64,000 nt of DNA, from the NCBI RefSeq assembly GCF_010894455.1, contig NZ_JAAIXY010000002.1, positions 248,001 to 312,000 on the forward strand, read 5' to 3'. Source of the DNA: Myxococcus eversor (GTDB lineage Bacteria > Myxococcota > Myxococcia > Myxococcales > Myxococcaceae). Positions 1 through 64,000 of the stretch are shown piece by piece; the first letter of the stretch is position 1; each line of letters starts with the position of its first letter. Below the pieces are notes generated by a model. It made no database searches. It was not told the DNA's origin and was given only the letters and a program-made list of their open reading frames with translations. Both the position numbers and the translations under genes were made by a program.

Positions 1-102
1 GGTGGACGGAGGCATGGACGGAGTGGCGCCCTGGGCGGCGGCGGAGCCCGAGGAGAGCAGGATGGCGGCGAGGACGGTCTTCCAGGTGGGGGGGGCAATC
101 AT
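1..102 (-). CDS. Secreted protein, N-terminal fragment (probable second M16 peptidase subunit)
   Basis: Only the first 34 codons are in the window. They encode a short hydrophobic signal-peptide-like stretch (TVLAAILLSSGSAAAQG) followed by a Pro/Ser/Thr-rich segment. The ATG overlaps the stop of the upstream M16 peptidase gene in an ATGA arrangement, so translation is probably coupled. M16 peptidases are very often encoded as tandem pairs in which the second protein has lost the zinc site, so a second M16 subunit is the best guess, but this rests on context only; no peptidase sequence is visible here. Confidence 0.55.
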   Translation of the reverse strand, partial: MIAPPTWKTVLAAILLSSGSAAAQGATPSMPPST

Positions 103-1508
103 CGCGCGGCCTCCTTGCGGGTGGCGGGGGTGGCGGTGTCAGCGGCCTCGGTGGGGACGAGCCAGCCGACGGTACGATGCTCGGGAACGAAGATGCGGGC
201 GGCGACCTTGCGGATGTCGTCACGGGTGACGCGCTCGAAGCGGGCGGGGGAATCGAAGACCTTGCGGTAGTCACCGCGGAAGACCTCGGACGAGCCGAGC
301 GCATAGGCGCGGCCGTTGATGGTCTCCAGCGAGCGCCAGAAGTTGGCGAGGGTGATGTTGCGAGCCTTGCGCAGCTCCGCGTCGGTGACGCCGTCCTTCA
401 CCACGCGCGCCAGCTCCTCGGTGATGAGGGCCTCGGCGCGAGACAGGTCACCCCCGGTGGGGAGGTCGGCGGTGAGCCAGACGAGGCTCGGGTCGAAGCC
501 GGGCGAGTACATGGTGCTGGCGCGGATGGCGACGCGCTCTTCTTCGACGAGGCGCCGGTGGAGGCGGGAGGAGTCGCCATCGCCGAGGATGTTGAGCAGG
601 AGGGTGAGGGCTTCCTGGTCCGCGTCCTTGCCGGACATGCCGTGGTAGGCAATCTGGAGGAGCGGGGACTGGGAGACCTTCTTCACCACGACGCGGCGCT
701 CGCCCTGCTGCTCGGGCTCCAGGGTGCGGACAGGCTCGGGAGCGGGCTGGGCGGGGATGGGCTCGAGGTACTTCTCGACGAGCGTGAAGATTTCAGCGGG
801 CGTGACGGCGCCGGTGAAGATGAGCGTGCCGTTGTTGGGCGCGTAGTAGGTCTTGAAGTAGCGCTGGAGGTCTTCGATTCGCCACGACTCGATGTCGGAG
901 GGCCAGCCGATGACGGGGAACTGGTACGGGTGGGCGACGAAGGCGGTGGCCTGGACCTGCTCGATGAGCGCGCCCATGTTGTTGTTGTCCACGCTGGAGC
1001 GGCGCTCCGAGTAGACGACGCCGCGCTCGGACTCGATGACCTTGGGGTCGAAGGCGAGGTGCTGGAGCCGGTCGGCCTCGAGTTGGAAGATGATGTCGAG
1101 CGCGGAGCGAGGGAACCAGTCCTGGTAGACGGTGACGTCCTCGGAGGTGAAGGCGTTGTTGGAGCCGCCGTTGGCCTCCATGACGCGGTCGAACTCACCG
1201 GGGCCGAACTTCTTGGCGCCGTTGAACATCATGTGTTCGAAGAAGTGGGACAGGCCGGTGATGCCTGGGTATTCGTTGCGGCTGCCGACGCGGAACCAGT
1301 TGTAGAGGGCGACATTGGGGATGTCGTGGTCGGGCCAGACGATGACCTTGAGACCGTTCTTGAAGGTGCGGGTCTCGACGTTGGCGCCGAGCTTCTGGGT
1401 GGACGTGGCGGCGGGCTTGGAGGCCGCCTTGCCTTGCGCCTGGGCGTCGGCGGCGGGAGCCACCAGCAGCGCCAGGCACGACGTCCAGAGGAGGGACTGA
1501 CGGAACAT
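99..1508 (-). CDS. M16 family zinc metallopeptidase, periplasmic
   Basis: This 469-residue protein has an N-terminal signal peptide ending near AADAQAQG, then an M16 (pitrilysin/insulinase-type) peptidase domain. The inverted zinc motif HxxEH is present as HFFEH (residues 88-92), and the downstream acidic segment ESERGVVYSE supplies the usual third zinc ligand. A second M16 domain follows (about 220-440). The length fits the short bacterial YmxG/PqqL-like class. A good ribosome site (AGGAGCA) precedes the ATG. It forms an operon with the gene at the window edge, overlapping it by 4 bp. It probably degrades peptides in the periplasm; the substrate cannot be told. Confidence 0.93.
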   Translation of the reverse strand: MFRQSLLWTSCLALLVAPAADAQAQGKAASKPAATSTQKLGANVETRTFKNGLKVIVWPDHDIPNVALYNWFRVGSRNEYPGITGLSHFFEHMMFNGAKKFGPGEFDRVMEANGGSNNAFTSEDVTVYQDWFPRSALDIIFQLEADRLQHLAFDPKVIESERGVVYSERRSSVDNNNMGALIEQVQATAFVAHPYQFPVIGWPSDIESWRIEDLQRYFKTYYAPNNGTLIFTGAVTPAEIFTLVEKYLEPIPAQPAPEPVRTLEPEQQGERRVVVKKVSQSPLLQIAYHGMSGKDADQEALTLLLNILGDGDSSRLHRRLVEEERVAIRASTMYSPGFDPSLVWLTADLPTGGDLSRAEALITEELARVVKDGVTDAELRKARNITLANFWRSLETINGRAYALGSSEVFRGDYRKVFDSPARFERVTRDDIRKVAARIFVPEHRTVGWLVPTEAADTATPATRKEAAR

Positions 1509-1605
1509 CCGTGCTCCTGTCGAAGAGGAAGACGCCCACGAACGGGCGGCGGCGCACGATATTCCAGTTTCAGCCCCCCGTACCTACCTCGGAGGGCAGG
1601 CGGAG

Positions 1606-1628
1606 CTCAGGCCCCGAGCACGCCGCGG
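1606..1628. repeat. 23-bp direct repeat, left copy, flanking toxin-immunity module
   Basis: The sequence CTCAGGCCCCGAGCACGCCGC and the next two bases recur exactly at 3504-3526. The right copy is the last codons and stop of the gene at 3505-4047 (read on the minus strand); the left copy sits in the intergenic space before the toxin gene. Weaker similarity continues for about 13 further bases on the coding-end side. The pair therefore brackets the toxin and immunity genes. Confidence 0.85.
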
Positions 1629-1719
1629 CGCGTCCACCGGAACTGGGCATGGGCTACCTTCGCACATACCCACGGTGCAGGAGCCCTCGCCACCAGGTCC
1701 AAGGGTTCATTCACGCCCC

Positions 1720-2563
1720 ATGTCCTCGACAAGTCACGTCTCCCCTACTCTCGAGCCGCCCGCTTCTCGCTGGCTGTGCGTGGCATCCCTCTCCTTGCTC
1801 CTCGCTGGCTGCGCGACGACACCCGCTCAGCGAGCAAGCAGCTATCGCTTCGACACGGTCTCGAACACCTGCCGTCAACAGACGCAGACCTGTGTCGCCC
1901 TTGCCGGGAAGGACTTCATCCAGGCACCGGGACATGCCGCGGCCACACTGGGAGCCTCGCTTCATGAAGCGCTTCGGATTCTGGACGGAGGGACGAAGGC
2001 CCGCATCGAAGAGGCACTCGTGAGGTGTGCGGACCAGTCACGCTCGCAAGTCTTCCTGGCGCATCGCGAGGAGTTCGCGGGTCCGATACCCACGCGAGAG
2101 GAGTGCAAGCAACTGGTACGAGACGCCTCGGGCAGGAGCCTGAGCCGGGCCATGCTGCTCGGGATGGAGATGCACGAAGAAGCGCTGCGCTGTGCCGAAG
2201 CTGCGCTGACGCATTTGCGCCCGGGGGGCTTCAGCCTGGAGCCCTGCTATCGCCATGACACGAACACCGGCACGACGAAGGTAATCACCGAGGCGGACAT
2301 CCAGGCGCTGAAGCAATCCGGGAATGGAGGTGAGCTTCATGGGACGCTCGTTCCCGATGTCGTCATCCATGCGGGCCACCCCGGGCAGGCGCAAGCCGTC
2401 TACGACTTCAAGTTCCCATGCACCAACGTCGACGAAGCTCCCCCCCTGGCGCAAATACCCGAAGGGGCACTGCCATCAAGGCCTCCACCAAGGAGAGCTG
2501 TATGAGCAGACGCTCGGAGTACGCCCGTTGCGCATCGTCCCTCGACTCGGAATCGTCCGATGA
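1720..2563 (+). CDS. Lipoprotein nuclease toxin (SitA-like/TseV-like, PD-(D/E)XK), frameshifted near the 3' end
   Basis: The product starts with a type II signal peptide and lipobox LLLAGC (Cys31), so it is a lipoprotein. Its C-terminal part has a PD-(D/E)XK nuclease signature: P212-D213 in LVPDVVI and D229-F-K231 in VYDFKFPC. As written, the frame ends at 2505 after a Pro-rich tail (261 residues). The run of seven C at 2440-2446 appears to hold one base too many: shifting there gives WRKYPKGH, then GELYEQTLG, and a stop at 2561-2563 that overlaps the immunity gene ATG as ATGA. The restored protein has 280 residues. Lipoprotein toxins followed by an immunity gene match the SitA logic of outer-membrane exchange toxins; the nuclease class with DUF3396 immunity resembles TseV/TsiV. 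Catalytic residues lie before the shift. Start chosen at the ATG just before the signal peptide. Confidence 0.72.
2440..2446 (+). other. C7 homopolymer with putative +1-base frameshift in toxin gene
   Basis: Seven C in a row follow GAAGCT. With six C the reading frame would join the upstream nuclease core to a conserved-looking tail and to a stop codon that overlaps the next start. This may be a true mutation, slipped-strand variation, ribosomal slippage or a sequencing error. Confidence 0.75.
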
Positions 2564-3459
2564 CTGAGCATCCACCCCGCCTCCGCGTTCGCGCGGCAAG
2601 TGGCGCCCTCCTGATTCGGGACTCGCTCCACATCCACTTCTACATGCGCCGCCCCCATGCGGAGGTGGCCCCCGCCGTCCTGCGCGCATTGGAGTGTTAT
2701 CGACGCGTCGTTCCTGAGGGCGCACTGAGCCGCTACGACGAAGAGGCGGGAGATTGGGAGCCCGTTGACCAGGCAGCAGTCTGGGACAGCATTCGAGACG
2801 AACTTCTTGAGCCCCATGGCGCGGTCCTGGACCTTCGGGACGCCACGGGTGAGAAGCGGTATCGCTTCGACTATCGCGGTCGTCGACCAACGACCAGTGC
2901 CACGTCGGACACGGTATGCGTGGTGAGCTTCTGGCTTCCCACGGAGTATCTGGAGGAGGCGGGCCCCGAGGCCCTACGAACGCTGGTGCTGGAGCTGGCC
3001 GAGCCCCTCCCCTTCAACTCCGGGCACGCGGGGCTCGCCTTCAACTGCGACATGGACCTGGTGGGAATCGAGGCCGAGGTCTGGAAGTGGTGCCGCGGAT
3101 ATCCTGGGATGGACCTCCCTCGGATGGACCGGCTTGCCTGGCAGCTCGGAACGAGAATCAGCACGGTTTCCTGGATGACGCTCCTGGGAGAGCCGGTACT
3201 GAGCGCGGCAGGAGGCGCGGTGGAACTCCGTGAGCAACTGCGCTCGACCGGGGCCACCGTGTTGGATTTGAGCAACGAGCGAGTCGCCATCGTGCTCTCT
3301 CCAGAGCCCGAGGCAGGAGACACGGAGCACGGCGCCGTGCCGTCTGCGTATCGGAAGCTCGCCACCACACTGGAGCCTTGGCTCTTTCACGAACAGCAAC
3401 TCACGGGCGCCGAGCACGCCGCGGAGCTGCGCCGCTGGGAACGCCGCTTCATCGATTGA
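2560..3459 (+). CDS. DUF3396 (type VI immunity family) protein, cognate immunity to upstream toxin
   Basis: This 299-residue cytosolic protein has no signal peptide or membrane segment. It carries features of the DUF3396/TsiV-type immunity family: an N-terminal IRDSLHIHFYMRRP strand region, the central FNSGHAGLAFNCD segment (about residues 148-160) and the RGYPGMDLPRMD segment that follows. Family members are encoded beside nuclease toxins and block them by direct binding. The ATG overlaps the stop of the frame-restored toxin by 4 bp (ATGA), so toxin and immunity would be translationally coupled in an intact locus. The gene itself is intact although the toxin is frameshifted. Confidence 0.82.
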   Translation: MTEHPPRLRVRAASGALLIRDSLHIHFYMRRPHAEVAPAVLRALECYRRVVPEGALSRYDEEAGDWEPVDQAAVWDSIRDELLEPHGAVLDLRDATGEKRYRFDYRGRRPTTSATSDTVCVVSFWLPTEYLEEAGPEALRTLVLELAEPLPFNSGHAGLAFNCDMDLVGIEAEVWKWCRGYPGMDLPRMDRLAWQLGTRISTVSWMTLLGEPVLSAAGGAVELREQLRSTGATVLDLSNERVAIVLSPEPEAGDTEHGAVPSAYRKLATTLEPWLFHEQQLTGAEHAAELRRWERRFID

Positions 3460-3503
3460 AGACAAGCCAGGGCGCCCCACGTTCAGGGGCGCCCCTCCTC
3501 CAA

Positions 3504-3526
3504 CTCAGGCCCCGAGCACGCCGCGG
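3504..3526. repeat. 23-bp direct repeat, right copy
   Basis: Exact copy of 1606-1628. It coincides with the 3' end of the gene at 3505-4047, whose last residues RGVLGA and stop it encodes, so the toxin-immunity module lies immediately downstream of that gene between the two copies. Confidence 0.85.
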
Positions 3527-4047
3527 AGCACGTCCTGGAAGTAGTTGATGCTTCCGACGTGCGTCTGGTGGTGCTTCGCGGACTGGTAGAGGCGGTGGAT
3601 GACGGCCTCGAACTCGTCCTTGCTCACGTCGCGCAGGGACATGTAGAGGCGCGCGGCGCCCTGGAGGTGCGAAAACAGGGGATTGCGGTCCGTGCCGTCC
3701 GGGCGCCGGGCGAGGTGGCGGTAGAGCCGCTCGAACTCCTGGTCGGTCTCCGTGTTGCGCACGGCGCGGCAGTAGCCGGCGGCGGTCGCCTCGATGAGGA
3801 TGAAGAACGGGTGGTACTCGGGGGGCGGAGTCTTCACGAAGCTGGGCGGCTTCTTGTCACCGGTCCACAGCTTGGAGATGGGCTGGAGGGTGACATGCGT
3901 CGTCACCTCACCGGCCCGCACCAGGGCGCGAGCGCCGACGGGAACCACGTGCTTCTGGTCTTCCCACTCCACGGCGACAAACAGCCGGTCCGGAGCGTCC
4001 ACCCTCACGCCCGCCTTCTCCAGCTCCGCCACTGCATTCGCGTCCAT
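3505..4047 (-). CDS. Conserved-looking hypothetical protein
   Basis: The product has 180 residues, no signal peptide and no membrane segment. I do not recognise the family. It contains an N-terminal small beta-rich part (VAVEWEDQKHVVPVGA) and a C-terminal helical, His-rich part (YQSAKHHQTHVGSINYF). Codon use is like the surrounding genome. It is transcribed toward the toxin module and away from the efflux operon. Its 3' end is the right copy of the 23-bp repeat. Confidence 0.7.
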   Translation of the reverse strand: MDANAVAELEKAGVRVDAPDRLFVAVEWEDQKHVVPVGARALVRAGEVTTHVTLQPISKLWTGDKKPPSFVKTPPPEYHPFFILIEATAAGYCRAVRNTETDQEFERLYRHLARRPDGTDRNPLFSHLQGAARLYMSLRDVSKDEFEAVIHRLYQSAKHHQTHVGSINYFQDVLRGVLGA

Positions 4048-4262
4048 CGCTTTTCACGCCTCCGAGTCCCCTCTCTACCCCGCCCCGGGCCCCTAGTGCA
4101 CCCCGCTTCGCACGAAGACGCCCGCTCGCCTCTCCGCGAGCCGTCGGGCCGTGTGAACCGTTGGCCAGGGACAGAGACCCTGTCCTCCCGTGGCGCTTGA
4201 AGGGGACCGGGCCCGTATCCACTCTCCGGGCCCCAGCAGGACGCTGCCTCTCCCACGGGCGT

Positions 4263-5558
4263 ATGAACACGAGCCCTGCTCCCGAGCATGTCCCCCCTGG
4301 TGGAGATGGCACGCCACCTCCCCACCCACCCAGGCGCAGGCGTTGGCCCTGGTTCGTGTTGGCCCTGGCCATCCTCGTCTTCGTCGCCGTCCTCCAGGTC
4401 CGGCGACGAGGTGACGCCGCTGCGGGCCACACGGCGACAGCGGGCGCACACGGACCGGACGCGGGGCAGAATCGCCCGCAGCAGGTCGTCCCCGACACGG
4501 CCAGGGCCCGCGACGTCCCCGTCTACATCGCCGGCCTGGGCGCGGTGACGCCGACCCACTCCGTCACGGTGCGCCCCCGGGTCGACGGACAGTTGATGCG
4601 CCTGGCCTTCAAGGAGGGCCAGCTCGTCAACGAAGGAGACGTGCTGGCGGAGATAGACCCCCGGCCCTTTCAGGTCCAGTTGGAGCAGGCCCAGGGGCAA
4701 CTCCTCCGGGACCGCGCCCTGCTCGCGAACGCCCGCCTGGACCTCCAGCGATACACCACCCTCTTCGCGCAGGACTCCGTGGCGAAACAGACGCTCGATA
4801 CGCAGGCGGCCCTCGTCCAGCAGTACGAGGGCATCGTGAAGTCAGACGAGGGCGCGGTCGCCTCCGCCAGGCTGAACCTCACCTACGCACGCATCACCTC
4901 TCCCGTCGCCGGGCGCGTGGGCCTGCGCCTGGTTGACCCGGGCAACATCGTGGACGCGGCTTCCACCACGGGCATCGTCATCGTCAACAGCCTGCAGCCC
5001 ATCACAGTCATCTTCTCCGTGCCGGAGGACCGCGTGCCGGACATCCTCGCGAAGCTGGAGGCCCACCAGACGCTCGTGGTCGAAGCCTATGACCGAGGCG
5101 ACCAGCATCTGCTCTCGCGAGGAACCCTCGCCACCGTCGACAATCAAATCGACCCGACGACAGGCACGGCCCGCCTGCGCGCGGACTTCGCCAACCGCGA
5201 CTACAAGCTCTTCCCCCAGCAGTTCGTCAACGCACGGCTGCGCATCGACGTGCTCCGCGATGCGACCGTCATCCCCACCGCGGCCATCCAGCACGGCGTC
5301 CAGGGGCCCTTCGTCTACATCATCCAGCAGGATGACACCGTCCGCGTCAGACCCGTGTCGCTCGGCCCCACGGATTTGGACGACACCGTGGTGACCCGAG
5401 GCGTGAGCGTGGGCGAGCGGCTCGTGGTGGAAGGCGCCGACAAGCTCACCGACGGCGCGCACGTCCGGCTTCAAGCGCACGCGCCTGGCCTGGGCCAGGG
5501 CGGAAGCGGCCAGGGCGGGATGGACGCCGGGCACGAAGCACCCGACGGCGGTCGCTAG
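4263..5558 (+). CDS. RND efflux periplasmic adaptor (MdtA/HlyD family)
   Basis: This 431-residue membrane-fusion protein has one N-terminal membrane anchor (about 26-42, WPWFVLALAILVFVAVL) and then the typical order: beta-barrel/lipoyl half (VRPRVDGQLMRLAFKEGQ), alpha-hairpin (about 130-200), second lipoyl half (ARITSPVAGRVGLRLVDPG) and C-terminal barrel and membrane-proximal domains. The end is Gly/Gln-rich (GLGQGGSGQGG). The start at 4263 was preferred to an upstream one because it directly precedes the membrane anchor. Its stop is followed at once by the first RND pump gene, so adaptor, two pumps and outer-membrane channel form one operon. It bridges the inner-membrane pump to the channel. 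Confidence 0.93.
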   Translation: MNTSPAPEHVPPGGDGTPPPHPPRRRRWPWFVLALAILVFVAVLQVRRRGDAAAGHTATAGAHGPDAGQNRPQQVVPDTARARDVPVYIAGLGAVTPTHSVTVRPRVDGQLMRLAFKEGQLVNEGDVLAEIDPRPFQVQLEQAQGQLLRDRALLANARLDLQRYTTLFAQDSVAKQTLDTQAALVQQYEGIVKSDEGAVASARLNLTYARITSPVAGRVGLRLVDPGNIVDAASTTGIVIVNSLQPITVIFSVPEDRVPDILAKLEAHQTLVVEAYDRGDQHLLSRGTLATVDNQIDPTTGTARLRADFANRDYKLFPQQFVNARLRIDVLRDATVIPTAAIQHGVQGPFVYIIQQDDTVRVRPVSLGPTDLDDTVVTRGVSVGERLVVEGADKLTDGAHVRLQAHAPGLGQGGSGQGGMDAGHEAPDGGR

Positions 5559-8500
5559 ATGTCCCATCCCTTCATCCTGCGACCCATCGCGACGTCGCTG
5601 CTGATGTTGGCGCTGCTGCTGGCGGGAGTGCTGTCCTACCGGCTGCTGCCCGTGTCAGCGCTACCGGAGGTCAACTACCCCACCATCCAGGTGATGACGT
5701 TCTACCCGGGCGCCAGCCCGGACGTGATGGCCTCCGCCATCACCGCGCCGCTGGAGCGGCAGTTCGGGCAGATGCCGGGCCTGAGCCAGATGACCTCGTC
5801 GAGCTCCGAGGGCGCGTCCGTCATCACGCTCCAGTTCACGCTCCAGATGAGCCTGGACATCGCGGAGCAGCAGGTCCAGGCCGCCATCAACGCCGCCACC
5901 AACCTGCTGCCCACCGACCTGCCGAATCCGCCGGTCTACAGCAAGGTCAACCCCGCGGACACGCCGGTCATCACGCTGGCCCTCACGTCCCAGGCGCTGC
6001 CGCTGCCCCAGGTCGAGGACCTCGCCGACACCCGGCTCGCCCAGAAAATCTCCCAACTGCCTGGCGTGGGGCTCGTGAGCATCAGCGGCGGTCAGCGTCC
6101 CGCGGTCCGCATCCAGGCGAACACCACCGCGCTGTCCGCCTACGGGCTGACCCTCGAAGACGTCCGCACCGCGGTGGCCGCCGCGAACGTGAACACCCCG
6201 AAGGGCAGCTTCAATGGTCCGCGTCAGGCCTACACCATCAACTCCAATGACCAACTGCTGGCCAGCGAGGATTACGCACCGCTCATCATCGCGTACCGGA
6301 GCATGGCGCCCGTGCGGCTGTCGGACGTGGCGCACGTCTTCGATGGCGCGGAGAACGTGAGACAGGCCGCGTGGATGAACCAGGTCCCCGCGGTGATTCT
6401 CAACGTGCAGCGGCAGCCGGGCGCCAATGTGATTGCGGTGGTCGACAGCGTGAAGAAGCTGCTGCCGAGCCTCCAGGCCACGCTGCCAGCCACGATGAAG
6501 GTCGTGGTGCTGACCGACCGGACGACGACCATCCGCGCCTCGGTGAAGAACGTCCAATGGGACCTGACGTTCTCCATCGGGCTCGTGGTGCTGGTCATCT
6601 TCCTGTTCCTGCGCAACCTCCCGGCCACGTTCATCCCGAGCGTCGCAGTGCCGCTGTCGCTCGTGGGCACCTTCGGCGCGATGTACCTGCTGGGCTTCTC
6701 GCTGAACAACCTCACGTTGATGGCGCTCACCATCGCCACCGGCTTCGTCGTCGACGACGCCATCGTGATGATTGAGAACATCTCCCGCTACATCGAGGAA
6801 GGCACGCCGCCCATGGAGGCGGCCCTGAAGGGGTCCAAGCAGATTGGCTTCACCATCCTCTCGCTGACTGTCTCGTTGATAGCCGTGCTCATCCCCCTGC
6901 TCTTCATGGGGGACGTCGTCGGGCGACTGTTCCGGGAGTTCGCCATCACCCTGGCGGTGACCATCCTGCTGTCGGCCGTCATCTCGCTCACGCTCACGCC
7001 CATGTTGTGCTCGCGGCTCTTGAAGCACCGTCCTCTGGGCCAGGAGAGTCGCTTCGAGCGGGTGGTAGGGGGCGGCTTCCAGCGGGTGGTGGACCGCTAT
7101 GACGTCGCGCTGACCTGGGTGCTGGACCACCGGGGACTGACACTCCTCGTGGCCCTGTCCACCGTGCTGCTCACCGCGCTGCTGCTCTGGGCCATCCCGA
7201 AGGGCTTCTTCCCGGTCCAGGACACCGGCGTGCTCCAGGGCATCTCCGACGCGCCCCAGTCCATCTCGTTCTCCGCCATGTCCGAGCGGCAGCAGGCACT
7301 GGCGGAGGTCATCCTCCAGGACCCGGCCGTGGAGAGCCTGTCGTCCTTCATCGGCATCGACGGGACGAACACCACGCTGAACAGCGGGAGGATGCTCATC
7401 AACCTCAAGCCGTTGGGCGAGCGGGACGTCACCGCCGCCCAGGTCATCACCCGGCTGGGCCCGAAGCTGGCCCAGGTGTCTGGCATCAACCTCTTTCTCT
7501 CCTCGGTGCAGGACCTGACCATCGACACCCGGGTGAGCCGCACGCAGTACCAATACAGCCTCGGCTCTCCGGACGCGGCGGAGGTCTCCCTGTGGACGGG
7601 GCGGCTCGTCGCCTATCTGAAGCAGCAGCCCGAGCTGGGCGAGGTGTCGAGCGACCTCCAGGAGGGTGGACTGAGGATGAACATCCACCTCGACCGCGAC
7701 ACCGCCGCGCGCCTGGGCATCACCACGCAGCAGTTCGACGACGCGCTCTATGACGCCTTCGGACAGCGCCAGGTGTCGACCATCTTCACCCAGTCGAATC
7801 AGTACCGCGTGGTGTTGGAGGCCGCGCCTCGACTCCAGCGCGCCTCGCTCGCACTGGATGCCATCTATCTCCAGTCCGCCACGGGAGGCCCGGTCCCCAT
7901 GGAGACCTTCACGAAGGTGTCCCAGGGCGTGGGTCCGCTCACCATCAACAGACAGGGACAGTTCCCGGTGGCGGTGGTCTCCTTCAATCCGGCGGCGGGC
8001 ACCTCCCTGTCACAGACGGTGCATGTCTTCGCCCAGGCAAGGCAGGCCATAGGGATGCCCGCCTCGGTGCAGACGAACTTCGAGGGCACGGCCAAGACGT
8101 TCGAGGACTCGCTCGCGAACGAGGGCTTCCTCGTGCTCGCCGCCATCGTCGTCGTCTACATCGTGCTTGGGGTGCTGTACGAATCGTATATCCACCCCAT
8201 CACCATCCTCTCCACCTTGCCATCGGCGGGAATGGGAGCGCTGCTCGCGCTGCTGGTGTGCGGCATCGACCTGGGGATGATTGCCATCATCGGCATCATC
8301 CTGCTCATCGGCATCGTGATGAAGAACGCCATCATGATGATTGATTTCGCGCTGGAGGCCGAGCGCACGAGGGGGAAGACCGCGCGTGAAGCCATCCATG
8401 AGGCCTGCCTGCTGCGCTTCCGGCCCATCCTGATGACGACGCTGGCGTCGATGTTGGGCGCCGTGCCGCTCGCCTTCAGCGGGGGAATGGGGTCGGAGCT

Positions 8501-8669
8501 GCGTCAGCCGCTCGGCATCGCCATCATCGGAGGGCTGGCCGTCAGCCAGGTGCTGACCCTGTTCACCACCCCTGTCATCTATCTGGGCTTCGACGGCCTC
8601 TCTCGCAGGGCCTCCACCTGGTTCTCCCGCCACACCGGGCCGCACACGCCGGCAAGGGAGACGGAATGA
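5559..8669 (+). CDS. RND multidrug efflux permease, MdtB type
   Basis: The 1036-residue protein has the full RND layout: TM1, a large periplasmic loop, TM2-6, TM7, second loop and TM8-12. The proton-relay aspartate pair is present in TM4 ([12 protein letters not shown]), and the second half has [16 protein letters not shown]. In MdtABC-type systems two different pump proteins form the working heterotrimer, which fits the second pump gene directly downstream with a 4-bp overlap. It starts one base after the adaptor stop. Predicted role is proton-driven export of lipophilic compounds such as detergents or bile-salt-like molecules; substrate here is unknown. Confidence 0.95.
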
Positions 8670-11600
8670 ACCTGTCCGCGCCCTTCATTCGTCGCCCCAT
8701 CGCCACCTCCCTGCTGGCCGTGGGCATCGCCTTGATGGGGGCGCTGGCTTTCAAGCTGCTGCCCGTCGCGCCCCTGCCCCAGGTGGAGTTCCCCACCATC
8801 TCCGTGCAGGCCCAGCTGCCCGGCGCCAGTCCGCAAATCATGGCCACGTCGGTGGCGACTCCGTTGGAGCGGCAGTTGGGCCGCATCGCCGGCATCACCC
8901 AGATGACGTCGTCCAGCAACCTGGGCTCGACGAGCATCGTCGTGCAGTTCGATTTGTCGCGAGACATCGACGGAGCGGCGCGCGACGTCCAGGCGGCCAT
9001 CAACGCCGCGCGGGGAAACCTGCCGACGAACCTGCCGAACAACCCGAGCTACCGCAAGGTGAACCCCGCGGACGCGCCCATCGTCCTGCTCGCGCTGACG
9101 TCGGAGACCTTCACGCGAGGCCAGATGTATGACTTCGCGTCCACCCGATTGCAGCAGAGCCTGTCCCAGGTGAGCGGCGTCGGACAGGTGATTGTCGGAG
9201 GAGGCGCGCTGCCAGCCGTGCGCGTCGAGGTGAACCCGACGGTGCTCAATCAGAACGGGCTGGGGCTCGATGTGGTCCGGACGTCGCTCGCCGCGCAGAA
9301 CGCGAACCGGCCCAAGGGACAGCTCGACCAGGGGCCCCTGACGTACTCCCTCCAGACGAACGACCAGCTCTTCACCGCGGAGCAGTACCGCGCGGTCATC
9401 ATCGCCTACAGGAACGGCGCGCCGGTGAGGCTCCAGGACGTGGCGGACGTCACCGACAACAACGTCGAGGATGTCCACAGCCTGGGCCTGGCCAATGGCA
9501 AGCAGGCGGTCCTCCTGGTCGTCTTCAAGGAGCCCGGGGCGAACGTCATCGACACGGTCGACGCCATCCGGGAGATGTTGCCGGTCCTCCAGGCGCAGAT
9601 GCCTGCGGGCATCGACATGACGGTGACGATGGACCGCACGACGACCATCCGGGCCTCGCTCCATGACGTGGAGGTCACCCTGCTGCTGGCGGTCGCCCTG
9701 GTCATTCTCGTCGTGTACGCGTTCCTCGGCAGCGTGCGCGCCACCCTGATTCCGAGCGTGGCGGTGCCACTGTCGCTGCTCGGCACCTTCGCGGTGATGT
9801 ACCTGCTGGGCTACAGCCTGGACAACCTGTCGATGATGGCGCTGACCATCTCCACGGGCTTCGTCGTGGACGACGCCATCGTGGTATTGGAGGACATCGA
9901 ACGGCACGTCGAAGAAGGGGTGCCCCCCCGGGAGGCGGCGCTGCGAGGCGCGCGCGAGGTCGGCTTCACCGTCATGTCGATGAGCATCTCCCTCATCGCC
10001 GTATTCATCCCGCTTCTCTTGATGCAGGGCATCGTCGGTCGCCTGTTCCGCGAGTTCGCCGTCACGCTGTCAGTGGCCATCCTGGTGTCGCTGCTGGTGT
10101 CGCTGACCGTGACGCCCGTGATGTGCTCATGGCTGCTGAAAGCGCGTGCTCCCCGGGCGAAGTCCTCCTCGCGCTTCAATCCCCGGCTGTTCGAGCGGCT
10201 GCGTGACGGTTACGCGAGGAGCCTCGACTGGGCGCTGCGGCATCCCGGGCTGTTGATGTTCGTGCTGTTCGTGGCCATCGGGCTGAACGTGTCGCTGTTC
10301 ATCTTCGTGCCGAAGGGCTTCTTCCCACAGCAGGACACGGGCCGGCTGAGCGCGAGCGTCCAGGCGGAGCAGGACATCTCCTTCGACGCGATGGCCCAGA
10401 AGTTCACGCGGTACGCGAAAATCATCGGAGAGGACCCCGGGGTGGAGGCCGTGTCGGGGACGTTGGGAGGCTCAGGCGGCGCGAGCAGCTCCGCGAACAC
10501 CGGCTCGTTCTTCGTGACGCTCAAGCCGCTGGAGGTGCGCAAGACGAACGCGGACGCGGTCATCAACCGGCTGCGCGGCAAGCTGGCGGTGGTGCCGGGA
10601 GCCTCCGTGTTCATGCAGTCCGCGCAGGACCTGGTGATTGGAGGAAGGCAAGGCGGGGCGCAGTACCAGTACACCCTCTCCGCCGACAACCTGGACGTCC
10701 TGAGTGAGTGGGGGCCTCGGGTGATGGCCCGACTTCAACAAATCCCCGGCGTCTCCGACGTCAACACCGACCAGCGGGACCATGGCCTGCAGACCTACGT
10801 GACGGTGGACCACGACACGGCCAGCCGCTTCGGCATCACTCCCGCGCAAATCGACACCGTGCTCTACGATGCGTTCGGCCAGCGGCAGGTGTCGACGATG
10901 TATACGGCCAGCAATCAGTACCATGTGGTCATGGTCGTCCAGGACCGCTTCTGGCAGCGCCCGGAGAGCCTGAATGACATCTACGTCGCCTCCGCGAGTG
11001 GCAGACAGGTGCCGCTCGCGGCGTTCTCCCGGTTCGCGGCGTCCGACACGTTGCTCTCCGTGAACCACCAGGGACAGTTCCCCTCGTTGACGCTGTCCTT
11101 CAACCTTCTGCCAGGGACATCGCTGGGCACGGTGGTGACAGAGATTGAAGCGGCGGTCCAACAGTTGGGGCTGCCAGCGGCGGTGCGCGGCGACTTCAGC
11201 GGCACTGCGCAGGCATTCCAGGCCTCGCTCGCCTCCGAGCCGCTGTTGATTGCCGCCGCCCTGCTCGCCGTCTACATCGTGCTGGGGATTCTCTACGAGA
11301 GCATCATCCACCCCATCACCATCCTCTCGACGTTGCCGTCGGCGGGAGTGGGGGCGCTGCTCGCGCTGCTCCTCTTCAAGCTGGAGCTCTCCATCATCGC
11401 GTTGATTGGCATCATCCTCCTGATTGGCATCGTCAAGAAGAACGCCATCATGATGATTGACTTCGCGTTGGCGGCGGAGCGCGGGGGTGAACTGGGCCCG
11501 CGCGAGGCCATCTACCAGGCGGCTCAACTGCGCTTCCGGCCCATCCTGATGACGACGATGGCCGCGCTGCTCGGGGCGCTGCCGCTCGCGTTGGGAACGG

Positions 11601-11779
11601 GCGTCGGCTCCGAGCTGCGCAAGCCCCTGGGGGTCGCCATCGTCGGGGGCCTGTGTGTCAGTCAGGTCCTCACGCTCTACACCACGCCGGTCATCTACCT
11701 GACGCTGGACACCTTCGGACACTGGGTCCGCCGACAGCGCACCCGGTTGTTCCCCCACGTCACTCCGAATGGTCCGTGA
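8666..11779 (+). CDS. RND multidrug efflux permease, MdtC type
   Basis: The 1037-residue protein is a full-length paralog of the preceding pump. TM4 carries the aspartate pair in [14 protein letters not shown], and the second half has [16 protein letters not shown], both hallmarks of the hydrophobe/amphiphile exporter branch. The ATG overlaps the stop of the MdtB-type gene (ATGA). Together with the upstream pump it should make a mixed trimer in the inner membrane. The following gene encodes the outer-membrane component. Confidence 0.95.
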
Positions 11780-11791
11780 TTCGGGAGCACA

Positions 11792-11930
11792 CGATGTCAG
11801 CGAGTCCGCCTTCATGCCCCACCAGCATTCCCCACGGGGTGGGCCGCGCCCGCGCATCCATCGTGTCAGCGAGTCTGGCTTCATGCCTGGCCAGCGGCCC
11901 ACACGGGATGGGCCGCGCTCGAGCGCTCAT
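11792..11930. repeat. Two-copy 69-bp tandem repeat at the 5' end of the outer-membrane factor gene
   Basis: Units begin near 11792 and 11861. Shared blocks include TGTCAGCGAGTC, CTTCATGCC and GGGCCGCGC. In the gene frame each encodes 23 residues: MSASPPSCPTSIPHGVGRAR and VSASLASCLASGPHGMGRAR, each with three more. Both copies offer start codons (ATG 11794, GTG 11863). Confidence 0.8.
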
Positions 11931-13374
11931 CCTTGGGGCCAGGGTGCTCGCCACGGTGATGCTCGGCGGCTGCGCGGTGGGTCCCAACTACCAGCGGACC
12001 CAGGTGGCGGTACCCGAGCACTTCAAGGAAGCGGCGGAGGGCTGGAAGCCCGCGCAGCCCAGCGACCACCACGAGCGCGGAGGGTGGTGGGCGGTCTTCG
12101 AGGATTCGAGGTTGAGCGAACTCGAGGAGCGAGTCGCGCTCGCGAACCAGACTGTCGCGGGGTTCGAGGCGGCCTATCGGCAGGCCCGGGCGTTGGTGGC
12201 ACAGGCTCGCGCCGGGACGTACCCGGTGCTCGGCGCCTCCGTGTCGGCGGGGCGCTCCCGGGGCCGAGGACGCGGCACGGGCGTGGATACCGGTACGAGC
12301 AGCATCGGCAATGACTACAGCGCCTCACTGGATGCCTCGTGGGAGCCCGACCTCTGGGGGCGTGTGCGTCGGCAGGTGGCGGGCGCGAAGGCCTCCGCGC
12401 AGAGCGCGGCCGCGAACCTGGCGAACGCGAAGCTGTCCGCGCAGGCCCTGTTGGCGCAGAGCTACTTCCAGTTGCGCGCGCTGGATGCGACCCAGAAGTT
12501 GCTGGATGAGACCGTCCTGGCGTACCGGCACTCGCTCACGCTGACCCAGAATCGCTACGAGCAGGGTGTCGCCGCCCGCACGGATGTGCTCCAGGCCCAG
12601 ACGCAGTGGCTGCTGGCGCGGGCGTCCGCGGCCGAGAACGAAATCGCGCGGGCCCAGTTCGAGCACGCCATCGCGGTGCTGGTGGGCGAGCCCGCGTCGA
12701 GCTTCGCGATTGCCCGCGAGCCGCTTCGAGCGACGCCGCCGGAGATTCCCGCGCAACTGCCTTCGTCGCTGCTGGAGCGGCGTCCCGACATCGCGGCGGC
12801 CGAGCGCGCCGCGGCGGCGGCGAATGAGCAGATTGGCATCGCCATCTCCGCCTTCTTTCCATCGCTGACGCTGTCCGCGTCCGGAGGGTTCAGCAGCCTG
12901 GCGCTCGCGCAGTGGTTGAGCGCGCCGTCGCTGGTGTGGTCACTCGGTCCCCAACTGGTGGCCACGCTCCTGGACGGAGGCTTGCGCACGGCGCAGACCG
13001 ATGCGGCGCGAGCGCAGTATGACCAGAGCGTCGCGAACTACCGGCAGACGGTGCTGGCCGCGTTCCAGGATGTCGAGGACGCCCTCGTGTCCCTCCGGGT
13101 GTTCGAGCAGGAGGTCATCCTGCAGGAGGAAGGAGTCCAATCGGCCCGACAGGTCGTGGACATCGTGACGAACCAGTACAAAGCAGGCACGGCGACGTAC
13201 CTCGACGTGATTGTCGCGCAGACCACGGCCTTCAGCGCCGAGCAGAAGCTGGTAAGCATCCGGGGGCAACGGATGGTGGCCGCCGTCAACCTCATCAAGG
13301 CGCTGGGTGGTGGCTGGGATGTGAAGCAACTCGATGAGGACCCACCGAAACCGAAGGACACGAAGCCCCGATAG
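11794..13374 (+). CDS. RND outer-membrane factor lipoprotein (NodT/OprM family)
   Basis: The mature part (ATVMLGGCAVGPNYQ onward) is a classic TolC-like outer-membrane factor lipoprotein with two repeats of helices and strands, including WEPDLWGRVR and the second-half SLVWSLGPQL and YLDVIVAQ motifs. Lipobox is MLGGC. The true start is uncertain: ATG 11794, GTG 11863 and ATG 11908 are all in frame. A 69-bp in-frame tandem duplication lies between them; starting at 11908 would give a normal signal peptide of about 20 residues, whereas 11794 adds 38 odd residues. It lies 14 bp after the pump stop and completes the efflux operon. Confidence 0.9.
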   Translation: MSASPPSCPTSIPHGVGRARASIVSASLASCLASGPHGMGRARALILGARVLATVMLGGCAVGPNYQRTQVAVPEHFKEAAEGWKPAQPSDHHERGGWWAVFEDSRLSELEERVALANQTVAGFEAAYRQARALVAQARAGTYPVLGASVSAGRSRGRGRGTGVDTGTSSIGNDYSASLDASWEPDLWGRVRRQVAGAKASAQSAAANLANAKLSAQALLAQSYFQLRALDATQKLLDETVLAYRHSLTLTQNRYEQGVAARTDVLQAQTQWLLARASAAENEIARAQFEHAIAVLVGEPASSFAIAREPLRATPPEIPAQLPSSLLERRPDIAAAERAAAAANEQIGIAISAFFPSLTLSASGGFSSLALAQWLSAPSLVWSLGPQLVATLLDGGLRTAQTDAARAQYDQSVANYRQTVLAAFQDVEDALVSLRVFEQEVILQEEGVQSARQVVDIVTNQYKAGTATYLDVIVAQTTAFSAEQKLVSIRGQRMVAAVNLIKALGGGWDVKQLDEDPPKPKDTKPR

Positions 13375-13405
13375 TGGCCGCACCGTTCTTCTCCAGGAGA
13401 AATCA

Positions 13406-13780
13406 ATGGCCGTCGACCCCAAGATTTCCGACATCCAACGGTTCAAGCAGGAAGACACGGGAGGGCCCGTGGTCATGTTGAACCTCGTGCGCTTCAAGCA
13501 GGACGGAGGCCGCACGACGTACAAGGAGTACGCGAACGCCGTCCTGCCGTTCCTGAAGAAGGTCGGGGGCCAGCCGCTCTATGCGGGGGATTGCTCCACG
13601 CCGCTGGTGGGTGAACCCGGCCAGCTCTGGGACGCGGTACTGCTGGTCCGCTACCCCAATCGCTCGGCGTTCCTGCAGATGGCCATGGACCCTGAGTACC
13701 AGCACGTCTCGAAGCTGCGCACGGCCGCGCTCGAAGAGGCCGTGCTCCAGGCCACGACTCCCTGGCCGGGCTCTCCGTAA
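13406..13780 (+). CDS. DUF1330 family protein
   Basis: This 124-residue soluble protein matches the DUF1330 dimeric alpha/beta-barrel family: PVVMLNLVRFKQ near the start and VLLVRYPNRSAFLQMAMDPEYQ in the second half. The start follows a good ribosome site (CAGGAGA) 8 bases upstream. It begins 31 bp after the outer-membrane factor gene in the same direction, so it is probably the last gene of the efflux operon. Its biochemical role is not known. Confidence 0.85.
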   Translation: MAVDPKISDIQRFKQEDTGGPVVMLNLVRFKQDGGRTTYKEYANAVLPFLKKVGGQPLYAGDCSTPLVGEPGQLWDAVLLVRYPNRSAFLQMAMDPEYQHVSKLRTAALEEAVLQATTPWPGSP

Positions 13781-13971
13781 CTCCGAGCAGGGACCACGCA
13801 TCGGTGCGGCGCGCGCTCCGCGCCAATGCGCAAACAATCCTTGTCCGGTGAATCTCATCCCGCCGGGCTAAGGGATTTGCCATACATGCCCGGATTGGAA
13901 TCCTGCGCTAATCGCTCGCTTCGGTCGCGGTGTCCGTTCTGGACCTCGCCACTCGAAAGGAGCCTCGCGCC

Positions 13972-15597
13972 ATGGCCCTCGGTTCACCGTCCCCTGCCGT
14001 TGTTGTCATTGGCTGTGCCTTGCTGTGCTTCGCCTGCTCCGACAAACCAGGGCCGGTGGAGCCGCCTCCCCCGCCCGTGGAGCCGTGGGACGGAACGTAC
14101 ACGCCACTCGTCGAGACCACGGACTGGGTCGACCGGGGCCCCTATGCGCCCTGCTCCTTCACCCCAGCGAGGGGCACCGTCGTCGACTGCGACGACCCCT
14201 CGCTCTTCGACCTGTCGAAGTGTGACCTCAGCTCGCTCGACGCCCTGGATGCGCACGGCATCTACCAGGTGGACGTCCGCCATGACCTGGGCTTCCCCGA
14301 CTTCGTGGGCGTTCGGGTGCCCCAGGATGGCAGCACGGGGACCCTGGACGGCACACCGCTCACGAGGCAGCAGGTGCCGGGGCGCTTCACCCTCTCCACG
14401 CGGTACACCCAGCGAGACGTCTCCCGGCAGACGGTCCTCGTCGGTTGTGGCCGTCAGGCCTCCTCTGGACTGGTGACAGGCTGTTTCGTCCGCTGTGCGA
14501 ATGGGAAGGCCGGCAGCTGGGGCACCTTCGAGGCCGCGAGGATGACGTGGGCCCGAGGTGAAGCCGAGTCCTCGGGCGGCCTGCGCCTCATCTCCGAAAC
14601 GTCGATCCCACTCACCGGGACGCACGCGGACGTCTATGTCGCCCATCAGCACGCCTACGTCGTGTCCATCGACCTTATCGCGGAGACCCAGGGTGGGCTC
14701 ACGGTCTTCGACGTCAGCGACCCGAGCCACCCCGTCCTCAAGAAGAACATCTCCCTTCCGGGAGACTCCTACTGGAATGCCGCATGGACGAAAGACAACG
14801 CGCTCTACGTCGCCAGCAAGAAATCGGGGGTCATCGTCTTCGACATCACAAACCCTGCGGACCCCATCTTCGTGCGCAGCGTGCCGGGAGGCGCGCCCCT
14901 CAACGTCCATACCTTCTTCGGGGATGGAAACCGGCTCTATGCCGTGTCCCCCGGACCCGCGCCGCACGGAGAGACGCTCATCTTCGACATCTCCACGCCG
15001 CTGGAGCCCGTGCTGCTCAACCGCTTCGTCGTCTCCGACACGACGTCCTATATCCCCTCGGCGCACGACTCCTTCGCCTATCAGGACCGGCTCTACATCA
15101 ACCATTTCAGCTCGGGCTACGTCGTCTTCGACGTGAAGGATGCGATGAACCCTCGCGAGCTGGGGACCTATACCTTCGACACGGAGAACAGCTCATCGAT
15201 GAGTCACGCGGGCGCGGTGGGGACCTTCGCGGGAAGGACCATCGCCTTCGAGGGTGGCGAGGGACAGGGAACCCGCCTGCGCGTGCTCGACGTCACGGAC
15301 CCCACGAACATCCCGCTCATCGGCACGTACAACCTCCGCTTCCACTCCTCCATCCACAACATGATTCTGAAGGACAAGCGGCTCTACCTCACCCACTACC
15401 ACGAGGGAGTGCGGGTGCTGGACGTCTCCATCCCGACCCACCCGCGCGAAATCGCCCACTTCAACACCTTCCGTGAGTCCGACCCGAACCGGACCGACAG
15501 CATCCTCGATGGCGCCATCGGCATCCGCGTCCCGGGAGACGGCTACGTGTACGTCGTGGACACGTCCCGGGGCCTGCTCATCTTCAACGAACTCTGA
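13972..15597 (+). CDS. LVIVD-repeat beta-propeller lipoprotein
   Basis: The 541-residue product has a lipobox (LLCFAC, Cys23) and a Pro-rich linker (VEPPPPPVEP). The second half, from about residue 215, has repeats of the pattern hydrophobic-FDVSDPSHPV, FDITNPADPI, FDVKDAMNPR, LDVTDPTNIP and LDVSIPTHPR, spaced about 45-60 residues apart, which are LVIVD repeats forming a beta-propeller. The first part (40-200) is unrecognised. Such lipoproteins are frequent in myxobacteria and are thought to be surface or periplasmic. It is preceded by about 190 bp without genes. Confidence 0.85.
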   Translation: MALGSPSPAVVVIGCALLCFACSDKPGPVEPPPPPVEPWDGTYTPLVETTDWVDRGPYAPCSFTPARGTVVDCDDPSLFDLSKCDLSSLDALDAHGIYQVDVRHDLGFPDFVGVRVPQDGSTGTLDGTPLTRQQVPGRFTLSTRYTQRDVSRQTVLVGCGRQASSGLVTGCFVRCANGKAGSWGTFEAARMTWARGEAESSGGLRLISETSIPLTGTHADVYVAHQHAYVVSIDLIAETQGGLTVFDVSDPSHPVLKKNISLPGDSYWNAAWTKDNALYVASKKSGVIVFDITNPADPIFVRSVPGGAPLNVHTFFGDGNRLYAVSPGPAPHGETLIFDISTPLEPVLLNRFVVSDTTSYIPSAHDSFAYQDRLYINHFSSGYVVFDVKDAMNPRELGTYTFDTENSSSMSHAGAVGTFAGRTIAFEGGEGQGTRLRVLDVTDPTNIPLIGTYNLRFHSSIHNMILKDKRLYLTHYHEGVRVLDVSIPTHPREIAHFNTFRESDPNRTDSILDGAIGIRVPGDGYVYVVDTSRGLLIFNEL

Positions 15598-15671
15598 GTC
15601 CTGCCGCGCGGTGACCGCGCTCCCCATCAGGTCCGTCCTGAAAAGCCAGGTGGCTGGGATAGGGTGGCGAG

Positions 15672-15896
15672 GTGTCCTCCCCGTTCCTGCTGATTCCAGA
15701 ATCCGAGTGGGTCGCCTCGAACACACTCGCCTTCGCCATCCGGGATGCATCCCCCGCCAGTCCCGGGCACACACTGGTGATTCCCCGGCGGCCCGTGGCC
15801 ACCTGGTTCGACGCCACGGCCAAGGAGCAGCGCGCCCTCTTCGAGCTGGTGGACGAAGTGAAGCGGGGGCTGGACGCGGAGCTGAAGCCGGACGGC
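15672..15896 (+). pseudogene. HIT-domain protein, truncated by low-GC island
   Basis: The N-terminal 75 residues look like the start of a HIT-family nucleotide hydrolase (FAIRDASPASPGHTLVIPRR, then a helix ending ELKPDG). The similarity stops near 15896 exactly where base composition drops; the frame then runs on as unrelated sequence to 16034. The HxHxH catalytic motif that should follow is missing. In related myxobacteria an N-terminal sequence like this belongs to a HIT-helicase fusion (from memory), so a large gene may have been cut. The remainder was not found on the far side of the island. Confidence 0.75.
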
Positions 15897-15927
15897 CATT
15901 CAACAATGACTTTTACGTCCACTGAAT

Positions 15928-16908
15928 TTACTTCGCCGAACCCGGAGAGTCGATTTCAACATAAATCGCAATCGGGTCCAGCACCACCTCATTGTCGAGC
16001 GCCCCAAGAAACGTCTCCTCAATACCATGCATAGCAGAAACCATATGCAACACACCCGCCTTGACGTTCATTTGCTCTCCATTCTCGTCAACACCTGGAG
16101 ATGAACGAGCCCTACGGCCGTCTGACTTTCCCGCCCGCGTCGGAATTCCTACGACTGTAACTGGCCTATCGGTATGCCTAGCATACTTATGCATCAGCAT
16201 CGACGCAGACTCCCTAAGCGCCTCGGCCTTCATAATTCCGCTAAAAACCAACTCCCCCCCTCCCGACAGGGCCACCGGAATCTGTAACTGCAACTGATCC
16301 TCAAAGCCATAATCCAAAACCATAGTCAACTTCTTCAGAAACTGTTCATCCATGCGCTTACCAGCCATCTTGGACAACTGCTGAGGCGAAAGCTGGCGCT
16401 CAAGCTGTTTTTTAGCCTTAGCTCGTTCATTTGGATCTTTAATCCCCTGCAGCGCCTCCTCCATCGCCTTACGATGTTCCTCCACTTTCGAATATGTCGA
16501 AACGTACAACAACGCATCAAGCAACTCATTGAATCGAGACACCAAGCCCTTCAATCGCGGCGCATCCACAACAACAGCAGGCCCAGATACGCGCACAAAT
16601 CTAGACAAATAAAAATCAACCACCCCCGAATCATGGGTCACATCAGCAAGTAGCTTTCGCCCCTCAAGCTCTCGCTCAAACAGGCTGTATGCATAGTCAT
16701 GGAGGAACTTCTTCTCCGTAGTCCCACTCCTCTCAGAAGCAATTTCGGCCACCAACCTGGTTCTATCTTCTGTGGCACCACGAACCTCATCGTGAACCCG
16801 AGAACGGTCCGTCGAACTCACCACATACTCAGTCAATCCACTGAAGAGCTGAGAGGAAAACGAATAGAGTTTATACTCATCGAGATACAAGAAAGAACGC
16901 ATTGTCAC
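15928..16908 (-). CDS. DUF6414-like protein, partner of TIR protein
   Basis: The 326-residue protein begins FLYLDEYKLYSFSSQLFSG, which resembles the DUF6414 family start. A charged helical middle (about 130-190, VEEHRKAMEEALQGIKD) follows, then a beta-rich part (LQIPVALSGGGELVFSGIMK). There is no signal peptide or membrane helix. It starts 15 bp after the TIR gene stop, as GTG 16908 after GGGGG or ATG 16902, so the two are one operon. Function is unknown. By position it could be the sensor or regulator of the TIR enzyme. GC content is low like the TIR gene, so they arrived together. Confidence 0.75.
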   Translation of the reverse strand: MTMRSFLYLDEYKLYSFSSQLFSGLTEYVVSSTDRSRVHDEVRGATEDRTRLVAEIASERSGTTEKKFLHDYAYSLFERELEGRKLLADVTHDSGVVDFYLSRFVRVSGPAVVVDAPRLKGLVSRFNELLDALLYVSTYSKVEEHRKAMEEALQGIKDPNERAKAKKQLERQLSPQQLSKMAGKRMDEQFLKKLTMVLDYGFEDQLQLQIPVALSGGGELVFSGIMKAEALRESASMLMHKYARHTDRPVTVVGIPTRAGKSDGRRARSSPGVDENGEQMNVKAGVLHMVSAMHGIEETFLGALDNEVVLDPIAIYVEIDSPGSAK

Positions 16909-16923
16909 TGAGCACCCCCGTAG

Positions 16924-17649
16924 CTATCTCTCCACGATCTGAACCACGGCTCCATTATCTACGACGACCTTCAATCCGCGTCGACTTGCATTCACGACCA
17001 CTTTGGTAAGTCTAGCTGAAGTACCTGGCTGAAGGTGCAGCTGCTCGTCGATTTCCGCATGCGACATGGGCTGCATCAAGACATCCACAACAGTCCGCAG
17101 CAACCACGCATCTATTATGGCGGAGGCCTCGACATCAGTCAGTGCCAACGTCGAAACATGCGTCTCAACAGGAGGTTCACTTGGCCGTCGCTTCAATGAC
17201 AGCTTTACCAATTGAGCAAGGATTTTATTGCAGGCCACCGCCAACGCAGCCTCAAGATTCCCATCGGACCGCTTGGAGTCAAACGTAGCTGGCGTAACTC
17301 CCAATATATCAGTAGGGAGATGAAGATTGGTCTCTCCTTGGGGGACAACAAAATAAACACGATTTCTACCGAGCGCCCCCATAAACAAACCCAACTCAAA
17401 TACGACATTGTCGCGAGGCACGCGCATCTCGGTGCGCCGCATCGTCACCAGATCATCAGGAGTAAACACAAAAACAGCCGCATCGAATGCTCGCGTCCCA
17501 TCGGTCAATGACTCGAGACTTGATTTCGAGAGTTCGAAAAAACCCTGAGTCCAAACAGTGACTTCCGCAGCGCGCTCCATATTTGCTTGAATAGCATGGG
17601 CAACACCGAGGCTTTCGGAAGAAGACCCGACGAAGACTCTTGGCTTCAT
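16924..17649 (-). CDS. TIR-like nucleotide-binding effector (CAP12/Pycsar TIR family)
   Basis: Residues 1-125 match the predicted nucleotide-binding TIR-like domain used by CBASS Cap12 and Pycsar effectors: RVFVGSSSES (4-13), VTVWTQGFFELSKSSLE (30-46), VFTPDD (61-66), PRDNVVFELGLFMGALGR (78-95) and LPTDILGV (111-118). Glu85 in VFELGLF is in the place of the NADase glutamate. Residues 165-241 form a second helical domain resembling a winged helix. TIR domains of this class degrade NAD when activated. No cyclic nucleotide synthase is encoded nearby; the only partner is the DUF6414-like gene downstream. It starts at ATG 17649. Confidence 0.85.
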   Translation of the reverse strand: MKPRVFVGSSSESLGVAHAIQANMERAAEVTVWTQGFFELSKSSLESLTDGTRAFDAAVFVFTPDDLVTMRRTEMRVPRDNVVFELGLFMGALGRNRVYFVVPQGETNLHLPTDILGVTPATFDSKRSDGNLEAALAVACNKILAQLVKLSLKRRPSEPPVETHVSTLALTDVEASAIIDAWLLRTVVDVLMQPMSHAEIDEQLHLQPGTSARLTKVVVNASRRGLKVVVDNGAVVQIVER

Positions 17650-17825
17650 TTATTCTCACAATACTTATGCAATTGTTGACCTGACTATGCAGGCAGCAGT
17701 GCCCCGGTTTCCGCTACCTGTACGACGTCCTTTTCGATCTGCAACAACTCATCATTGATCCCATTGTGCAAGAAGGTAAGCGCCATATTCCTGATTGTCC
17801 CACATTCACTCCACCCATCCCGATG

Positions 17826-17993
17826 CAAAAAATAAAAGGGCCCTGAACCGAAGTCCAGAGCCCAAAAGCTTTCAACGCGGTGTACCCAGAGGCGGAACCG
17901 AACCACCGACATAGGGGCTTTCAGTCCTCTGATCTACCGACCTAGCTACCCGGGCGGATTGAGCACCACGACATGCCGGGCGCTCATATCGAG
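17826..17993. repeat. Direct repeat including tRNA-Phe copy and terminator, copy A
   Basis: The unit (terminator hairpin, spacer, tRNA, and part of the promoter) is repeated in direct orientation at 18641-18808, about 815 bp further on. GGGCCCTGAACCGAAGTCCA and CTCATATCGAGCCCTT are identical in both. The SnoaL-like gene lies between. Confidence 0.8.
17883..17955 (-). pseudogene. Degenerate tRNA-Phe (GAA) copy
   Basis: The 73-base segment aligns end to end with the intact tRNA-Phe at 18695-18767, including the CTGAAA anticodon loop and the GGTTCG T-loop. The D-stem (GCTA with GATC) and anticodon stem (GAGGA with CCCCT) have mismatches, and the acceptor stem has three G-U pairs. The upstream -35 is lost, though the block CTCATATCGAGCCCTT of the promoter region is kept. 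Confidence 0.75.
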
Positions 17994-18100
17994 CCCTTGC
18001 CGGGGCTGGCAGAGAGATTCGCTCGGAGCACCTCTGTGCGACTGCCCGCAGCAGGGCATGATTACTCCGAAGCATTCGTCGTGAGTCCTGGGTTGATGGG

Positions 18101-18541
18101 TCAGCGGGATTGACCCGCGCTGAGTTGCTGGCGCAAGGTCGCCTCGTCAATGAGACCCCAGCGCTCCAGCAACTTGCCGTCGTCGGAGAAACGCAGGATG
18201 TCGATGACAGTGTAGGAAATCGTGCGGCCTGTCGGGGCAAAGCCCATGAAGGGCCCGTGATGGGTGGCCTGGGTCGTGACGCGACAGGCGACCTTGTCCC
18301 CCTCGGCGACGAGGTCCTCGATGGTGAAGCGGATATCGGTCATCGCGGTCCGCAGCCCGGCGAACCCCTTCTTGATTCCATCGCGACCCAACTCCATGTC
18401 CGGGTCCGGGTTGTGGTCGACGGCGTCGCGCTGGATGACTTCATCGAGGACGTCGAAGTCGCCGGTCCGGATGGCTTCGTCGAGCTTCGCGTAGAACCGG
18501 CGAACGGCGTCCTTGGGGGATGTGGTCGTAGGAGAGCGCAT
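18101..18541 (-). CDS. SnoaL-like/ester cyclase family protein
   Basis: The 146-residue soluble protein fits the SnoaL-like (NTF2 fold) family: helical N-terminus (DAVRRFYAKLDEAIRTGDFD), the AVDHNPDPDME loop, IRFTIEDLVAEGDKVACRVT and GRTISYTVIDILRFSDDGKL. Members are often enzymes or binding proteins for small hydrophobic molecules. The start at 18541 was chosen because a longer frame runs back into the tRNA-Phe terminator. The gene sits between the two tRNA-Phe copies and has normal high GC. Confidence 0.85.
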   Translation of the reverse strand: MRSPTTTSPKDAVRRFYAKLDEAIRTGDFDVLDEVIQRDAVDHNPDPDMELGRDGIKKGFAGLRTAMTDIRFTIEDLVAEGDKVACRVTTQATHHGPFMGFAPTGRTISYTVIDILRFSDDGKLLERWGLIDEATLRQQLSAGQSR

Positions 18542-18640
18542 GCCAGGGAACCTGAACGAGACGGGCCAACCCGTCTTGAAGGAATCGGACACCCACTGGC
18601 TGAACCGCTCGCTTCGCGGGTTTCGTCCGGCGCTCCGGGC

Positions 18641-18676
18641 AAAAAGAAAGGGCCCTGAACCGAAGTCCAGGGCCCC
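18641..18676 (-). terminator. Rho-independent terminator of tRNA-Phe
   Basis: On the minus strand a GGGCCCTGGA/TTCAGGGCCC stem closes on a CTTCGG tetraloop and is followed by TTTCTTTTT. It lies about 19 bp after the tRNA 3' end. Confidence 0.85.
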
Positions 18677-18694
18677 AAACTCTTCAACTCTGTG

Positions 18695-18767
18695 TGCCCA
18701 GGGGCGGAATCGAACCACCGACACGGGGATTTTCAGTCCCCTGCTCTACCGACTGAGCTACCTGGGC
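18695..18767 (-). tRNA. tRNA-Phe (anticodon GAA)
   Basis: The minus strand folds into a standard cloverleaf: acceptor GCCCAGG with CCTGGGC, D-stem GCTC with GAGC, anticodon stem GGGGA with TCCCC around CTGAAAA, and T-stem with loop TTCGATT. The anticodon GAA is at 18734-18732. CCA is not encoded. A terminator follows and a promoter precedes it. Confidence 0.97.
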
Positions 18768-18794
18768 GTACGGGTCACCGCGAGAGGCCGCGCT

Positions 18795-18824
18795 CTCATA
18801 TCGAGCCCTTCCCAGGGCCGTCAA
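18795..18824 (-). promoter_or_regulatory. Promoter of tRNA-Phe
   Basis: TTGACG (18824-18819) and TATGAG (18800-18795) are 18 bp apart on the minus strand; the expected start point is about 20 bp before the tRNA 5' end. The degenerate copy keeps the -10 block but lacks the -35. Confidence 0.6.
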
Positions 18825-18854
18825 GCACCCTTTTCCCGGCGCCCCCTCCCCTCG

Positions 18855-19649
18855 TCATGCGGCACGGGACATGGCCTCCGCGTCCCAGGTCGTCAGACTG
18901 GCCGTGAGCCTCTTCTTCAGCTTCGCCCTCAGCCCCTGTTCGATCTGCCGGATGCGCACCGCCGTCACCCCGAAACGCCGAGCCAGCAGCTCCGCGCTCG
19001 CCGCCTCCTCCGCCAGCATCCGCTCCTCCACCAGCGCCCGCTCCCGCGCGTCCAGCTCCGGCCACGCCGCCTCCACGCTCGCCCGCAGCCTCGCCGCCCA
19101 CTGCGCCCGGTCCACCACCTCCTCCCGCGGCTCACCCTCCCCCTCCAACACCTCCAGCCGCGTCACCTCACCGTCCTGCGTCACCGGCGCGTCCAGCGAC
19201 ACGTCCCGGGCCAACGACTCCGTCGCACGGACCACGTCCTCCTCCTTCTTCCCGAGAGCGGCCGCCAGCCGGCGCACCACCTCCGGATGACCCTCCCCCC
19301 ACCGGGCCTCCAGCCGCGCCCGCTCCCGCCGGAGCTGGAACACCACCCACGGCGCCCGCCCCCCCGCCATGCTCCAGTTGCGGCTCACGTACGCCCGGAT
19401 GCGCGCCCGAATCCACTGGCTCGCGTATGCCCCGAACGGAATCCCCCGCTCCTCGAACCGGCCCGCCGCCTCCATCAACCCCACGTTCCCCTCGGCCACC
19501 AGTTCGTCCAGCGGCAACCCCGTCCACCGGTACTTCCACGCCAGCCGCTCCACCAGCACCAGGTGCTCCCTCACGCGCGTCTCCACCACCTCGCGGAGCA
19601 CCTCAAGCTCACGGGACTCACAGGACACGCTCGGGTTGATGGCTTCCAT
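18855..19649 (-). CDS. Sigma-70 family RNA polymerase sigma factor, sigma-32 (RpoH)-like
   Basis: The 264-residue protein has region 2 (WTGLPLDELVAEGNVGLMEA, then the core-binding and -10 region FGAYASQWIRARIRAYV), the RNWS motif typical of the sigma-32 branch, and region 4 with a helix-turn-helix (ARRFGVTAVRIRQIEQGL). Region 1.1 is absent. Myxobacteria use several such factors (SigB, SigC type) in stress and development, so it need not be the heat-shock factor. The ATG at 19649 has a strong GGAGGAGG site; a longer frame upstream overlaps the NhaR promoter and is rejected. It is divergent from the LysR gene. Confidence 0.9.
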   Translation of the reverse strand: MEAINPSVSCESRELEVLREVVETRVREHLVLVERLAWKYRWTGLPLDELVAEGNVGLMEAAGRFEERGIPFGAYASQWIRARIRAYVSRNWSMAGGRAPWVVFQLRRERARLEARWGEGHPEVVRRLAAALGKKEEDVVRATESLARDVSLDAPVTQDGEVTRLEVLEGEGEPREEVVDRAQWAARLRASVEAAWPELDARERALVEERMLAEEAASAELLARRFGVTAVRIRQIEQGLRAKLKKRLTASLTTWDAEAMSRAA

Positions 19650-19696
19650 GGACCTCCTCCGGTCTCTTCGCGGCGAAGAACTCGTCCGCGAATGCA

Positions 19697-19767
19697 CATA
19701 GAGATAAGCCAGGACCATTCTTAATAAAATTAGGTAGTTTGAACGCAACCCATCGGTTATCTCTATG
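19697..19767. promoter_or_regulatory. Inverted repeat CATAGAGATAA/TTATCTCTATG, candidate operator
   Basis: Perfect 11-base arms at 19697-19707 and 19757-19767, 60 bp centre to centre, flank an AT-rich core (TTAATAAAATTAGG) between the divergent sigma factor and LysR genes. The right arm covers the upstream ATG at 19765, favouring ATG 19771 as the LysR start. Confidence 0.6.
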
Positions 19768-19770
19768 GGT

Positions 19771-20670
19771 ATGAGCTGGCTCAACTACCATCATCTCCTG
19801 TATTTCTGGACGGTTGCGCGGGCGGGCAGCATCGCCAAGGCAGGCGAAGAGCTGCACCTCGCTCAACCCACCATCAGCAGCCAGCTCAAGCTGCTGGAGG
19901 AGTCGCTGGGCCACAAGCTCTTCGAGCGACAGGGCCGCAAGCTCGTCCTCACCGACGTGGGGCGCACCGTCATGCGGTACGCCGATGAAATCTTCCGCCT
20001 GGGCAACGAGCTGAAGAACGTGGTCGCTGGGCTGCCCCCCGGCCAACAACTGCGCCTCAACGTGGGCATCCTCGACGTCATTCCCAAGCTCGTCGCCGAG
20101 CAGCTCCTCAAGCCCGCACTCGAGGCAGGCCCTTCGCTGCGCATCATCTGCCGCGAAGGCCCCCTGCCCCAGTTGCTCGCCTCGCTCGCGCTGCACGAGT
20201 TGGACGTGGTGCTCGCCGACGCACCCAGCTCCGAGCCCGTCAGCGTCCGCTCCTTCAACCACCTGCTCGGCAAGTGTGGCGTGTCCTTCTTCGCCGCCGA
20301 CAGCCTGCGTCACCTCAAGAAGGACTTCCCCCGCTCCCTCGACGGCGCGCCCATGCTGCTGCCCTCGGACGAGTCCTCCGTGCGCCGCTCGCTGGACCTC
20401 TGGTTCGAGCGACAGGGCCTGCGCCCCCTCATCGCCGGCGACTTCGACGACAGCGCCCTGCTCCAGGCCTTCGGCCAGAGCGGCCACGGCGTCTTCGCCA
20501 TGCCCTCCGTCATCGAGTCGCAGATGGAGCGCGAGTACAACTGCTCCGTCATCGGCCGCACCGACGAAATCGAGACCTGCTTCTACGCCATCACCGTCGA
20601 GCGCCGCCTGCGCCACCCCGCCGTCGTCGCCATCGCCGAGGCGGCCCGCTCGCAAATCTTCAGCGTCTGA
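19771..20670 (+). CDS. nhaR: LysR family transcriptional activator, NhaR-like
   Basis: The 299-residue protein has an N-terminal winged helix-turn-helix (HLLYFWTVARAGSIAKAGEE, then AQPTISSQLKLLEESLG) that closely fits NhaR, with the characteristic LNYHHLLYFW start, followed by a periplasmic-binding-protein-like effector domain. NhaR in enterobacteria activates the Na+/H+ antiporter gene nhaA in response to sodium; no antiporter gene is nearby, so the target here is open. A second possible ATG lies two codons upstream at 19765 but overlaps the inverted repeat. Confidence 0.88.
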   Translation: MSWLNYHHLLYFWTVARAGSIAKAGEELHLAQPTISSQLKLLEESLGHKLFERQGRKLVLTDVGRTVMRYADEIFRLGNELKNVVAGLPPGQQLRLNVGILDVIPKLVAEQLLKPALEAGPSLRIICREGPLPQLLASLALHELDVVLADAPSSEPVSVRSFNHLLGKCGVSFFAADSLRHLKKDFPRSLDGAPMLLPSDESSVRRSLDLWFERQGLRPLIAGDFDDSALLQAFGQSGHGVFAMPSVIESQMEREYNCSVIGRTDEIETCFYAITVERRLRHPAVVAIAEAARSQIFSV

Positions 20671-20682
20671 GGCCCGCGGCGC

Positions 20683-22272
20683 TCAAGGCGAGGCGCGGTA
20701 CACCTCCACGCCCGCCACCACCGTCGCCAGCACCCGCGCATCCACCAGCGCCTTCGCGGGCCCCTCCACCGGGTCCACCGACAGCGCCACGAAGTCCGCG
20801 TCCTGCCCTGGTGCCAACCCGCCGCGCCGAGCCTCCTCGAAGGACGCCCACGCCGGCCCTCGCGTGAAGCCCTCCAGGGCCTCGTACCCCGACAGCGCCT
20901 CCTCCGGCAGCCAGCCTCCCTCGGGTCTGCCCGTGGCGTCCTGCCGCGTGCGCGCCGCGTACAGCCCCGCCAGGACGTCCGGGTTCTCGATGGGGAAGTC
21001 GCTGCCCAGCGCGAGGGTGGCCCCCGCGTCCTTCAGGCTGCGCCACGCATAGGAGCCCCGGAGTCGCTCGCGGCCCAGTCGTGCTTCCGCCCACGGCATG
21101 TCGCTGGTGGCATGGGTGGGCTGAACGCTCGCCACGAGGCCCGCCGCGCCCAGGCGGGTGATGTCCTCGCGTCGCAGAATCTGCGCGTGCTCCACGCGGT
21201 GCCGCAGCGCCTTCGTGCCCGTCTCCTCCGACACGCGCGTGAGGACGTCCACCACCAACGTATTGGCACGGTCTCCAATGGCGTGGATGCACACCTGGAA
21301 GCCCCTGGCCATGAAGGCACGGCTCCGGGACTCGAGCTCCTCGGGCGACATCAACAACAGCCCGCGCTGTCCCGGCTCGTCACAGTAGTCCTCGTGCAGC
21401 GCCGCGCCCCGGCTGCCCAGCGCCCCATCCGCCAGGAACTTCACCGCGCGCATCGTCAGCATCCGCCCCTGCCAGGGGCCTTGTTCCAGATAGGCGTGCC
21501 GCTCGTCACCCTGACCCGCAGCCATGGCGTAGATGCGCAGCGGGAGCGTGCCCTCCGCGTCCCACTGTTGAAGCAGCCGGAACGCATCCAGGTCCATGCC
21601 GGCGTCGTGGACTCCCGTCAGGCCCACCCGGGCACAGCGCTCCAGCGCCGCGCGGAGCCGTGTCTCCAACTGCGCCTTCGTGGGTGGTGGCATCGCCGCG
21701 GCCACCACGTCCATGGCGTTGTCCACCAGCACTCCCGTCGGCTCGCCCTTCGCGTCCCTCAGGATGCGGCCTCCCTCGGGGTCCGGCGTGTCGCGGGAGA
21801 TGGCTGCTCTGCGCAGCGCCTCACCGTTCACCCAGGCCGCGTGGTGGTCCACTCGCGTGAGGAACACGGGCGTCGTGGGGAACAGGGCATCCAGTTCGGC
21901 CCGACCCGGGAAGGCGCCACCGGGCCACTCGTTCTGGTCCCAGCCCCGTCCCACCAACCAGTCACCCTGGAAGCTGGAAGCGGGCGCCTGCGTCAGTCGG
22001 CGCAACGCCTCCTCGACCGAGGGCGCCTTCTCCAATCGCACCGTCGTCAGGCTTCGCCCCAGGCCGTGCAGATGCGCGTGGGCGTCCACCAGCCCCGGCA
22101 CCACCGCGGCGGCTCCCAGGTCCACCTCTCGCGCACCGGGCGCGGCCGCCCTCACTTCGTCACGCGTGCCCACCGCCACGACACGTCCATCTCGCACCGC
22201 CAGGGCGTGCGCCCGCGGGCGCGTCGCATCCAGCGTCCAGATTCGCTCTGCCAGATAGACCGTGGTCTCCAC
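20683..22272 (-). CDS. Amidohydrolase family protein (YtcJ-like, Amidohydro_3)
   Basis: The 529-residue protein has the composite beta domain (N-terminal VRDGRVVAVGTRDEV) and a TIM-barrel with metal-binding motif VDAHAHLHG (about 62-70), later His residues in CIHAIGDRAN and RVEHAQIL, and the aspartate segment LALGSDFPIENPD. This is the layout of YtcJ-type metal-dependent hydrolases, which act on amide or imide bonds of unknown substrates. No signal peptide is visible, so it is cytoplasmic. It converges with the NhaR gene, separated by 12 bp. Confidence 0.92.
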   Translation of the reverse strand: METTVYLAERIWTLDATRPRAHALAVRDGRVVAVGTRDEVRAAAPGAREVDLGAAAVVPGLVDAHAHLHGLGRSLTTVRLEKAPSVEEALRRLTQAPASSFQGDWLVGRGWDQNEWPGGAFPGRAELDALFPTTPVFLTRVDHHAAWVNGEALRRAAISRDTPDPEGGRILRDAKGEPTGVLVDNAMDVVAAAMPPPTKAQLETRLRAALERCARVGLTGVHDAGMDLDAFRLLQQWDAEGTLPLRIYAMAAGQGDERHAYLEQGPWQGRMLTMRAVKFLADGALGSRGAALHEDYCDEPGQRGLLLMSPEELESRSRAFMARGFQVCIHAIGDRANTLVVDVLTRVSEETGTKALRHRVEHAQILRREDITRLGAAGLVASVQPTHATSDMPWAEARLGRERLRGSYAWRSLKDAGATLALGSDFPIENPDVLAGLYAARTRQDATGRPEGGWLPEEALSGYEALEGFTRGPAWASFEEARRGGLAPGQDADFVALSVDPVEGPAKALVDARVLATVVAGVEVYRASP

Positions 22273-22338
22273 CGTGCGCCTCCGCCTGCTCCGCGTCGGG
22301 CTTCGTCCCCACGCGGTTCGCGCGAACTGTGCGCGAGC

Positions 22339-22480
22339 GGACGAGCGGTGTCACGAGGTCCATCCGCCTGGAGGCGCGATGAGCGGAGGGATGGTGTCAC
22401 GAGAGCCCTCTGCCCGGAGGCGCGATGAGCGGAGGGGCGGTGTCACGAGGACCGTCTGCTTGGAGGCGCGATGAGCAGAG
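22339..22480. repeat. 46-bp tandem repeat, three copies
   Basis: The motif TGTCACGAG occurs at 22349, 22395 and 22441, and GGAGGCGCGATGAGC recurs in step, giving a 46-bp period. The block lies between the start of the amidohydrolase gene and a small lipoprotein gene. The stretch 22273-22549 otherwise shows no gene. Confidence 0.8.
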
Positions 22481-22549
22481 CCGGCGCGGGCCGCGAGCAG
22501 GCTCCTGGCTCGCGCCTCACGGCGACGGGCGTCCGCGTAAGGCGGCGCG

Positions 22550-22771
22550 CTATTGCGGCTGCGTCTCCGTCTCCGTCGTGCCCGCGTCGGGCTGCGCAGG
22601 CATGGGCGTGGCGGGGCCGGGCGGTTCGTCCGGCACGGTCTGCACGGGCTCCCGCACCTGGTCAGGGCCCTGGAGCGGCTCCTGTTGGTCCGTCCCGGCG
22701 GGCTGCGTGGTCTTGCAAGCCAGCGGCACTGCGGCCAGGCAAAGGGCGGCGATGAGGGCAACGCGGCGCAT
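22550..22771 (-). CDS. Small lipoprotein, hypothetical
   Basis: The 73-residue product has a signal peptide and lipobox (IAALCLAAVPLAC) and then only a low-complexity acidic, Pro/Gln/Thr-rich tail (GPATPMPAQPDAG, ending TETETQPQ). No fold can be inferred. The start at 22771 directly precedes the signal peptide and has AGGGGAGGA upstream. It is likely an outer-membrane-anchored peptide of unknown role. Confidence 0.7.
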   Translation of the reverse strand: MRRVALIAALCLAAVPLACKTTQPAGTDQQEPLQGPDQVREPVQTVPDEPPGPATPMPAQPDAGTTETETQPQ

Positions 22772-23008
22772 GAATCCTCCCCTTCGGAGTCTTGGCGAGC
22801 AGCGAATGTGCTGCCTGTCGTTCCCACCGGCCACCCGGGAAGCGACCTGGCATGCGAGCACTCCCTCTCCATGCCCGATACCGGACATGCGCGAGCCGGC
22901 TCAGGAATCTCGAGCAGGGCATGACCATCGTTGCTGGGGAGTGTCCTCACACCTTGGAGCTTCGAGCCATGCGGGTGGTGGGCAAGCGTTCACTTCAGGA
23001 GGTGTGAC

Positions 23009-24373
23009 TTGCCACGCTCACGCCACATCCAGTTAGGGAGAATCGGGGCCGCTTGCGCCCTGATGATGCTGGCCCTGGGGCTGCTCGCGGCGACTCCTCC
23101 ACCGAGCGCTCCGTCGGACTCCTCCACCGTGGCGCGCTGTGAGCTGGAGGGCGTGGTGGACACCGGCTCGGGCGCCTATCTGGCCGACTGCGTGCGGCGC
23201 GCGGAGCAGGGGGGACACTCGGCGCTGCTGGTTCGACTGGACACTCCGGGCGGCTCGCTGGAGGCCACTCGCACCATCGTCCGTGCGTTCCTCGGCTCCT
23301 CCGTGCCGGTGCTCGTCTGGGTGGGTCCCTCCGGTGCGCATGCGGGCAGCGCGGGTGTCTTCATCACCCTCGCCTCCAATCTGGCGGCCATGGCTCCGGG
23401 CACCAACATCGGCGCGGCGCATCCCGTGGCGGGTGTCACCGGACAGGACCCGGAGGCGGCAGGTGGCTCGCAGCTCGCCCGAAAGGTGGAGAACGACACC
23501 GTCGCCTTCGCCGAGAGCATCGCGCGTCAGCGAGGCCGCAGCGCGGAGTGGGCCTCCTCCGCCGTGCGCGACAGTGTCGCCGTCAGCGCGAACGCGGCCG
23601 TCGAACTGCGCGTGGTGGAGCACCTCGCGTCCAGCGAATCTGAGTTCCTTGCCTGGGCCGATGGACGTTCGGTGCAGGTGGCGGGGGGCGACACGGTGCG
23701 GCTGTCCACTCGCGACGCTCGACTCGTGGAGCTGACTCCGAGCCTCTCCCAGCGCACGGTCCATGCGCTCGCGCATCCCTCGCTGGTCTACCTGCTGTTC
23801 CTCATGGCCGCGCTCGGACTGGTCGTCGAGCTGGCGCATCCCGGCGGCATCGCGCCTGGACTCATCGGCCTGGTGGCACTGGTGCTCGCGCTGGTGGCCT
23901 CGTCCGCGCTGCCCGTGAGCGCGGGGGCCCTGTTGCTCCTCTTGCTCGGCGCGGCGCTCATCATCGCGGAGCTGTTCGTCACCAGTGGACTGCTCGGGGC
24001 CTCGGGCGTGGTGTTGCTGGGGCTGGGCGGACTGTTCCTGGTGGACCGCTTCGACCCGGACTGGTTCGTGGACCGCTCCTTCGGGGTGTCGTGGGCGTGG
24101 CTGATTCCCACCACGTTGGTCCTCGCGGGCGCGGCGGCCTATATCGCGTGGCGGAGCGCGCAGACGCGGCGGCTGCCTCAGCGCGGTGGAGACGCGGGAC
24201 TCGTGGGCGAGGAGGGCACCACGCTGGCCCCCGTCACTCTCGAGAGCGGTGAAGTGTTCGTCCATGGTGAGCGCTGGCGCGCCACCTCTCCCTCCCCCAT
24301 CCAGCGCGGCGCCCATGTGGTGGTGCGGCGCGTGGAAGGGCTCACCCTCTTCGTCGACGAGGTGAAGACATGA
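23009..24373 (+). CDS. NfeD family membrane-bound serine protease (ClpP class)
   Basis: The 454-residue protein has a signal segment, a ClpP-like peptidase domain with [12 protein letters not shown] (oxyanion region) and the serine in [10 protein letters not shown] (catalytic Ser in GSAG), four or five membrane segments ([20 protein letters not shown] to [11 protein letters not shown]), and a C-terminal OB-fold NfeD domain. The start is probably TTG 23009: AGGAGG lies at 22997-23002, correctly spaced, and there is no better ATG upstream. It overlaps the slipin gene by 4 bp. NfeD proteases cleave the C-terminus of their partner stomatin, so the two act together in membrane quality control. Confidence 0.92.
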
Positions 24374-25215
24374 CCAACGTGTTCGGGCTGCTCGGGTTCA
24401 TCATTCCGCTGGGCATCGTCTTCCTGCTGTTCCTGTCAGGCGTGCGCATCGTCAACGAGTACCAGAACGGCGTGGTGTTCCGGCTCGGTCGCTTCGTGGG
24501 GTTGAAGCGCGCGGGCTTCCGCTGGCTCATCCCCTTCGTGGAGCGCATGGTCATCATCGACCTGCGCACCGTTGCTCGCGACGTGCCGCCCCAGGACGTC
24601 ATCACTCGCGACAACGTCAGCGTGAAGGTCAACGCCGTCGTCTACTTCCGCGTCATCCATGCCGACAAGGCCGTGCTCGAGGTGGAGGACTATCTCTACG
24701 CCACCAGCCAGCTCGCCCAGACGACGCTCCGCGCGATTCTGGGCCAGGTGGAGCTGGACCAGCTCCTCAGCGAGCGCGAGCGCATCAACCACGAAATCCA
24801 GCAGGTGCTCGACGCGCGCACGGACCCGTGGGGCATCAAGGTCTCCAACGTGGAGGTGAAGCACATCGACCTGCCCCCGGAGATGCAGCGGGCCATCGCC
24901 CGACAGGCCGAGGCAGAGCGCGAGCGTCGCGCGAAAATCATCGCCGCCGAGGGCGAGCACCAGGCCGCCGAGAAGCTCGCCATGGCCGCGGACGTGCTCA
25001 GCCGCAACCCCGCCACGCTCCAGCTCCGATATCTCCAGACGCTGGTGGAAATCACCACCGGCGGCAATCACACCATCCTCCCCATCCCGCTCGACATCCT
25101 CCGTGCCGTTGGCGCCGCGGCGGCTCGCAGCGGCTTCGGTTCGGGCGAGGACGACAGGCGACACTCCAACGGGCATCGCGACGAGGACGGACATCCCGTG
25201 GGTGGATTGACGTAG
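24370..25215 (+). CDS. Slipin/stomatin-like SPFH protein
   Basis: This 281-residue protein has one N-terminal membrane segment ([16 protein letters not shown]), an SPFH/Band 7 domain (RVGL-type core: [20 protein letters not shown]) and a C-terminal coiled coil rich in Arg/Glu ([19 protein letters not shown]). The start overlaps the NfeD stop as ATGA. Slipins form oligomeric scaffolds in membranes and are the known partner of NfeD proteases. The C-terminal tail is short and charged ([19 protein letters not shown]). Confidence 0.93.
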
Positions 25216-25218
25216 GCT

Positions 25219-25245
25219 CTCACTCAGGTCTCCCACCTGAGCGAG
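25219..25245 (+). terminator. Stem-loop after slipin gene
   Basis: CTCACTCAGGT and ACCTGAGCGAG form an 11-bp stem with one mismatch around a 5-base loop, just after the slipin stop. There is no T-tract, so it is only a weak terminator or RNA-stability element. Confidence 0.4.
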
Positions 25246-25252
25246 TCCATGG

Positions 25253-26092
25253 ATGAGTCCATCCCCTTGTTGGCGCCATAGGTCTGGAAAGCTGCGTCGG
25301 CGCCACCTCGGGGCAGCCGCCCTGTTCGCGCTCGTTCTGGCCTGTGCTCCCTCTCGCCGCTACTTCCTGAGCAGCGAGCTTCCCATCCTCGAGGGAAGGG
25401 ACGTCCTGCGCGTGGCACCCGGTCCCTGGGAGAATGGAGATGTCCCTGCTGTGTATTCGGACGCAGCCACCGTTCCAGATGACTTGCTCATTCCCGCTCT
25501 CAAAACCTTGATGACCTTGCCTGGGGCCACCGACGCGTGCGAGCCGAGCACGGGGCGCCCCCGCGCAGACGCAGCCGAGTACTGCCTCGCCGTCTACCGA
25601 ACGGCAGAAGACTGGCGAGTGTCCTGGCCTATTCGGAATCTCACAGGCGAACGAAGTGCGTGCAGTCCTCCTTTCGGTGGGGTCGATGACAAGGACTTTG
25701 GCCGAGACCTCCCCATCTTCGGATTCGCGCACAATCATCCTTGCGGCACGAATGTGAGCAGCTCGGACTTGAGGGTGTCTCCCGCGATGAAATCAGCCGA
25801 AGGACACTGGAGCATGGTGGAGTACGCGGTGGCGCCCAACGGAAAGCCAGCACGTGACTCGCGAGGCCAGTTGATTCCGGCATGGGCATGGCTCGCGACA
25901 GGAAGAGCGGTAGCTCCTCGCATCTACAAGTGGAACCTCGCTGGCGAAGTGTTCCGATGGAGCGAGACTGGGAAGCGCTGGGACTTCCAGGCAACGTGCG
26001 AGCCCCAGAGGCCCAGCAACCTCTCCGCCGTGGTACCGCCTCCACGGTGCGTTCCCGAGTTGGACACGAAGGCCGAAGCTGCCCAGGAGTGA
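25253..26092 (+). CDS. Lipoprotein with JAB/MPN-like metal motif
   Basis: This 279-residue protein has an Arg-rich start and a lipobox (ALVLACAP). The distal part carries FGFAHNHPCGTNVSSSDL, resembling the JAMM signature H-x-H-x(6-7)-S-x(2)-D of JAB/MPN metalloproteases, with the neighbouring WSMVEYAV strand. JAB/RadC-like domains occur as toxin or processing domains in polymorphic toxin loci. The gene is followed 5 bp later by a small secreted protein gene, an arrangement like a lipoprotein toxin with partner, but nothing proves this. Two Cys pairs suggest disulfide bonds. Confidence 0.65.
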   Translation: MSPSPCWRHRSGKLRRRHLGAAALFALVLACAPSRRYFLSSELPILEGRDVLRVAPGPWENGDVPAVYSDAATVPDDLLIPALKTLMTLPGATDACEPSTGRPRADAAEYCLAVYRTAEDWRVSWPIRNLTGERSACSPPFGGVDDKDFGRDLPIFGFAHNHPCGTNVSSSDLRVSPAMKSAEGHWSMVEYAVAPNGKPARDSRGQLIPAWAWLATGRAVAPRIYKWNLAGEVFRWSETGKRWDFQATCEPQRPSNLSAVVPPPRCVPELDTKAEAAQE

Positions 26093-26097
26093 CTTCC

Positions 26098-26532
26098 ATG
26101 CTGAAGCCCCACTATTTCGTCCTCTTCGTCTCGCTCCTGGCGGATGGCGGCACGGAACCACCCAAGGCGAAGGCATCGACTCCAGTCTCGGATGCGGGCA
26201 CTCCCAGCCCCAACGGTGTCGACTCCATTCCCTGGCCCAAAGACCTGCGCCCCCTGGCCACACTGGATGGGCCCGCCGTCCTGGCGGCGCATGCCGCGCT
26301 CCAACAAGTGCTGTCGCGGTTCCCCAAAGGAGGAACGAGCACATGTGAGTTCTCGGCCAAATCACTGGACGTCGTCGTTGGACAGGAAGCCGGCCTGTAC
26401 TTCGTGCGCATCGACCGCCGCCCCGAGCGGTGTGGCTGGGCCCCTGGCGTCAGCCTTGAGTTCGATTGGTTCGAGCTCTATGCGGTCTCCCCCGACGGCC
26501 GCGTCCTCGGCCGCCATCCGTACATGCCTTAG
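26098..26532 (+). CDS. Small secreted hypothetical protein
   Basis: The 144-residue product starts with a weak signal peptide (PHYFVLFVSLLADG) and a Pro/Thr/Ser linker, then a compact domain with CEFSAKSLDVVVGQ and VSLEFDWFELYAVSPDG. Two cysteines (in STCEF and ERCGW) could pair in the periplasm. It lies 5 bp downstream of the JAB-like lipoprotein gene and is probably co-transcribed. I do not recognise the family; an immunity or accessory role is possible only by position. Confidence 0.65.
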   Translation: MLKPHYFVLFVSLLADGGTEPPKAKASTPVSDAGTPSPNGVDSIPWPKDLRPLATLDGPAVLAAHAALQQVLSRFPKGGTSTCEFSAKSLDVVVGQEAGLYFVRIDRRPERCGWAPGVSLEFDWFELYAVSPDGRVLGRHPYMP

Positions 26533-26541
26533 CGCGGACCA

Positions 26542-27027
26542 CTACAGGCGCGGTGGCGGGCGGGTGATTCCGAAGAGCTCTTCCCGCTCCAGTGTGATGG
26601 CCAGTCGGCTCAAGCGCAGCGAGGCCAGCGCGAGCACCGCCACCGCTCCCAGCAACAACACGCCGAGGGCGAAGGACACCACCGGCAACGGCTCCGGAAT
26701 GTCGAGCTGACGCTTCGTCAGATACAGCAACGACGTCACCACGAACGCCAAGAGCGCCGTGTACGTGAGCGCGATGGCCCTCGCGAGGATGGCGTGCCGC
26801 CGGTCCAGGATGACCACCTCCTGCCGCAACAAGTCCCGCCGCGAGCTCCCATCCGGCAACTGCCGCGCCTCCCTCAACATCTCCCGCATCCGCGTCGTCA
26901 TCCGCGCAATCTGGTTGTCCAACCCCGTCGCCACGATTCCGCACGCCGACACCATCACCGCCGGCGTCACCGCCGTCCCAATCAGCCGTATCGACGAGAG
27001 GTCCAACCCATCCGACACACCGTTCAT
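26542..27027 (-). CDS. DUF2721 membrane protein
   Basis: The 161-residue protein has an N-terminal membrane helix (LIGTAVTPAVMVSACGIVATG), a cytosolic helical hairpin with NQIARMTTRMREML, and two further membrane helices (LTYTALLAFVVTSLLYL and VVSFALGVLLLGAVAVLALA). This is the DUF2721 layout; function unknown. ATG 27027 was chosen because the sequence upstream is the operator region of the divergent MerR gene. Confidence 0.88.
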   Translation of the reverse strand: MNGVSDGLDLSSIRLIGTAVTPAVMVSACGIVATGLDNQIARMTTRMREMLREARQLPDGSSRRDLLRQEVVILDRRHAILARAIALTYTALLAFVVTSLLYLTKRQLDIPEPLPVVSFALGVLLLGAVAVLALASLRLSRLAITLEREELFGITRPPPRL

Positions 27028-27108
27028 CCCTCCTCTGTTCCACCCCTCCCCTCCCCCTTGCAACCCACCCCTCGGCCCCCTGCCCTTCCCCGAACTCGAC
27101 AGTTCATC

Positions 27109-27221
27109 TCGACACTCGAACCAGACAGTACGACACCGACCCACCCCGGCATGTCGACACCACCCCCGCATAAACTCGACACTGATGACTTGACACCAAA
27201 AGTGTCGAGTCGTACTGTCTG
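27109..27221. promoter_or_regulatory. Operator region with 13-bp inverted repeat and TCGACAC heptamers
   Basis: CAGACAGTACGAC at 27122-27134 is matched inversely by GTCGTACTGTCTG at 27209-27221. The heptamer TCGACAC occurs at 27109-27115, 27154-27160 and 27176-27182 and inverted at 27202-27208. The region lies between the divergent DUF2721 and MerR genes and overlaps the MerR promoter -10, so it is a likely MerR binding region. Confidence 0.7.
27190..27218 (+). promoter_or_regulatory. Promoter of MerR operon
   Basis: TTGACA at 27190-27195 and TACTGT at 27213-27218 are separated by exactly 17 bp. A transcript starting 7 or 8 bp later would begin at the GTG start codon (27226), giving a leaderless mRNA. 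Confidence 0.7.
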
Positions 27222-27225
27222 AATC

Positions 27226-27723
27226 GTGAACACGCGGAAGACACAGAGTGAGTGGAAGCTGGCGGAGCTGGCCGAGGAGGCGGGCGTCTCGCCACGCACG
27301 GTGCGCTACTACGTCCAGCGGGGTCTGCTCCCCGCGCCGCCCTTCCGGGGCCCGGACACCGTGTATGGCGAGGAGCACGTCGTCCGTCTCAAGGCCATCC
27401 GGGTCCTCCAGGCCCGGTTCCTCCCCTTGGATGCCATCCAGGCGGAGCTCCTGCGCCTGTCGCTCGACGAGCTGCGCAAGCTCGCCGAGTCGGACGTCAC
27501 CCCGACTCCGCCCACGTACGGGCCGACGAGTCCCAGCGGTTCACAAATCGTGGCACCGCCGGCCACCGGCCCGCGTCCCACGACGACGACTCGCTACCAG
27601 CGCTGGGAGCTCATCCCCGGACTGGAGCTGCACGTAGCCGATTCAGCGGATGCCAAGGTCAAAGCCCTCGCCGAGCGCGTGAGGGCCCTCATCGAAGAGT
27701 TCCAGGACAAGGAGAAGCCATGA
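27226..27723 (+). CDS. MerR family transcriptional regulator
   Basis: The 165-residue protein has an N-terminal MerR winged helix (ELAEEAGVSPRTVRYYVQRG, VYGEEHVVRLKAIRVLQ), a short Pro/Thr-rich linker and a C-terminal helix (AKVKALAERVRALIEEFQ) for dimerisation. No cysteine metal site is seen, so the signal is not a metal of the classic kind. The GTG start has no ribosome site and coincides with the predicted transcript start. It overlaps the VIT/vWA gene by 4 bp, so it probably regulates its own operon through the upstream repeats. Confidence 0.9.
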   Translation: MNTRKTQSEWKLAELAEEAGVSPRTVRYYVQRGLLPAPPFRGPDTVYGEEHVVRLKAIRVLQARFLPLDAIQAELLRLSLDELRKLAESDVTPTPPTYGPTSPSGSQIVAPPATGPRPTTTTRYQRWELIPGLELHVADSADAKVKALAERVRALIEEFQDKEKP

Positions 27724-30335
27724 CGAAAGAGCATGCAGGGCTGTTCACTCGCGAGGGCGCGCAGGTCCCCCTCCAGGGCGTCGAAGTCACTGGTGAGCTG
27801 CTCGGCGGACATGCGCGCGTGCGCGTTCGCCAGCGCTACCTCAACGACTCGCAGCGCCCCATCGAGGCCGTCTACACCTTCCCCCTGCCGTCCGATGGCA
27901 CCCTGTCCGCCTTCTCCATGACGTGCGCGGGCCGCCGCGTCGAGGGCATCGTCAAGGAGCGCGAGGAGGCCTTCCGCGCCTATGACGACGCCGTCACCGC
28001 GGGCCATGGCGCCGCCCTGCTCGATGAGGAGCGCTCCAACGTCTTCACCGCCCAGGTGGGCAACCTCCTCCCCAACGAGGAGACAATCATCGAGGTGGAG
28101 TTCCTCCAGGCCGTCACCGCCGAGGAGGGCAGCGTCCGGTGGATGCTCCCCACGCTCGTCGCCCCGCGCTACATCCCCGGCAACGCCGCCGGTGACCGCA
28201 CCGGCCACGGCAGCGCCGAGCCCACGTCGCGCGTCCCCGACGCGGACCGCATCTCTCCTCCCATCGGACAGGTGCACTACGGCCTGCGCATGGACCTGCT
28301 CGTGGACCTGGGCCGCGAGGTCATCGTCGAGAGCCCCTCGCACGCCATCACCGTCACCCGCGAGAGCGGCACCCGCGCCCGGGTGAGCTTCTCTCGCGGC
28401 GAGGTGTCCCTGGACCGCGACCTGGTCCTCTCCCTGCGCAGCTCCGATTCGAGCGCCGTCTTCACCCCGCTCGCCACGCACCGCAAGGGCGACAAGCCCG
28501 GCACGTTCGCCCTCACCGTGGTGCCCGACCTGCTGGGCATGGCCTCCGCGCCCCCCAAGCAGGAGGTCATCTTCCTGGTGGACGTCTCCGGCTCCATGGA
28601 CGGCGAGAGCCTGCCCCAGGCCCAGGCCGCGCTCCGGCTGTGTCTGCGCCACCTGCGTGAAGGCGACCGCTTCAACGTCATCGCCTTCGAGAGTTCCTTC
28701 CGCTCCTTCCAGCCCCTGCCCGTTCCCTTCACCCAGCGCATGCTGGAAGAGGCGGACCGGTGGGTGGCCGCGCTCCGGGCCGATGGCGGCACCGAGCTGC
28801 TCGGGCCCATGCAGGCCGCGGCTCGCACCGCGCCGGACGGCGTGCTCGTGCTCTTGACGGACGGACAGGTGGGCAACGAGGAGGAGATCCTCCGCGCCGT
28901 GCTCGCCGAGCGGAAGTCCGCGCGCGTGTACTCGTTCGGCATCGGCACCAACGTCAGCGACGCGCTGCTGCGTGACATGGCGAAGCAGACCGGCGGCGAC
29001 GTGGAGTTCATCCACCCGGGAGAGCGCATCGACGACAAGGTCGTCGCCCAGTTCTCCCGCGCGCTCGCGCCTCGCGTCACTGAGTTGCAGGTCACCTTCG
29101 AGGGCATCGAAGGCACGGAGCTGGCTCCCGCCGAGCTGCCGACGATGGTCGACGGTGTTCCCTGGACGCTGCTGGGCCGCTACCCCACGCCGGGCACGGG
29201 CAAGGTGACGCTGCGGGGCCGCTCCGGCCGTGAGCCCTTCGCGCTCACGGTGAATGTGAACTTCCTCGCCGAGTCGGACCGTCCCGCGGTGGAGAAGTTG
29301 TGGGCCGCCGAGCGCATCAAGAGCTGGGAGGCCGCGGGCCTCACCGGCCGCCGCGCCGAGTCGATGAAGAAGCGCATCGTCGACCTCGCCGTCGAGCACC
29401 AGATTGTCACGCGCTATACGTCCTTCGTCGTGGTGGAGGAGCGCACCGGTGACAGGCGCGCCTCGGGGCAGCCGGAGACGCGCGTCGTCCCGGTGAATGC
29501 TCCCGCGGGCTGGGCCATGTTCGGCACGCAGAAGAACGAAGAGGCCGAGGCCGCTCCCGTCGTCCAGCGCCCCGGTGCTCGTCGCCGTGGCGGGCCGCAG
29601 CAGCCGGTCATGCCGGCTCCCGGAGCGCCGATGCGAATCCCGGCTCCGGCGCCCATGGCCGCCGCGCCCTCCATGGCTTCCGCGGGTGGGCCCCCGCCGC
29701 CCCCCGCGCCGCTCGAGGACTCCGCTCCGAGCTTCGAGAGCCGGAGGATGGTCAGCAAATCGTCCCAGGCCCCCGACATGGCGAAGAAGAAGGGCGGCGG
29801 CCTGCTGGGCGCCATCTTCGGCGGAGCCTCTCGGAAGGAGAAGGACTCCCTGGCGGCTCCCGAGTTCTACGACGACGACGCCCCCGGGGACGGCATGGCC
29901 CTCGAGCAGGAGGAGAGCACCCTGGAGCGCTCCCGTGACGTCGCTTCCCACGGAGCGGGCGCGGAGGCGCTGCTGGGACGACAGCTCGCCAACGGGCTGT
30001 GGGCGGGGACCGGCTCCGGGCCGGAGCCCGTGCAGCAGGCTCGAGCCACCGCGCTCGCGCTGCTGGAGCTGCTGCGCGAGGGCATCACCAGCAGCCACGC
30101 GCTGCACGGCGCCCAGGTGAAGAAGGCGGTGGAGGCCCTGCTGACACTCGCCTCGCAGCTCACCGGCAGCCCCGACGTCGCGGAGCTGGCCCTGGGCGTG
30201 GCCTGGCTCGTCGCGGCGGGCCCGCGCACCCGCGGTCGCATCGAGCAGGCAGCCAAGCCCCTCGCCGGACTCAACGGCCGACTGGGCAACGACGCCGAGC
30301 TGCGTCAGCACGTCGATACGCTCGCCGCTCGCTGA
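27720..30335 (+). CDS. VIT and vWA domain protein
   Basis: The 871-residue protein has an N-terminal VIT domain (about 1-130; VRQRYLNDSQRPIEAVYTFP), a linker, a von Willebrand A domain (about 282-450) with MIDAS motif FLVDVSGSMDGES and the later DGGTEL and LLTDGQ, then a Pro/Ala-rich linker and a C-terminal helical region (EALLGRQLANGLWAG). No signal peptide is visible. VIT-vWA proteins of animals (inter-alpha-trypsin inhibitor) bind matrix; bacterial ones are unexplained. It overlaps the MerR gene (ATGA), so expression is MerR-controlled. Confidence 0.9.
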   Translation: MTKEHAGLFTREGAQVPLQGVEVTGELLGGHARVRVRQRYLNDSQRPIEAVYTFPLPSDGTLSAFSMTCAGRRVEGIVKEREEAFRAYDDAVTAGHGAALLDEERSNVFTAQVGNLLPNEETIIEVEFLQAVTAEEGSVRWMLPTLVAPRYIPGNAAGDRTGHGSAEPTSRVPDADRISPPIGQVHYGLRMDLLVDLGREVIVESPSHAITVTRESGTRARVSFSRGEVSLDRDLVLSLRSSDSSAVFTPLATHRKGDKPGTFALTVVPDLLGMASAPPKQEVIFLVDVSGSMDGESLPQAQAALRLCLRHLREGDRFNVIAFESSFRSFQPLPVPFTQRMLEEADRWVAALRADGGTELLGPMQAAARTAPDGVLVLLTDGQVGNEEEILRAVLAERKSARVYSFGIGTNVSDALLRDMAKQTGGDVEFIHPGERIDDKVVAQFSRALAPRVTELQVTFEGIEGTELAPAELPTMVDGVPWTLLGRYPTPGTGKVTLRGRSGREPFALTVNVNFLAESDRPAVEKLWAAERIKSWEAAGLTGRRAESMKKRIVDLAVEHQIVTRYTSFVVVEERTGDRRASGQPETRVVPVNAPAGWAMFGTQKNEEAEAAPVVQRPGARRRGGPQQPVMPAPGAPMRIPAPAPMAAAPSMASAGGPPPPPAPLEDSAPSFESRRMVSKSSQAPDMAKKKGGGLLGAIFGGASRKEKDSLAAPEFYDDDAPGDGMALEQEESTLERSRDVASHGAGAEALLGRQLANGLWAGTGSGPEPVQQARATALALLELLREGITSSHALHGAQVKKAVEALLTLASQLTGSPDVAELALGVAWLVAAGPRTRGRIEQAAKPLAGLNGRLGNDAELRQHVDTLAAR

Positions 30336-30431
30336 CGCGTCGCGCCTGAGACACGACACCCGAAGTCCCCGACGACCTCGGCCTCTCCCTCGTGGACGGG
30401 CCGGGGTCGTCGCATAGAGTGGGTGGTGCCC

Positions 30432-31562
30432 ATGACGCTCGCCACCCTCCTGCTCGTCGCGCTCTCCACCACCCAAGTCGTGGATGAAGCGCGGACCGGA
30501 CCTGATTCCCCAACGCGGCTCTCCTCCGAAACCCTGACGGCTCCGCCGCTGATGACCTCACCCGAGGCGTGCCCTCCCGAAGCGGAGGCTCGCTACAACG
30601 AGGGCTTCGACGCGCTCATCCGGGGCAAGGACAGCGAGGCCTCGGAGGCCTTCGGGGAGGTCCTCTCCGTCTGCCCGCAGCACCCCTACGCCTCCGAGCT
30701 CGGCCGGCTCACCCATGCCCGGCTCAAGCCAGGCGCGAAGCTGGCGCAGGCGGCGGTCTACGAGAACACGGAGCGTCGCTCGGGCGCCGCCGTCGCGTCG
30801 CTGACGGTGGTGCAGACGCTGCACGGTGCGACGCAGGGCATTCTCCTGTGCGCCATCGCCGAATGCAGGGACCAGAACTACGTGGCCGCGTCCATGCTCG
30901 GAGCGGGCGCGGGTGTCACCAGCGCGCTCCTGCTCTCGCAAGGTGGAATCACTTCCGGACAGGCGGCGGTCGTCAACTCCGGCACTGTGTGGGGGTTCTG
31001 GTTCGGCATCGCGTCGATGCAGGCCTTCGACCTGGAGGGCGATGATGCGCTGGGGGCCGTCATCGTCGGCGGCGCGGGCTTCACCGGCGTGGGCGTCCTG
31101 CTCGCCAACCTCGTGAATCCCACGGCGGGTCAGGTGTCCATGGCCAACTCCGGCGGCCTGTGGGCCGGCGTGGTGACGGCGCTGTTCCTGGCCACCTCGG
31201 AGAACGACGACACGAAGTCCTTCTTCGCCGCCGAGCTGGCCGCGACGTCCGCCGGCATCATCGGCCTCGCGGTGCTGTCGCGCAGCGTGCCGGTGTCGCG
31301 GGGCCGCATGCTGCTCATCGACGCGGGCGGCATCGTCGGAGGGCTGCTCGGCGCCAGCACCATGTACACCTTCACGGGAGGCGACAACGGCGCCAACGGC
31401 GACGCCATCCTCATCAGCGCGGGCGTGGGCGCCCTGGGCGGACTGGCCCTCACGGCCTATCTCACGCGCAACTTCGATGCGCCCCGGGTTCCCCAGGTGA
31501 TGTTGACTCCCACCCTGATGGGCAAGGAAGGCGCGGGCATGGCGCTGGCGGGTCAGTTCTAA
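30432..31562 (+). CDS. Repeat-containing membrane protein with TPR-like N-terminus
   Basis: The 376-residue protein has a signal peptide (LATLLLVALSTTQV), a TPR-like helix pair (ARYNEGFDALIRGKDSEASE) and then four imperfect repeats of about 57 residues. In each, a hydrophobic helix with SGxxWG or GGxxGG begins after GQ or GR and is followed by a Gly/Ala-rich hydrophobic helix. Units start near 116, 176, 233 and 291. The repeats look like glycine-zipper transmembrane hairpins. GTG 30423 is an alternative start. No function known; the gene stands alone between the VIT gene and a scramblase-like gene. Confidence 0.72.
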   Translation: MTLATLLLVALSTTQVVDEARTGPDSPTRLSSETLTAPPLMTSPEACPPEAEARYNEGFDALIRGKDSEASEAFGEVLSVCPQHPYASELGRLTHARLKPGAKLAQAAVYENTERRSGAAVASLTVVQTLHGATQGILLCAIAECRDQNYVAASMLGAGAGVTSALLLSQGGITSGQAAVVNSGTVWGFWFGIASMQAFDLEGDDALGAVIVGGAGFTGVGVLLANLVNPTAGQVSMANSGGLWAGVVTALFLATSENDDTKSFFAAELAATSAGIIGLAVLSRSVPVSRGRMLLIDAGGIVGGLLGASTMYTFTGGDNGANGDAILISAGVGALGGLALTAYLTRNFDAPRVPQVMLTPTLMGKEGAGMALAGQF

Positions 31563-31599
31563 TCACGCCGTCTCGCAGTGCCCTGCCTGGAAGGCACCC

Positions 31600-32244
31600 A
31601 TGCCCATCGACTCCACCGCCCTGGCTCCCCTCCAACATCAGCGCGCCTTGCGCGTCCGTCAGGTGAAGGAGTGGGGAGAAATCCTCACGGGCTTCGAGGG
31701 ACGCAACAAGTACCAGGTGGTGGGGGACGACGGAGAGACGGTCTTCTTCGCGGGCGAGGTGGGCAGCGGGCTGGGGCTGCTGCTCCTGCGCAACTTCTTC
31801 AAGGCCAGGCGCCCCTTCACGATGGAGCTGAAGTCGCCCTCGGGCGCCGTCGCGCTGCGGCTGCGAAGGCCGTGGCGCTTCTGGCTGGCGCGCATGGACG
31901 TGGAGGACGGAGATGGGCGTCTCTTGGGGAGCGTGAGGCAGCGCTTCCGCTTCTTCACGCGGGCGTATGACATCGTCGGGCCGGGTGGAGAGGAATTGGG
32001 ACACCTGCGGGGCCCGCTCTTCCGTCCGTGGACGTTCGTGATTGAAGAGGGTGGGCGCGAGGTGGGCACCATCGCCAAGCGGTGGAGCGGGTTCGGCAAG
32101 GAGATGTTCACGGACGCAGACAACTTTGGCGTCCAGTTCGACGGGGCGCTGAGAGGCTCGCTCCTGCGCACCCTGGCCGTGGCAGCGACGTTCCTCATCG
32201 ACTTCGTCCACTTCGAGAACCAGCGCGAGCGCAGCAAGGATTAG
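31600..32244 (+). CDS. Phospholipid scramblase-related (LURP-one-like) protein
   Basis: The 214-residue protein matches the scramblase/LURP-one beta-barrel fold: repeated strand pairs such as NKYQVVGDDGETVFFAGE, FTMELKSPSGAVALRLRRPW and RAYDIVGPGGEELGHLRGPL, and a final hydrophobic helix (LAVAATFLIDFVHF). Bacterial members are of unknown function and lack clear evidence for lipid flipping. Start ATG 31600 follows AAGGCACCC, a weak ribosome site. Confidence 0.85.
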   Translation: MPIDSTALAPLQHQRALRVRQVKEWGEILTGFEGRNKYQVVGDDGETVFFAGEVGSGLGLLLLRNFFKARRPFTMELKSPSGAVALRLRRPWRFWLARMDVEDGDGRLLGSVRQRFRFFTRAYDIVGPGGEELGHLRGPLFRPWTFVIEEGGREVGTIAKRWSGFGKEMFTDADNFGVQFDGALRGSLLRTLAVAATFLIDFVHFENQRERSKD

Positions 32245-32967
32245 CTAGCGCGTCGGGAGTTCGCGGAAGGTGAGGCCATCCAGACCGAGACGGAGCACGG
32301 CGTCCTTGAAGCGCTCGGTGCCGACGACCATGGTCGAGAAGTTCGCCAATCGGAACAGGTCCAGGTCCGGGGGTAGGGAGGCCGCGTCCAGGATGGGTTC
32401 GTCGGGCCGCCCGAAGCCGGCTCGACCACAGGTCGCGCACGGAGGAGGTTCCTCTGGCGGGATGCAGTCGGCATGCAGAATGCCATGCGGGTCCACCTGG
32501 AGTTCCATCAACTCCGGTGGGTTCTTCTGTTTGAAGCGCAGAGCCGTCGGGAAGGCCTGAAGCCCGTGCAGTCCTCCGACCTGGAGTTGCTCAACCATCT
32601 CTTGGTCAAGCAGCAGCACATCGAGGAGCCACACGAAATCCGGGAGCTTTCCGACCGAAGTACCTACCAATGGACCGAAGCTCGTGCCTGGAGGAAGCGC
32701 GGCATGGGGAGGCACCAGGGGGCGTACCAGTTCGCGAAGGCGCGTGAACTCCAGGAGGGGCTCGGGTCTGGCCTTCTCGAACTCGCGATGCTCTGGCAGT
32801 TGAGTCAGGTCCACGCCGGGGAAGTGGTGCCCCAGGCCTCCCCAGGTTGCTCCGCACGTGGGGCACTTCAACAAGCCCGGCAACCCCCATCGGTGTGACG
32901 CATTCACGTACCCCCGGTACTTCGCAGTAACGGCGTAGTCCTCATCCACCCAGAAGAATCGCGGCAT
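32245..32967 (-). CDS. SitI6-type double-CXXCG immunity protein
   Basis: The 240-residue cytosolic protein has two CXXCG zinc-ribbon motifs: CPTCGATW (about 35-42) and CATCGRAG (about 193-200), typical of the M. xanthus double-CXXCG paralog family. Members of that family serve as immunity partners of SitA6 lipoprotein toxins transferred during outer-membrane exchange. It starts 6 bp after the stop of the toxin gene, in the same direction, which is the expected toxin-then-immunity order. No frame problem is visible. Confidence 0.85.
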   Translation of the reverse strand: MPRFFWVDEDYAVTAKYRGYVNASHRWGLPGLLKCPTCGATWGGLGHHFPGVDLTQLPEHREFEKARPEPLLEFTRLRELVRPLVPPHAALPPGTSFGPLVGTSVGKLPDFVWLLDVLLLDQEMVEQLQVGGLHGLQAFPTALRFKQKNPPELMELQVDPHGILHADCIPPEEPPPCATCGRAGFGRPDEPILDAASLPPDLDLFRLANFSTMVVGTERFKDAVLRLGLDGLTFRELPTR

Positions 32968-32973
32968 TCGCCA

Positions 32974-33645
32974 TCACGCTCCTGGCTTGGAATAGTACGG
33001 TCGGATGGGGCCACCGATGAGTTGGAAACGGTAGATGAGCTCCCCAGCGTGCTTGAAAATCTCTTCAGGTGAGGCGCCGGGATTGCTCCTGATGAAGACC
33101 CGCCACGCCTCATTCCACTGCCCTCCGTGTCCTCCCACGTTGTGAATTCTTTGATGGACGTGGCGCGGGATGGGCATGGTGTAGTCATGGATCTTGACGC
33201 CCTGACGCTCGAACCAAGCTTGAAGCCTTTGTTCCTGAGGGAAGATGTGGTGCTTCTCCCAACGTCCGGGAGTGAGCTGGTGTGACGGGGGAATGATCCG
33301 CGCGGGGGCGCCATTCCAATTGGGGAACGTCATGACGGCGCCACGCGGGAGGTTCTGTGCCCCGCCCCAGTTCCTGCGAGGCCCACTGCCCGGCGCAGCA
33401 GCCGCCGCTGGCGGACGGGAGGGCGGGAAGCGCGCCTCCTCGATTGCTCCCGGAGTGTCCTCGCACCGGTAGAAGCCGCAGGCGTCATCCAGACACAGCA
33501 GGGTGACGCACCGGTCTTCCCCTGGGTCGTCGCACTCCACCTCGGCCTCGGCCCATGCCTGCTGCATGGGGGGCTTGCCACCAGTAGAACAGCCCAACCA
33601 GGACACGGCGAACAACGACAGCCAGAACGCGTAAGGGACTCGCAT
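32974..33645 (-). CDS. SitA6-type lipoprotein toxin (DUF2380/HNH-like nuclease domain)
   Basis: The 223-residue protein has a lipobox (SWLGC, Cys19), a short Cys-rich segment (RCVTLLC, CGFYRCED) characteristic of the myxobacterial lipoprotein paralog family, a Pro/Ala linker, and a C-terminal His-rich domain from about residue 110: KHHIFPQE (131-138), IHDYT (152-156), PRHVHQRIH (160-168) and the GGQWNEAWRVF segment. That domain resembles HNH/AHH-type nucleases. SitA lipoproteins are moved between kin cells by TraAB-mediated outer-membrane exchange and kill recipients lacking the immunity protein. The cognate SitI6-type gene follows after 6 bp. Confidence 0.85.
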   Translation of the reverse strand: MRVPYAFWLSLFAVSWLGCSTGGKPPMQQAWAEAEVECDDPGEDRCVTLLCLDDACGFYRCEDTPGAIEEARFPPSRPPAAAAAPGSGPRRNWGGAQNLPRGAVMTFPNWNGAPARIIPPSHQLTPGRWEKHHIFPQEQRLQAWFERQGVKIHDYTMPIPRHVHQRIHNVGGHGGQWNEAWRVFIRSNPGASPEEIFKHAGELIYRFQLIGGPIRPYYSKPGA

Positions 33646-33711
33646 AGGCGGAAAAACCTACCACCCTGATCTGTCGTGGCCCTTACCGGAACCGCGCCAG
33701 GGACTGCGCGC

Positions 33712-34542
33712 TCAGCGCCGCTTCAAGCCATACAGCGACATCAGGATGCCCTCGAAGGTCTTCGCGGGCAGCAGCGCCTTCGCAATCAGCGCCGCGCGCT
33801 GCGCCAGCTTCCCCACCGAGTACCTCACGTCGGGCGCCTCCACCTCCATCACCTCCATCACCCGCCGCGCCACCTCCTCCGAAGGCACGCCCTCGCGCTC
33901 CTCCTTCTCGATGACGGCCAGCACCTTCTCGAAGGACTCGCGGTACGCCGAGCCCTCGCCCGACGCCGCCGCGCGAACCCTGTTGTCCGTCAGCCGCGTG
34001 CGCACGTCCCCGGGCTGCACCAGCGTGGCGTGGATGCCATACGCCTCCACCTCCTGGCGCAGGCTCTCCGTCAGCCCCTCCAACGCGAACTTGCTCGCGC
34101 TGTAGAAACCCTGGAACGGCAACCCCACCGCTCCACCCAATGAGCTGATGTTGATGATGCGGCCAGCACGCCGCTCACGCATGGACGGCAACACCGCCTG
34201 GCAGACGCGCAACACGCCCAACACATTCGTGTCGAGCTGCCGCCACGCCTCCTCCACGGAGGTGTCCTCCACCGCCCCCGCCAACGCGTGGCCCGCGTTG
34301 TTCACCACGACGTCGATGCGGCCCTCACGCCCAAGCACCGTCTCCACCGCGCGACGCACGGACGCGTCCTGCGTCACGTCCATCTCCAGCATCCGGTAGC
34401 CCACCGACTCCTTCGTCGGCGGACGACGGCTGGTGCCGTAGACGACGTGCTTGCGCACCGTCAGCAGCTCGACGCACGCCTCGCCAATACCCGAGGAGGC
34501 TCCCGTGACGAGGACCACCTTGCTGCCCTGGGACGTGTCCAT
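33712..34542 (-). CDS. Short-chain dehydrogenase/reductase (SDR)
   Basis: The 276-residue protein has the NAD(P) motif TGASSGIGEA (about 14-23), the NNAGHAL segment, the catalytic serine region INISSLGG and YxxxK in YSASKFA. These are the classical SDR motifs. A C-terminal extension with FEKVLAVIEKEEREG is typical of the retinol-dehydrogenase-like group. The substrate is not predictable; no operon partner is obvious. Confidence 0.94.
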   Translation of the reverse strand: MDTSQGSKVVLVTGASSGIGEACVELLTVRKHVVYGTSRRPPTKESVGYRMLEMDVTQDASVRRAVETVLGREGRIDVVVNNAGHALAGAVEDTSVEEAWRQLDTNVLGVLRVCQAVLPSMRERRAGRIINISSLGGAVGLPFQGFYSASKFALEGLTESLRQEVEAYGIHATLVQPGDVRTRLTDNRVRAAASGEGSAYRESFEKVLAVIEKEEREGVPSEEVARRVMEVMEVEAPDVRYSVGKLAQRAALIAKALLPAKTFEGILMSLYGLKRR

Positions 34543-34655
34543 GCACGCCCATGATTCCGCGTCCCTCCCGCGCGCACCACGGGAACTCGCGGGCGCGCGG
34601 CGTCAGATTCCCAGGACACTGCTGGAGCCGGGAATTCCGGGCGGAACTTTCCGGC

Positions 34656-34961
34656 TCAGACGTGCTTTCGCACGGTGGGAGGCACGCGCTCGTGCCCCTC
34701 CGCATCCCTCGGGACACCGTCCCAGGGCTGCTCGGGCCGGTAGCGCTGGACTTCACGCACCATGAAGAACGCCGCCGCGGACAACATGCCCAGGTCGTCC
34801 AACCAGCCCAACACGGGGATGAAGTCCGGCACCGCGTCCACCGGCGACAGGAAGTAGACCACCGCTACCACTCCGGCCAGCTTGCGCCAGAGCGCCACGC
34901 GAGGGTCCCTCACGTACTGAAAAAAGCGGGTGCCCATGCCACGAAGACCTGCGATGTTCAT
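34656..34961 (-). CDS. YkvA family (DUF1232) membrane protein
   Basis: The 101-residue protein has the DUF1232 core: LWRKLAGVVAVVYFLSPVDA, then VPDFIPVLGWLDDLGML. The SPVDxxPDFIP signature is complete. One or two membrane-associated helices are likely. Start ATG 34961 was preferred over ATG 34967 because of its closer fit to the family start; both are possible. Function unknown. Confidence 0.88.
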   Translation of the reverse strand: MNIAGLRGMGTRFFQYVRDPRVALWRKLAGVVAVVYFLSPVDAVPDFIPVLGWLDDLGMLSAAAFFMVREVQRYRPEQPWDGVPRDAEGHERVPPTVRKHV

Positions 34962-35050
34962 ACCCACCTCTACGCACGGGGAGGCCGGGTGATTGCACCC
35001 CGGGAGCCACCCCCAGCGTACGCCGCCTGCCTGCTCGGAGGACAGCCAAC

Positions 35051-36106
35051 CTAGTCGGGACTGTCCTCCAGCACGCCCGCCTTCCCCACGATTTCCAGCC
35101 GCGCCCTGTCCCCCACGCGCAGCGGCGACTCCGGCGCTCCACGTACCACCAGCTCCATGCCGCCACAGGCCACGGTGTACTCGGCGCTGGGCCCCTGGAA
35201 CTCGCGAGAGAGGACTTCCGCGCGCAGGGCCCCGCCCACCGCCACTGAATCCGTGTCAGGCACCAGCCGCAGGGACTCCGGACGCAGCGACAGCAGCACC
35301 TTGCCCTTCGCCTGCCCCATCACCGGCAGGTTGCCCAACACCGTGCGCGCCCCGCCACCGAAGCCCATGCCAGGCAATAGATTCGTGCCTCCCAGGAAGT
35401 ACGCCACGAAGGCCGTGCGCGGCGCGGAGTAGACGGACTCGGGCGTGCCCACCTGCTCCACCTTGCCCGCGCGCATGACGGCCAGCCGGTCCGCGAAGGC
35501 CATCGCCTCGCCCTGGTCATGCGTCACGAGCACCACCGTGGCTCCCAGCGACTTGAGCACCCGCCGCACTTCGATTCGCGTGGACGCGCGCAGCCCGCTG
35601 TCCAGGCTGGAGAAGGGCTCGTCCAACAGCAGCACACGCGGGCCCGGCGCCAGCGCGCGAGACAGCGCCACCCGCTGCTGCTGGCCTCCGGAGAGCGCGT
35701 GCGGCATCCGCGAGGCGAACTCGCCCAGGCCGAACATCGTCAGCATGGCGCGCGCCTTGTCCTCCGCCTCACGCCGCGACAGCTTCGACAAGCCGAACGT
35801 CACGTTCTCCAGCACGGACAGGTGCGGGAACAGCGCGTAGTCCTGGAACACCATGCCCACGCTGCGCTGCTCCGGAGGCACGAAGGCTCCCTGTCCCGCC
35901 AGCACCCGGCCGTCCAGGGTGAGGGTGCCCGCGCCGGGGCGCTCGAAGCCCGCGACCAGGCGCAGCGTCGTCGTCTTGCCGCAGCCAGAGGGGCCGAGCA
36001 GGGCCACCACCTCACCGGGCTCCACCGACAATGACAGACCATCCACGGCGGCGGCGCCGCTGGGGGTGTAGCGCAGGGACAGGGCGTCGAGCGTGAGCAG
36101 GGACAT
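35051..36106 (-). CDS. Fe3+ ABC transporter ATP-binding protein (FbpC-like)
   Basis: The 351-residue protein has Walker A GPSGCGKTTT, the Q-loop FQDYALFPHL, signature LSGGQQQRVALSRAL, Walker B LLLDEPFSSLD and the switch VTHDQ. A C-terminal TOBE-like domain follows (from about 235). This is the layout of FbpC/PotA-type importers. It lies after the permease and binding-protein genes on the same strand, with a 93-bp gap, and should energise iron uptake. Confidence 0.93.
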   Translation of the reverse strand: MSLLTLDALSLRYTPSGAAAVDGLSLSVEPGEVVALLGPSGCGKTTTLRLVAGFERPGAGTLTLDGRVLAGQGAFVPPEQRSVGMVFQDYALFPHLSVLENVTFGLSKLSRREAEDKARAMLTMFGLGEFASRMPHALSGGQQQRVALSRALAPGPRVLLLDEPFSSLDSGLRASTRIEVRRVLKSLGATVVLVTHDQGEAMAFADRLAVMRAGKVEQVGTPESVYSAPRTAFVAYFLGGTNLLPGMGFGGGARTVLGNLPVMGQAKGKVLLSLRPESLRLVPDTDSVAVGGALRAEVLSREFQGPSAEYTVACGGMELVVRGAPESPLRVGDRARLEIVGKAGVLEDSPD

Positions 36107-36199
36107 GGCGAAGGCGCCGCGCACCCTACCGCGTTCCGACGCGACTTCCAGGGCGGCCGAGCGGCCATCGGTGTCTCGACGTCCACCTCGTCCACGAGG

Positions 36200-37765
36200 T
36201 CATCCCCGGGGTGCGTCGCCCTCCTGAGACACGAGCAGGCCCACCCCCAGCGCGGAGATGGCCATCAGAACCAGGGCGGGCAGCGCGGCCTCCGCGAAGC
36301 GCCCCTCTGCCGTGGCACCCCATACACGCGTCGCGAGCGTCTCGAAGCCGATGGGCGCCAGGAGCAACGTGGCCGGCAGCTCCTTCATCGCCGTGAGGAA
36401 GACGAGCGCCGCTCCCGCCAGCAAGCCAGGGCGCAAGAGCGGCGCGGTGACGCGGCGGAACACAGTCGCGGGTGACTGCCCCAGCGACGCCGCGGCCTCC
36501 GCCAGGTGCGGATTGAGCTGGAGCAGCGCCGAGCGCACCGTTCCCACCGCCTGCGGAAGGAAGCGCACCAGATACGCCAGGACCAGCATGACCAGCGTGC
36601 CGTAGAGGAACGGCAGGGCGCGCACGCCCAGGAAGACGAGCGACAGCGCCAGGACGATGGGCGGCAGCGCATAGCCCACGTAGGAGACTCGCTCCATGGC
36701 CAGAGTGAGCCGTCCTGGATATCGCACCGCGAGGAAGGCCAGCGGCAGCGCTCCGAGCACCGACGCCACCGCGCCCAGCACCGACGCGAGCACCGAGCCG
36801 AGCGCCGGCGCCATCATCGACGCGCTCTCCCCTACCAACCCCCGCACGCCCCAGTACACGAGCACGCCCACCGGCAGCACCACGCCCACCGCCACCACCG
36901 CGCCACACAGCAGCAGCGCGGGCAGCCGCCACTTCCCCAACGACACCGGTGTGAAGACTCGCGCGGCGCCCTTCGCGCTGCGGTGATAACCCGCGCGGCC
37001 TCGCAGCCGCACCTCCAGCACCAGCACCACCGCCGTCACCACCACCAGCGCCAACCCCAGCAGCGCCGCATAGGTCCGGTCATACGCGCCCTCGTACTGG
37101 ACGTAGATGGCTCGCGAGAAGGCGTCGTACTGGAGCAGCGCCACCGCGCCGAAGTCCGACAACACATACAGCCCGACGAGCAGCGCGCCAGACACGAAGG
37201 CCGGTCGCAACAGCGGCGCCGTCACCTTCCAGAAGGCCCGCGCCGGGCTCATGCCCAGACTGCGCGCACCCTCCAGCCAGGCGGGGTCCTGCGAGAGCAA
37301 CCCCGCGCGCAACGCGAGGAAGAGGTACGGATACGTGGACACCGTCAGCGCCAGGAGCGCTCCGGGAAAGCCATACACCGAGGGCACCGGCAACCCCCAA
37401 CGAGACAGCGGCTCCTCCAGCACGCCCCCGGTGCCGAACGTCGCCAGCAGCACGTAGCCGCTGACGAAGGTGGGCACCGCGAGCGGCACGCACAAGAGCA
37501 CCGTCCAGCCACGTCGTCCCGGGAGGTCCGTGCGCGTGGTGAGCCACGCCAGCGGCAGGGCCACGAGGGCGGCACAGACAGTCACCGCCACCGCGAGCCC
37601 CAGCGTGCGCCACAACAGGCCCCACGTCTTGTCTCGCCAGAGCAGGGCCCACGCGTCCGCATCGGCTTCCGCCGCGCGAACGCCCAGGTACACCGCTGGC
37701 AACACCGCGAGCGCGGCGACCACCAGTCCCGACACCAGCAACCACCCCGGAGGACGACGCGTCAC
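36200..37765 (-). CDS. Fe3+ ABC transporter permease, two-domain (FbpB-like)
   Basis: The 521-residue protein has two homologous halves with about 12 membrane helices. Each half has the EAA-loop sequence that contacts the ATPase: EGARSLGMSPARAFWKVTAP (around 180-200) and EAAASLGQSPATVFRRVTAP (around 430). This fused arrangement is typical of Fe3+ (FbpB/SfuB) importers. It starts 10 bp after the binding-protein gene. Confidence 0.93.
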   Translation of the reverse strand: MTRRPPGWLLVSGLVVAALAVLPAVYLGVRAAEADADAWALLWRDKTWGLLWRTLGLAVAVTVCAALVALPLAWLTTRTDLPGRRGWTVLLCVPLAVPTFVSGYVLLATFGTGGVLEEPLSRWGLPVPSVYGFPGALLALTVSTYPYLFLALRAGLLSQDPAWLEGARSLGMSPARAFWKVTAPLLRPAFVSGALLVGLYVLSDFGAVALLQYDAFSRAIYVQYEGAYDRTYAALLGLALVVVTAVVLVLEVRLRGRAGYHRSAKGAARVFTPVSLGKWRLPALLLCGAVVAVGVVLPVGVLVYWGVRGLVGESASMMAPALGSVLASVLGAVASVLGALPLAFLAVRYPGRLTLAMERVSYVGYALPPIVLALSLVFLGVRALPFLYGTLVMLVLAYLVRFLPQAVGTVRSALLQLNPHLAEAAASLGQSPATVFRRVTAPLLRPGLLAGAALVFLTAMKELPATLLLAPIGFETLATRVWGATAEGRFAEAALPALVLMAISALGVGLLVSQEGDAPRG

Positions 37766-37775
37766 TTCGCTGACC

Positions 37776-38759
37776 TCAGAGGACGCCGGTGTCCTGGAGC
37801 AGCTTCACCGTGCCGCGCAGGTCATCGAGCTTGGACAGGTCCAGGTCCGGCGAGCCCACCTTCGCGAGCGTCGGCAGCGCCTCCGCCGTCTTCACGCCCT
37901 TCACCAGCGGGTACTCGTACGTCTCCTGGGAGAAGTACGTCTGCGATTCCGCCTCCAGCAGGAACGCGGCGAACTTCTGTGCCGACTCCACCTGCTTCGA
38001 CCCCTGGAGGATGCCCACGCCCGCCACGTTCACCAGCGCGCCCGGGTCTCCCGCCGCGACGAAGTAGTTGGCCACCGGCAGCTCCGCGTTGCTCTTCTTC
38101 GCGGCGTACAGGTAGTAGTGGTTGACGAAGCCCGCATCGATTTCACCGCGACCCAGCGCCTCCACGACGGCCGCGTTGTTCTTGTAGACGCGCGGCTCGT
38201 TGGCCTGCACGCCCTTGAGCCACGCCGTCGCCGCCTCGTCGCCCTTGAGCAGCCGCAGCGCGGTGACGAACGCCTGGAAGGACGCGTTGGTGGGCGCCCA
38301 GCCCAGCCGGCCCTTCCACTTCGCATCCGTGAAGCCAAGGATGCTCTTGGGCAGGTCCGCCGGCTTCACCTTCTTCGCATTGTAGGCCACGACACGCGCA
38401 CGGCCGCTGGCGCCCACCCACAGCCCCATCGGCGAGCGGAAGCGCGCGTCCACCTTGTCCAGCGTCGCCTTGGGCAGCGCCTGGAGCCGGCCCGCGTTGC
38501 CCAGCGCGCCGAGCGCCCCCGCGTCCTGCGCGAAGAACACGTCCGCCGGAGTCTTGTCACCCTCCTCCAGCAGCGTGGCGGCGAGCTGCGGCGTCTCGCC
38601 GTAGCGCACCTTCACCTCGATGCCGGTCTTCTCGGTGAACTTCTTGAGCAGCGGTCCCACCAGCTTCTCGTTGCGGCCGGAGTAGACGGTGAGCGGCTCC
38701 GCCGCCAGCGCGGTGGAGGCCACGGACAACAGCAGGGTCAGGAGGAGTTTGCGCATCAT
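37776..38759 (-). CDS. Fe3+ ABC transporter periplasmic binding protein (FbpA-like)
   Basis: The 327-residue protein has a signal peptide (LLLTLLLSVASTALA) and a class-2 binding fold beginning LTVYSGRNEKLVGPLLKKF, the usual start of Fe3+-binding proteins. A Tyr pair at NHYYLYA (about 220) fits the ligand tyrosines of the FbpA group, and VNVAGVGILQGSKQVESAQK is the typical late segment. Start may be ATG 38756. It is the first gene of the three-gene iron operon. I saw no clear Fur box in the 233 bp upstream. Confidence 0.92.
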   Translation of the reverse strand: MMRKLLLTLLLSVASTALAAEPLTVYSGRNEKLVGPLLKKFTEKTGIEVKVRYGETPQLAATLLEEGDKTPADVFFAQDAGALGALGNAGRLQALPKATLDKVDARFRSPMGLWVGASGRARVVAYNAKKVKPADLPKSILGFTDAKWKGRLGWAPTNASFQAFVTALRLLKGDEAATAWLKGVQANEPRVYKNNAAVVEALGRGEIDAGFVNHYYLYAAKKSNAELPVANYFVAAGDPGALVNVAGVGILQGSKQVESAQKFAAFLLEAESQTYFSQETYEYPLVKGVKTAEALPTLAKVGSPDLDLSKLDDLRGTVKLLQDTGVL

Positions 38760-38993
38760 GGCGCGGCACCCTAACGGACACGCCCGCACGGTTCCACCCG
38801 TTGCGCGCTCCTGCGGGCAGCTCTCTTCGTCCGTGAGGTCGTTCTCAGGAAGGCCGCCCTGGCCATCGGTGTTGCGTGCAGGGACTGTCGAAGCGCGAAC
38901 ATCGACATTGAACCGCGCGCGGCATCAGACAGTTCCCAGGACGTCAGGTTAATCTGCCGCGCGGTGCTTCTCGACGTCTTGGAGGTTCATCCC

Positions 38994-39644
38994 ATGCATC
39001 GTCTGTACACCTCGGTCTGTGTCGCCGCGTTGCTGCTCGCAGCCCCATCGTTCGCACAGGCCTCGACGGCGCCCGCCGCGAAGCCGCAAGCGCCCACGAG
39101 TCCACCCACCCCCCCCAAGCCCGCGACACCCAGCCCGATGAAGCTCGCGGCGGAGAAGACCCAGGCGGCGCTCCAGAAGGTGCCCCAGGCGCGCCCCGAG
39201 GACGTGAAGACGCAGGACGGGCTGCTCGCCGCGCTCTACGACTCCATCAGCGGCCCCGCTGGCAAGCCGCGTGACTGGCAGCGCTTCCGCTCCCTCTTCT
39301 ATCCCGGAGCGCAGTTGGCCTCCGTCCAGCGCACCAAGCCCGGCGGCCCTCCGGGGGTCGCCCCCATCACCGCCGACGACTACGCGGCCTGGGGTGAGGA
39401 GTTCTTCAAGACCCACGGCTTCTTCGAGAAGGAGACACACCGCCAGGTCGCCGGCTACGGAGACCTCATCAACGTGCTGAGCGCGTTCGAGACGCGCGAG
39501 ACGCCCGAGAGCGCGCCGGTCGCCCGCGGCATCAACAACGTGCAGCTCATCTTCGACGGCCAGCGCTGGTGGGTGCTGCACATCGCGTGGACGGACGAGA
39601 AGTCCGCGGGCGCGCCCGTGCCGGCGACCTTCACGCGGAAATAG
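38994..39644 (+). CDS. Secreted NTF2/SnoaL-like protein
   Basis: The 216-residue protein has a signal peptide (SVCVAALLLAAPSFAQA), a Pro/Thr-rich linker and a domain with LLAALYDSISGPAGKPRDW, RFRSLFYPGAQLASV and IVQLIF-type strands (NNVQLIFDGQRWWVLHIAW), as in NTF2-like folds of secreted proteins. ATG 38994 follows a good GGAGG site. It lies 10 bp before the PfkB kinase gene, likely in one transcript. Confidence 0.78.
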   Translation: MHRLYTSVCVAALLLAAPSFAQASTAPAAKPQAPTSPPTPPKPATPSPMKLAAEKTQAALQKVPQARPEDVKTQDGLLAALYDSISGPAGKPRDWQRFRSLFYPGAQLASVQRTKPGGPPGVAPITADDYAAWGEEFFKTHGFFEKETHRQVAGYGDLINVLSAFETRETPESAPVARGINNVQLIFDGQRWWVLHIAWTDEKSAGAPVPATFTRK

Positions 39645-39653
39645 GCCCGCCCC

Positions 39654-40490
39654 ATGCCTCCCAGGTCCTCGTGTGACGCGTTGGTGGTGGGCAACTACTG
39701 TCATGACGTGTTGTCGCGAGGTCCGGGAGACGCGGTGCACACGCTGGGAGGCTCGGCGGCGTACATCTCCTCGGTGTTCACCGCCATGGACGTGGACCAC
39801 GCGGTGGTGGCTGTCGCGGGCGAGGACTTCGCCTACGCGGACCGCGTGCGGTATCCGCCGCTCATCGTCCCGGGCACGCGCACCACGCGGTTCATCGCGG
39901 ACCTGAGCCAGGAGGAGCGCGTGCTGCGAGTCGACGCCCGCTCCGAGCCCATCCGACCCAAGGACATCATCCTCGACGCGCGCGTGGCGCTCGCGTGCGG
40001 CGTCATGGGAGAGGTGCTGCCCGAGACGCTCATCCGGCTGTCCCTGCACGCGACGCAGGTGCTGGCGGATGCCCAGGGATTGCTGCGGACCCTGGACGCA
40101 CAGGGGCGCGTGCTCAATCAAAGACTCGAGGACACGCCCTTCGCCGCGCTGCTGGGACACCTGCATGTCCTCAAGGCGAGCGAGGACGAGGCGCGCGCGA
40201 TGGACGTCGACGCCGTGCGCGCGAAGACGTGTCTGGTGGTGACGCGAGGGCTGAAGGGATGCACGGTGCTCACCGCGCGAGACACGCTGGAGGTGCCATC
40301 CTGCCCCGTCTCGGAGGTGGACCCGACGGGCGCGGGTGATTGCTTCCTCGCGGGCTTCACCCTGGGCCTTCTGCGGGCGTGGCCGCTGGCGCGCTGCGCG
40401 GAGCTGGCCAACTGGTTCGGCGCGCAGGCAGTGACGCAGGTGGGCGTGCCCAAGCTGGATGTGACTCGGCTGCCCGTCGAACTGCGCTGA
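39654..40490 (+). CDS. PfkB family carbohydrate kinase
   Basis: The 278-residue protein starts with a PfkB N-terminal motif (LGGSAAYISSVFTAM) and ends with the catalytic DPTGAGDCFLAGF motif with the base aspartate. Length fits ribokinase-like enzymes that phosphorylate sugars or related compounds such as inositol. The substrate cannot be named. It follows the secreted NTF2-like gene closely. Confidence 0.9.
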   Translation: MPPRSSCDALVVGNYCHDVLSRGPGDAVHTLGGSAAYISSVFTAMDVDHAVVAVAGEDFAYADRVRYPPLIVPGTRTTRFIADLSQEERVLRVDARSEPIRPKDIILDARVALACGVMGEVLPETLIRLSLHATQVLADAQGLLRTLDAQGRVLNQRLEDTPFAALLGHLHVLKASEDEARAMDVDAVRAKTCLVVTRGLKGCTVLTARDTLEVPSCPVSEVDPTGAGDCFLAGFTLGLLRAWPLARCAELANWFGAQAVTQVGVPKLDVTRLPVELR

Positions 40491-40627
40491 TTTCCAGGAA
40501 CTTTCAGCTCGCGCTGTTCGCAGGTTCGCGCCACCTGCTCGGGTTCAAATACTGCTCATGGATGTCTGGGGTTCGCACCGCGACCTGATGGATAGTGCGC
40601 CGCCCACGGAACCATCCGGAGCCAGAC

Positions 40628-41215
40628 ATGCACCACGGTCCACGAAGTGCCGTCACTCTCTCGATGCTGGTTGTCGTTGTGCTCACAGCTTGCGGCGAAG
40701 ATGGGCGCGAACAGCCTCCCTCCGTCGAGGGAGAGCTGGCCCGCTCGGAGCAGCCATTGCTGACGCTCGTCGAGTGCCTTGTCGGCTCGGCGGCCATCAA
40801 CTACTCACCGCCCCTCAAGAACGTGGAGCAGGACGTCACCGTCGTCACCACGACTGTCTACTCCAACTGCATCTCCTTGCTGGGAGGAGCGGTGACCTCC
40901 GGCACCAACACCATCCGCAGCTTCAGGCCCGGCTTCTCCTGCATGGACCTGTTGAGCATCGGTTCCTCGACCTCCGTCATCACCTGGAACACGGGAGAGA
41001 CCTCGACGCTCATCCAGACGCGCGTGTCGTCGCAAATCAATGGCAACCTCGCCGTCCTGACGAACGTGGGAACGGTGGAATCGGGCAAGTTCGCGGGCGC
41101 CACCGTCACGAGGACCACGACCTACCTCTCCACGGACCTGGCCGCCTGTGACAGCCCCGAAGGACTGTCTCGGCTGAGCGGTCTGGCGACCCTCTCCCTC
41201 ACCGGTCTGCTCTAG
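40628..41215 (+). CDS. Lipoprotein, hypothetical
   Basis: The 195-residue product has a signal peptide with lipobox (VVVVLTAC, Cys24) and then a Ser/Thr-rich beta domain (VVTTTVYSNCISLLGGAVTSG, STSVITWNTGETSTL). Four cysteines in the mature part may form disulfides. No family recognised. It converges with gyrA across a shared terminator. Confidence 0.72.
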   Translation: MHHGPRSAVTLSMLVVVVLTACGEDGREQPPSVEGELARSEQPLLTLVECLVGSAAINYSPPLKNVEQDVTVVTTTVYSNCISLLGGAVTSGTNTIRSFRPGFSCMDLLSIGSSTSVITWNTGETSTLIQTRVSSQINGNLAVLTNVGTVESGKFAGATVTRTTTYLSTDLAACDSPEGLSRLSGLATLSLTGLL

Positions 41216-41232
41216 CCACGGCGGCCCACATG

Positions 41233-41266
41233 AAAAGCCCCTCCCTCCCAATGGGAGAGAGGGGCT
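41233..41266. terminator. Bidirectional terminator between lipoprotein gene and gyrA
   Basis: AGCCCCTCCCTCCCA and TGGGAGAGAGGGGCT form a long stem with one mismatch around a 1- to 2-base loop. On the minus strand four T follow (GGGGCTTTTCATG), on the plus strand none, so it mainly serves gyrA. Confidence 0.8.
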
Positions 41267-41290
41267 GAAACAGCTCGACTCAATCCAACG

Positions 41291-44071
<2,781 letters not shown>

Positions 44072-44130
44072 GGGCTCTGGGAGTGGTCGCGGAGGGACCC
44101 CGCGAGGGGCCGCCATCCAGTGTGGGAGCG

Positions 44131-44159
44131 TTCGTAACCCCTGGATTTCCCTACGTCAA
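44131..44159 (-). promoter_or_regulatory. Promoter of gyrA
   Basis: TTGACG (44159-44154) and TACGAA (44136-44131) on the minus strand are separated by 17 bp; the start point would be near 44124, leaving a 5' leader of about 53 bases. The rest of 44160-44303 has no gene. Confidence 0.65.
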
Positions 44160-44216
44160 CAGGGGAAACGAAGGGGTGATGACTCGAGCGTCGAAGGGGT
44201 TCGAAAACAGGTCGAT

Positions 44217-44236
44217 GGGGCGAAAAAAAGCGCCCC
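44217..44236. repeat. Palindrome GGGGCG/CGCCCC with A7 loop
   Basis: GGGGCG and CGCCCC arms flank AAAAAAAG between gyrA and the TPR gene. The T-tract would lie in the loop, not after the stem, so this is not a normal terminator for the TPR gene. Confidence 0.5.
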
Positions 44237-44303
44237 CTACTGAACGCTCGAACCGCCCTGTTTCAGCCCGCTTTTCGCGAGAAAATCAGGCCCTCTGGAG
44301 GCC

Positions 44304-45077
44304 TCAAGAGGGGCGTGGGGTCCCCGCGGGGCGCAGGGGGGCTGCCAGGCGCTCGGCCTCGGCGCCCAGGGGACCCTCGGCGTCCTTCGCCTTGGCCTTC
44401 TCGAAGGCGGCGAGCGCCCCCTCACGGTCTCCCTTCAGCTTGAGGGCCACGCCCACATTGAGGTGCGCCGCGGCGGAATCCCGGTCCATGGACACGGCCT
44501 CGCGGAACAGTGTCAGCGCCTGGTCCACGTCACCCGACAGCAGCGCCTCCTTGCCGGCCTGGACGCGCTTCTCCGCGTCGTTCACCAGCTCCACCTGGAA
44601 GACGCTGCGGCCCACCACGTTGGCGATGAGCACGCGCAGGATGCCGCCCCAGTAGAAGGTGAGGCCCTCCGCCGCGACGACGGCCGCCAGCGGGAGGTCG
44701 GGGAGCAACTGCTTGCCCCGGAACTTGAAGCGCACGCGGGTGTAGCGGCCCTTGTTGGCCCAGTGGACGACTTCGCCCTGGAGCTTGCGCAGCCCTTCCT
44801 CCATCCGCTTGGGGTCGATTTCGAAGGGCAGCACGCGGCCCATGCCCTCCTGGCCAGAAGGCAGGGCCTTGGGGGCGTCGATTCCGGGCTCGTCGGTGAA
44901 GACGGGCTCGGCCTCGAGGACGATGGGTGGCGCCTCCTTGGAGATGGGCGCCGGAGCGCGCGCGGCGGCGGGCTTCGCCTGCTTCGTCGCCCTGCCCTTC
45001 CTGGGAGCAGCGGCACGGGCGGCGGGCTTCTTCACCTTCACCTTCGTGGCGGACTTGCGGGAGGAGCTCTTGGCCAT
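44304..45077 (-). CDS. TPR-containing protein with basic Ala/Lys-rich N-terminus
   Basis: The 257-residue protein starts with a long Lys/Ala/Pro-rich stretch (SSRKSATKVKVKKPAARAA), then a middle domain with KYTRV-like strands (GRYTRVRFKFRGKQLLPD) and a C-terminal pair of TPR repeats (AGKEALLSGDVDQALTLFRE, LNVGVALKLKGDREGALAAF). The basic tail resembles histone-H1-like or nucleic acid-binding segments. ATG 45083 is an alternative start. Role unknown. Confidence 0.8.
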   Translation of the reverse strand: MAKSSSRKSATKVKVKKPAARAAAPRKGRATKQAKPAAARAPAPISKEAPPIVLEAEPVFTDEPGIDAPKALPSGQEGMGRVLPFEIDPKRMEEGLRKLQGEVVHWANKGRYTRVRFKFRGKQLLPDLPLAAVVAAEGLTFYWGGILRVLIANVVGRSVFQVELVNDAEKRVQAGKEALLSGDVDQALTLFREAVSMDRDSAAAHLNVGVALKLKGDREGALAAFEKAKAKDAEGPLGAEAERLAAPLRPAGTPRPS

Positions 45078-45247
45078 GGTCATCACCTTAAACGAGCCAC
45101 GGCGCGGACGCTTGCGCACGCGGGTTTGTCTGGACTGCCAGAGAGCTTCTTCACGAGGGCTCGATAGGACTTCACACCGGGGCGGTCCTCGGCGCGGACG
45201 AGGTCGGGGATGATGGCCGCGCCTTCCCCCGAAAGGATTTCCGACGC

Positions 45248-46609
45248 ATGAAGCGCGCCCGGCACGCCCTCCTCTCCGCCCTGCTCCTCTCCGCTCCCCT
45301 GGCGGGCGCGGCCGGGAATGACCCCGTCGTCACTGGCGACATCTGGCCGCGCATCCGCAAGGAGCGCATCCAGAAGCTGCTGCCCCAGGCCATGGCCCGC
45401 GCCAACGTGGACGCCTGGGTGGTGTTCTGCCGGGAGAACGACAATGACCCGCTGGCCATCCATGTCGGCGGGGAGAACGCGGGAGGCACCGCGGCCTTCC
45501 TGTTCCTGCGCCAGGGCGAAGCGGTGCGCGCGGTGGCGCTGTCTCCCGCGGGCGAGGCCACGGCGCTGCGCGAGGTGGGGCCACTGGACGAAGTGGTGCC
45601 CTTGGAGCGCGGCGTGGACCTCTACGCGCAGGTGGCCTTGAAGCTCGCCGCCGCGAAGCCCGCGCGCATCGCCATCAACGCCTCCACCGCCGTGACGGTG
45701 GCGGACGGGCTGTCCTCCTCGCAGCGCGCGGCATTGGAGAAGGCGCTGTCACCGGCGCTGCGCAAGAAGCTGGTGTCGTCCGAGGACGTCGTCTCCGAGT
45801 GGCTCTCCGTGAAGCTGCCCGAGGAGGTGGACATCCTGCGCAAGGCCGCCGCGCTCACCTCGCAGTTGGAAGTCGAGGCATACCGGACGGTGGTGCCGGG
45901 CAAGACGCGCGACGTGGACGTGGCGCGCTTCCTCAAGAAGCGCATGGCGGAGTTGGGCGTGGGGGACGCGTGGGCGCCGGACCAGAACCCCAACGTCAAC
46001 AGCGGGCCCACGCGTGGCCACTCGCACGCCACCGAGCGCGTCATCCAGCCCGGTGACTTCATCCAGACGGACTTCGGCATCCGCGTGGGCGGCATGTGGG
46101 TGACGGACATCCAGCGCTTCGCCTACGTGCTGGCCCCGGGCGAGACACAACCGTCACAAGCCGCGCTGGAGAAGTGGGAGAAGGGCAAGAAGGGCAGCCG
46201 CATCGCCCTGGCGGCCCTCAAGCCCGGCGCCAGCGGGTGGGACGTGGACAAGGCCCAGCGCGACTGGATGCGCGAAGCCGGCTCCGAGCCCGTCATGTGG
46301 GGCACCGGCCATCCCGTCGGGTACTGGGCCCATGACGTGGGCCCGGCCCTCTCTGGCGGCGCGAAGCCCAAGCCCGACAAGGGCCAGGCCCTGCGCATCG
46401 TCCGTCCCGGGCAGGTGTTCGCCTTCGACGGCTTCTTCGCCTGGCAGGACGGCGCCCCGGATGCCCAGCGCATCGTCTCCGTGGAGGAGATGGCCGTCGT
46501 CACCGAGACGGGCGCCGAGTACCTGATTCCGCCTCAGGAGGACCTCGTGCTCATTCCCTCCACGCCCGTGCCGGGGCAATCGGGACCCATGGCTCCCAAG
46601 CCTCGCTGA
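45248..46609 (+). CDS. M24 family metallopeptidase (Xaa-Pro aminopeptidase-like), secreted
   Basis: The 453-residue protein has a signal peptide (ALLSALLLSAPLAGAAG) and a creatinase/prolidase layout: N-terminal regulatory domain and C-terminal pita-bread domain. Metal ligands are seen as Asp in QTDFGIRVGG, Asp in VTDIQRFAYV, His in GTGHPVGYWAHDVG and Glu in VSVEEMAVV. The signal peptide suggests it trims Xaa-Pro peptides outside the cytoplasm. It stands alone on the plus strand after a minus-strand TPR gene. Confidence 0.92.
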   Translation: MKRARHALLSALLLSAPLAGAAGNDPVVTGDIWPRIRKERIQKLLPQAMARANVDAWVVFCRENDNDPLAIHVGGENAGGTAAFLFLRQGEAVRAVALSPAGEATALREVGPLDEVVPLERGVDLYAQVALKLAAAKPARIAINASTAVTVADGLSSSQRAALEKALSPALRKKLVSSEDVVSEWLSVKLPEEVDILRKAAALTSQLEVEAYRTVVPGKTRDVDVARFLKKRMAELGVGDAWAPDQNPNVNSGPTRGHSHATERVIQPGDFIQTDFGIRVGGMWVTDIQRFAYVLAPGETQPSQAALEKWEKGKKGSRIALAALKPGASGWDVDKAQRDWMREAGSEPVMWGTGHPVGYWAHDVGPALSGGAKPKPDKGQALRIVRPGQVFAFDGFFAWQDGAPDAQRIVSVEEMAVVTETGAEYLIPPQEDLVLIPSTPVPGQSGPMAPKPR

Positions 46610-46683
46610 CGAGTTGCGTCGCGCGCCCTACCCTCCAGGCCGGCTCGGCTCATAGGATGAGCCGGGCTTACCGGGAGAGCGCG

Positions 46684-47052
46684 ATGCAGACCGTGCTGGT
46701 CATCGATGATGATTTGTTCGTGCTCTCGCTGGTGTCAGACATCGTCCAGAGCGCGGGTTATCACGTGGTGACGGTGCAGTCGCCGGAGGCGGCCTTCCAG
46801 CAGGACCTGGGGACCATCTCCGCCATCCTCTGCGACTACAACATGCCGGGGATGAACGGCGCGGACGTGCTCATCGCCATGCGAGAGCTGAAGGAGTGCC
46901 ACGCGCCCTTCATCTTCCTCACCGGACACGAGCAGCTCGACGACCTCATCCCCGTCGCCATCCGCTACGGGGCGGAGCTGCTGCCCAAACCCATCCATCC
47001 GGTGGAGTTGATTCGGCTGCTGATGAAACAGCTCGCCAACGTCGCGGCTTGA
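46684..47052 (+). CDS. Single-domain response regulator (CheY-like)
   Basis: The 123-residue receiver has the acidic pair Asp8-Asp9 in VIDDD, the phosphorylated Asp51 in LCDYNMPGMNG, Thr80 in FLTGHE and Lys102 in LLPKPIHP. No output domain follows, as in CheY or Spo0F-type proteins. A histidine kinase is not in the window. ATG 46684 directly precedes the first strand; the ribosome site is a weak GGGAGAG. Confidence 0.95.
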   Translation: MQTVLVIDDDLFVLSLVSDIVQSAGYHVVTVQSPEAAFQQDLGTISAILCDYNMPGMNGADVLIAMRELKECHAPFIFLTGHEQLDDLIPVAIRYGAELLPKPIHPVELIRLLMKQLANVAA

Positions 47053-47107
47053 GGCACCCAGGCCCGAGGCGAGACATCGCCCCGGGCACTGTTTCAACGG
47101 GCCTGTG

Positions 47108-48289
47108 TCAGGCCAGCGCCTGGATGAGTCGCTCGGCCTGCTCGCGCCACTCGGGCGCCAGACGGGGCAGCGCCAGCAGCTCGCGAGCCAGTGCCTTCGC
47201 CTGGTCCTTCTGCCCCAGGCGCGCGTGCACCACCGCCAGGTTGAGCCGGGGCTCGGGACGCTCTGGCGCGCGGCGATGCGCCTCTTCCAGCACCTCCAGC
47301 GCCTGCTGTCCGGCGCCCGGGAGTTCATCCTCCGGGATGCGCATCAGGAGGTTGCCCAGGTTGTTTGCGGGGGCCCAGTCGTCCGGGGACAGCTTCACGG
47401 CCTCGCGCCACGCGGTCAGCGCGGCGGGGATGTCCACCGGCTCCGTGGCCTCCAGCGCCATGCCCTCCACCATGCGGCTCTGCGCGGTGGCCTGGCCTCG
47501 CGACGCCAGCTTGCGGCACAGCTCCAGCGCCTCCGGTAGCCGCCCCTGCGCAAGCCGCAGCCGCGCCAGGTTCCCCTGCGCCGCCGGGCTGTCCGGCTCC
47601 ACGCGCGCCAGCGTCTCCGCGGCCTTCACCGCGCCCGGCAGGTTGCCCCGCGCCAGCAGCACGTTGCACAGGCCGTTGAGCAGGTACGGGTCGTCCGTGA
47701 GGACCTTCAGGCCCGTGGTGAGCAGCTCCTCGGCGGCTTCCAGCTCGCCACCCGCCTGGAGCGCCACCGCGAGCACCAGGTAGCTGGGCCCGTGCCTCGG
47801 GTTGAGGCGCAGGGACTCCTGGAGGTGGTGGAAGCCGTCCTTCAGCTTCTCCTGCGCGAAGAGCACGCGCCCCAGGTGGAAGTGGTGGATACCCGCGTCC
47901 GGCGCCAGCTTCACCGCGCGCTCCAGCGCCGACTGCGCCGCGGCGTTGTCGCCGGCCTCCGCCAGCAGGTAGCCCTGGCCGAACCACGCCTCGGCGCGAT
48001 TGGGTTCTGCCTTCGCGACCTTCCGGTAGAGCGCCAGCGCGCCGGCCGCATCGCCGCGTCGGGTGAGGAGCGCGGCGCGGACGAGTTGCACGCCCGGCGC
48101 TTCCGCGCTCAAGCCCAGCAGCCACGACTCGGCCTGGGCCTCGTTGCCATCGAATGCCGCGAGCCGGGCGAGCGCGACCCGGGCCGCCGGGTCCGAGGCA
48201 TCGCGCTTGAGCGCGGCTTCGGCCTCACGGCGTGCCTGGTCCAGCTCCCCGGCTGCGAGAAGTGCGTCGTACCTGGCGGTCTCCGCCAT
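47108..48289 (-). CDS. TPR repeat protein
   Basis: The 393-residue protein consists almost entirely of TPR helices (about ten units), such as AEAWFGQGYLLAEAGDNAAA, IHHFHLGRVLFAQEKLKDGF and AQGNLARLRLAQGRLPEALE. There is no signal peptide. The start overlaps the stop of the upstream gene as TGATG, so it is translationally coupled to the glycine-patterned protein. It may serve as its scaffold or chaperone by position. Confidence 0.88.
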   Translation of the reverse strand: MAETARYDALLAAGELDQARREAEAALKRDASDPAARVALARLAAFDGNEAQAESWLLGLSAEAPGVQLVRAALLTRRGDAAGALALYRKVAKAEPNRAEAWFGQGYLLAEAGDNAAAQSALERAVKLAPDAGIHHFHLGRVLFAQEKLKDGFHHLQESLRLNPRHGPSYLVLAVALQAGGELEAAEELLTTGLKVLTDDPYLLNGLCNVLLARGNLPGAVKAAETLARVEPDSPAAQGNLARLRLAQGRLPEALELCRKLASRGQATAQSRMVEGMALEATEPVDIPAALTAWREAVKLSPDDWAPANNLGNLLMRIPEDELPGAGQQALEVLEEAHRRAPERPEPRLNLAVVHARLGQKDQAKALARELLALPRLAPEWREQAERLIQALA

Positions 48290-49236
48290 CAGCCAAACAG
48301 CCCCTTGAAGAAGTTGCCGACGGACTTCACCACATTCTTGACCACTTCGACGGGCTTCTCGATGACGCTCTTCACCGCGTCGGCGATCTTGCCGAAGTTG
48401 ATGTCGACGTCGAAGCCCAGCTTGAAGCCGATGCCCAGGGCCGCGCCGAAGTCCACGCGGGCCTTGAAGCGGCCGTTGTCCCAGCTCGCCTCGGCACGGG
48501 CAGACACACCGACACCGGCCCACGCCTCCGCACGACCCGTGACGCCGCCGTAGTCGCCCAGCTTGACGTTGCCCGTCACACCGGCGCGGGCGCCGATGAA
48601 GGCGTCACCACCGACGCGGGCCGCGTACTTGCCATTGATGGGGTCCAGCGTCACTTCGCCGTGGAGACCGGCCTTGGCGCCCACCCAGGCCTTGCCCTGG
48701 AGCTCCGCCTGAATCGGGCCGACGCCCGCGCGCAGGGTGCCTTCCGCGTCAATCAGCGTGGCCTTCGCGTCCAGGTCGCCCCGGGCGAACAGCTTGCCGC
48801 CCTCGATGCCGACCTCGCCGGAGCCCTTCAGCTCCGCCTCGAGGACGCTCATCTTGCCGTAGCCCTGGGCCACGCTGTTGGCGTCGCCGAAGCCGCCCTC
48901 GAACTTCTTGACCGCCGCGCCCTTGGTGAACTGGCCGTCGATGCCGACCTTCGGAATCTGACCCAGCAGGCCCGCCATGGCGCCCGTCACGCGACCGGTG
49001 CCCTCGTGCTGGGACTCGGTGCTGTAGCTGGTGTTCCAGTTCTGCGTGGTGCTCTTCTCACGCTCGAAGTGGCTCTGGAGGCGGCCGTCCTTGAAGGAGG
49101 TCTGGACGCCCGTGTTGGTGTCCTTGACCACCTTCTCCGTGGTCGTGTTCTTCGCCACCGGGGTGTTCTGGGCGGTCTGCGAGGACGACCGGACCTGGGG
49201 CTGCTGACCGCGACGGATGGAGGAGCGATCGCTCAT
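48289..49236 (-). CDS. Glycine/alanine-patterned protein with amphipathic C-terminus
   Basis: The 315-residue protein has a Ser/Gln/Thr-rich start (QPQVRSSSQTAQNTPVAKN), a long middle (about 120-275) of short repeats such as GEVGIEGGKLFARGDLD, AWVGAKAGLHGEV, AFIGARAGVTGNV and AWAGVGVSARAEAS, and a C-terminal amphipathic helix with VEVVKNVVKSVGNFFKGLF. The repeats resemble glycine-rich beta segments in some actinobacterial polymorphic toxins. No signal peptide. The stop is coupled to the TPR gene. I do not recognise the protein; a membrane-active role is conceivable. Confidence 0.75.
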   Translation of the reverse strand: MSDRSSIRRGQQPQVRSSSQTAQNTPVAKNTTTEKVVKDTNTGVQTSFKDGRLQSHFEREKSTTQNWNTSYSTESQHEGTGRVTGAMAGLLGQIPKVGIDGQFTKGAAVKKFEGGFGDANSVAQGYGKMSVLEAELKGSGEVGIEGGKLFARGDLDAKATLIDAEGTLRAGVGPIQAELQGKAWVGAKAGLHGEVTLDPINGKYAARVGGDAFIGARAGVTGNVKLGDYGGVTGRAEAWAGVGVSARAEASWDNGRFKARVDFGAALGIGFKLGFDVDINFGKIADAVKSVIEKPVEVVKNVVKSVGNFFKGLFG

Positions 49237-49326
49237 GAAAGACCTCGGAACGGGGACGACCGAAAGAGAATGTGAGGGGATTCTCGGACCCGACGCGGAT
49301 CAGTTGCGTCCTGGACGGAGATTTTC

Positions 49327-49821
49327 CTACACCCGCGCCAGGAACCAGCGGGCAATGAGGGGAATGCAGGCCCCCACGGCCACCAGTCCCAGCCCCACGA
49401 CGAGCCGGACGAAGCTGGGCGCATGCGCACCGGGCTCCAGCACCGCGTCCGTCGGGTCTTGTGGGTTGTAGGCGACCCGGACCGCCTGTCCCGGAGGATA
49501 GCGACGCAAGGTGGCCTGGGCGTCGTCGGGGTTGGTGCGCGCGGTGGGGTCCACGCGCAAGGTCGCGGTGCCGACGAGGACGCGGCCCACGGAGTACTCG
49601 TACTGGACGCGGGCCTCGTAGTGGACGCGGGGCTCCGTCTGCCCGGGCACCGGGAGGCGGTGCTCCACTTCCTCGGCGGCCAGGACGGTGCCGGGCACGG
49701 TGGGCCAGCGGCGGGAGCGCAGGGCTCGAAGGACGTCCTTGAGCCCGGCGAGGACGAAGACGACGCCCACCGCCGCGAGCAGCGCACAGATGATGGTGAT
49801 GACGCCCCAGAGCACGCGCAC
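49327..49821 (-). CDS. DUF3592 membrane protein
   Basis: The 164-residue protein has an N-terminal helix (WGVITIICALLAAVGVVFVL), a periplasmic beta domain with VPGTVLAAEEVEHRL, VQYEYSVGRVLVGTAT and VRVAYNPQDPTDAVLEPG, and a C-terminal helix (VVGLGLVAVGACIPLIARWF). This is the DUF3592 layout. Function unknown. Confidence 0.9.
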   Translation of the reverse strand: MRVLWGVITIICALLAAVGVVFVLAGLKDVLRALRSRRWPTVPGTVLAAEEVEHRLPVPGQTEPRVHYEARVQYEYSVGRVLVGTATLRVDPTARTNPDDAQATLRRYPPGQAVRVAYNPQDPTDAVLEPGAHAPSFVRLVVGLGLVAVGACIPLIARWFLARV

Positions 49822-49875
49822 GGCGAGGACACTACCAGAAGGCCGCGGGTGAGCAGGGGCCCCGCGGCCCGCGCC

Positions 49876-50679
49876 TCAGCCCATCACCGCGAAGAGCTGC
49901 CGGCACTGGGCCAGGAGCTGTCCGTCCTGGGTCCAGAGCTGCTGGAAGTCCTCCGAGTACCCGCCCCCCGCCTGGAGGGAGCGGCCGGTGCGCAGGAACT
50001 GGGCGTCCGGCTTCAGGCCCGCCTGGGGCAGCACCTGGAAGAAGTGCATGGTGAAGTCCACGGTGGCGGCCGGGCGGAACCCCTCCACGCGCGACAGCAC
50101 CGCGGGCGGGTACGCGTCCATCAACCCCACACACAGGGGCGCGTCCAGCACCGTGGGCTCGCGCGGGCGCAGCCAGCCACCCGTCTCCGCGACGGCGGCC
50201 CCGGCGTACGGCGCCGAGCCGATGCAGAAGCGGAACTCGAAGAAGCGACAGAAGTCCGGCATGGGCACGTCGTCCGGCGTCATCGGCACCTCGTGCGGAG
50301 GCGGGACTTTCGGGGGCGTCATCTCCATGTATTCGATGGCGCCGCCCCGCGTCGCGCCGAACGTCGCGCTGCCCATGGCCACCACGCCCGCGTCATTCTC
50401 CACGCGCACGGTGGCCTGCGTGACGAGCTTTCCGGCCCGCTCGATTCGCGTCGTCACCCACGCGTCGCCCTCCACCGCCGGCGCGCAGAAGTGCATGGTG
50501 AAGGAGCGCACTGGCCGGGCCGCGTCCCCCACCGTGTGCTCCAACGCGCGCAGCGCCGTGCCCGCGACCAGCCCTCCGTACGCGCCCCGGCCCTGGTACC
50601 AGGGCGAGGTGAAGCGGATGCGGTAGCGGTTCGGCCCGACGGACTCGGGCGTGGAGGCGGCGAGGAAGGCGGCGGTCAT
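49876..50679 (-). CDS. Acyl-CoA thioesterase family protein (double hotdog)
   Basis: The 267-residue protein has two hotdog halves: an N-terminal one with WYQGRGAYGGLVAGTALRAL and SFTMHFCAPAVEGDAWV, and a C-terminal one ending with AATVDFTMHFFQVLP and LRTGRSLQAGGGYSED. The fit is to TesB-like or thioesterase-like superfamily proteins. Substrate chain length cannot be told. ATG 50679 was chosen over ATG 50691. Confidence 0.86.
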   Translation of the reverse strand: MTAAFLAASTPESVGPNRYRIRFTSPWYQGRGAYGGLVAGTALRALEHTVGDAARPVRSFTMHFCAPAVEGDAWVTTRIERAGKLVTQATVRVENDAGVVAMGSATFGATRGGAIEYMEMTPPKVPPPHEVPMTPDDVPMPDFCRFFEFRFCIGSAPYAGAAVAETGGWLRPREPTVLDAPLCVGLMDAYPPAVLSRVEGFRPAATVDFTMHFFQVLPQAGLKPDAQFLRTGRSLQAGGGYSEDFQQLWTQDGQLLAQCRQLFAVMG

Positions 50680-50741
50680 GTCGCGACGCACCGTATCAAG
50701 CCACCACCCGCCGCGAAGGGACTGTCAGCGCGAGGCGCGAC

Positions 50742-51419
50742 TCACCGCGACAAGCGCCAGTCGATGGGCGGCCGGCCCTTCGACTCCAGGGCCTTGTTCA
50801 CCGCGCTGAAGGGCTTGCTGCCGAAGAAGCCGCTGCTGGCCGACAGCGGGGACGGGTGCGTGCCCTCGATGACGACGTGGCGACTGGCGTCGATGAGCTT
50901 CTTCTTCTTCTGCGCGTACTTGCCCCAGAGCAGGAAGACCACCGGCTCCGTCTTTTCGCTCACCGCGCGGATGACCGCGTCCGTGAAGTCCTCCCAGCCG
51001 TGGCCCGCGTGGCTGTTGGGCTTCGCCTGTTGCACCGTCAGCACCGCGTTGAGCAGCAGCACGCCCTGCTCCGCCCAGGCAATCAGCGAGCCGTCCTTGG
51101 GACGCGGCACCTTCACGTCCGCCTCCAGCTCCTTGAAGATGTTCACCAGCGAGGGCGGCGAGGGCACCCCGGGCTTCACCGAGAACGCCAGCCCATGCGC
51201 CTGCCCAGGCCCGTGGTACGGGTCCTGGCCCAGCAGCAGCACGCGCACGTCCGCATAGGGCGTCAGCCGGAAGGCGGAGAACAGGTCCTCCTCCGAGGGG
51301 AAGACGGTGGCCTCCTCGCGCTCCTTCGCCACGAAGCGCTCCAGCTCCTGGAACGAGGGCGAATCCAGAGAGGCCTTCAGCGCCTTCCTCCAGTCCTCCG
51401 GCAGCTTGTCCTTCAGCAT
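50742..51419 (-). CDS. ung: Uracil-DNA glycosylase (family 1)
   Basis: The 225-residue protein has the catalytic motif LLGQDPYHGPGQAHGLAFS (Asp66) and the C-terminal HPSPLSA loop that inserts into DNA, plus LLLNAVLTV and WGKYAQKK. Family 1 UDG removes uracil from DNA. An in-frame extension upstream is ignored because the family starts just before LPEDWRKAL. Divergent from cpaF. Confidence 0.97.
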   Translation of the reverse strand: MLKDKLPEDWRKALKASLDSPSFQELERFVAKEREEATVFPSEEDLFSAFRLTPYADVRVLLLGQDPYHGPGQAHGLAFSVKPGVPSPPSLVNIFKELEADVKVPRPKDGSLIAWAEQGVLLLNAVLTVQQAKPNSHAGHGWEDFTDAVIRAVSEKTEPVVFLLWGKYAQKKKKLIDASRHVVIEGTHPSPLSASSGFFGSKPFSAVNKALESKGRPPIDWRLSR

Positions 51420-51588
51420 GTGCGTTCCTCCCCGACCCGCGCGCGGCGGGGCATTGAAACATCCCCGTCCCACGGGGCCCATCCCTTTCGTGCCGGCGTC
51501 GGAGGGCCGACAGCTCCCCAGGGAGCAGGCGGGCGGGGACGGCGGGTTCTTGGGGGTTGGCACCAGCCGCGCTAGCCTGGGGGGCGCC

Positions 51589-53364
51589 ATGACGATGTAC
51601 ACCGAGTCACTCCGCGCCTTCCTCAAGCCCGTCCTGCCCTATCTGGACGACGAGGCGGTGTCGGAGATCATGATCAACGGCCCCACCGACGTGTGGATTG
51701 AGAAGAAGGGCCGACTGACGCGCACGGATGCCTTCTTCACCGAGGAAGGTCTCATCGGCGCGGCGCGCAACATGGCCCAGTTCGTCGGCCGCATGCTCAC
51801 CGAGGAGCGGCCCCGCCTGGACGCGCGCCTTCCGGATGGAAGCCGCATCCACGTGGTGATTCCGCCCATTGCCCGCAAGGGCACCACCATCTCCATCCGC
51901 AAGTTCTTCAAGGAAAAGCTCACCATCAATTCCTTGTTGAAGTTCGGCTCGCTGACGCCGCAGATGGCGCGGCTCATCGAGGCGGGCATCGCCACCAAGC
52001 TCAACATGCTGGTGGCCGGCGGCACGGGCTCCGGCAAGACGACGCTGCTCAACATCGTCTCCTCCCTCATCCCCGACGACGAGCGCATCCTCACCATCGA
52101 GGACTCGGCGGAGCTCCAGCTCAACCAGACGCACGTCGTCCCCTTCGAGAGCCGTCCGCCGGACAAGTTCGGCAAGGGCGGCGTGGACATGGGAGACCTG
52201 CTCCACTCGGCGCTGCGTCTGCGTCCCGACCGAATCGTCGTCGGCGAGGTGCGCGGCGGCGAGGCGTTCCACCTCATGCAGGCGATGAACACGGGCCACG
52301 GCGGCTCGCTGGCCACCACCCACGCCAACACGCCCACGGACACGCTGCGCCGCGTGGAGTCGCTGTGCCTCATGTCCGGCATCGAGCTGCCCATGGTCGC
52401 CGTCCGCGCCCAGGTGGCCAGCGCCATCAACTTCATCATCTGCTGCGAGCGCTTCCACGACGGCAGCCGCAAGACGAGCGCCCTGGCGGAGGTGCTGCCC
52501 CTCACGGAGAAGGGCGACTACCGCACCCAGGACATCTTCGTCTTCACGCCCGTCACCAAGGACGAGGAAGGCCACATCCTCGGCTACCACGCGCCCACGG
52601 GCATCATCCCCAACTTCGTCGCCAAGGCGAAGGCGTACGGCTTCAACGATTTGGACGAGTCCTTCTTCGACCCGATGACGTACGGAATCCCCCCTCCGCC
52701 CGTCTTCCACGCCGGTGAGTCGTACACCGTGCGCTGGGCCCCCTCGCTCAAGCACCGCGAGGAGGGACGTCCTGACCCCGAACACTTCAAGAAGGAGTGG
52801 TCCGACTTCGAGGAGAAGTTGAGGCAGGACGCCCGCGACGCCAAGGTCGCCAAGCCCGCGCCCGCCGCGCCCGCCGTGCAGGTGCAGGTGCCCGCGAGCC
52901 TCCCCGCGTCGATGTCCAAGCCCGCCACGCCCGCGCCCCGGCCCGCCACCGCCACGCCGCCCGCCGGCCACGCCGCCGCCACTCCAGCGGCTGGAACCCC
53001 CGCCGTCAGGCCCGCCGCCTCCGCGCCGCGTCCTCCGCCTCCGCCCGACATGGGAGATGACGACCGGACGCCGCCGCCCACCCGGAGCCCCTTCGCGTCG
53101 GAGGCCAAGGTGGAGGTGGACGAGGAGCTGCTCACCGACGCGGGCCGTCCTCCTCCGCCGCGCCGCCCCGGCACGCCGCCGCCCAGGCCTCCGCCGCCCT
53201 CCAGCAGCGCCCGCCCCGCGGTCCCCGCGCGCAGGCCGCCGCCGTCCATCCCCTCCCGCCCCGCCGACGAGGACGACGAGGACACCAAGGCACCCTCTTC
53301 CGAGCTGAAGACCTCGGAGAAGACCCAGATTCGTCCCGCCCCGCCCGAGCGGCCCCGTCGCTGA
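51589..53364 (+). CDS. cpaF: CpaF/TadA family type II/IV secretion ATPase
   Basis: The 591-residue protein has an N-terminal domain (LDDEAVSEIMINGPTDVWIE), then the ATPase core: Walker A AGGTGSGKTTLLN, Asp-box TIEDSAELQ, Walker B region RPDRIVVGEVRGGE and His-box TGHGGSLATTHANTP. This matches CpaF/TadA of tight-adherence pili. The last ~190 residues are Pro/Ala-rich and low in complexity (PAPAAPAVQVQVPASLPA), ending KTQIRPAPPERPRR. No other tad genes are nearby, so it acts with components elsewhere. Confidence 0.93.
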   Translation: MTMYTESLRAFLKPVLPYLDDEAVSEIMINGPTDVWIEKKGRLTRTDAFFTEEGLIGAARNMAQFVGRMLTEERPRLDARLPDGSRIHVVIPPIARKGTTISIRKFFKEKLTINSLLKFGSLTPQMARLIEAGIATKLNMLVAGGTGSGKTTLLNIVSSLIPDDERILTIEDSAELQLNQTHVVPFESRPPDKFGKGGVDMGDLLHSALRLRPDRIVVGEVRGGEAFHLMQAMNTGHGGSLATTHANTPTDTLRRVESLCLMSGIELPMVAVRAQVASAINFIICCERFHDGSRKTSALAEVLPLTEKGDYRTQDIFVFTPVTKDEEGHILGYHAPTGIIPNFVAKAKAYGFNDLDESFFDPMTYGIPPPPVFHAGESYTVRWAPSLKHREEGRPDPEHFKKEWSDFEEKLRQDARDAKVAKPAPAAPAVQVQVPASLPASMSKPATPAPRPATATPPAGHAAATPAAGTPAVRPAASAPRPPPPPDMGDDDRTPPPTRSPFASEAKVEVDEELLTDAGRPPPPRRPGTPPPRPPPPSSSARPAVPARRPPPSIPSRPADEDDEDTKAPSSELKTSEKTQIRPAPPERPRR

Positions 53365-53521
53365 GGGCCGGAGGACGGTGTCTGGCCGCTCCCGCCGTCC
53401 TACCTGGACGGTGGGGTCAGCTCCCACCGCACGCACCGGGAGCGCGCGTGATGCCACCCGAGGCGAGCAGCCCCTGATTCCCGGCCTTGCGAGGAGGTCG
53501 TGTCGGGGGGAAAGTGATCCT

Positions 53522-54475
53522 GTGTTGATTACCCTCGTCGCCGTTCTCTCCGTGGTCGCCCAGGCACCCGCAGCGCTTCCGCCGCAGGGGCCCGTGAGTG
53601 TGCTGATCGCCCCACCGGACGCGACGGGAGCCCCTTCCCACATCGTCGAGTTCGCGCAGGAGCACCTGGCCGAGCAGCTCGAGTCGCGCGGGATGCGCGT
53701 CATCCGCATCGAGAATGTCACCCGCAAGCTCCCCGTCTCGCGACGCCGCACGCTGCTGCGCTGCAAGCGCACGGAGGCGCCGTGCCTGCAGTGGCTCGGC
53801 ACGGTCAGCAAGGCGGAAGTCGTCCTCGTTGCGGAGCTGGTCCTGGGGACGAGCGGCTACCGCGCTGGCGTGCGCGCCTACGCCGCCAAGGACGGCGCGC
53901 TCATCTCCAAGAACCTCGTCGCCGACGTGCCCGAGGACAAGCTGCTGGATACGCTCACCCAGACCCTGGACGTGGTGGCGCCCGACACGCAGCGCGCGCT
54001 GCGCGGCCTGCCTCCCGCGCCGCCCATCGACGACGTGCCCCCACCCACGCGGCCCGCCCCCCGCCCCTCCGTGCAGGACGTGCCGCCGCCGACGGTGGTC
54101 GCCGCGCCACCGCTGGTGGAGACCGCGCCCGTCGTCGCCACGAAGTCCTCCGCGCGCCGCTGGGCATGGCTGCCCGCCGCGGGAGGCGTGGCGCTGGCGG
54201 GAGTGGGCACCGTCTTCTACCTGAAGGCCAAGGACCGCTACGACACGCTGGAGCAGGCGACGGTGGACGCGCCCGTGCGCGACTCGAAGGCACTGGTGTC
54301 CGAAGGGAAGCAGGCGCAGACGGTGAGCCGCGTGACGCTGGGCCTGGGCGCGGCGGGCCTCATCGCCGGCGCGGTGATGTTCCTGTGGCCCGATGACCCG
54401 CCCGCGCAGGCCACCCCCTCCGTCGCCGTGAGCTCCGGTGGCGCCATGGTGGGACTGTCCGGGACGTGGCCGTGA
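53522..54475 (+). CDS. Hypothetical secreted membrane-anchored protein
   Basis: The 317-residue protein starts at GTG 53522 with a short signal peptide (LITLVAVLSVVAQA). The periplasmic domain (about 20-150) is similar in texture to FlgO/TolB N-domain-like folds (HIVEFAQEHLAEQLESRGM, GTVSKAEVVLVAELVLG). A Pro-rich linker (PPPTRPAPRPSVQDV) leads to a membrane helix (WAWLPAAGGVALAGVGTV) and a second one (VTLGLGAAGLIAGAVMFLW). No family is certain. It is followed 14 bp later by the collagen-like lipoprotein gene. Confidence 0.7.
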   Translation: MLITLVAVLSVVAQAPAALPPQGPVSVLIAPPDATGAPSHIVEFAQEHLAEQLESRGMRVIRIENVTRKLPVSRRRTLLRCKRTEAPCLQWLGTVSKAEVVLVAELVLGTSGYRAGVRAYAAKDGALISKNLVADVPEDKLLDTLTQTLDVVAPDTQRALRGLPPAPPIDDVPPPTRPAPRPSVQDVPPPTVVAAPPLVETAPVVATKSSARRWAWLPAAGGVALAGVGTVFYLKAKDRYDTLEQATVDAPVRDSKALVSEGKQAQTVSRVTLGLGAAGLIAGAVMFLWPDDPPAQATPSVAVSSGGAMVGLSGTWP

Positions 54476-54489
54476 CTTCGAGGATTCCC

Positions 54490-56193
54490 ATGCGAAATAC
54501 CTGGACGCTCGGAGCGATGGGCGCGGCGCTCGCGGCGGTGCTCGCCGCCGGTGGCTGCTACGACTTCGACGCCGCGCAGAAGCGCTGTCGCGAAGAAGGC
54601 CGCTGCGAGCAGCAAGTCATTCCGGATGCGGGCTGCATCCCCACGTCCACCTCGGAGGACTCGCCGGACGACGCGTTCGCGGACTCCGACTGTGACGGCG
54701 TGGACGGCCGCGCCAGCTCCGGCCTCTTCGTCGACCCCGAGAATGGCGACGACACGTCGGGCACGGGCACCCGCGATGCGCCGCTGCGCACCGTGGGCCA
54801 GGCGCTCGCGCGGCTGCGCCAGTGGGACGGGGGCGTGCCGACGCGGCTCTACCTCGCGGGCGGCACCTACGCCGAGGGCGAGCTGGTGCTGGACGTGCCC
54901 GTCTCCCTGCATGGCGGCTACTCCGGACGCGATGGCGGCTGGGGCCGCGCCAGTGGCCTGGTGGCCGTGCTGGACAACGGCGGCGCCACGGGGCTCACCG
55001 TGCAGGGCGTGACGGACGCGGGAATCGTGCTGGAGTACCTGCGCATCCGCTCCGCCGACGCCGTGGAGCCCGGGCAGGCCTCCGTGGCCCTGCGCGTCCT
55101 CGACAGCTCGGGCGTGCGACTGCGCCACACCGTGCTGGAGGCCGGACGCGGCGGGACGGGCGCGGAAGGCACTCCAGGTGATACGGGCACGCCGGGGCCC
55201 ATCGGCATGGACGGGCAGCCCCCCGGGGGAGACCCGCCGGTGTTCCTGGGAGTGGGGGGCACGGGCGGCGTCAACACCGCGTGCCCCGGACCTGATGGAC
55301 GCTCCGGAGGCCGAGGCGCGGATGGCGTGTCCCGAAGCGCGGGCATGGATGGAGGCGCGGGCCAGCCGGCCCCCACCTCCGGAGCCACGGTGCCAGGCGG
55401 CGCTGGAGGAAGGGCAGGGAGCAGGGTCGATTCGACCTGTCCACCCGGTGCTGCCTGCACGTGCACCGGAGAGAATGGCTCGCACGGTGACCCGGGAACC
55501 CAGGGCGACGCGGGCAGCGCGGGTTCGCCCGGCGGCGCGAGCCTGGGCACCTTCTCCGAGCAGACCCACACCTGGTCGCCTGGGGCCGAACAGCAGGGAG
55601 GCATGGGTGAGCCGGGCGAGCCCGGGAGTGGCGGTGGCGGTGGCGGCAGCGGCAGCAGTTGCGACCTCACGAGCAGGCCCTCGACGCCCGTGGCGGCCAG
55701 CGGCGGAGGTGGCGGTGGTGGCGCGGGCGGCTGTGGTGGACTCGCGGGACGGGGCGGCGGCGGTGGCGGGGCCTCCATCGGGCTGCTCGTGTTCGACTCC
55801 CAGCTGACCCTCGAAGCCAGCGCTCGCATCGAGACGCGTGGCGGCGGCGCGGGCGGCCAGGGAGGCGCGGGCGGAAGCGGTGGAGACGGCGGAGGCGGCG
55901 GAGACGGCGGCCCGGACAAGGACGCCCTCATCTCGGAGGAGGGTCCGCTCGTCACCACCACCAGCGGCAGGGGAGGCAATGGTGGCCTCGGTGGCGCGGG
56001 AGGCAATGGTGGCCCCGGCGGCGGTGGAGGAGGTGGCCCCTCGGTGGGCATCTGGTGCCAGCGCGCCCAGGTCCCCCTGGATGGCGGAGTCATCATCGCC
56101 CAGGGTCCGGGCGGCGCGGGGGGCGAGAGCGACGGCACCGCGGGAGGGGCGGGCGAGTCCCTGCCTGTGACGGGCTGCGCTCCTATCCAGTAG
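54490..56193 (+). CDS. Glycine-rich/collagen-like lipoprotein with DUF1565-like start
   Basis: The 567-residue protein has a lipobox (LAAGGC, Cys23), a short Cys/Asp-rich segment, a DUF1565-like start (DPENGDDTSGTGTRDAPLRT) and a right-handed beta-helix-like region to about 215. The rest is repetitive: GTPGDTGTPGPIGMDGQPPG and later GGGGGGSG, GGAGGSGGDGG and GGAGGNGGPGGGG blocks, with a few interspersed hydrophobic segments. Such proteins are probably surface-exposed. The long glycine runs may be prone to recombination. It may be co-transcribed with the preceding gene. Confidence 0.8.
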   Translation: MRNTWTLGAMGAALAAVLAAGGCYDFDAAQKRCREEGRCEQQVIPDAGCIPTSTSEDSPDDAFADSDCDGVDGRASSGLFVDPENGDDTSGTGTRDAPLRTVGQALARLRQWDGGVPTRLYLAGGTYAEGELVLDVPVSLHGGYSGRDGGWGRASGLVAVLDNGGATGLTVQGVTDAGIVLEYLRIRSADAVEPGQASVALRVLDSSGVRLRHTVLEAGRGGTGAEGTPGDTGTPGPIGMDGQPPGGDPPVFLGVGGTGGVNTACPGPDGRSGGRGADGVSRSAGMDGGAGQPAPTSGATVPGGAGGRAGSRVDSTCPPGAACTCTGENGSHGDPGTQGDAGSAGSPGGASLGTFSEQTHTWSPGAEQQGGMGEPGEPGSGGGGGGSGSSCDLTSRPSTPVAASGGGGGGGAGGCGGLAGRGGGGGGASIGLLVFDSQLTLEASARIETRGGGAGGQGGAGGSGGDGGGGGDGGPDKDALISEEGPLVTTTSGRGGNGGLGGAGGNGGPGGGGGGGPSVGIWCQRAQVPLDGGVIIAQGPGGAGGESDGTAGGAGESLPVTGCAPIQ

Positions 56194-56337
56194 GGTCATC
56201 CGTCCGCTGTCTGACGCTGTCGGTCAAGCCGACAGCGTGGGGTGTGCGATGCCTGAACGCTCGCCCTGCACCCAGGTCCGAACCACATCGCGTCAATCAC
56301 CCCGTCTTGGTACGCTGACTTTTCTTCCTGGCCCGAG

Positions 56338-58119
56338 ATGGCTTCCGAGTTGAACTGCGAAACCTGTGGTTTTCCCGTCCCCGCCGACACCGGTGTGTGC
56401 CCGCGGGACGGCACCGTGGCACTCGCTTCGTTCCACGTCCCACCGCCGGTCCCGGTATCGCCGGTGGCCGACGAGCCGAAGGTCGTCGTGCAGAGCACCC
56501 TGGAGGCCCTGACGGACGTGCCGAAGGATCCGCTCATCGGCCTGAAGCTTGGCGAGTACGAGCTGCGCGCTCGCATCGGCGTGGGCGGCATGGGGCTGGT
56601 GTACGAAGGAATCCAACCGCTCATCGGCAAGCGCGTGGCGGTGAAGGTGCTCCGTCCGGAGCTGGCCCACTCGAACGAGCAGGTGGAGCGGCTCTTGGCC
56701 GAGGCCCGCGCGGTGAACGCCATCCGCCACCGCGGCATCATCGACATCTTCGGCTTCGGCCAGGTGCCCGACGGCCGGCAGTACATCGTCATGGAGTACC
56801 TGGACGGTCAGCCGCTCGACGCCGTGCTGTCGGAGAAGAACCGGCTGCCCGTGCTGGAGGCCCTGCCCATCCTCGACGAGGTGCTCGCCGCGCTGGCCTC
56901 CGCGCATGGCGCGGGCGTGGTGCACCGCGACCTCAAGCCAAGCAACATCTTCCTCGTGCGCCAGCCGGACGGCTCACGCTACGTGAAGGTGCTGGACTTC
57001 GGCCTCGCCAAGCGGGGCCAGGGGCCCACCGGCCGCACCGCGCAGACGCGCACGGACATGGTGGTGGGCACGCCCGAGTACATGGCGCCGGAGCAGGCGC
57101 GAGGCCAGGAGGTGGGTCCGATGACCGACCTCTACGCCCTGGGCGTCGTCACGTTCGAGATGGTGACGGGCCGGCTGCCCTTCGTGGGCAGCTCGCCGGT
57201 GGACCTGTTGATGAAGCACGTGGAGGCCCGTCCGCCGCGGCCCTCGGAGTTCGTCTCCGACCTGCCGCCCGCGCTGGACGCGTTCATCCTCCAGATGCTC
57301 ACGAAGGACCCGGAGACGCGTCCCAACTCGGCGGACGCGCTGCGCCAGCAGCTCCACAAGCTGCGCCGCTCGCTGCGCTCCACCCGCTCCAACCCCAGCG
57401 CGCTCGCGCCCACCCACGAGAAGCCGCCTCCGGCGGATGACTCGGCGTCGCGGCGCCCCACCACGCCCGTCGCCGTGCCACCGCTGGAGCAGCAGGCCTC
57501 GCCCACCCCTTCGCCCATCCGCAAGTATGTGCCCGTGGCGGTGGCGCTCGGCGCGTCCGTGGCGTTGCTCGCCGGCGCCGCGGCCATCGTCTTCCAGGAG
57601 CCGGCCCGCGCCGTGTCCCTCACGCCCGCGCCTCGCGAGGAGCTCCCTCCGGCCCACGTCCGCGCCGCGCCTCCCGCGCCGCCCGACAGCGAGGCCCCGA
57701 GCAAGCCGGGCGGCAGCGGTCCGGCCGAAGCGGCTCCGGTGGCGGAGGACAAGGTGGAACCGGCGGCTCCCGGCATGGGCCGAGCGCTGGCCGCCACGGC
57801 TCCCTCGGCGAAGGCTCCCCCTCCTCCCCCCTCGGAGACGGCCTCACCGCTCCCGCGCGCGGGACGCCCCGCGGGCACCTCCAAGCCCTCGGCCAGCACG
57901 GACGCGATGTCGCGCGGCAGGCTCCTCAAGCGCATCAACTCGCTGGAGGAGTCCATGCCCGAGTTCATCAGTCAGGGCCGGGTGAAGAGCCCCGATATCG
58001 CGCTGAACATGCTGACGAAGTACCGGCGCGAGCTCGCCGAGAACGAGGACGGGGAGACCCGGCGCAAAATCCAGGAGGCCCTCGACTACATGGAGAACTC
58101 GTACATCAAGAAGCCCTGA
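56338..58119 (+). CDS. Ser/Thr protein kinase, transmembrane
   Basis: The 593-residue kinase has an N-terminal short zinc-ribbon-like start (CETCGFPV, then VCPRDGT), a complete kinase domain with IGVGGMGLVYEG, AVKVLRPELA, HRDLKPSN (196-203), DFGLAKRG and GTPEYMAPEQARG, a Pro/Ala linker, a membrane helix (YVPVAVALGASVALLAGAA) and a C-terminal helical domain (LKRINSLEESMPEFISQG). Myxobacteria have many such kinases in development and motility. It lies after a 144-bp gap without genes. Confidence 0.95.
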   Translation: MASELNCETCGFPVPADTGVCPRDGTVALASFHVPPPVPVSPVADEPKVVVQSTLEALTDVPKDPLIGLKLGEYELRARIGVGGMGLVYEGIQPLIGKRVAVKVLRPELAHSNEQVERLLAEARAVNAIRHRGIIDIFGFGQVPDGRQYIVMEYLDGQPLDAVLSEKNRLPVLEALPILDEVLAALASAHGAGVVHRDLKPSNIFLVRQPDGSRYVKVLDFGLAKRGQGPTGRTAQTRTDMVVGTPEYMAPEQARGQEVGPMTDLYALGVVTFEMVTGRLPFVGSSPVDLLMKHVEARPPRPSEFVSDLPPALDAFILQMLTKDPETRPNSADALRQQLHKLRRSLRSTRSNPSALAPTHEKPPPADDSASRRPTTPVAVPPLEQQASPTPSPIRKYVPVAVALGASVALLAGAAAIVFQEPARAVSLTPAPREELPPAHVRAAPPAPPDSEAPSKPGGSGPAEAAPVAEDKVEPAAPGMGRALAATAPSAKAPPPPPSETASPLPRAGRPAGTSKPSASTDAMSRGRLLKRINSLEESMPEFISQGRVKSPDIALNMLTKYRRELAENEDGETRRKIQEALDYMENSYIKKP

Positions 58120-58159
58120 AGGCAGGGCTCGTCGAAGAAGCACCCCGGTGGAAGCCTCG

Positions 58160-58930
58160 CTACTCCAGGCAGCCCAGCGGCTCCGTCGTCGCGTTGCGGG
58201 CCCGGTCCTCGCTCACCAGCTTCCAGCCCGCCAGGTCCGCCAGCAGCGTGTCGCGGTCCTGCCGCAGCACCGTGGGGTTCTTGCACTGGCGGATGTCCCA
58301 GTAGCGGTAGAAGGGCGGCAGCGCGAGTTGGAGCTCCGCCAGCTCCGAGAGCTGCAGCTCGTTGAGCTCCTTCTTGAAGAGGGTGAAGGCCACGTCCTCC
58401 ACGCCCACGACGCCGCGCTCGAAGTAGACGATGGCCAGGTCGTAGGCGATGAGCTGGTCCTTCTGCATGAAGGCGTGCAGCCGGTGCGCGGCCACGGTGA
58501 GCTGCAGGTTGCCGGAGATGCCCAGGCCCTGGGCGATGCGCATGGCCAGCATGCGCTCACAGCCGCCCTCTCCCGGAGGCGCCGTCCCCACCGTCGCGCC
58601 CAGGAAGAGGCGCCACGCCCAATTCGCCCCGTCCTCGCGCGGCGTCTGGAAGTAGCGGGGGCACTCCATGTGCCGGATGTAGAGCGCCACCAGGTCCTTG
58701 GGCAGGCGCGAGAAGTCCGGACGGTTGAAGGTGATGGGGCGCGGGTTGCGCTCGAACTGCCCGGCCCGGAGGCTCATCCGCTCGCCTTCGATGCTGTGCT
58801 TGAGCAGCTTGTCGACGTCGAACTCGCTCTCCAACTGGGGCAGTTTGCTCGCCGTATAGAGATACGTCAGCGGAATGAGCACGCCGGCCAGGCCGAGCAT
58901 GAACAGGACTATCCAGAGAAGACTCTTCAC
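58160..58930 (-). CDS. Transglycosylase (GT51)-like protein, possibly degenerate
   Basis: The 256-residue protein has a membrane anchor (SLLWIVLFMLGLAGVLIPLT) and resembles a peptidoglycan glycosyltransferase domain: RHMECPRYFQTP in the place of the usual ED-x-x-F motif, and LTVAAHRLHAFMQKDQLIAY, YFERGVVGVEDVAFTLF and SELAELQLALPPF at the usual later positions (the last is the classical LAGLP-like segment). The GGSTITQQ motif is replaced by GGCERMLAMR. It may be inactive or altered in substrate. Convergent with the kinase gene. Confidence 0.72.
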   Translation of the reverse strand: MKSLLWIVLFMLGLAGVLIPLTYLYTASKLPQLESEFDVDKLLKHSIEGERMSLRAGQFERNPRPITFNRPDFSRLPKDLVALYIRHMECPRYFQTPREDGANWAWRLFLGATVGTAPPGEGGCERMLAMRIAQGLGISGNLQLTVAAHRLHAFMQKDQLIAYDLAIVYFERGVVGVEDVAFTLFKKELNELQLSELAELQLALPPFYRYWDIRQCKNPTVLRQDRDTLLADLAGWKLVSEDRARNATTEPLGCLE

Positions 58931-58988
58931 GGCCCCAGGTTACCAGGGGCAGCGCTCTCCCGGCACACGGGTTAAAACCGCACTCACC

Positions 58989-59681
58989 ATGCCCGACTGG
59001 CATCCGGCCATCGTCACCTCCCGCTCCCCCGCAGCCGACGGGCTCACCGACCTCGTGCTCGACATCCACGGCACCCCGCTCGTGGGCACCCACTCCCACC
59101 CGGGGCAGTACGTCAGCCTCTGCCTGCCTGGGATGGAGCCGAGCCTGTTCGCCATCGCCTCCCCGCCCGAGCCCCAGGGCGGACGGTGGGAGTTCCTCAT
59201 CAAGGACGGCAGCCCCCTGCCCGACGCCCTCGTCCGCCTGTCGCCGGGCGCCCACGTGCATGTGTCGGCGCCCAAGGGAAAGGGCTTCCCGCTGGAGCGC
59301 GCTCGAGGGCATGACCTGCTCCTCTTCGCCACCGGCACCGGCATCTCCGCCATCCGCCCCGTCATCGCCAGCGTGCGGCGCGAGCGGGAGGCCTTCGGCC
59401 GCGTGAAGCTCTACTTCGGCGCGCGCACCCCCGGTGCCTTCGCGTACCAGGGAGAGCTGCATTCCTGGGAGGAAGGCGGCATCCAGGTGGTGCGCACCGT
59501 CAGCCAGCCCGGGGCGAGCGGCTGGCAGGGCCTCACCGGCTACGTGCAGGCCCACCTCGGCGAGGACACCGTGCAGGACGCCATGGCCTTCGTCTGCGGA
59601 CAGTCGAGCATGTCCCAGGGCGTCATGGACGCCTTGAAGGACAGGGGCATGCCCCGGGGCCACATCTTCTTCAACTACTGA
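58989..59681 (+). CDS. FAD/NAD-binding oxidoreductase (ferredoxin reductase-like)
   Basis: The 230-residue protein has the FNR two-domain fold: FAD domain with HPGQYVSLCL and SLFAIASPP, then NAD domain with LLFATGTGISAIRPVI, FGARTPGAFAYQGEL and FVCGQSSMSQGVMDAL. This is the pattern of flavodoxin/ferredoxin reductase and dihydroorotate dehydrogenase electron-transfer subunits, but no iron-sulfur cysteines are present at the C-terminus. Start ATG 58989 directly precedes the FAD domain. Confidence 0.88.
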   Translation: MPDWHPAIVTSRSPAADGLTDLVLDIHGTPLVGTHSHPGQYVSLCLPGMEPSLFAIASPPEPQGGRWEFLIKDGSPLPDALVRLSPGAHVHVSAPKGKGFPLERARGHDLLLFATGTGISAIRPVIASVRREREAFGRVKLYFGARTPGAFAYQGELHSWEEGGIQVVRTVSQPGASGWQGLTGYVQAHLGEDTVQDAMAFVCGQSSMSQGVMDALKDRGMPRGHIFFNY

Positions 59682-61300
59682 GCGGCGGGCGCCCCGGGAG
59701 ACACCACGGAGGCGCCCTCCGTGTAGCGCACGTCGAGCAGCACCGCGGACGGCTCGCTCTCCCCGGTGCGGCTGGCCACCTGCGGCGTCCACGCGGCCAC
59801 CCCCACCAGGCGCCCGTCCGGGCTGAAGCGCACGCGGCGCACGGACCAGTCGAAGCCGTGACTCCCGCGCGCGGTGGACTCGCCCTCGGTGAAGAGGTGC
59901 ACCTTCTTGTCCCAGCCTCCGGAGACGAGCGAGCGCCCGTCCGGGGAGATGGCCGCGGTGGACACCACGCCCCGGTGCACCGGCCACTTGTGCAGCACCT
60001 TGCCGGTGGCCGCGTCCACCAACGCGCCCGCGTTGAAGGGCCCTTGCGGCTCCTCCACGCCCTGCCGCTCGCGCTCGTACACGGCCCTGTCCCGCTCCGG
60101 CTTCTGCTCGGAGAGGCCCACGCCCAGCCGCTGCCCGCGCGCATCCACGGTGACGTCGCTGACGTACGCGGGGAAGGTGAAGTCCGAGCGCGCCGCCAGC
60201 ACCAGCGTCTCCACGGGCGCCGCGTCCTCCGGCGTTGGCGACTTCAGCGTGAGAAGGGCCTCGTGGTTGACCTCGTCGAAGGACACGCCCACCCGCTCCG
60301 AGAAGGGCGCGCCCAGCACGCCCTGCACGCCCTGGGGCACGCACGCGTCACACACCGCCACGTCCACGCCGCGCACCACCAGCGACTTGAAGCGCAGGGA
60401 CTGGCCGCGCGCCAGCCGCGCCTGGGTGATGCCCAGCGGGCCCGGCACGTCCACCGTCTCCTTCAAGAAGGCCACGTCGATGCCCGCCGCCGTGGCCGCC
60501 TCGCCGGTCACGACGATTGCGGGCACGCGCGCGTCCAGCGCGAAGCTGACGGGCGCCTTGCCATTCACCGAACCGCCCACCACCGCGGAGCCGCCCCGTC
60601 GCTCGAAGCGCGCGCGCGTCCCCTGTGAAGCCACCGACTCCAGGCCCGAGCGCCACGCGCGCACGTGCATGTCCCAGCCACCGGAGTACAGCGTCCCGTC
60701 CGGCGCGAAGGCCACCGCGCTCACCGGCCCCTCGTGCCCGCGCTCCTCGGAGGCATGGGCCAGGTCCGGCACGGACAGCACGGTGAGCAGGCCCTTCGCG
60801 CCGCCCGCCACCAGCCAGCGGCCGTCCGGGTGGAAGGCCACCACGGTGAGCGGCTCCTCGGTGACGCGCACGCCGCGAGCCTCACCCGTGGCCGCGTCGA
60901 ACAGGCGCACCGCGCCGTCACGGCCCGCGGTGGCGACCAGGTTTCCGTCCGGCGAGAAGGCCACGCCCTCCACGTCGAACTCGTACGCATTGACGAGCGG
61001 ATCGCCCAGCTTGCGGGGCGGCGTCTCCAGCGCCCAGAGGGACAGGAAGTAGGAGCGCGCGCCCAGCCGCGTGTACGCGACGCGGCGCTGACGGGGTGAG
61101 AAGTCCAGGCCCCAGATGAAGTCCGTCCGGTTGAGGATGGCGCCCTTCTCGAGCCCCGCCGTCGCTCCGGTGAGATACGCGCCCTGCGTCTGGCCCAGCC
61201 GCGCTTCCACCTCCGGAGCCAGCCCCGCCGCGTGGTGCGCGCACCCACCGCCCCCCGCCGCCAGCAATCCCGCCGCCAGCAGCCCCACCGTCCACCTCAT
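59675..61300 (-). CDS. WD40 lipoprotein with embedded retropepsin-like (degenerate) domain
   Basis: The 541-residue protein has a lipobox (AAGGGGC, Cys20), WD40-type blades at about 55-220 (GVAFSPDGNLVATAGRDG, AVAFAPDGTLYSGGWD) and again at about 375-525 (AAISPDGRSLVSGGWDKKV). Between them, residues 232-355 look like a retropepsin/clan AA aspartic protease unit: VNGKAPVSFALDARVPAIVV, a later strand FKSLVVRGVDVAV, and GVLGAPFSERVGVSFDEVN, but the catalytic D-[TS]-G is D256-A-R. It overlaps the upstream PBP-activator-like gene by 4 bp. Probably a surface- or periplasm-exposed binding protein. Confidence 0.82.
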   Translation of the reverse strand: MRWTVGLLAAGLLAAGGGGCAHHAAGLAPEVEARLGQTQGAYLTGATAGLEKGAILNRTDFIWGLDFSPRQRRVAYTRLGARSYFLSLWALETPPRKLGDPLVNAYEFDVEGVAFSPDGNLVATAGRDGAVRLFDAATGEARGVRVTEEPLTVVAFHPDGRWLVAGGAKGLLTVLSVPDLAHASEERGHEGPVSAVAFAPDGTLYSGGWDMHVRAWRSGLESVASQGTRARFERRGGSAVVGGSVNGKAPVSFALDARVPAIVVTGEAATAAGIDVAFLKETVDVPGPLGITQARLARGQSLRFKSLVVRGVDVAVCDACVPQGVQGVLGAPFSERVGVSFDEVNHEALLTLKSPTPEDAAPVETLVLAARSDFTFPAYVSDVTVDARGQRLGVGLSEQKPERDRAVYERERQGVEEPQGPFNAGALVDAATGKVLHKWPVHRGVVSTAAISPDGRSLVSGGWDKKVHLFTEGESTARGSHGFDWSVRRVRFSPDGRLVGVAAWTPQVASRTGESEPSAVLLDVRYTEGASVVSPGAPAAQ

Positions 61301-63462
61301 GAACCCGAGCCTCCCGACGCCGCCTTCTCCCGCTCCTTGTCCACGTTGATTTCGGTGACACCCTTGTTGTCGATGGACAGGAGGAACAGCTGCTTCACCG
61401 CCTCGCGCTTCTCGTTGAACGAAGTGCGGCCGGTGGCGCCGTCGAAGTCCTTCAGGCCGGACAGCGCGTCACGCATCTGTGCGCGCGTGCGAGGCCCGCC
61501 CTCCTTCTTCTCCACCAGTTGCCGCAGCATGCGCCCGGAGTCGTAGCCAATCGCCTCCAGGAGCCCCGGGTCCTTGCCCGTCTCCTGCTTGTAGGCCTCG
61601 CGGTACTTGCGCACGAAGGTGCGCGTCGCGGGCCGCTGCGAGTCCACGAAGAAGCCGTCCACGTACACCGAGCAGGTGACGAACTTGCCGCCGCGCTCAA
61701 TCAGCTCCGGCAGGCCCGAGCGCCCCTTGGGGCTGCTCCACTGGTTGGCGCCGAAGAGCGTCACCGTCTTCAGCTCCTTCTTGCCCGTCGTCTTGCGGAT
61801 GCGCTCCAAGTCCCTCGGCTCGCACGCGTTGGTGACGATGTCCTCCACCGCCAGCGCCGGGGCGACCAGGCTCACCCGCCGCCAGTCGTCCGGCATGAAG
61901 ATGGCCTCGAAGTCGATGATGGGCTCCACGCCGCTCTTCACCTTCTCCAGCGCCTTGCGGCGACGGAAGGCGTCCAGGTGCTCCCCCTGCAAGTCGCGCA
62001 CGCCCTCGACGTAGTCGCCGCGGTCCTCCAGGTAGTAGCGGCCCACCAGCTTCTTGGCCTCGGTGGTGAAGGTCGTCTGGTCATGCGAGTAGCGCTCCGC
62101 GCCCCGGACGACACCACCGCGCTCCAGCACCTGGTCCCAGAACGCGTCCGCCAGCTCCACGCCGTAAGGGATGTTCGGGTACAGGAGGGCGAACTTCTTG
62201 TAGCCCTTCACGTTGATGGCGTAGTCCGCGATGGCGTCCGCCTGCGCGGCGTTCGTCAGCATGTTGCGGAACACGTAGGGGCCCAGGTCCGTGACGCCCT
62301 CCTGGCGCGTCATGGTGAGCAGCGGAAGCTGGAGCTCCTCGGCCACCAGCGCCGCGCGCTTGGAGTCGTCACCGAGCAGCGGCCCCAGCACTGCAATCGC
62401 GCCGTCGTCGAAGGCGAGCTGCTCCATCGCCTGGCCCGTCTTGTTGACGTCGGCCTGCGTGTCCTTCACCACCAGCTCGATGTCGCTGCCCTCCAGGCCC
62501 AACTGGATGCCGCGCAGCACCGCCTCGCCGATGGGCTGGTAGCGGCCCGTCATGGGCAGGAGCACGCCCACCGTCTTCGGCTTCGCCTCCACGCGCCGCG
62601 TGGCCCGCGCGAGCAGCTCCCGGGCCTGGGGCGCGAAGGGGCTCTGCGGCGCCTCCGCGAGGAAGCGGTTGAGCGTCTCCTCCAGCCGCGTCCACTCGCG
62701 CAGGTGGTAGTAGACGCGCGCCAGCTTGAAGGTGAGCACGGGCCACGCCGGGTTGGTCGAAGGCAGTCCCTCCGCCACGCGGGCGATGTCCACGAAGTCC
62801 GCGCGGCCCTCCACCAGCGCCTCCACCCGGGCCACCGCGGCGTCGCGCTCCTGCTGCGTCTTCGCCTGTCCCGCCTGCTCCACCGCCATCGTCAGCGACT
62901 GGCCGTACAGCCCCGCGCCCTCGGCCGCCCGGGCCGCGTCGCGCAACAGCTGCTCACGCTCGGCGCCCTCGGCGCGCTCGGCGAGGCTGGACAGCGTCTG
63001 GTACGCGTCCCGGTAGGCGCCCACCTCCATGGCGGACAGCGCCAGCTTGCGCTTGGCGTCCTCGGCCTGGTTGTAGAGGGGGTTCTCGAAGAGCAGCTCG
63101 TTGAAGGACTTGCGCGCGTTGACGTAGTCCTTCGACTCGAAGAAGAGGACGCCGGCCTGGTAGAGCGCGTCCTGGCCCGCCGTCGTCGCGGGGTACGCCT
63201 TGCGCACCGACAGGTAGGCCTCCGCGGCCTTCTTCTTGTCGGGCGCGGCCTGGGCCGTCTGCCTCGCCTGGGCGAGCGCCGCGTCCGCCGTCGCGTCCTT
63301 CTTCGCTTCGACGGTGGGCCGCTTGGGGAAGGGGTCTCCCGTGGGGACTTCCTCCCCCGTGTCTCCACCGGCGGGTGGGGTGCGTGAGGGTCGAGGACAG
63401 GCCGTCAGCAGCAGGGCCAGCGCGACGAGGAGCGAGCGGCGCAAGGTGGGCAGGACTTCCAT
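61297..63462 (-). CDS. PBP activator (LpoA)-like lipoprotein with type 1 periplasmic-binding fold
   Basis: The 721-residue protein has a lipobox (ALLLTAC, Cys22), a helical TPR-like N-terminal part (about 60-290; ALYQAGVLFFESKDYVNARK) and a C-terminal type 1 periplasmic-binding domain starting VGVLLPMTGRYQPIGEAVL (about 310). The combination of TPR and PBP1 domains resembles LpoA, the outer-membrane activator of penicillin-binding proteins, though the binding half also resembles amino-acid-binding proteins. ATG 63477 is an alternative start. Its stop overlaps the WD40 gene start. Confidence 0.85.
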   Translation of the reverse strand: MEVLPTLRRSLLVALALLLTACPRPSRTPPAGGDTGEEVPTGDPFPKRPTVEAKKDATADAALAQARQTAQAAPDKKKAAEAYLSVRKAYPATTAGQDALYQAGVLFFESKDYVNARKSFNELLFENPLYNQAEDAKRKLALSAMEVGAYRDAYQTLSSLAERAEGAEREQLLRDAARAAEGAGLYGQSLTMAVEQAGQAKTQQERDAAVARVEALVEGRADFVDIARVAEGLPSTNPAWPVLTFKLARVYYHLREWTRLEETLNRFLAEAPQSPFAPQARELLARATRRVEAKPKTVGVLLPMTGRYQPIGEAVLRGIQLGLEGSDIELVVKDTQADVNKTGQAMEQLAFDDGAIAVLGPLLGDDSKRAALVAEELQLPLLTMTRQEGVTDLGPYVFRNMLTNAAQADAIADYAINVKGYKKFALLYPNIPYGVELADAFWDQVLERGGVVRGAERYSHDQTTFTTEAKKLVGRYYLEDRGDYVEGVRDLQGEHLDAFRRRKALEKVKSGVEPIIDFEAIFMPDDWRRVSLVAPALAVEDIVTNACEPRDLERIRKTTGKKELKTVTLFGANQWSSPKGRSGLPELIERGGKFVTCSVYVDGFFVDSQRPATRTFVRKYREAYKQETGKDPGLLEAIGYDSGRMLRQLVEKKEGGPRTRAQMRDALSGLKDFDGATGRTSFNEKREAVKQLFLLSIDNKGVTEINVDKEREKAASGGSGS

Positions 63463-63715
63463 GGCAGTGGGGTGCATAGCAGCGGCGATGCGCCTCCGTC
63501 GACAACGGAGCGGGGAGAAGATTCCTCGTGGAACCCCTCCCGCTGTGCACCCCTCGTGCCCGACCGTCCTCGCCCCTGGGACGTTGACTTCCTCACGTTG
63601 GCGCGGCGCCAGGGCCACGCCCATGCGGCCCCCAAGCCACGACAAGACACGGCCGCTCTGCCCTGCTCATGGGGCGAGCGGCCGGCCCTGACTCATGCGT
63701 GCCGCACGGCGTTGA

Positions 63716-64000
63716 TCAGCCGAACAGCTCCTTCACCTTGGCGAAGAAGCTCTTGGACTGCGGATGGGACTCCTCGCCGGACAGCTCCGCGAGCTTCTCC
63801 AACAGCTCGCGCTGCTTGGAGGACAGCTCCGTGGGCGTCTCCACGACGACGCGCACGTGTTGGTCTCCCCGCTGCTGGCTGTGCAGGTGGGGGATGCCCT
63901 TGCTCTTGAGCCTGAACACCTTCCCGGACTGGGTGCCGGCGGGGATGGTCATCTTCACCTTCCCGTCGAGCGTGGGGACGTCGATCTTCGCGCCCAGCGC
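63716..64000 (-). CDS. dnaJ: DnaJ chaperone, C-terminal end (partial)
   Basis: The last 94 residues of a DnaJ protein are in the window: the C-terminal substrate-binding domain with [20 protein letters not shown] and [14 protein letters not shown], then [20 protein letters not shown] and a C-terminal tail ending [10 protein letters not shown]. The J-domain and zinc fingers lie beyond the right edge. The 253 bp between it and the LpoA-like gene hold no gene. Confidence 0.93.

What the first reader, a model, noticed from the sequence alone, without database searches (positions are those of the whole stretch)
27109..27226. Leaderless MerR promoter buried in a symmetric operator array
Seen: TTGACA-17 bp-TACTGT puts the transcript start at the GTG start codon. 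A perfect 13-bp inverted repeat (27122-27134 and 27209-27221) and four TCGACAC heptamers surround it; one arm covers the -10. Established: MerR proteins bind dyads in their own promoters, normally inside a long spacer. Inference: autoregulation by looping between two sites 87 bp apart with control of the divergent DUF2721 gene.
Basis: partly seen in the sequence, partly recalled or inferred. Interest (0 to 1): 0.58.

Follow-up and report, generated by a model that had tools for sequence, protein, structure and literature searches.

The report
Leaderless self-regulated MerR promoter in myxobacteria
A myxobacterial regulator gene seems to be read from a promoter that starts right at its start codon and doubles as a binding site for the regulator itself, an arrangement shared by related species, whereas the perfect 13-letter mirror repeat that first drew the eye is private to this one.

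Summary
The letters are as described. TTGACA-17-TACTGT ends 7 nt before the merR GTG, the 13-bp arms are exact, and four TCGACAC heptamers are present. Comparison splits these features. The promoter holds: TTGACA-17-TA[C/G/T][T/A]GT, 6-7 nt, then ATG/GTG in 61 of 62 orthologues, with no Shine-Dalgarno core in 61 of 61. 'Leaderless' is well supported, though no transcript was measured. The 13-bp repeat does not hold: it is perfect in 1 of 56 species and absent from the nearest relative. The conserved operator is another dyad, GACA-N7-TGTC (27192-27206). Its left arm is the -35 box; conserved half-sites flank it upstream and on the -10. Further N7 dyads lie upstream in 24 of 26 same-genus genomes, not in the window. 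Promoter and dyad persist where the divergent DUF2721 is truncated or missing. Best reading: autorepression of a merR-VIT/VWA operon from an optimally spaced promoter, working like GlnR, HspR and CarA. Looping between the 13-bp arms and DUF2721 control are not supported. Binding, the sign of regulation and the signal are inferred.

The parts
27190..27195 (+). -35 element TTGACA, also the left arm of the conserved dyad
   Evidence: present with the same spacing in 61 of 62 orthologues
27213..27218 (+). -10 element TACTGT; overlaps the outer half-site TACTGTC and the right 13-bp arm
   Evidence: TACTGT in 56 of 61 loci, TAGTGT 2, TACAGT 2, TATTGT 1
27226..27228 (+). GTG start codon and predicted transcript start (leaderless)
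   Evidence: inferred: -10-to-start distance 7 nt in 59 of 61 and 6 nt in 2; no Shine-Dalgarno core in 61 of 61. The 5' end was not measured
27189..27209 (.). O1: main operator dyad CTTGACA-N7-TGTCGAG (core GACA-N7-TGTC 27192-27206)
   Evidence: core scores 7 or 8 of 8 in 61 of 61 loci; exact 21-bp form only here in the window's genome
27178..27184 (.). upstream outer half-site GACACTG (conserved core CA[C/G]TG 27180-27184)
   Evidence: column counts in 38 non-redundant loci
27213..27219 (.). downstream outer half-site TACTGTC on the -10
   Evidence: column counts in 38 non-redundant loci; roughly mirror of 27180-27184 about 27198.5
27095..27160 (.). upstream half-site cluster: GACA at 27098, 27111, 27124, 27132, 27156 and TGTC at 27152. 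The stretch holds an N7 dyad in 24 of 26 same-genus genomes but not in the window
   Evidence: exact but private to this species: 1 of 56
27209..27221 (.). right arm of the 13-bp inverted repeat, covering the -10
27226..27723 (+). merR-type regulator, 165 aa (wHTH, proline-rich linker, small C-terminal hairpin and helix)
   Evidence: Pfam MerR_1 E 3.5e-16; model mean pLDDT 71.9, pTM 0.47
27720..30335 (+). VIT/VWA protein, start overlaps the merR stop (ATGA)
   Evidence: Pfam VIT 2.9e-31, VWA_3 2e-21; match downstream in 61 of 61 loci
26542..27027 (-). divergent DUF2721 gene with its own Shine-Dalgarno; not needed for the operator
   Evidence: Pfam DUF2721 2.5e-20

Best explanation
27178-27226 is an autoregulated, leaderless sigma-70-type promoter of a two-gene operon, merR then a VIT/VWA gene. 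A MerR dimer binds the dyad CTTGACA-N7-TGTCGAG, one arm of which is the -35 box. The outer half-sites (upstream and on the -10), and looser half-sites further up, take on more MerR cooperatively. Bound MerR covers -35 and -10 and keeps RNA polymerase off, so the operon is held down until an unknown signal, sensed by the C-terminal part of MerR or through the VIT/VWA partner, releases it. The mRNA begins at or within about 1 nt of the GTG. Shown here by comparison: conservation of promoter, spacing and dyad, no Shine-Dalgarno, constant gene pair. Inferred: that MerR binds, that it represses rather than activates, cooperativity, and the signal.
For: Promoter with 6-7 nt to the start codon in 61 of 62 orthologues; start codon varies between GTG and ATG while the distance stays. 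No Shine-Dalgarno core in 61 of 61 merR starts; a core of 4-6 nt in 41 of 41 scorable VWA starts. GACA-N7-TGTC at -34 scores 7-8 of 8 in 61 of 61 while its spacer varies. The same N7 geometry recurs upstream: 27 of 34 sequences against 1.6 in shuffles; between -87 and -120 in 24 of 26 same-genus genomes; at -68 in 12 of 13 Corallococcus-type genomes. TTGACA-N7-TGTC sits upstream of a merR-VWA pair in a distant MAG too. The full composite site occurs exactly once in the genome, at this gene. Known repressors of this superfamily use N7 dyads at normally spaced promoters (passages: PMC6191146, PMC6102357).
Against: No transcript start, binding or expression was measured. TACTGT is a weak -10 (3 of 6). 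One orthologue (G127/L090) lacks promoter and dyad. In the distant MAG the hexamer at 17 bp is CATCGT, a poor -10, although an ATG lies at the same 36 nt (by eye). The window and its nearest relative lack the upstream N7 dyad, and so do the listed loci outside the Myxococcus and Corallococcus-type genera at one mismatch, so cooperativity from it is not general. Related species share history, so counts overstate independence. Activation cannot be excluded from sequence.
Confidence: 0.65

Rival explanations
1. One reading: MerR on the two 13-bp arms loops the 87 bp between them, so controlling merR and the divergent DUF2721 gene.
For: The arms are exact; 0 of 3000 intergenic resamples hold such a repeat. 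One arm covers the -10 and contains the conserved half-site TACTGTC. A second dyad upstream is common in the genus.
Against: The repeat is private: 1 of 56. Distances to the second dyad vary from 53 to 86 bp without evident phase. Promoter and dyad persist without an intact DUF2721 in 7 loci.
Confidence: 0.08
2. MerR activates its own promoter, in the classical way (DNA distortion) or by recruiting polymerase from the upstream sites.
For: Classical MerR proteins bind dyads in the promoter spacer (established; restated in PMC9938897 passages). The -10 is weak, which could call for help; upstream sites are frequent.
Against: The spacer is 17 bp in 61 of 61 and no better -10 lies at 18-21 bp, so distortion is not needed. 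The dyad uses the -35 itself as an arm, where a bound dimer should block polymerase.
Confidence: 0.17
3. The array is a target of another regulator with TnnACA half-sites, such as CarA or CarH.
For: CarH repeats carry TnnACA, and CarA/CarH occur in these bacteria (PMC9304148, passages and section 8).
Against: CarH sites are 11-bp tandem direct repeats; here the conserved unit is an N7 inverted dyad. The composite is found once in the genome, at this gene, and the dyad goes with the merR-VWA pair into a distant MAG.
Confidence: 0.08

Closest known systems
Bacillus GlnR at the glnRA promoter (passages of PMC6191146)
   Same: MerR-superfamily wHTH with a flexible C-terminal part; 17-bp inverted repeat with N7; normally spaced promoter; two sites, one overlapping the -35 and one just upstream, cooperative, both needed for full repression of its own operon
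   Different: Arms are TGTNA-N7-TNACA, the opposite orientation of ACA/TGT; the signal comes through glutamine synthetase; no leaderless mRNA is mentioned in the passages read
HspR and its HAIR site (passages of PMC6102357)
   Same: CTTGAGT-N7-ACTCAAG has the same layout as CTTGACA-N7-TGTCGAG, the first five letters included; the proposed model is a central dimer plus cooperative flanking dimers
   Different: Regulates chaperone genes; the HspR profile scores 19.2 bits here against a cut-off of 105
Myxobacterial CarA/CarH at P crt (passages and section 8 of PMC9304148)
   Same: MerR-type repressors of the same bacteria; TnnACA half-sites; operator overlapping the -35; CarA binds as two cooperative dimers
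   Different: CarH uses 11-bp direct repeats; large B12-type sensor domain (recalled), absent from this 165-aa protein; different target genes
CvkR, MerR-type repressor of type V-K CAST systems (passages of PMC9938897)
   Same: Small MerR-type repressor translated from a leaderless mRNA; one target promoter has a 17-nt spacer; its structure 7xn2 is among the fold matches (rank 17, E 4.7e-3)
   Different: Site AnnACATnATGTnnT, without N7; CAST targets

Membership tests
MerR superfamily | N-terminal MerR-type winged HTH | tested here: met
   PF13411 59.5 bits against a cut-off of 21.6; PF00376 40 against 28.2
Classical MerR activators (MerR, CueR, SoxR, CadR) | Score above the curated family cut-off | tested here: not met
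   best NCBIfam match CadR-PbrR 32.3 bits against 151.45
Classical MerR activators (MerR, CueR, SoxR, CadR) | Dyad in an over-long (19-20 bp, recalled) promoter spacer | tested here: not met
   17 bp in 61 of 61 loci; no -10 at 18-21 bp
HspR | Score above the family cut-off | tested here: not met
   19.2 bits against 105
Autorepressing N7-dyad type (GlnR, HspR as working analogy) | N7 inverted dyad overlapping the -35 of its own promoter | tested here: met
   61 of 61 loci with the promoter
Autorepressing N7-dyad type (GlnR, HspR as working analogy) | Protein binds the dyad and represses | not testable with these tools
   needs gel shift and reporter tests
Leaderless genes | Transcript 5' end at the start codon | tested here: inconclusive
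   comparative support only: conserved distance and no Shine-Dalgarno; a Cappable-seq set for M. xanthus exists (PMC8844925, passages) but could not be reached

The most novel reading that the evidence does not exclude
A previously undescribed MerR subfamily, tied to a VIT/VWA protein in every orthologue with this promoter, uses one composite element in which -35, -10 and start codon are locked to a nested four-half-site operator on a leaderless mRNA. Auxiliary upstream dyads are free to move, vanish or be replaced by private repeats such as the 13-bp one here. The VIT/VWA protein would be the signal input that releases the repressor.
Probability: 0.25. Interest if true: 0.52.

Novelty: new member of a known kind. 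Interest (0 to 1): 0.36.

Why it matters
It gives a testable, strongly conserved operator for a regulator of unknown role paired with a VIT/VWA protein in myxobacteria. It also separates the operator that selection keeps (the N7 dyad on the -35) from an eye-catching perfect repeat found in one species. The fixed -10-to-start distance over 61 genomes makes it a clean case for studying leaderless expression in a Gram-negative group, where leaderless mRNAs are called rather rare (PMC9938897, passage).

Tried and rejected
Long-spacer reading: no acceptable -10 at 18-21 bp. Helical phasing: vector length 0.11 over 14 distinct distances at 10.5 bp, 0.36 over all 26 dyads. Regulon: the composite pattern with up to 3 mismatches gave 3 places per strand, equal to the reversed-pattern control, and the only exact one is this site. 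CTYGACA-N7-TGTCRAG with up to 1 mismatch gave 8, 10, 14, 8 and 8 places in G000, G004, G003, G013 and G021 against controls of 18, 14, 13, 18 and 7: below the control in three genomes and one above it in two. G021 has a second exact place, not followed up; G004's own operator has 1 mismatch. One 1-mismatch place in G003 (L105) was read and, by eye, has no matching -10. A DUF2721 promoter was looked for by eye on the minus strand; none was convincing. Print: MerR + VIT domain + von Willebrand gave two unrelated papers; any three of Myxococcus, MerR family, VWA domain and vault protein inter-alpha-trypsin gave none. Both searches cover the held open-access library only.

Dropped rows and biases: of the 30 genomes matched, G051 and G056 (HTH-only matches) were left out as non-orthologues. 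The 38 sequences had been picked by an exact promoter pattern, which forces the columns inside that pattern; therefore account for all 62 genomes. L047 and L052 (6-nt distance) failed the pattern. In one search L092 was read on the wrong strand; it is counted. One search used 34 of the 38 sequences (those with 60 nt or more upstream); one search used 56 of 61 (100 nt or more).

Full report
What was claimed.

Observation. Letters and coordinates are right. The repeat is the only one of its kind in the window. Whole-window resamples hold 0.55 on average, but 0 of 3000 resamples of the intergenic stretch hold one. GACA/TGTC half-sites are enriched upstream in the window (6 against 1.3).

Setting. 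The closest named orthologue is from Myxococcus qinghaiensis, 96% identical. The gene is a 165-aa MerR-type regulator followed, with a 4-nt overlap, by a VIT/VWA protein; a DUF2721 gene diverges. The MerR is in 26 of 27 same-genus genomes, the window's own included, in 62 of 147 genomes of the class, and, with a distant homologue as query, in 62 of 195 genomes of the phylum, every listed match in the same family. One more distant merR-VWA pair lies in a Deltaproteobacteria MAG, L059. A VWA match lies downstream in 61 of 61 orthologous loci with the promoter.

Leaderless promoter. I examined the 62 class genomes that have the gene. In 61, TTGACA, 17 bp and TA[C/G/T][T/A]GT are followed after 7 nt (59) or 6 nt (2) by ATG or GTG. 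The exception is G127/L090. None of the 61 merR starts has a Shine-Dalgarno core of 4 nt or more; all 41 VWA starts that could be scored have one. A fixed distance from -10 to start, kept while the start codon changes, is what a leaderless gene should show. It is not a measurement of the transcript.

Which operator is conserved. GACA-N7-TGTC at -34 scores 7 or 8 of 8 in 61 of 61, while its spacer varies. Flanking it are CA[C/G]TG at -46 to -42 and the -10 TACTGT(C). The -10 is TACTGT in 56 of 61, more uniform than a -10 needs to be, which suggests that it is also a half-site (inference). The inner pair is centred at 27199, the outer pair at 27198.5. TTGACA is at once the -35 and the left arm of the dyad.

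More sites upstream. Between -165 and -52 an N7 dyad with at most one mismatch occurs in 27 of 34 non-redundant sequences against 1.6 in shuffles; the next most frequent gap, N12, has 15. In the window's genus such a dyad lies between -87 and -120 in 24 of 26 genomes; in the Corallococcus-type genus it lies at exactly -68 in 12 of 13. The window and its nearest relative L002 lack it: the left half is kept, the right half is changed (alignment). Loci of the remaining genera show none at one mismatch. The window has direct half-sites 13 bp apart at 27098, 27111 and 27124 instead.

The 13-bp repeat. Scoring each species' own right arm against its upstream stretch gives 13/13 in the window only; the other 55 of 56 score 11 (1), 10 (2), 9 (4), 8 (19), 7 (25) or 6 (4). 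The repeat is private: a recent product of mutation in a half-site-rich stretch, or a species-specific gain; I cannot tell which.

Looping and DUF2721. Distal dyads of the genus lie 53 to 86 bp from O1, with one further dyad at 120. Vector length at 10.5 bp is 0.11 over distinct distances and 0.36 over all 26, the latter carried by a cluster at 80-86. DUF2721 has lost its N-terminus in L019, L020 and L025 and is not found within about 1.15 kb in L084, L086, L087 and L089. All seven keep promoter and O1, and the first three keep the distal dyad at -117. Six further loci have too little upstream sequence to judge. MerR may still touch DUF2721, but that gene does not explain the operator.

Mechanism. 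A dyad that uses the -35 of a 17-bp-spaced promoter as an arm is where repressors of this superfamily sit: GlnR at glnRA (two sites, one on the -35, cooperative; PMC6191146, passages), HspR on CTTGAGT-N7-ACTCAAG with flanking dimers (PMC6102357, passages), CarA as two dimers at P crt (PMC9304148). The model of the protein shows a wHTH, a poorly predicted linker and a small C-terminal hairpin and helix (mean pLDDT 71.9, pTM 0.47). Its best fold matches are MerR-family proteins, none at E of 0.001 or better. I take autorepression with cooperative flanking sites as most likely. Binding, sign and signal are inferred.

Reach. The composite site occurs exactly once in the genome. Strict dyads fall below the reversed-pattern control in three of five genomes and are one above it in two. 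This looks like a local autoregulator.

Against this reading. No experiment was possible; the -10 is weak; one orthologue lacks the element; the distant MAG keeps TTGACA-N7-TGTC and, by eye, an ATG at the same 36 nt, but not a good -10; the species are related, so counts are not independent.

Verdict. Promoter and leaderless reading supported; the operator was misassigned to the private 13-bp arms; looping and DUF2721 control not supported. A new member of a known kind.

Noticed in passing
L019, L020, L025; L084, L086, L087, L089: The divergent DUF2721 gene has lost its N-terminus in three same-genus genomes and is not found upstream in four genomes of genus g32.
   Followed up: partly
L090 (G127:C183): The most divergent family member keeps the merR-VWA pair but has neither the promoter nor the dyad.
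   Followed up: partly
L059:5940-5985: A Deltaproteobacteria MAG keeps TTGACA-N7-TGTC upstream of its merR-VWA pair, with a different divergent gene.
   Followed up: partly
window 27595-27711 (MerR residues 124-162): Small conserved C-terminal hairpin and helix (RYQRWEL.PGLELHV) after a proline-rich linker, a possible sensor or partner-binding part.
   Followed up: no
window 27720-30335: The VIT/VWA protein resembles TIGR03788, sortase target protein (398 bits), but falls below its cut-off of 551.65.
   Followed up: no
L045 (BNCN01000008.1): The record is titled Comamonas sp. KCTC 72670, but its contig has the length of G024:C8 (496,824), a genome of the window's own genus: probably a misnamed record.
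   Followed up: no
L092 (G110:C228): The HTH motif is found on both strands near this contig end, which looks like an inverted duplication or assembly artefact.
   Followed up: no
G021:C1:7092997-7093017: A second exact CTYGACA-N7-TGTCRAG dyad in one relative, a possible further target or chance.
   Followed up: no
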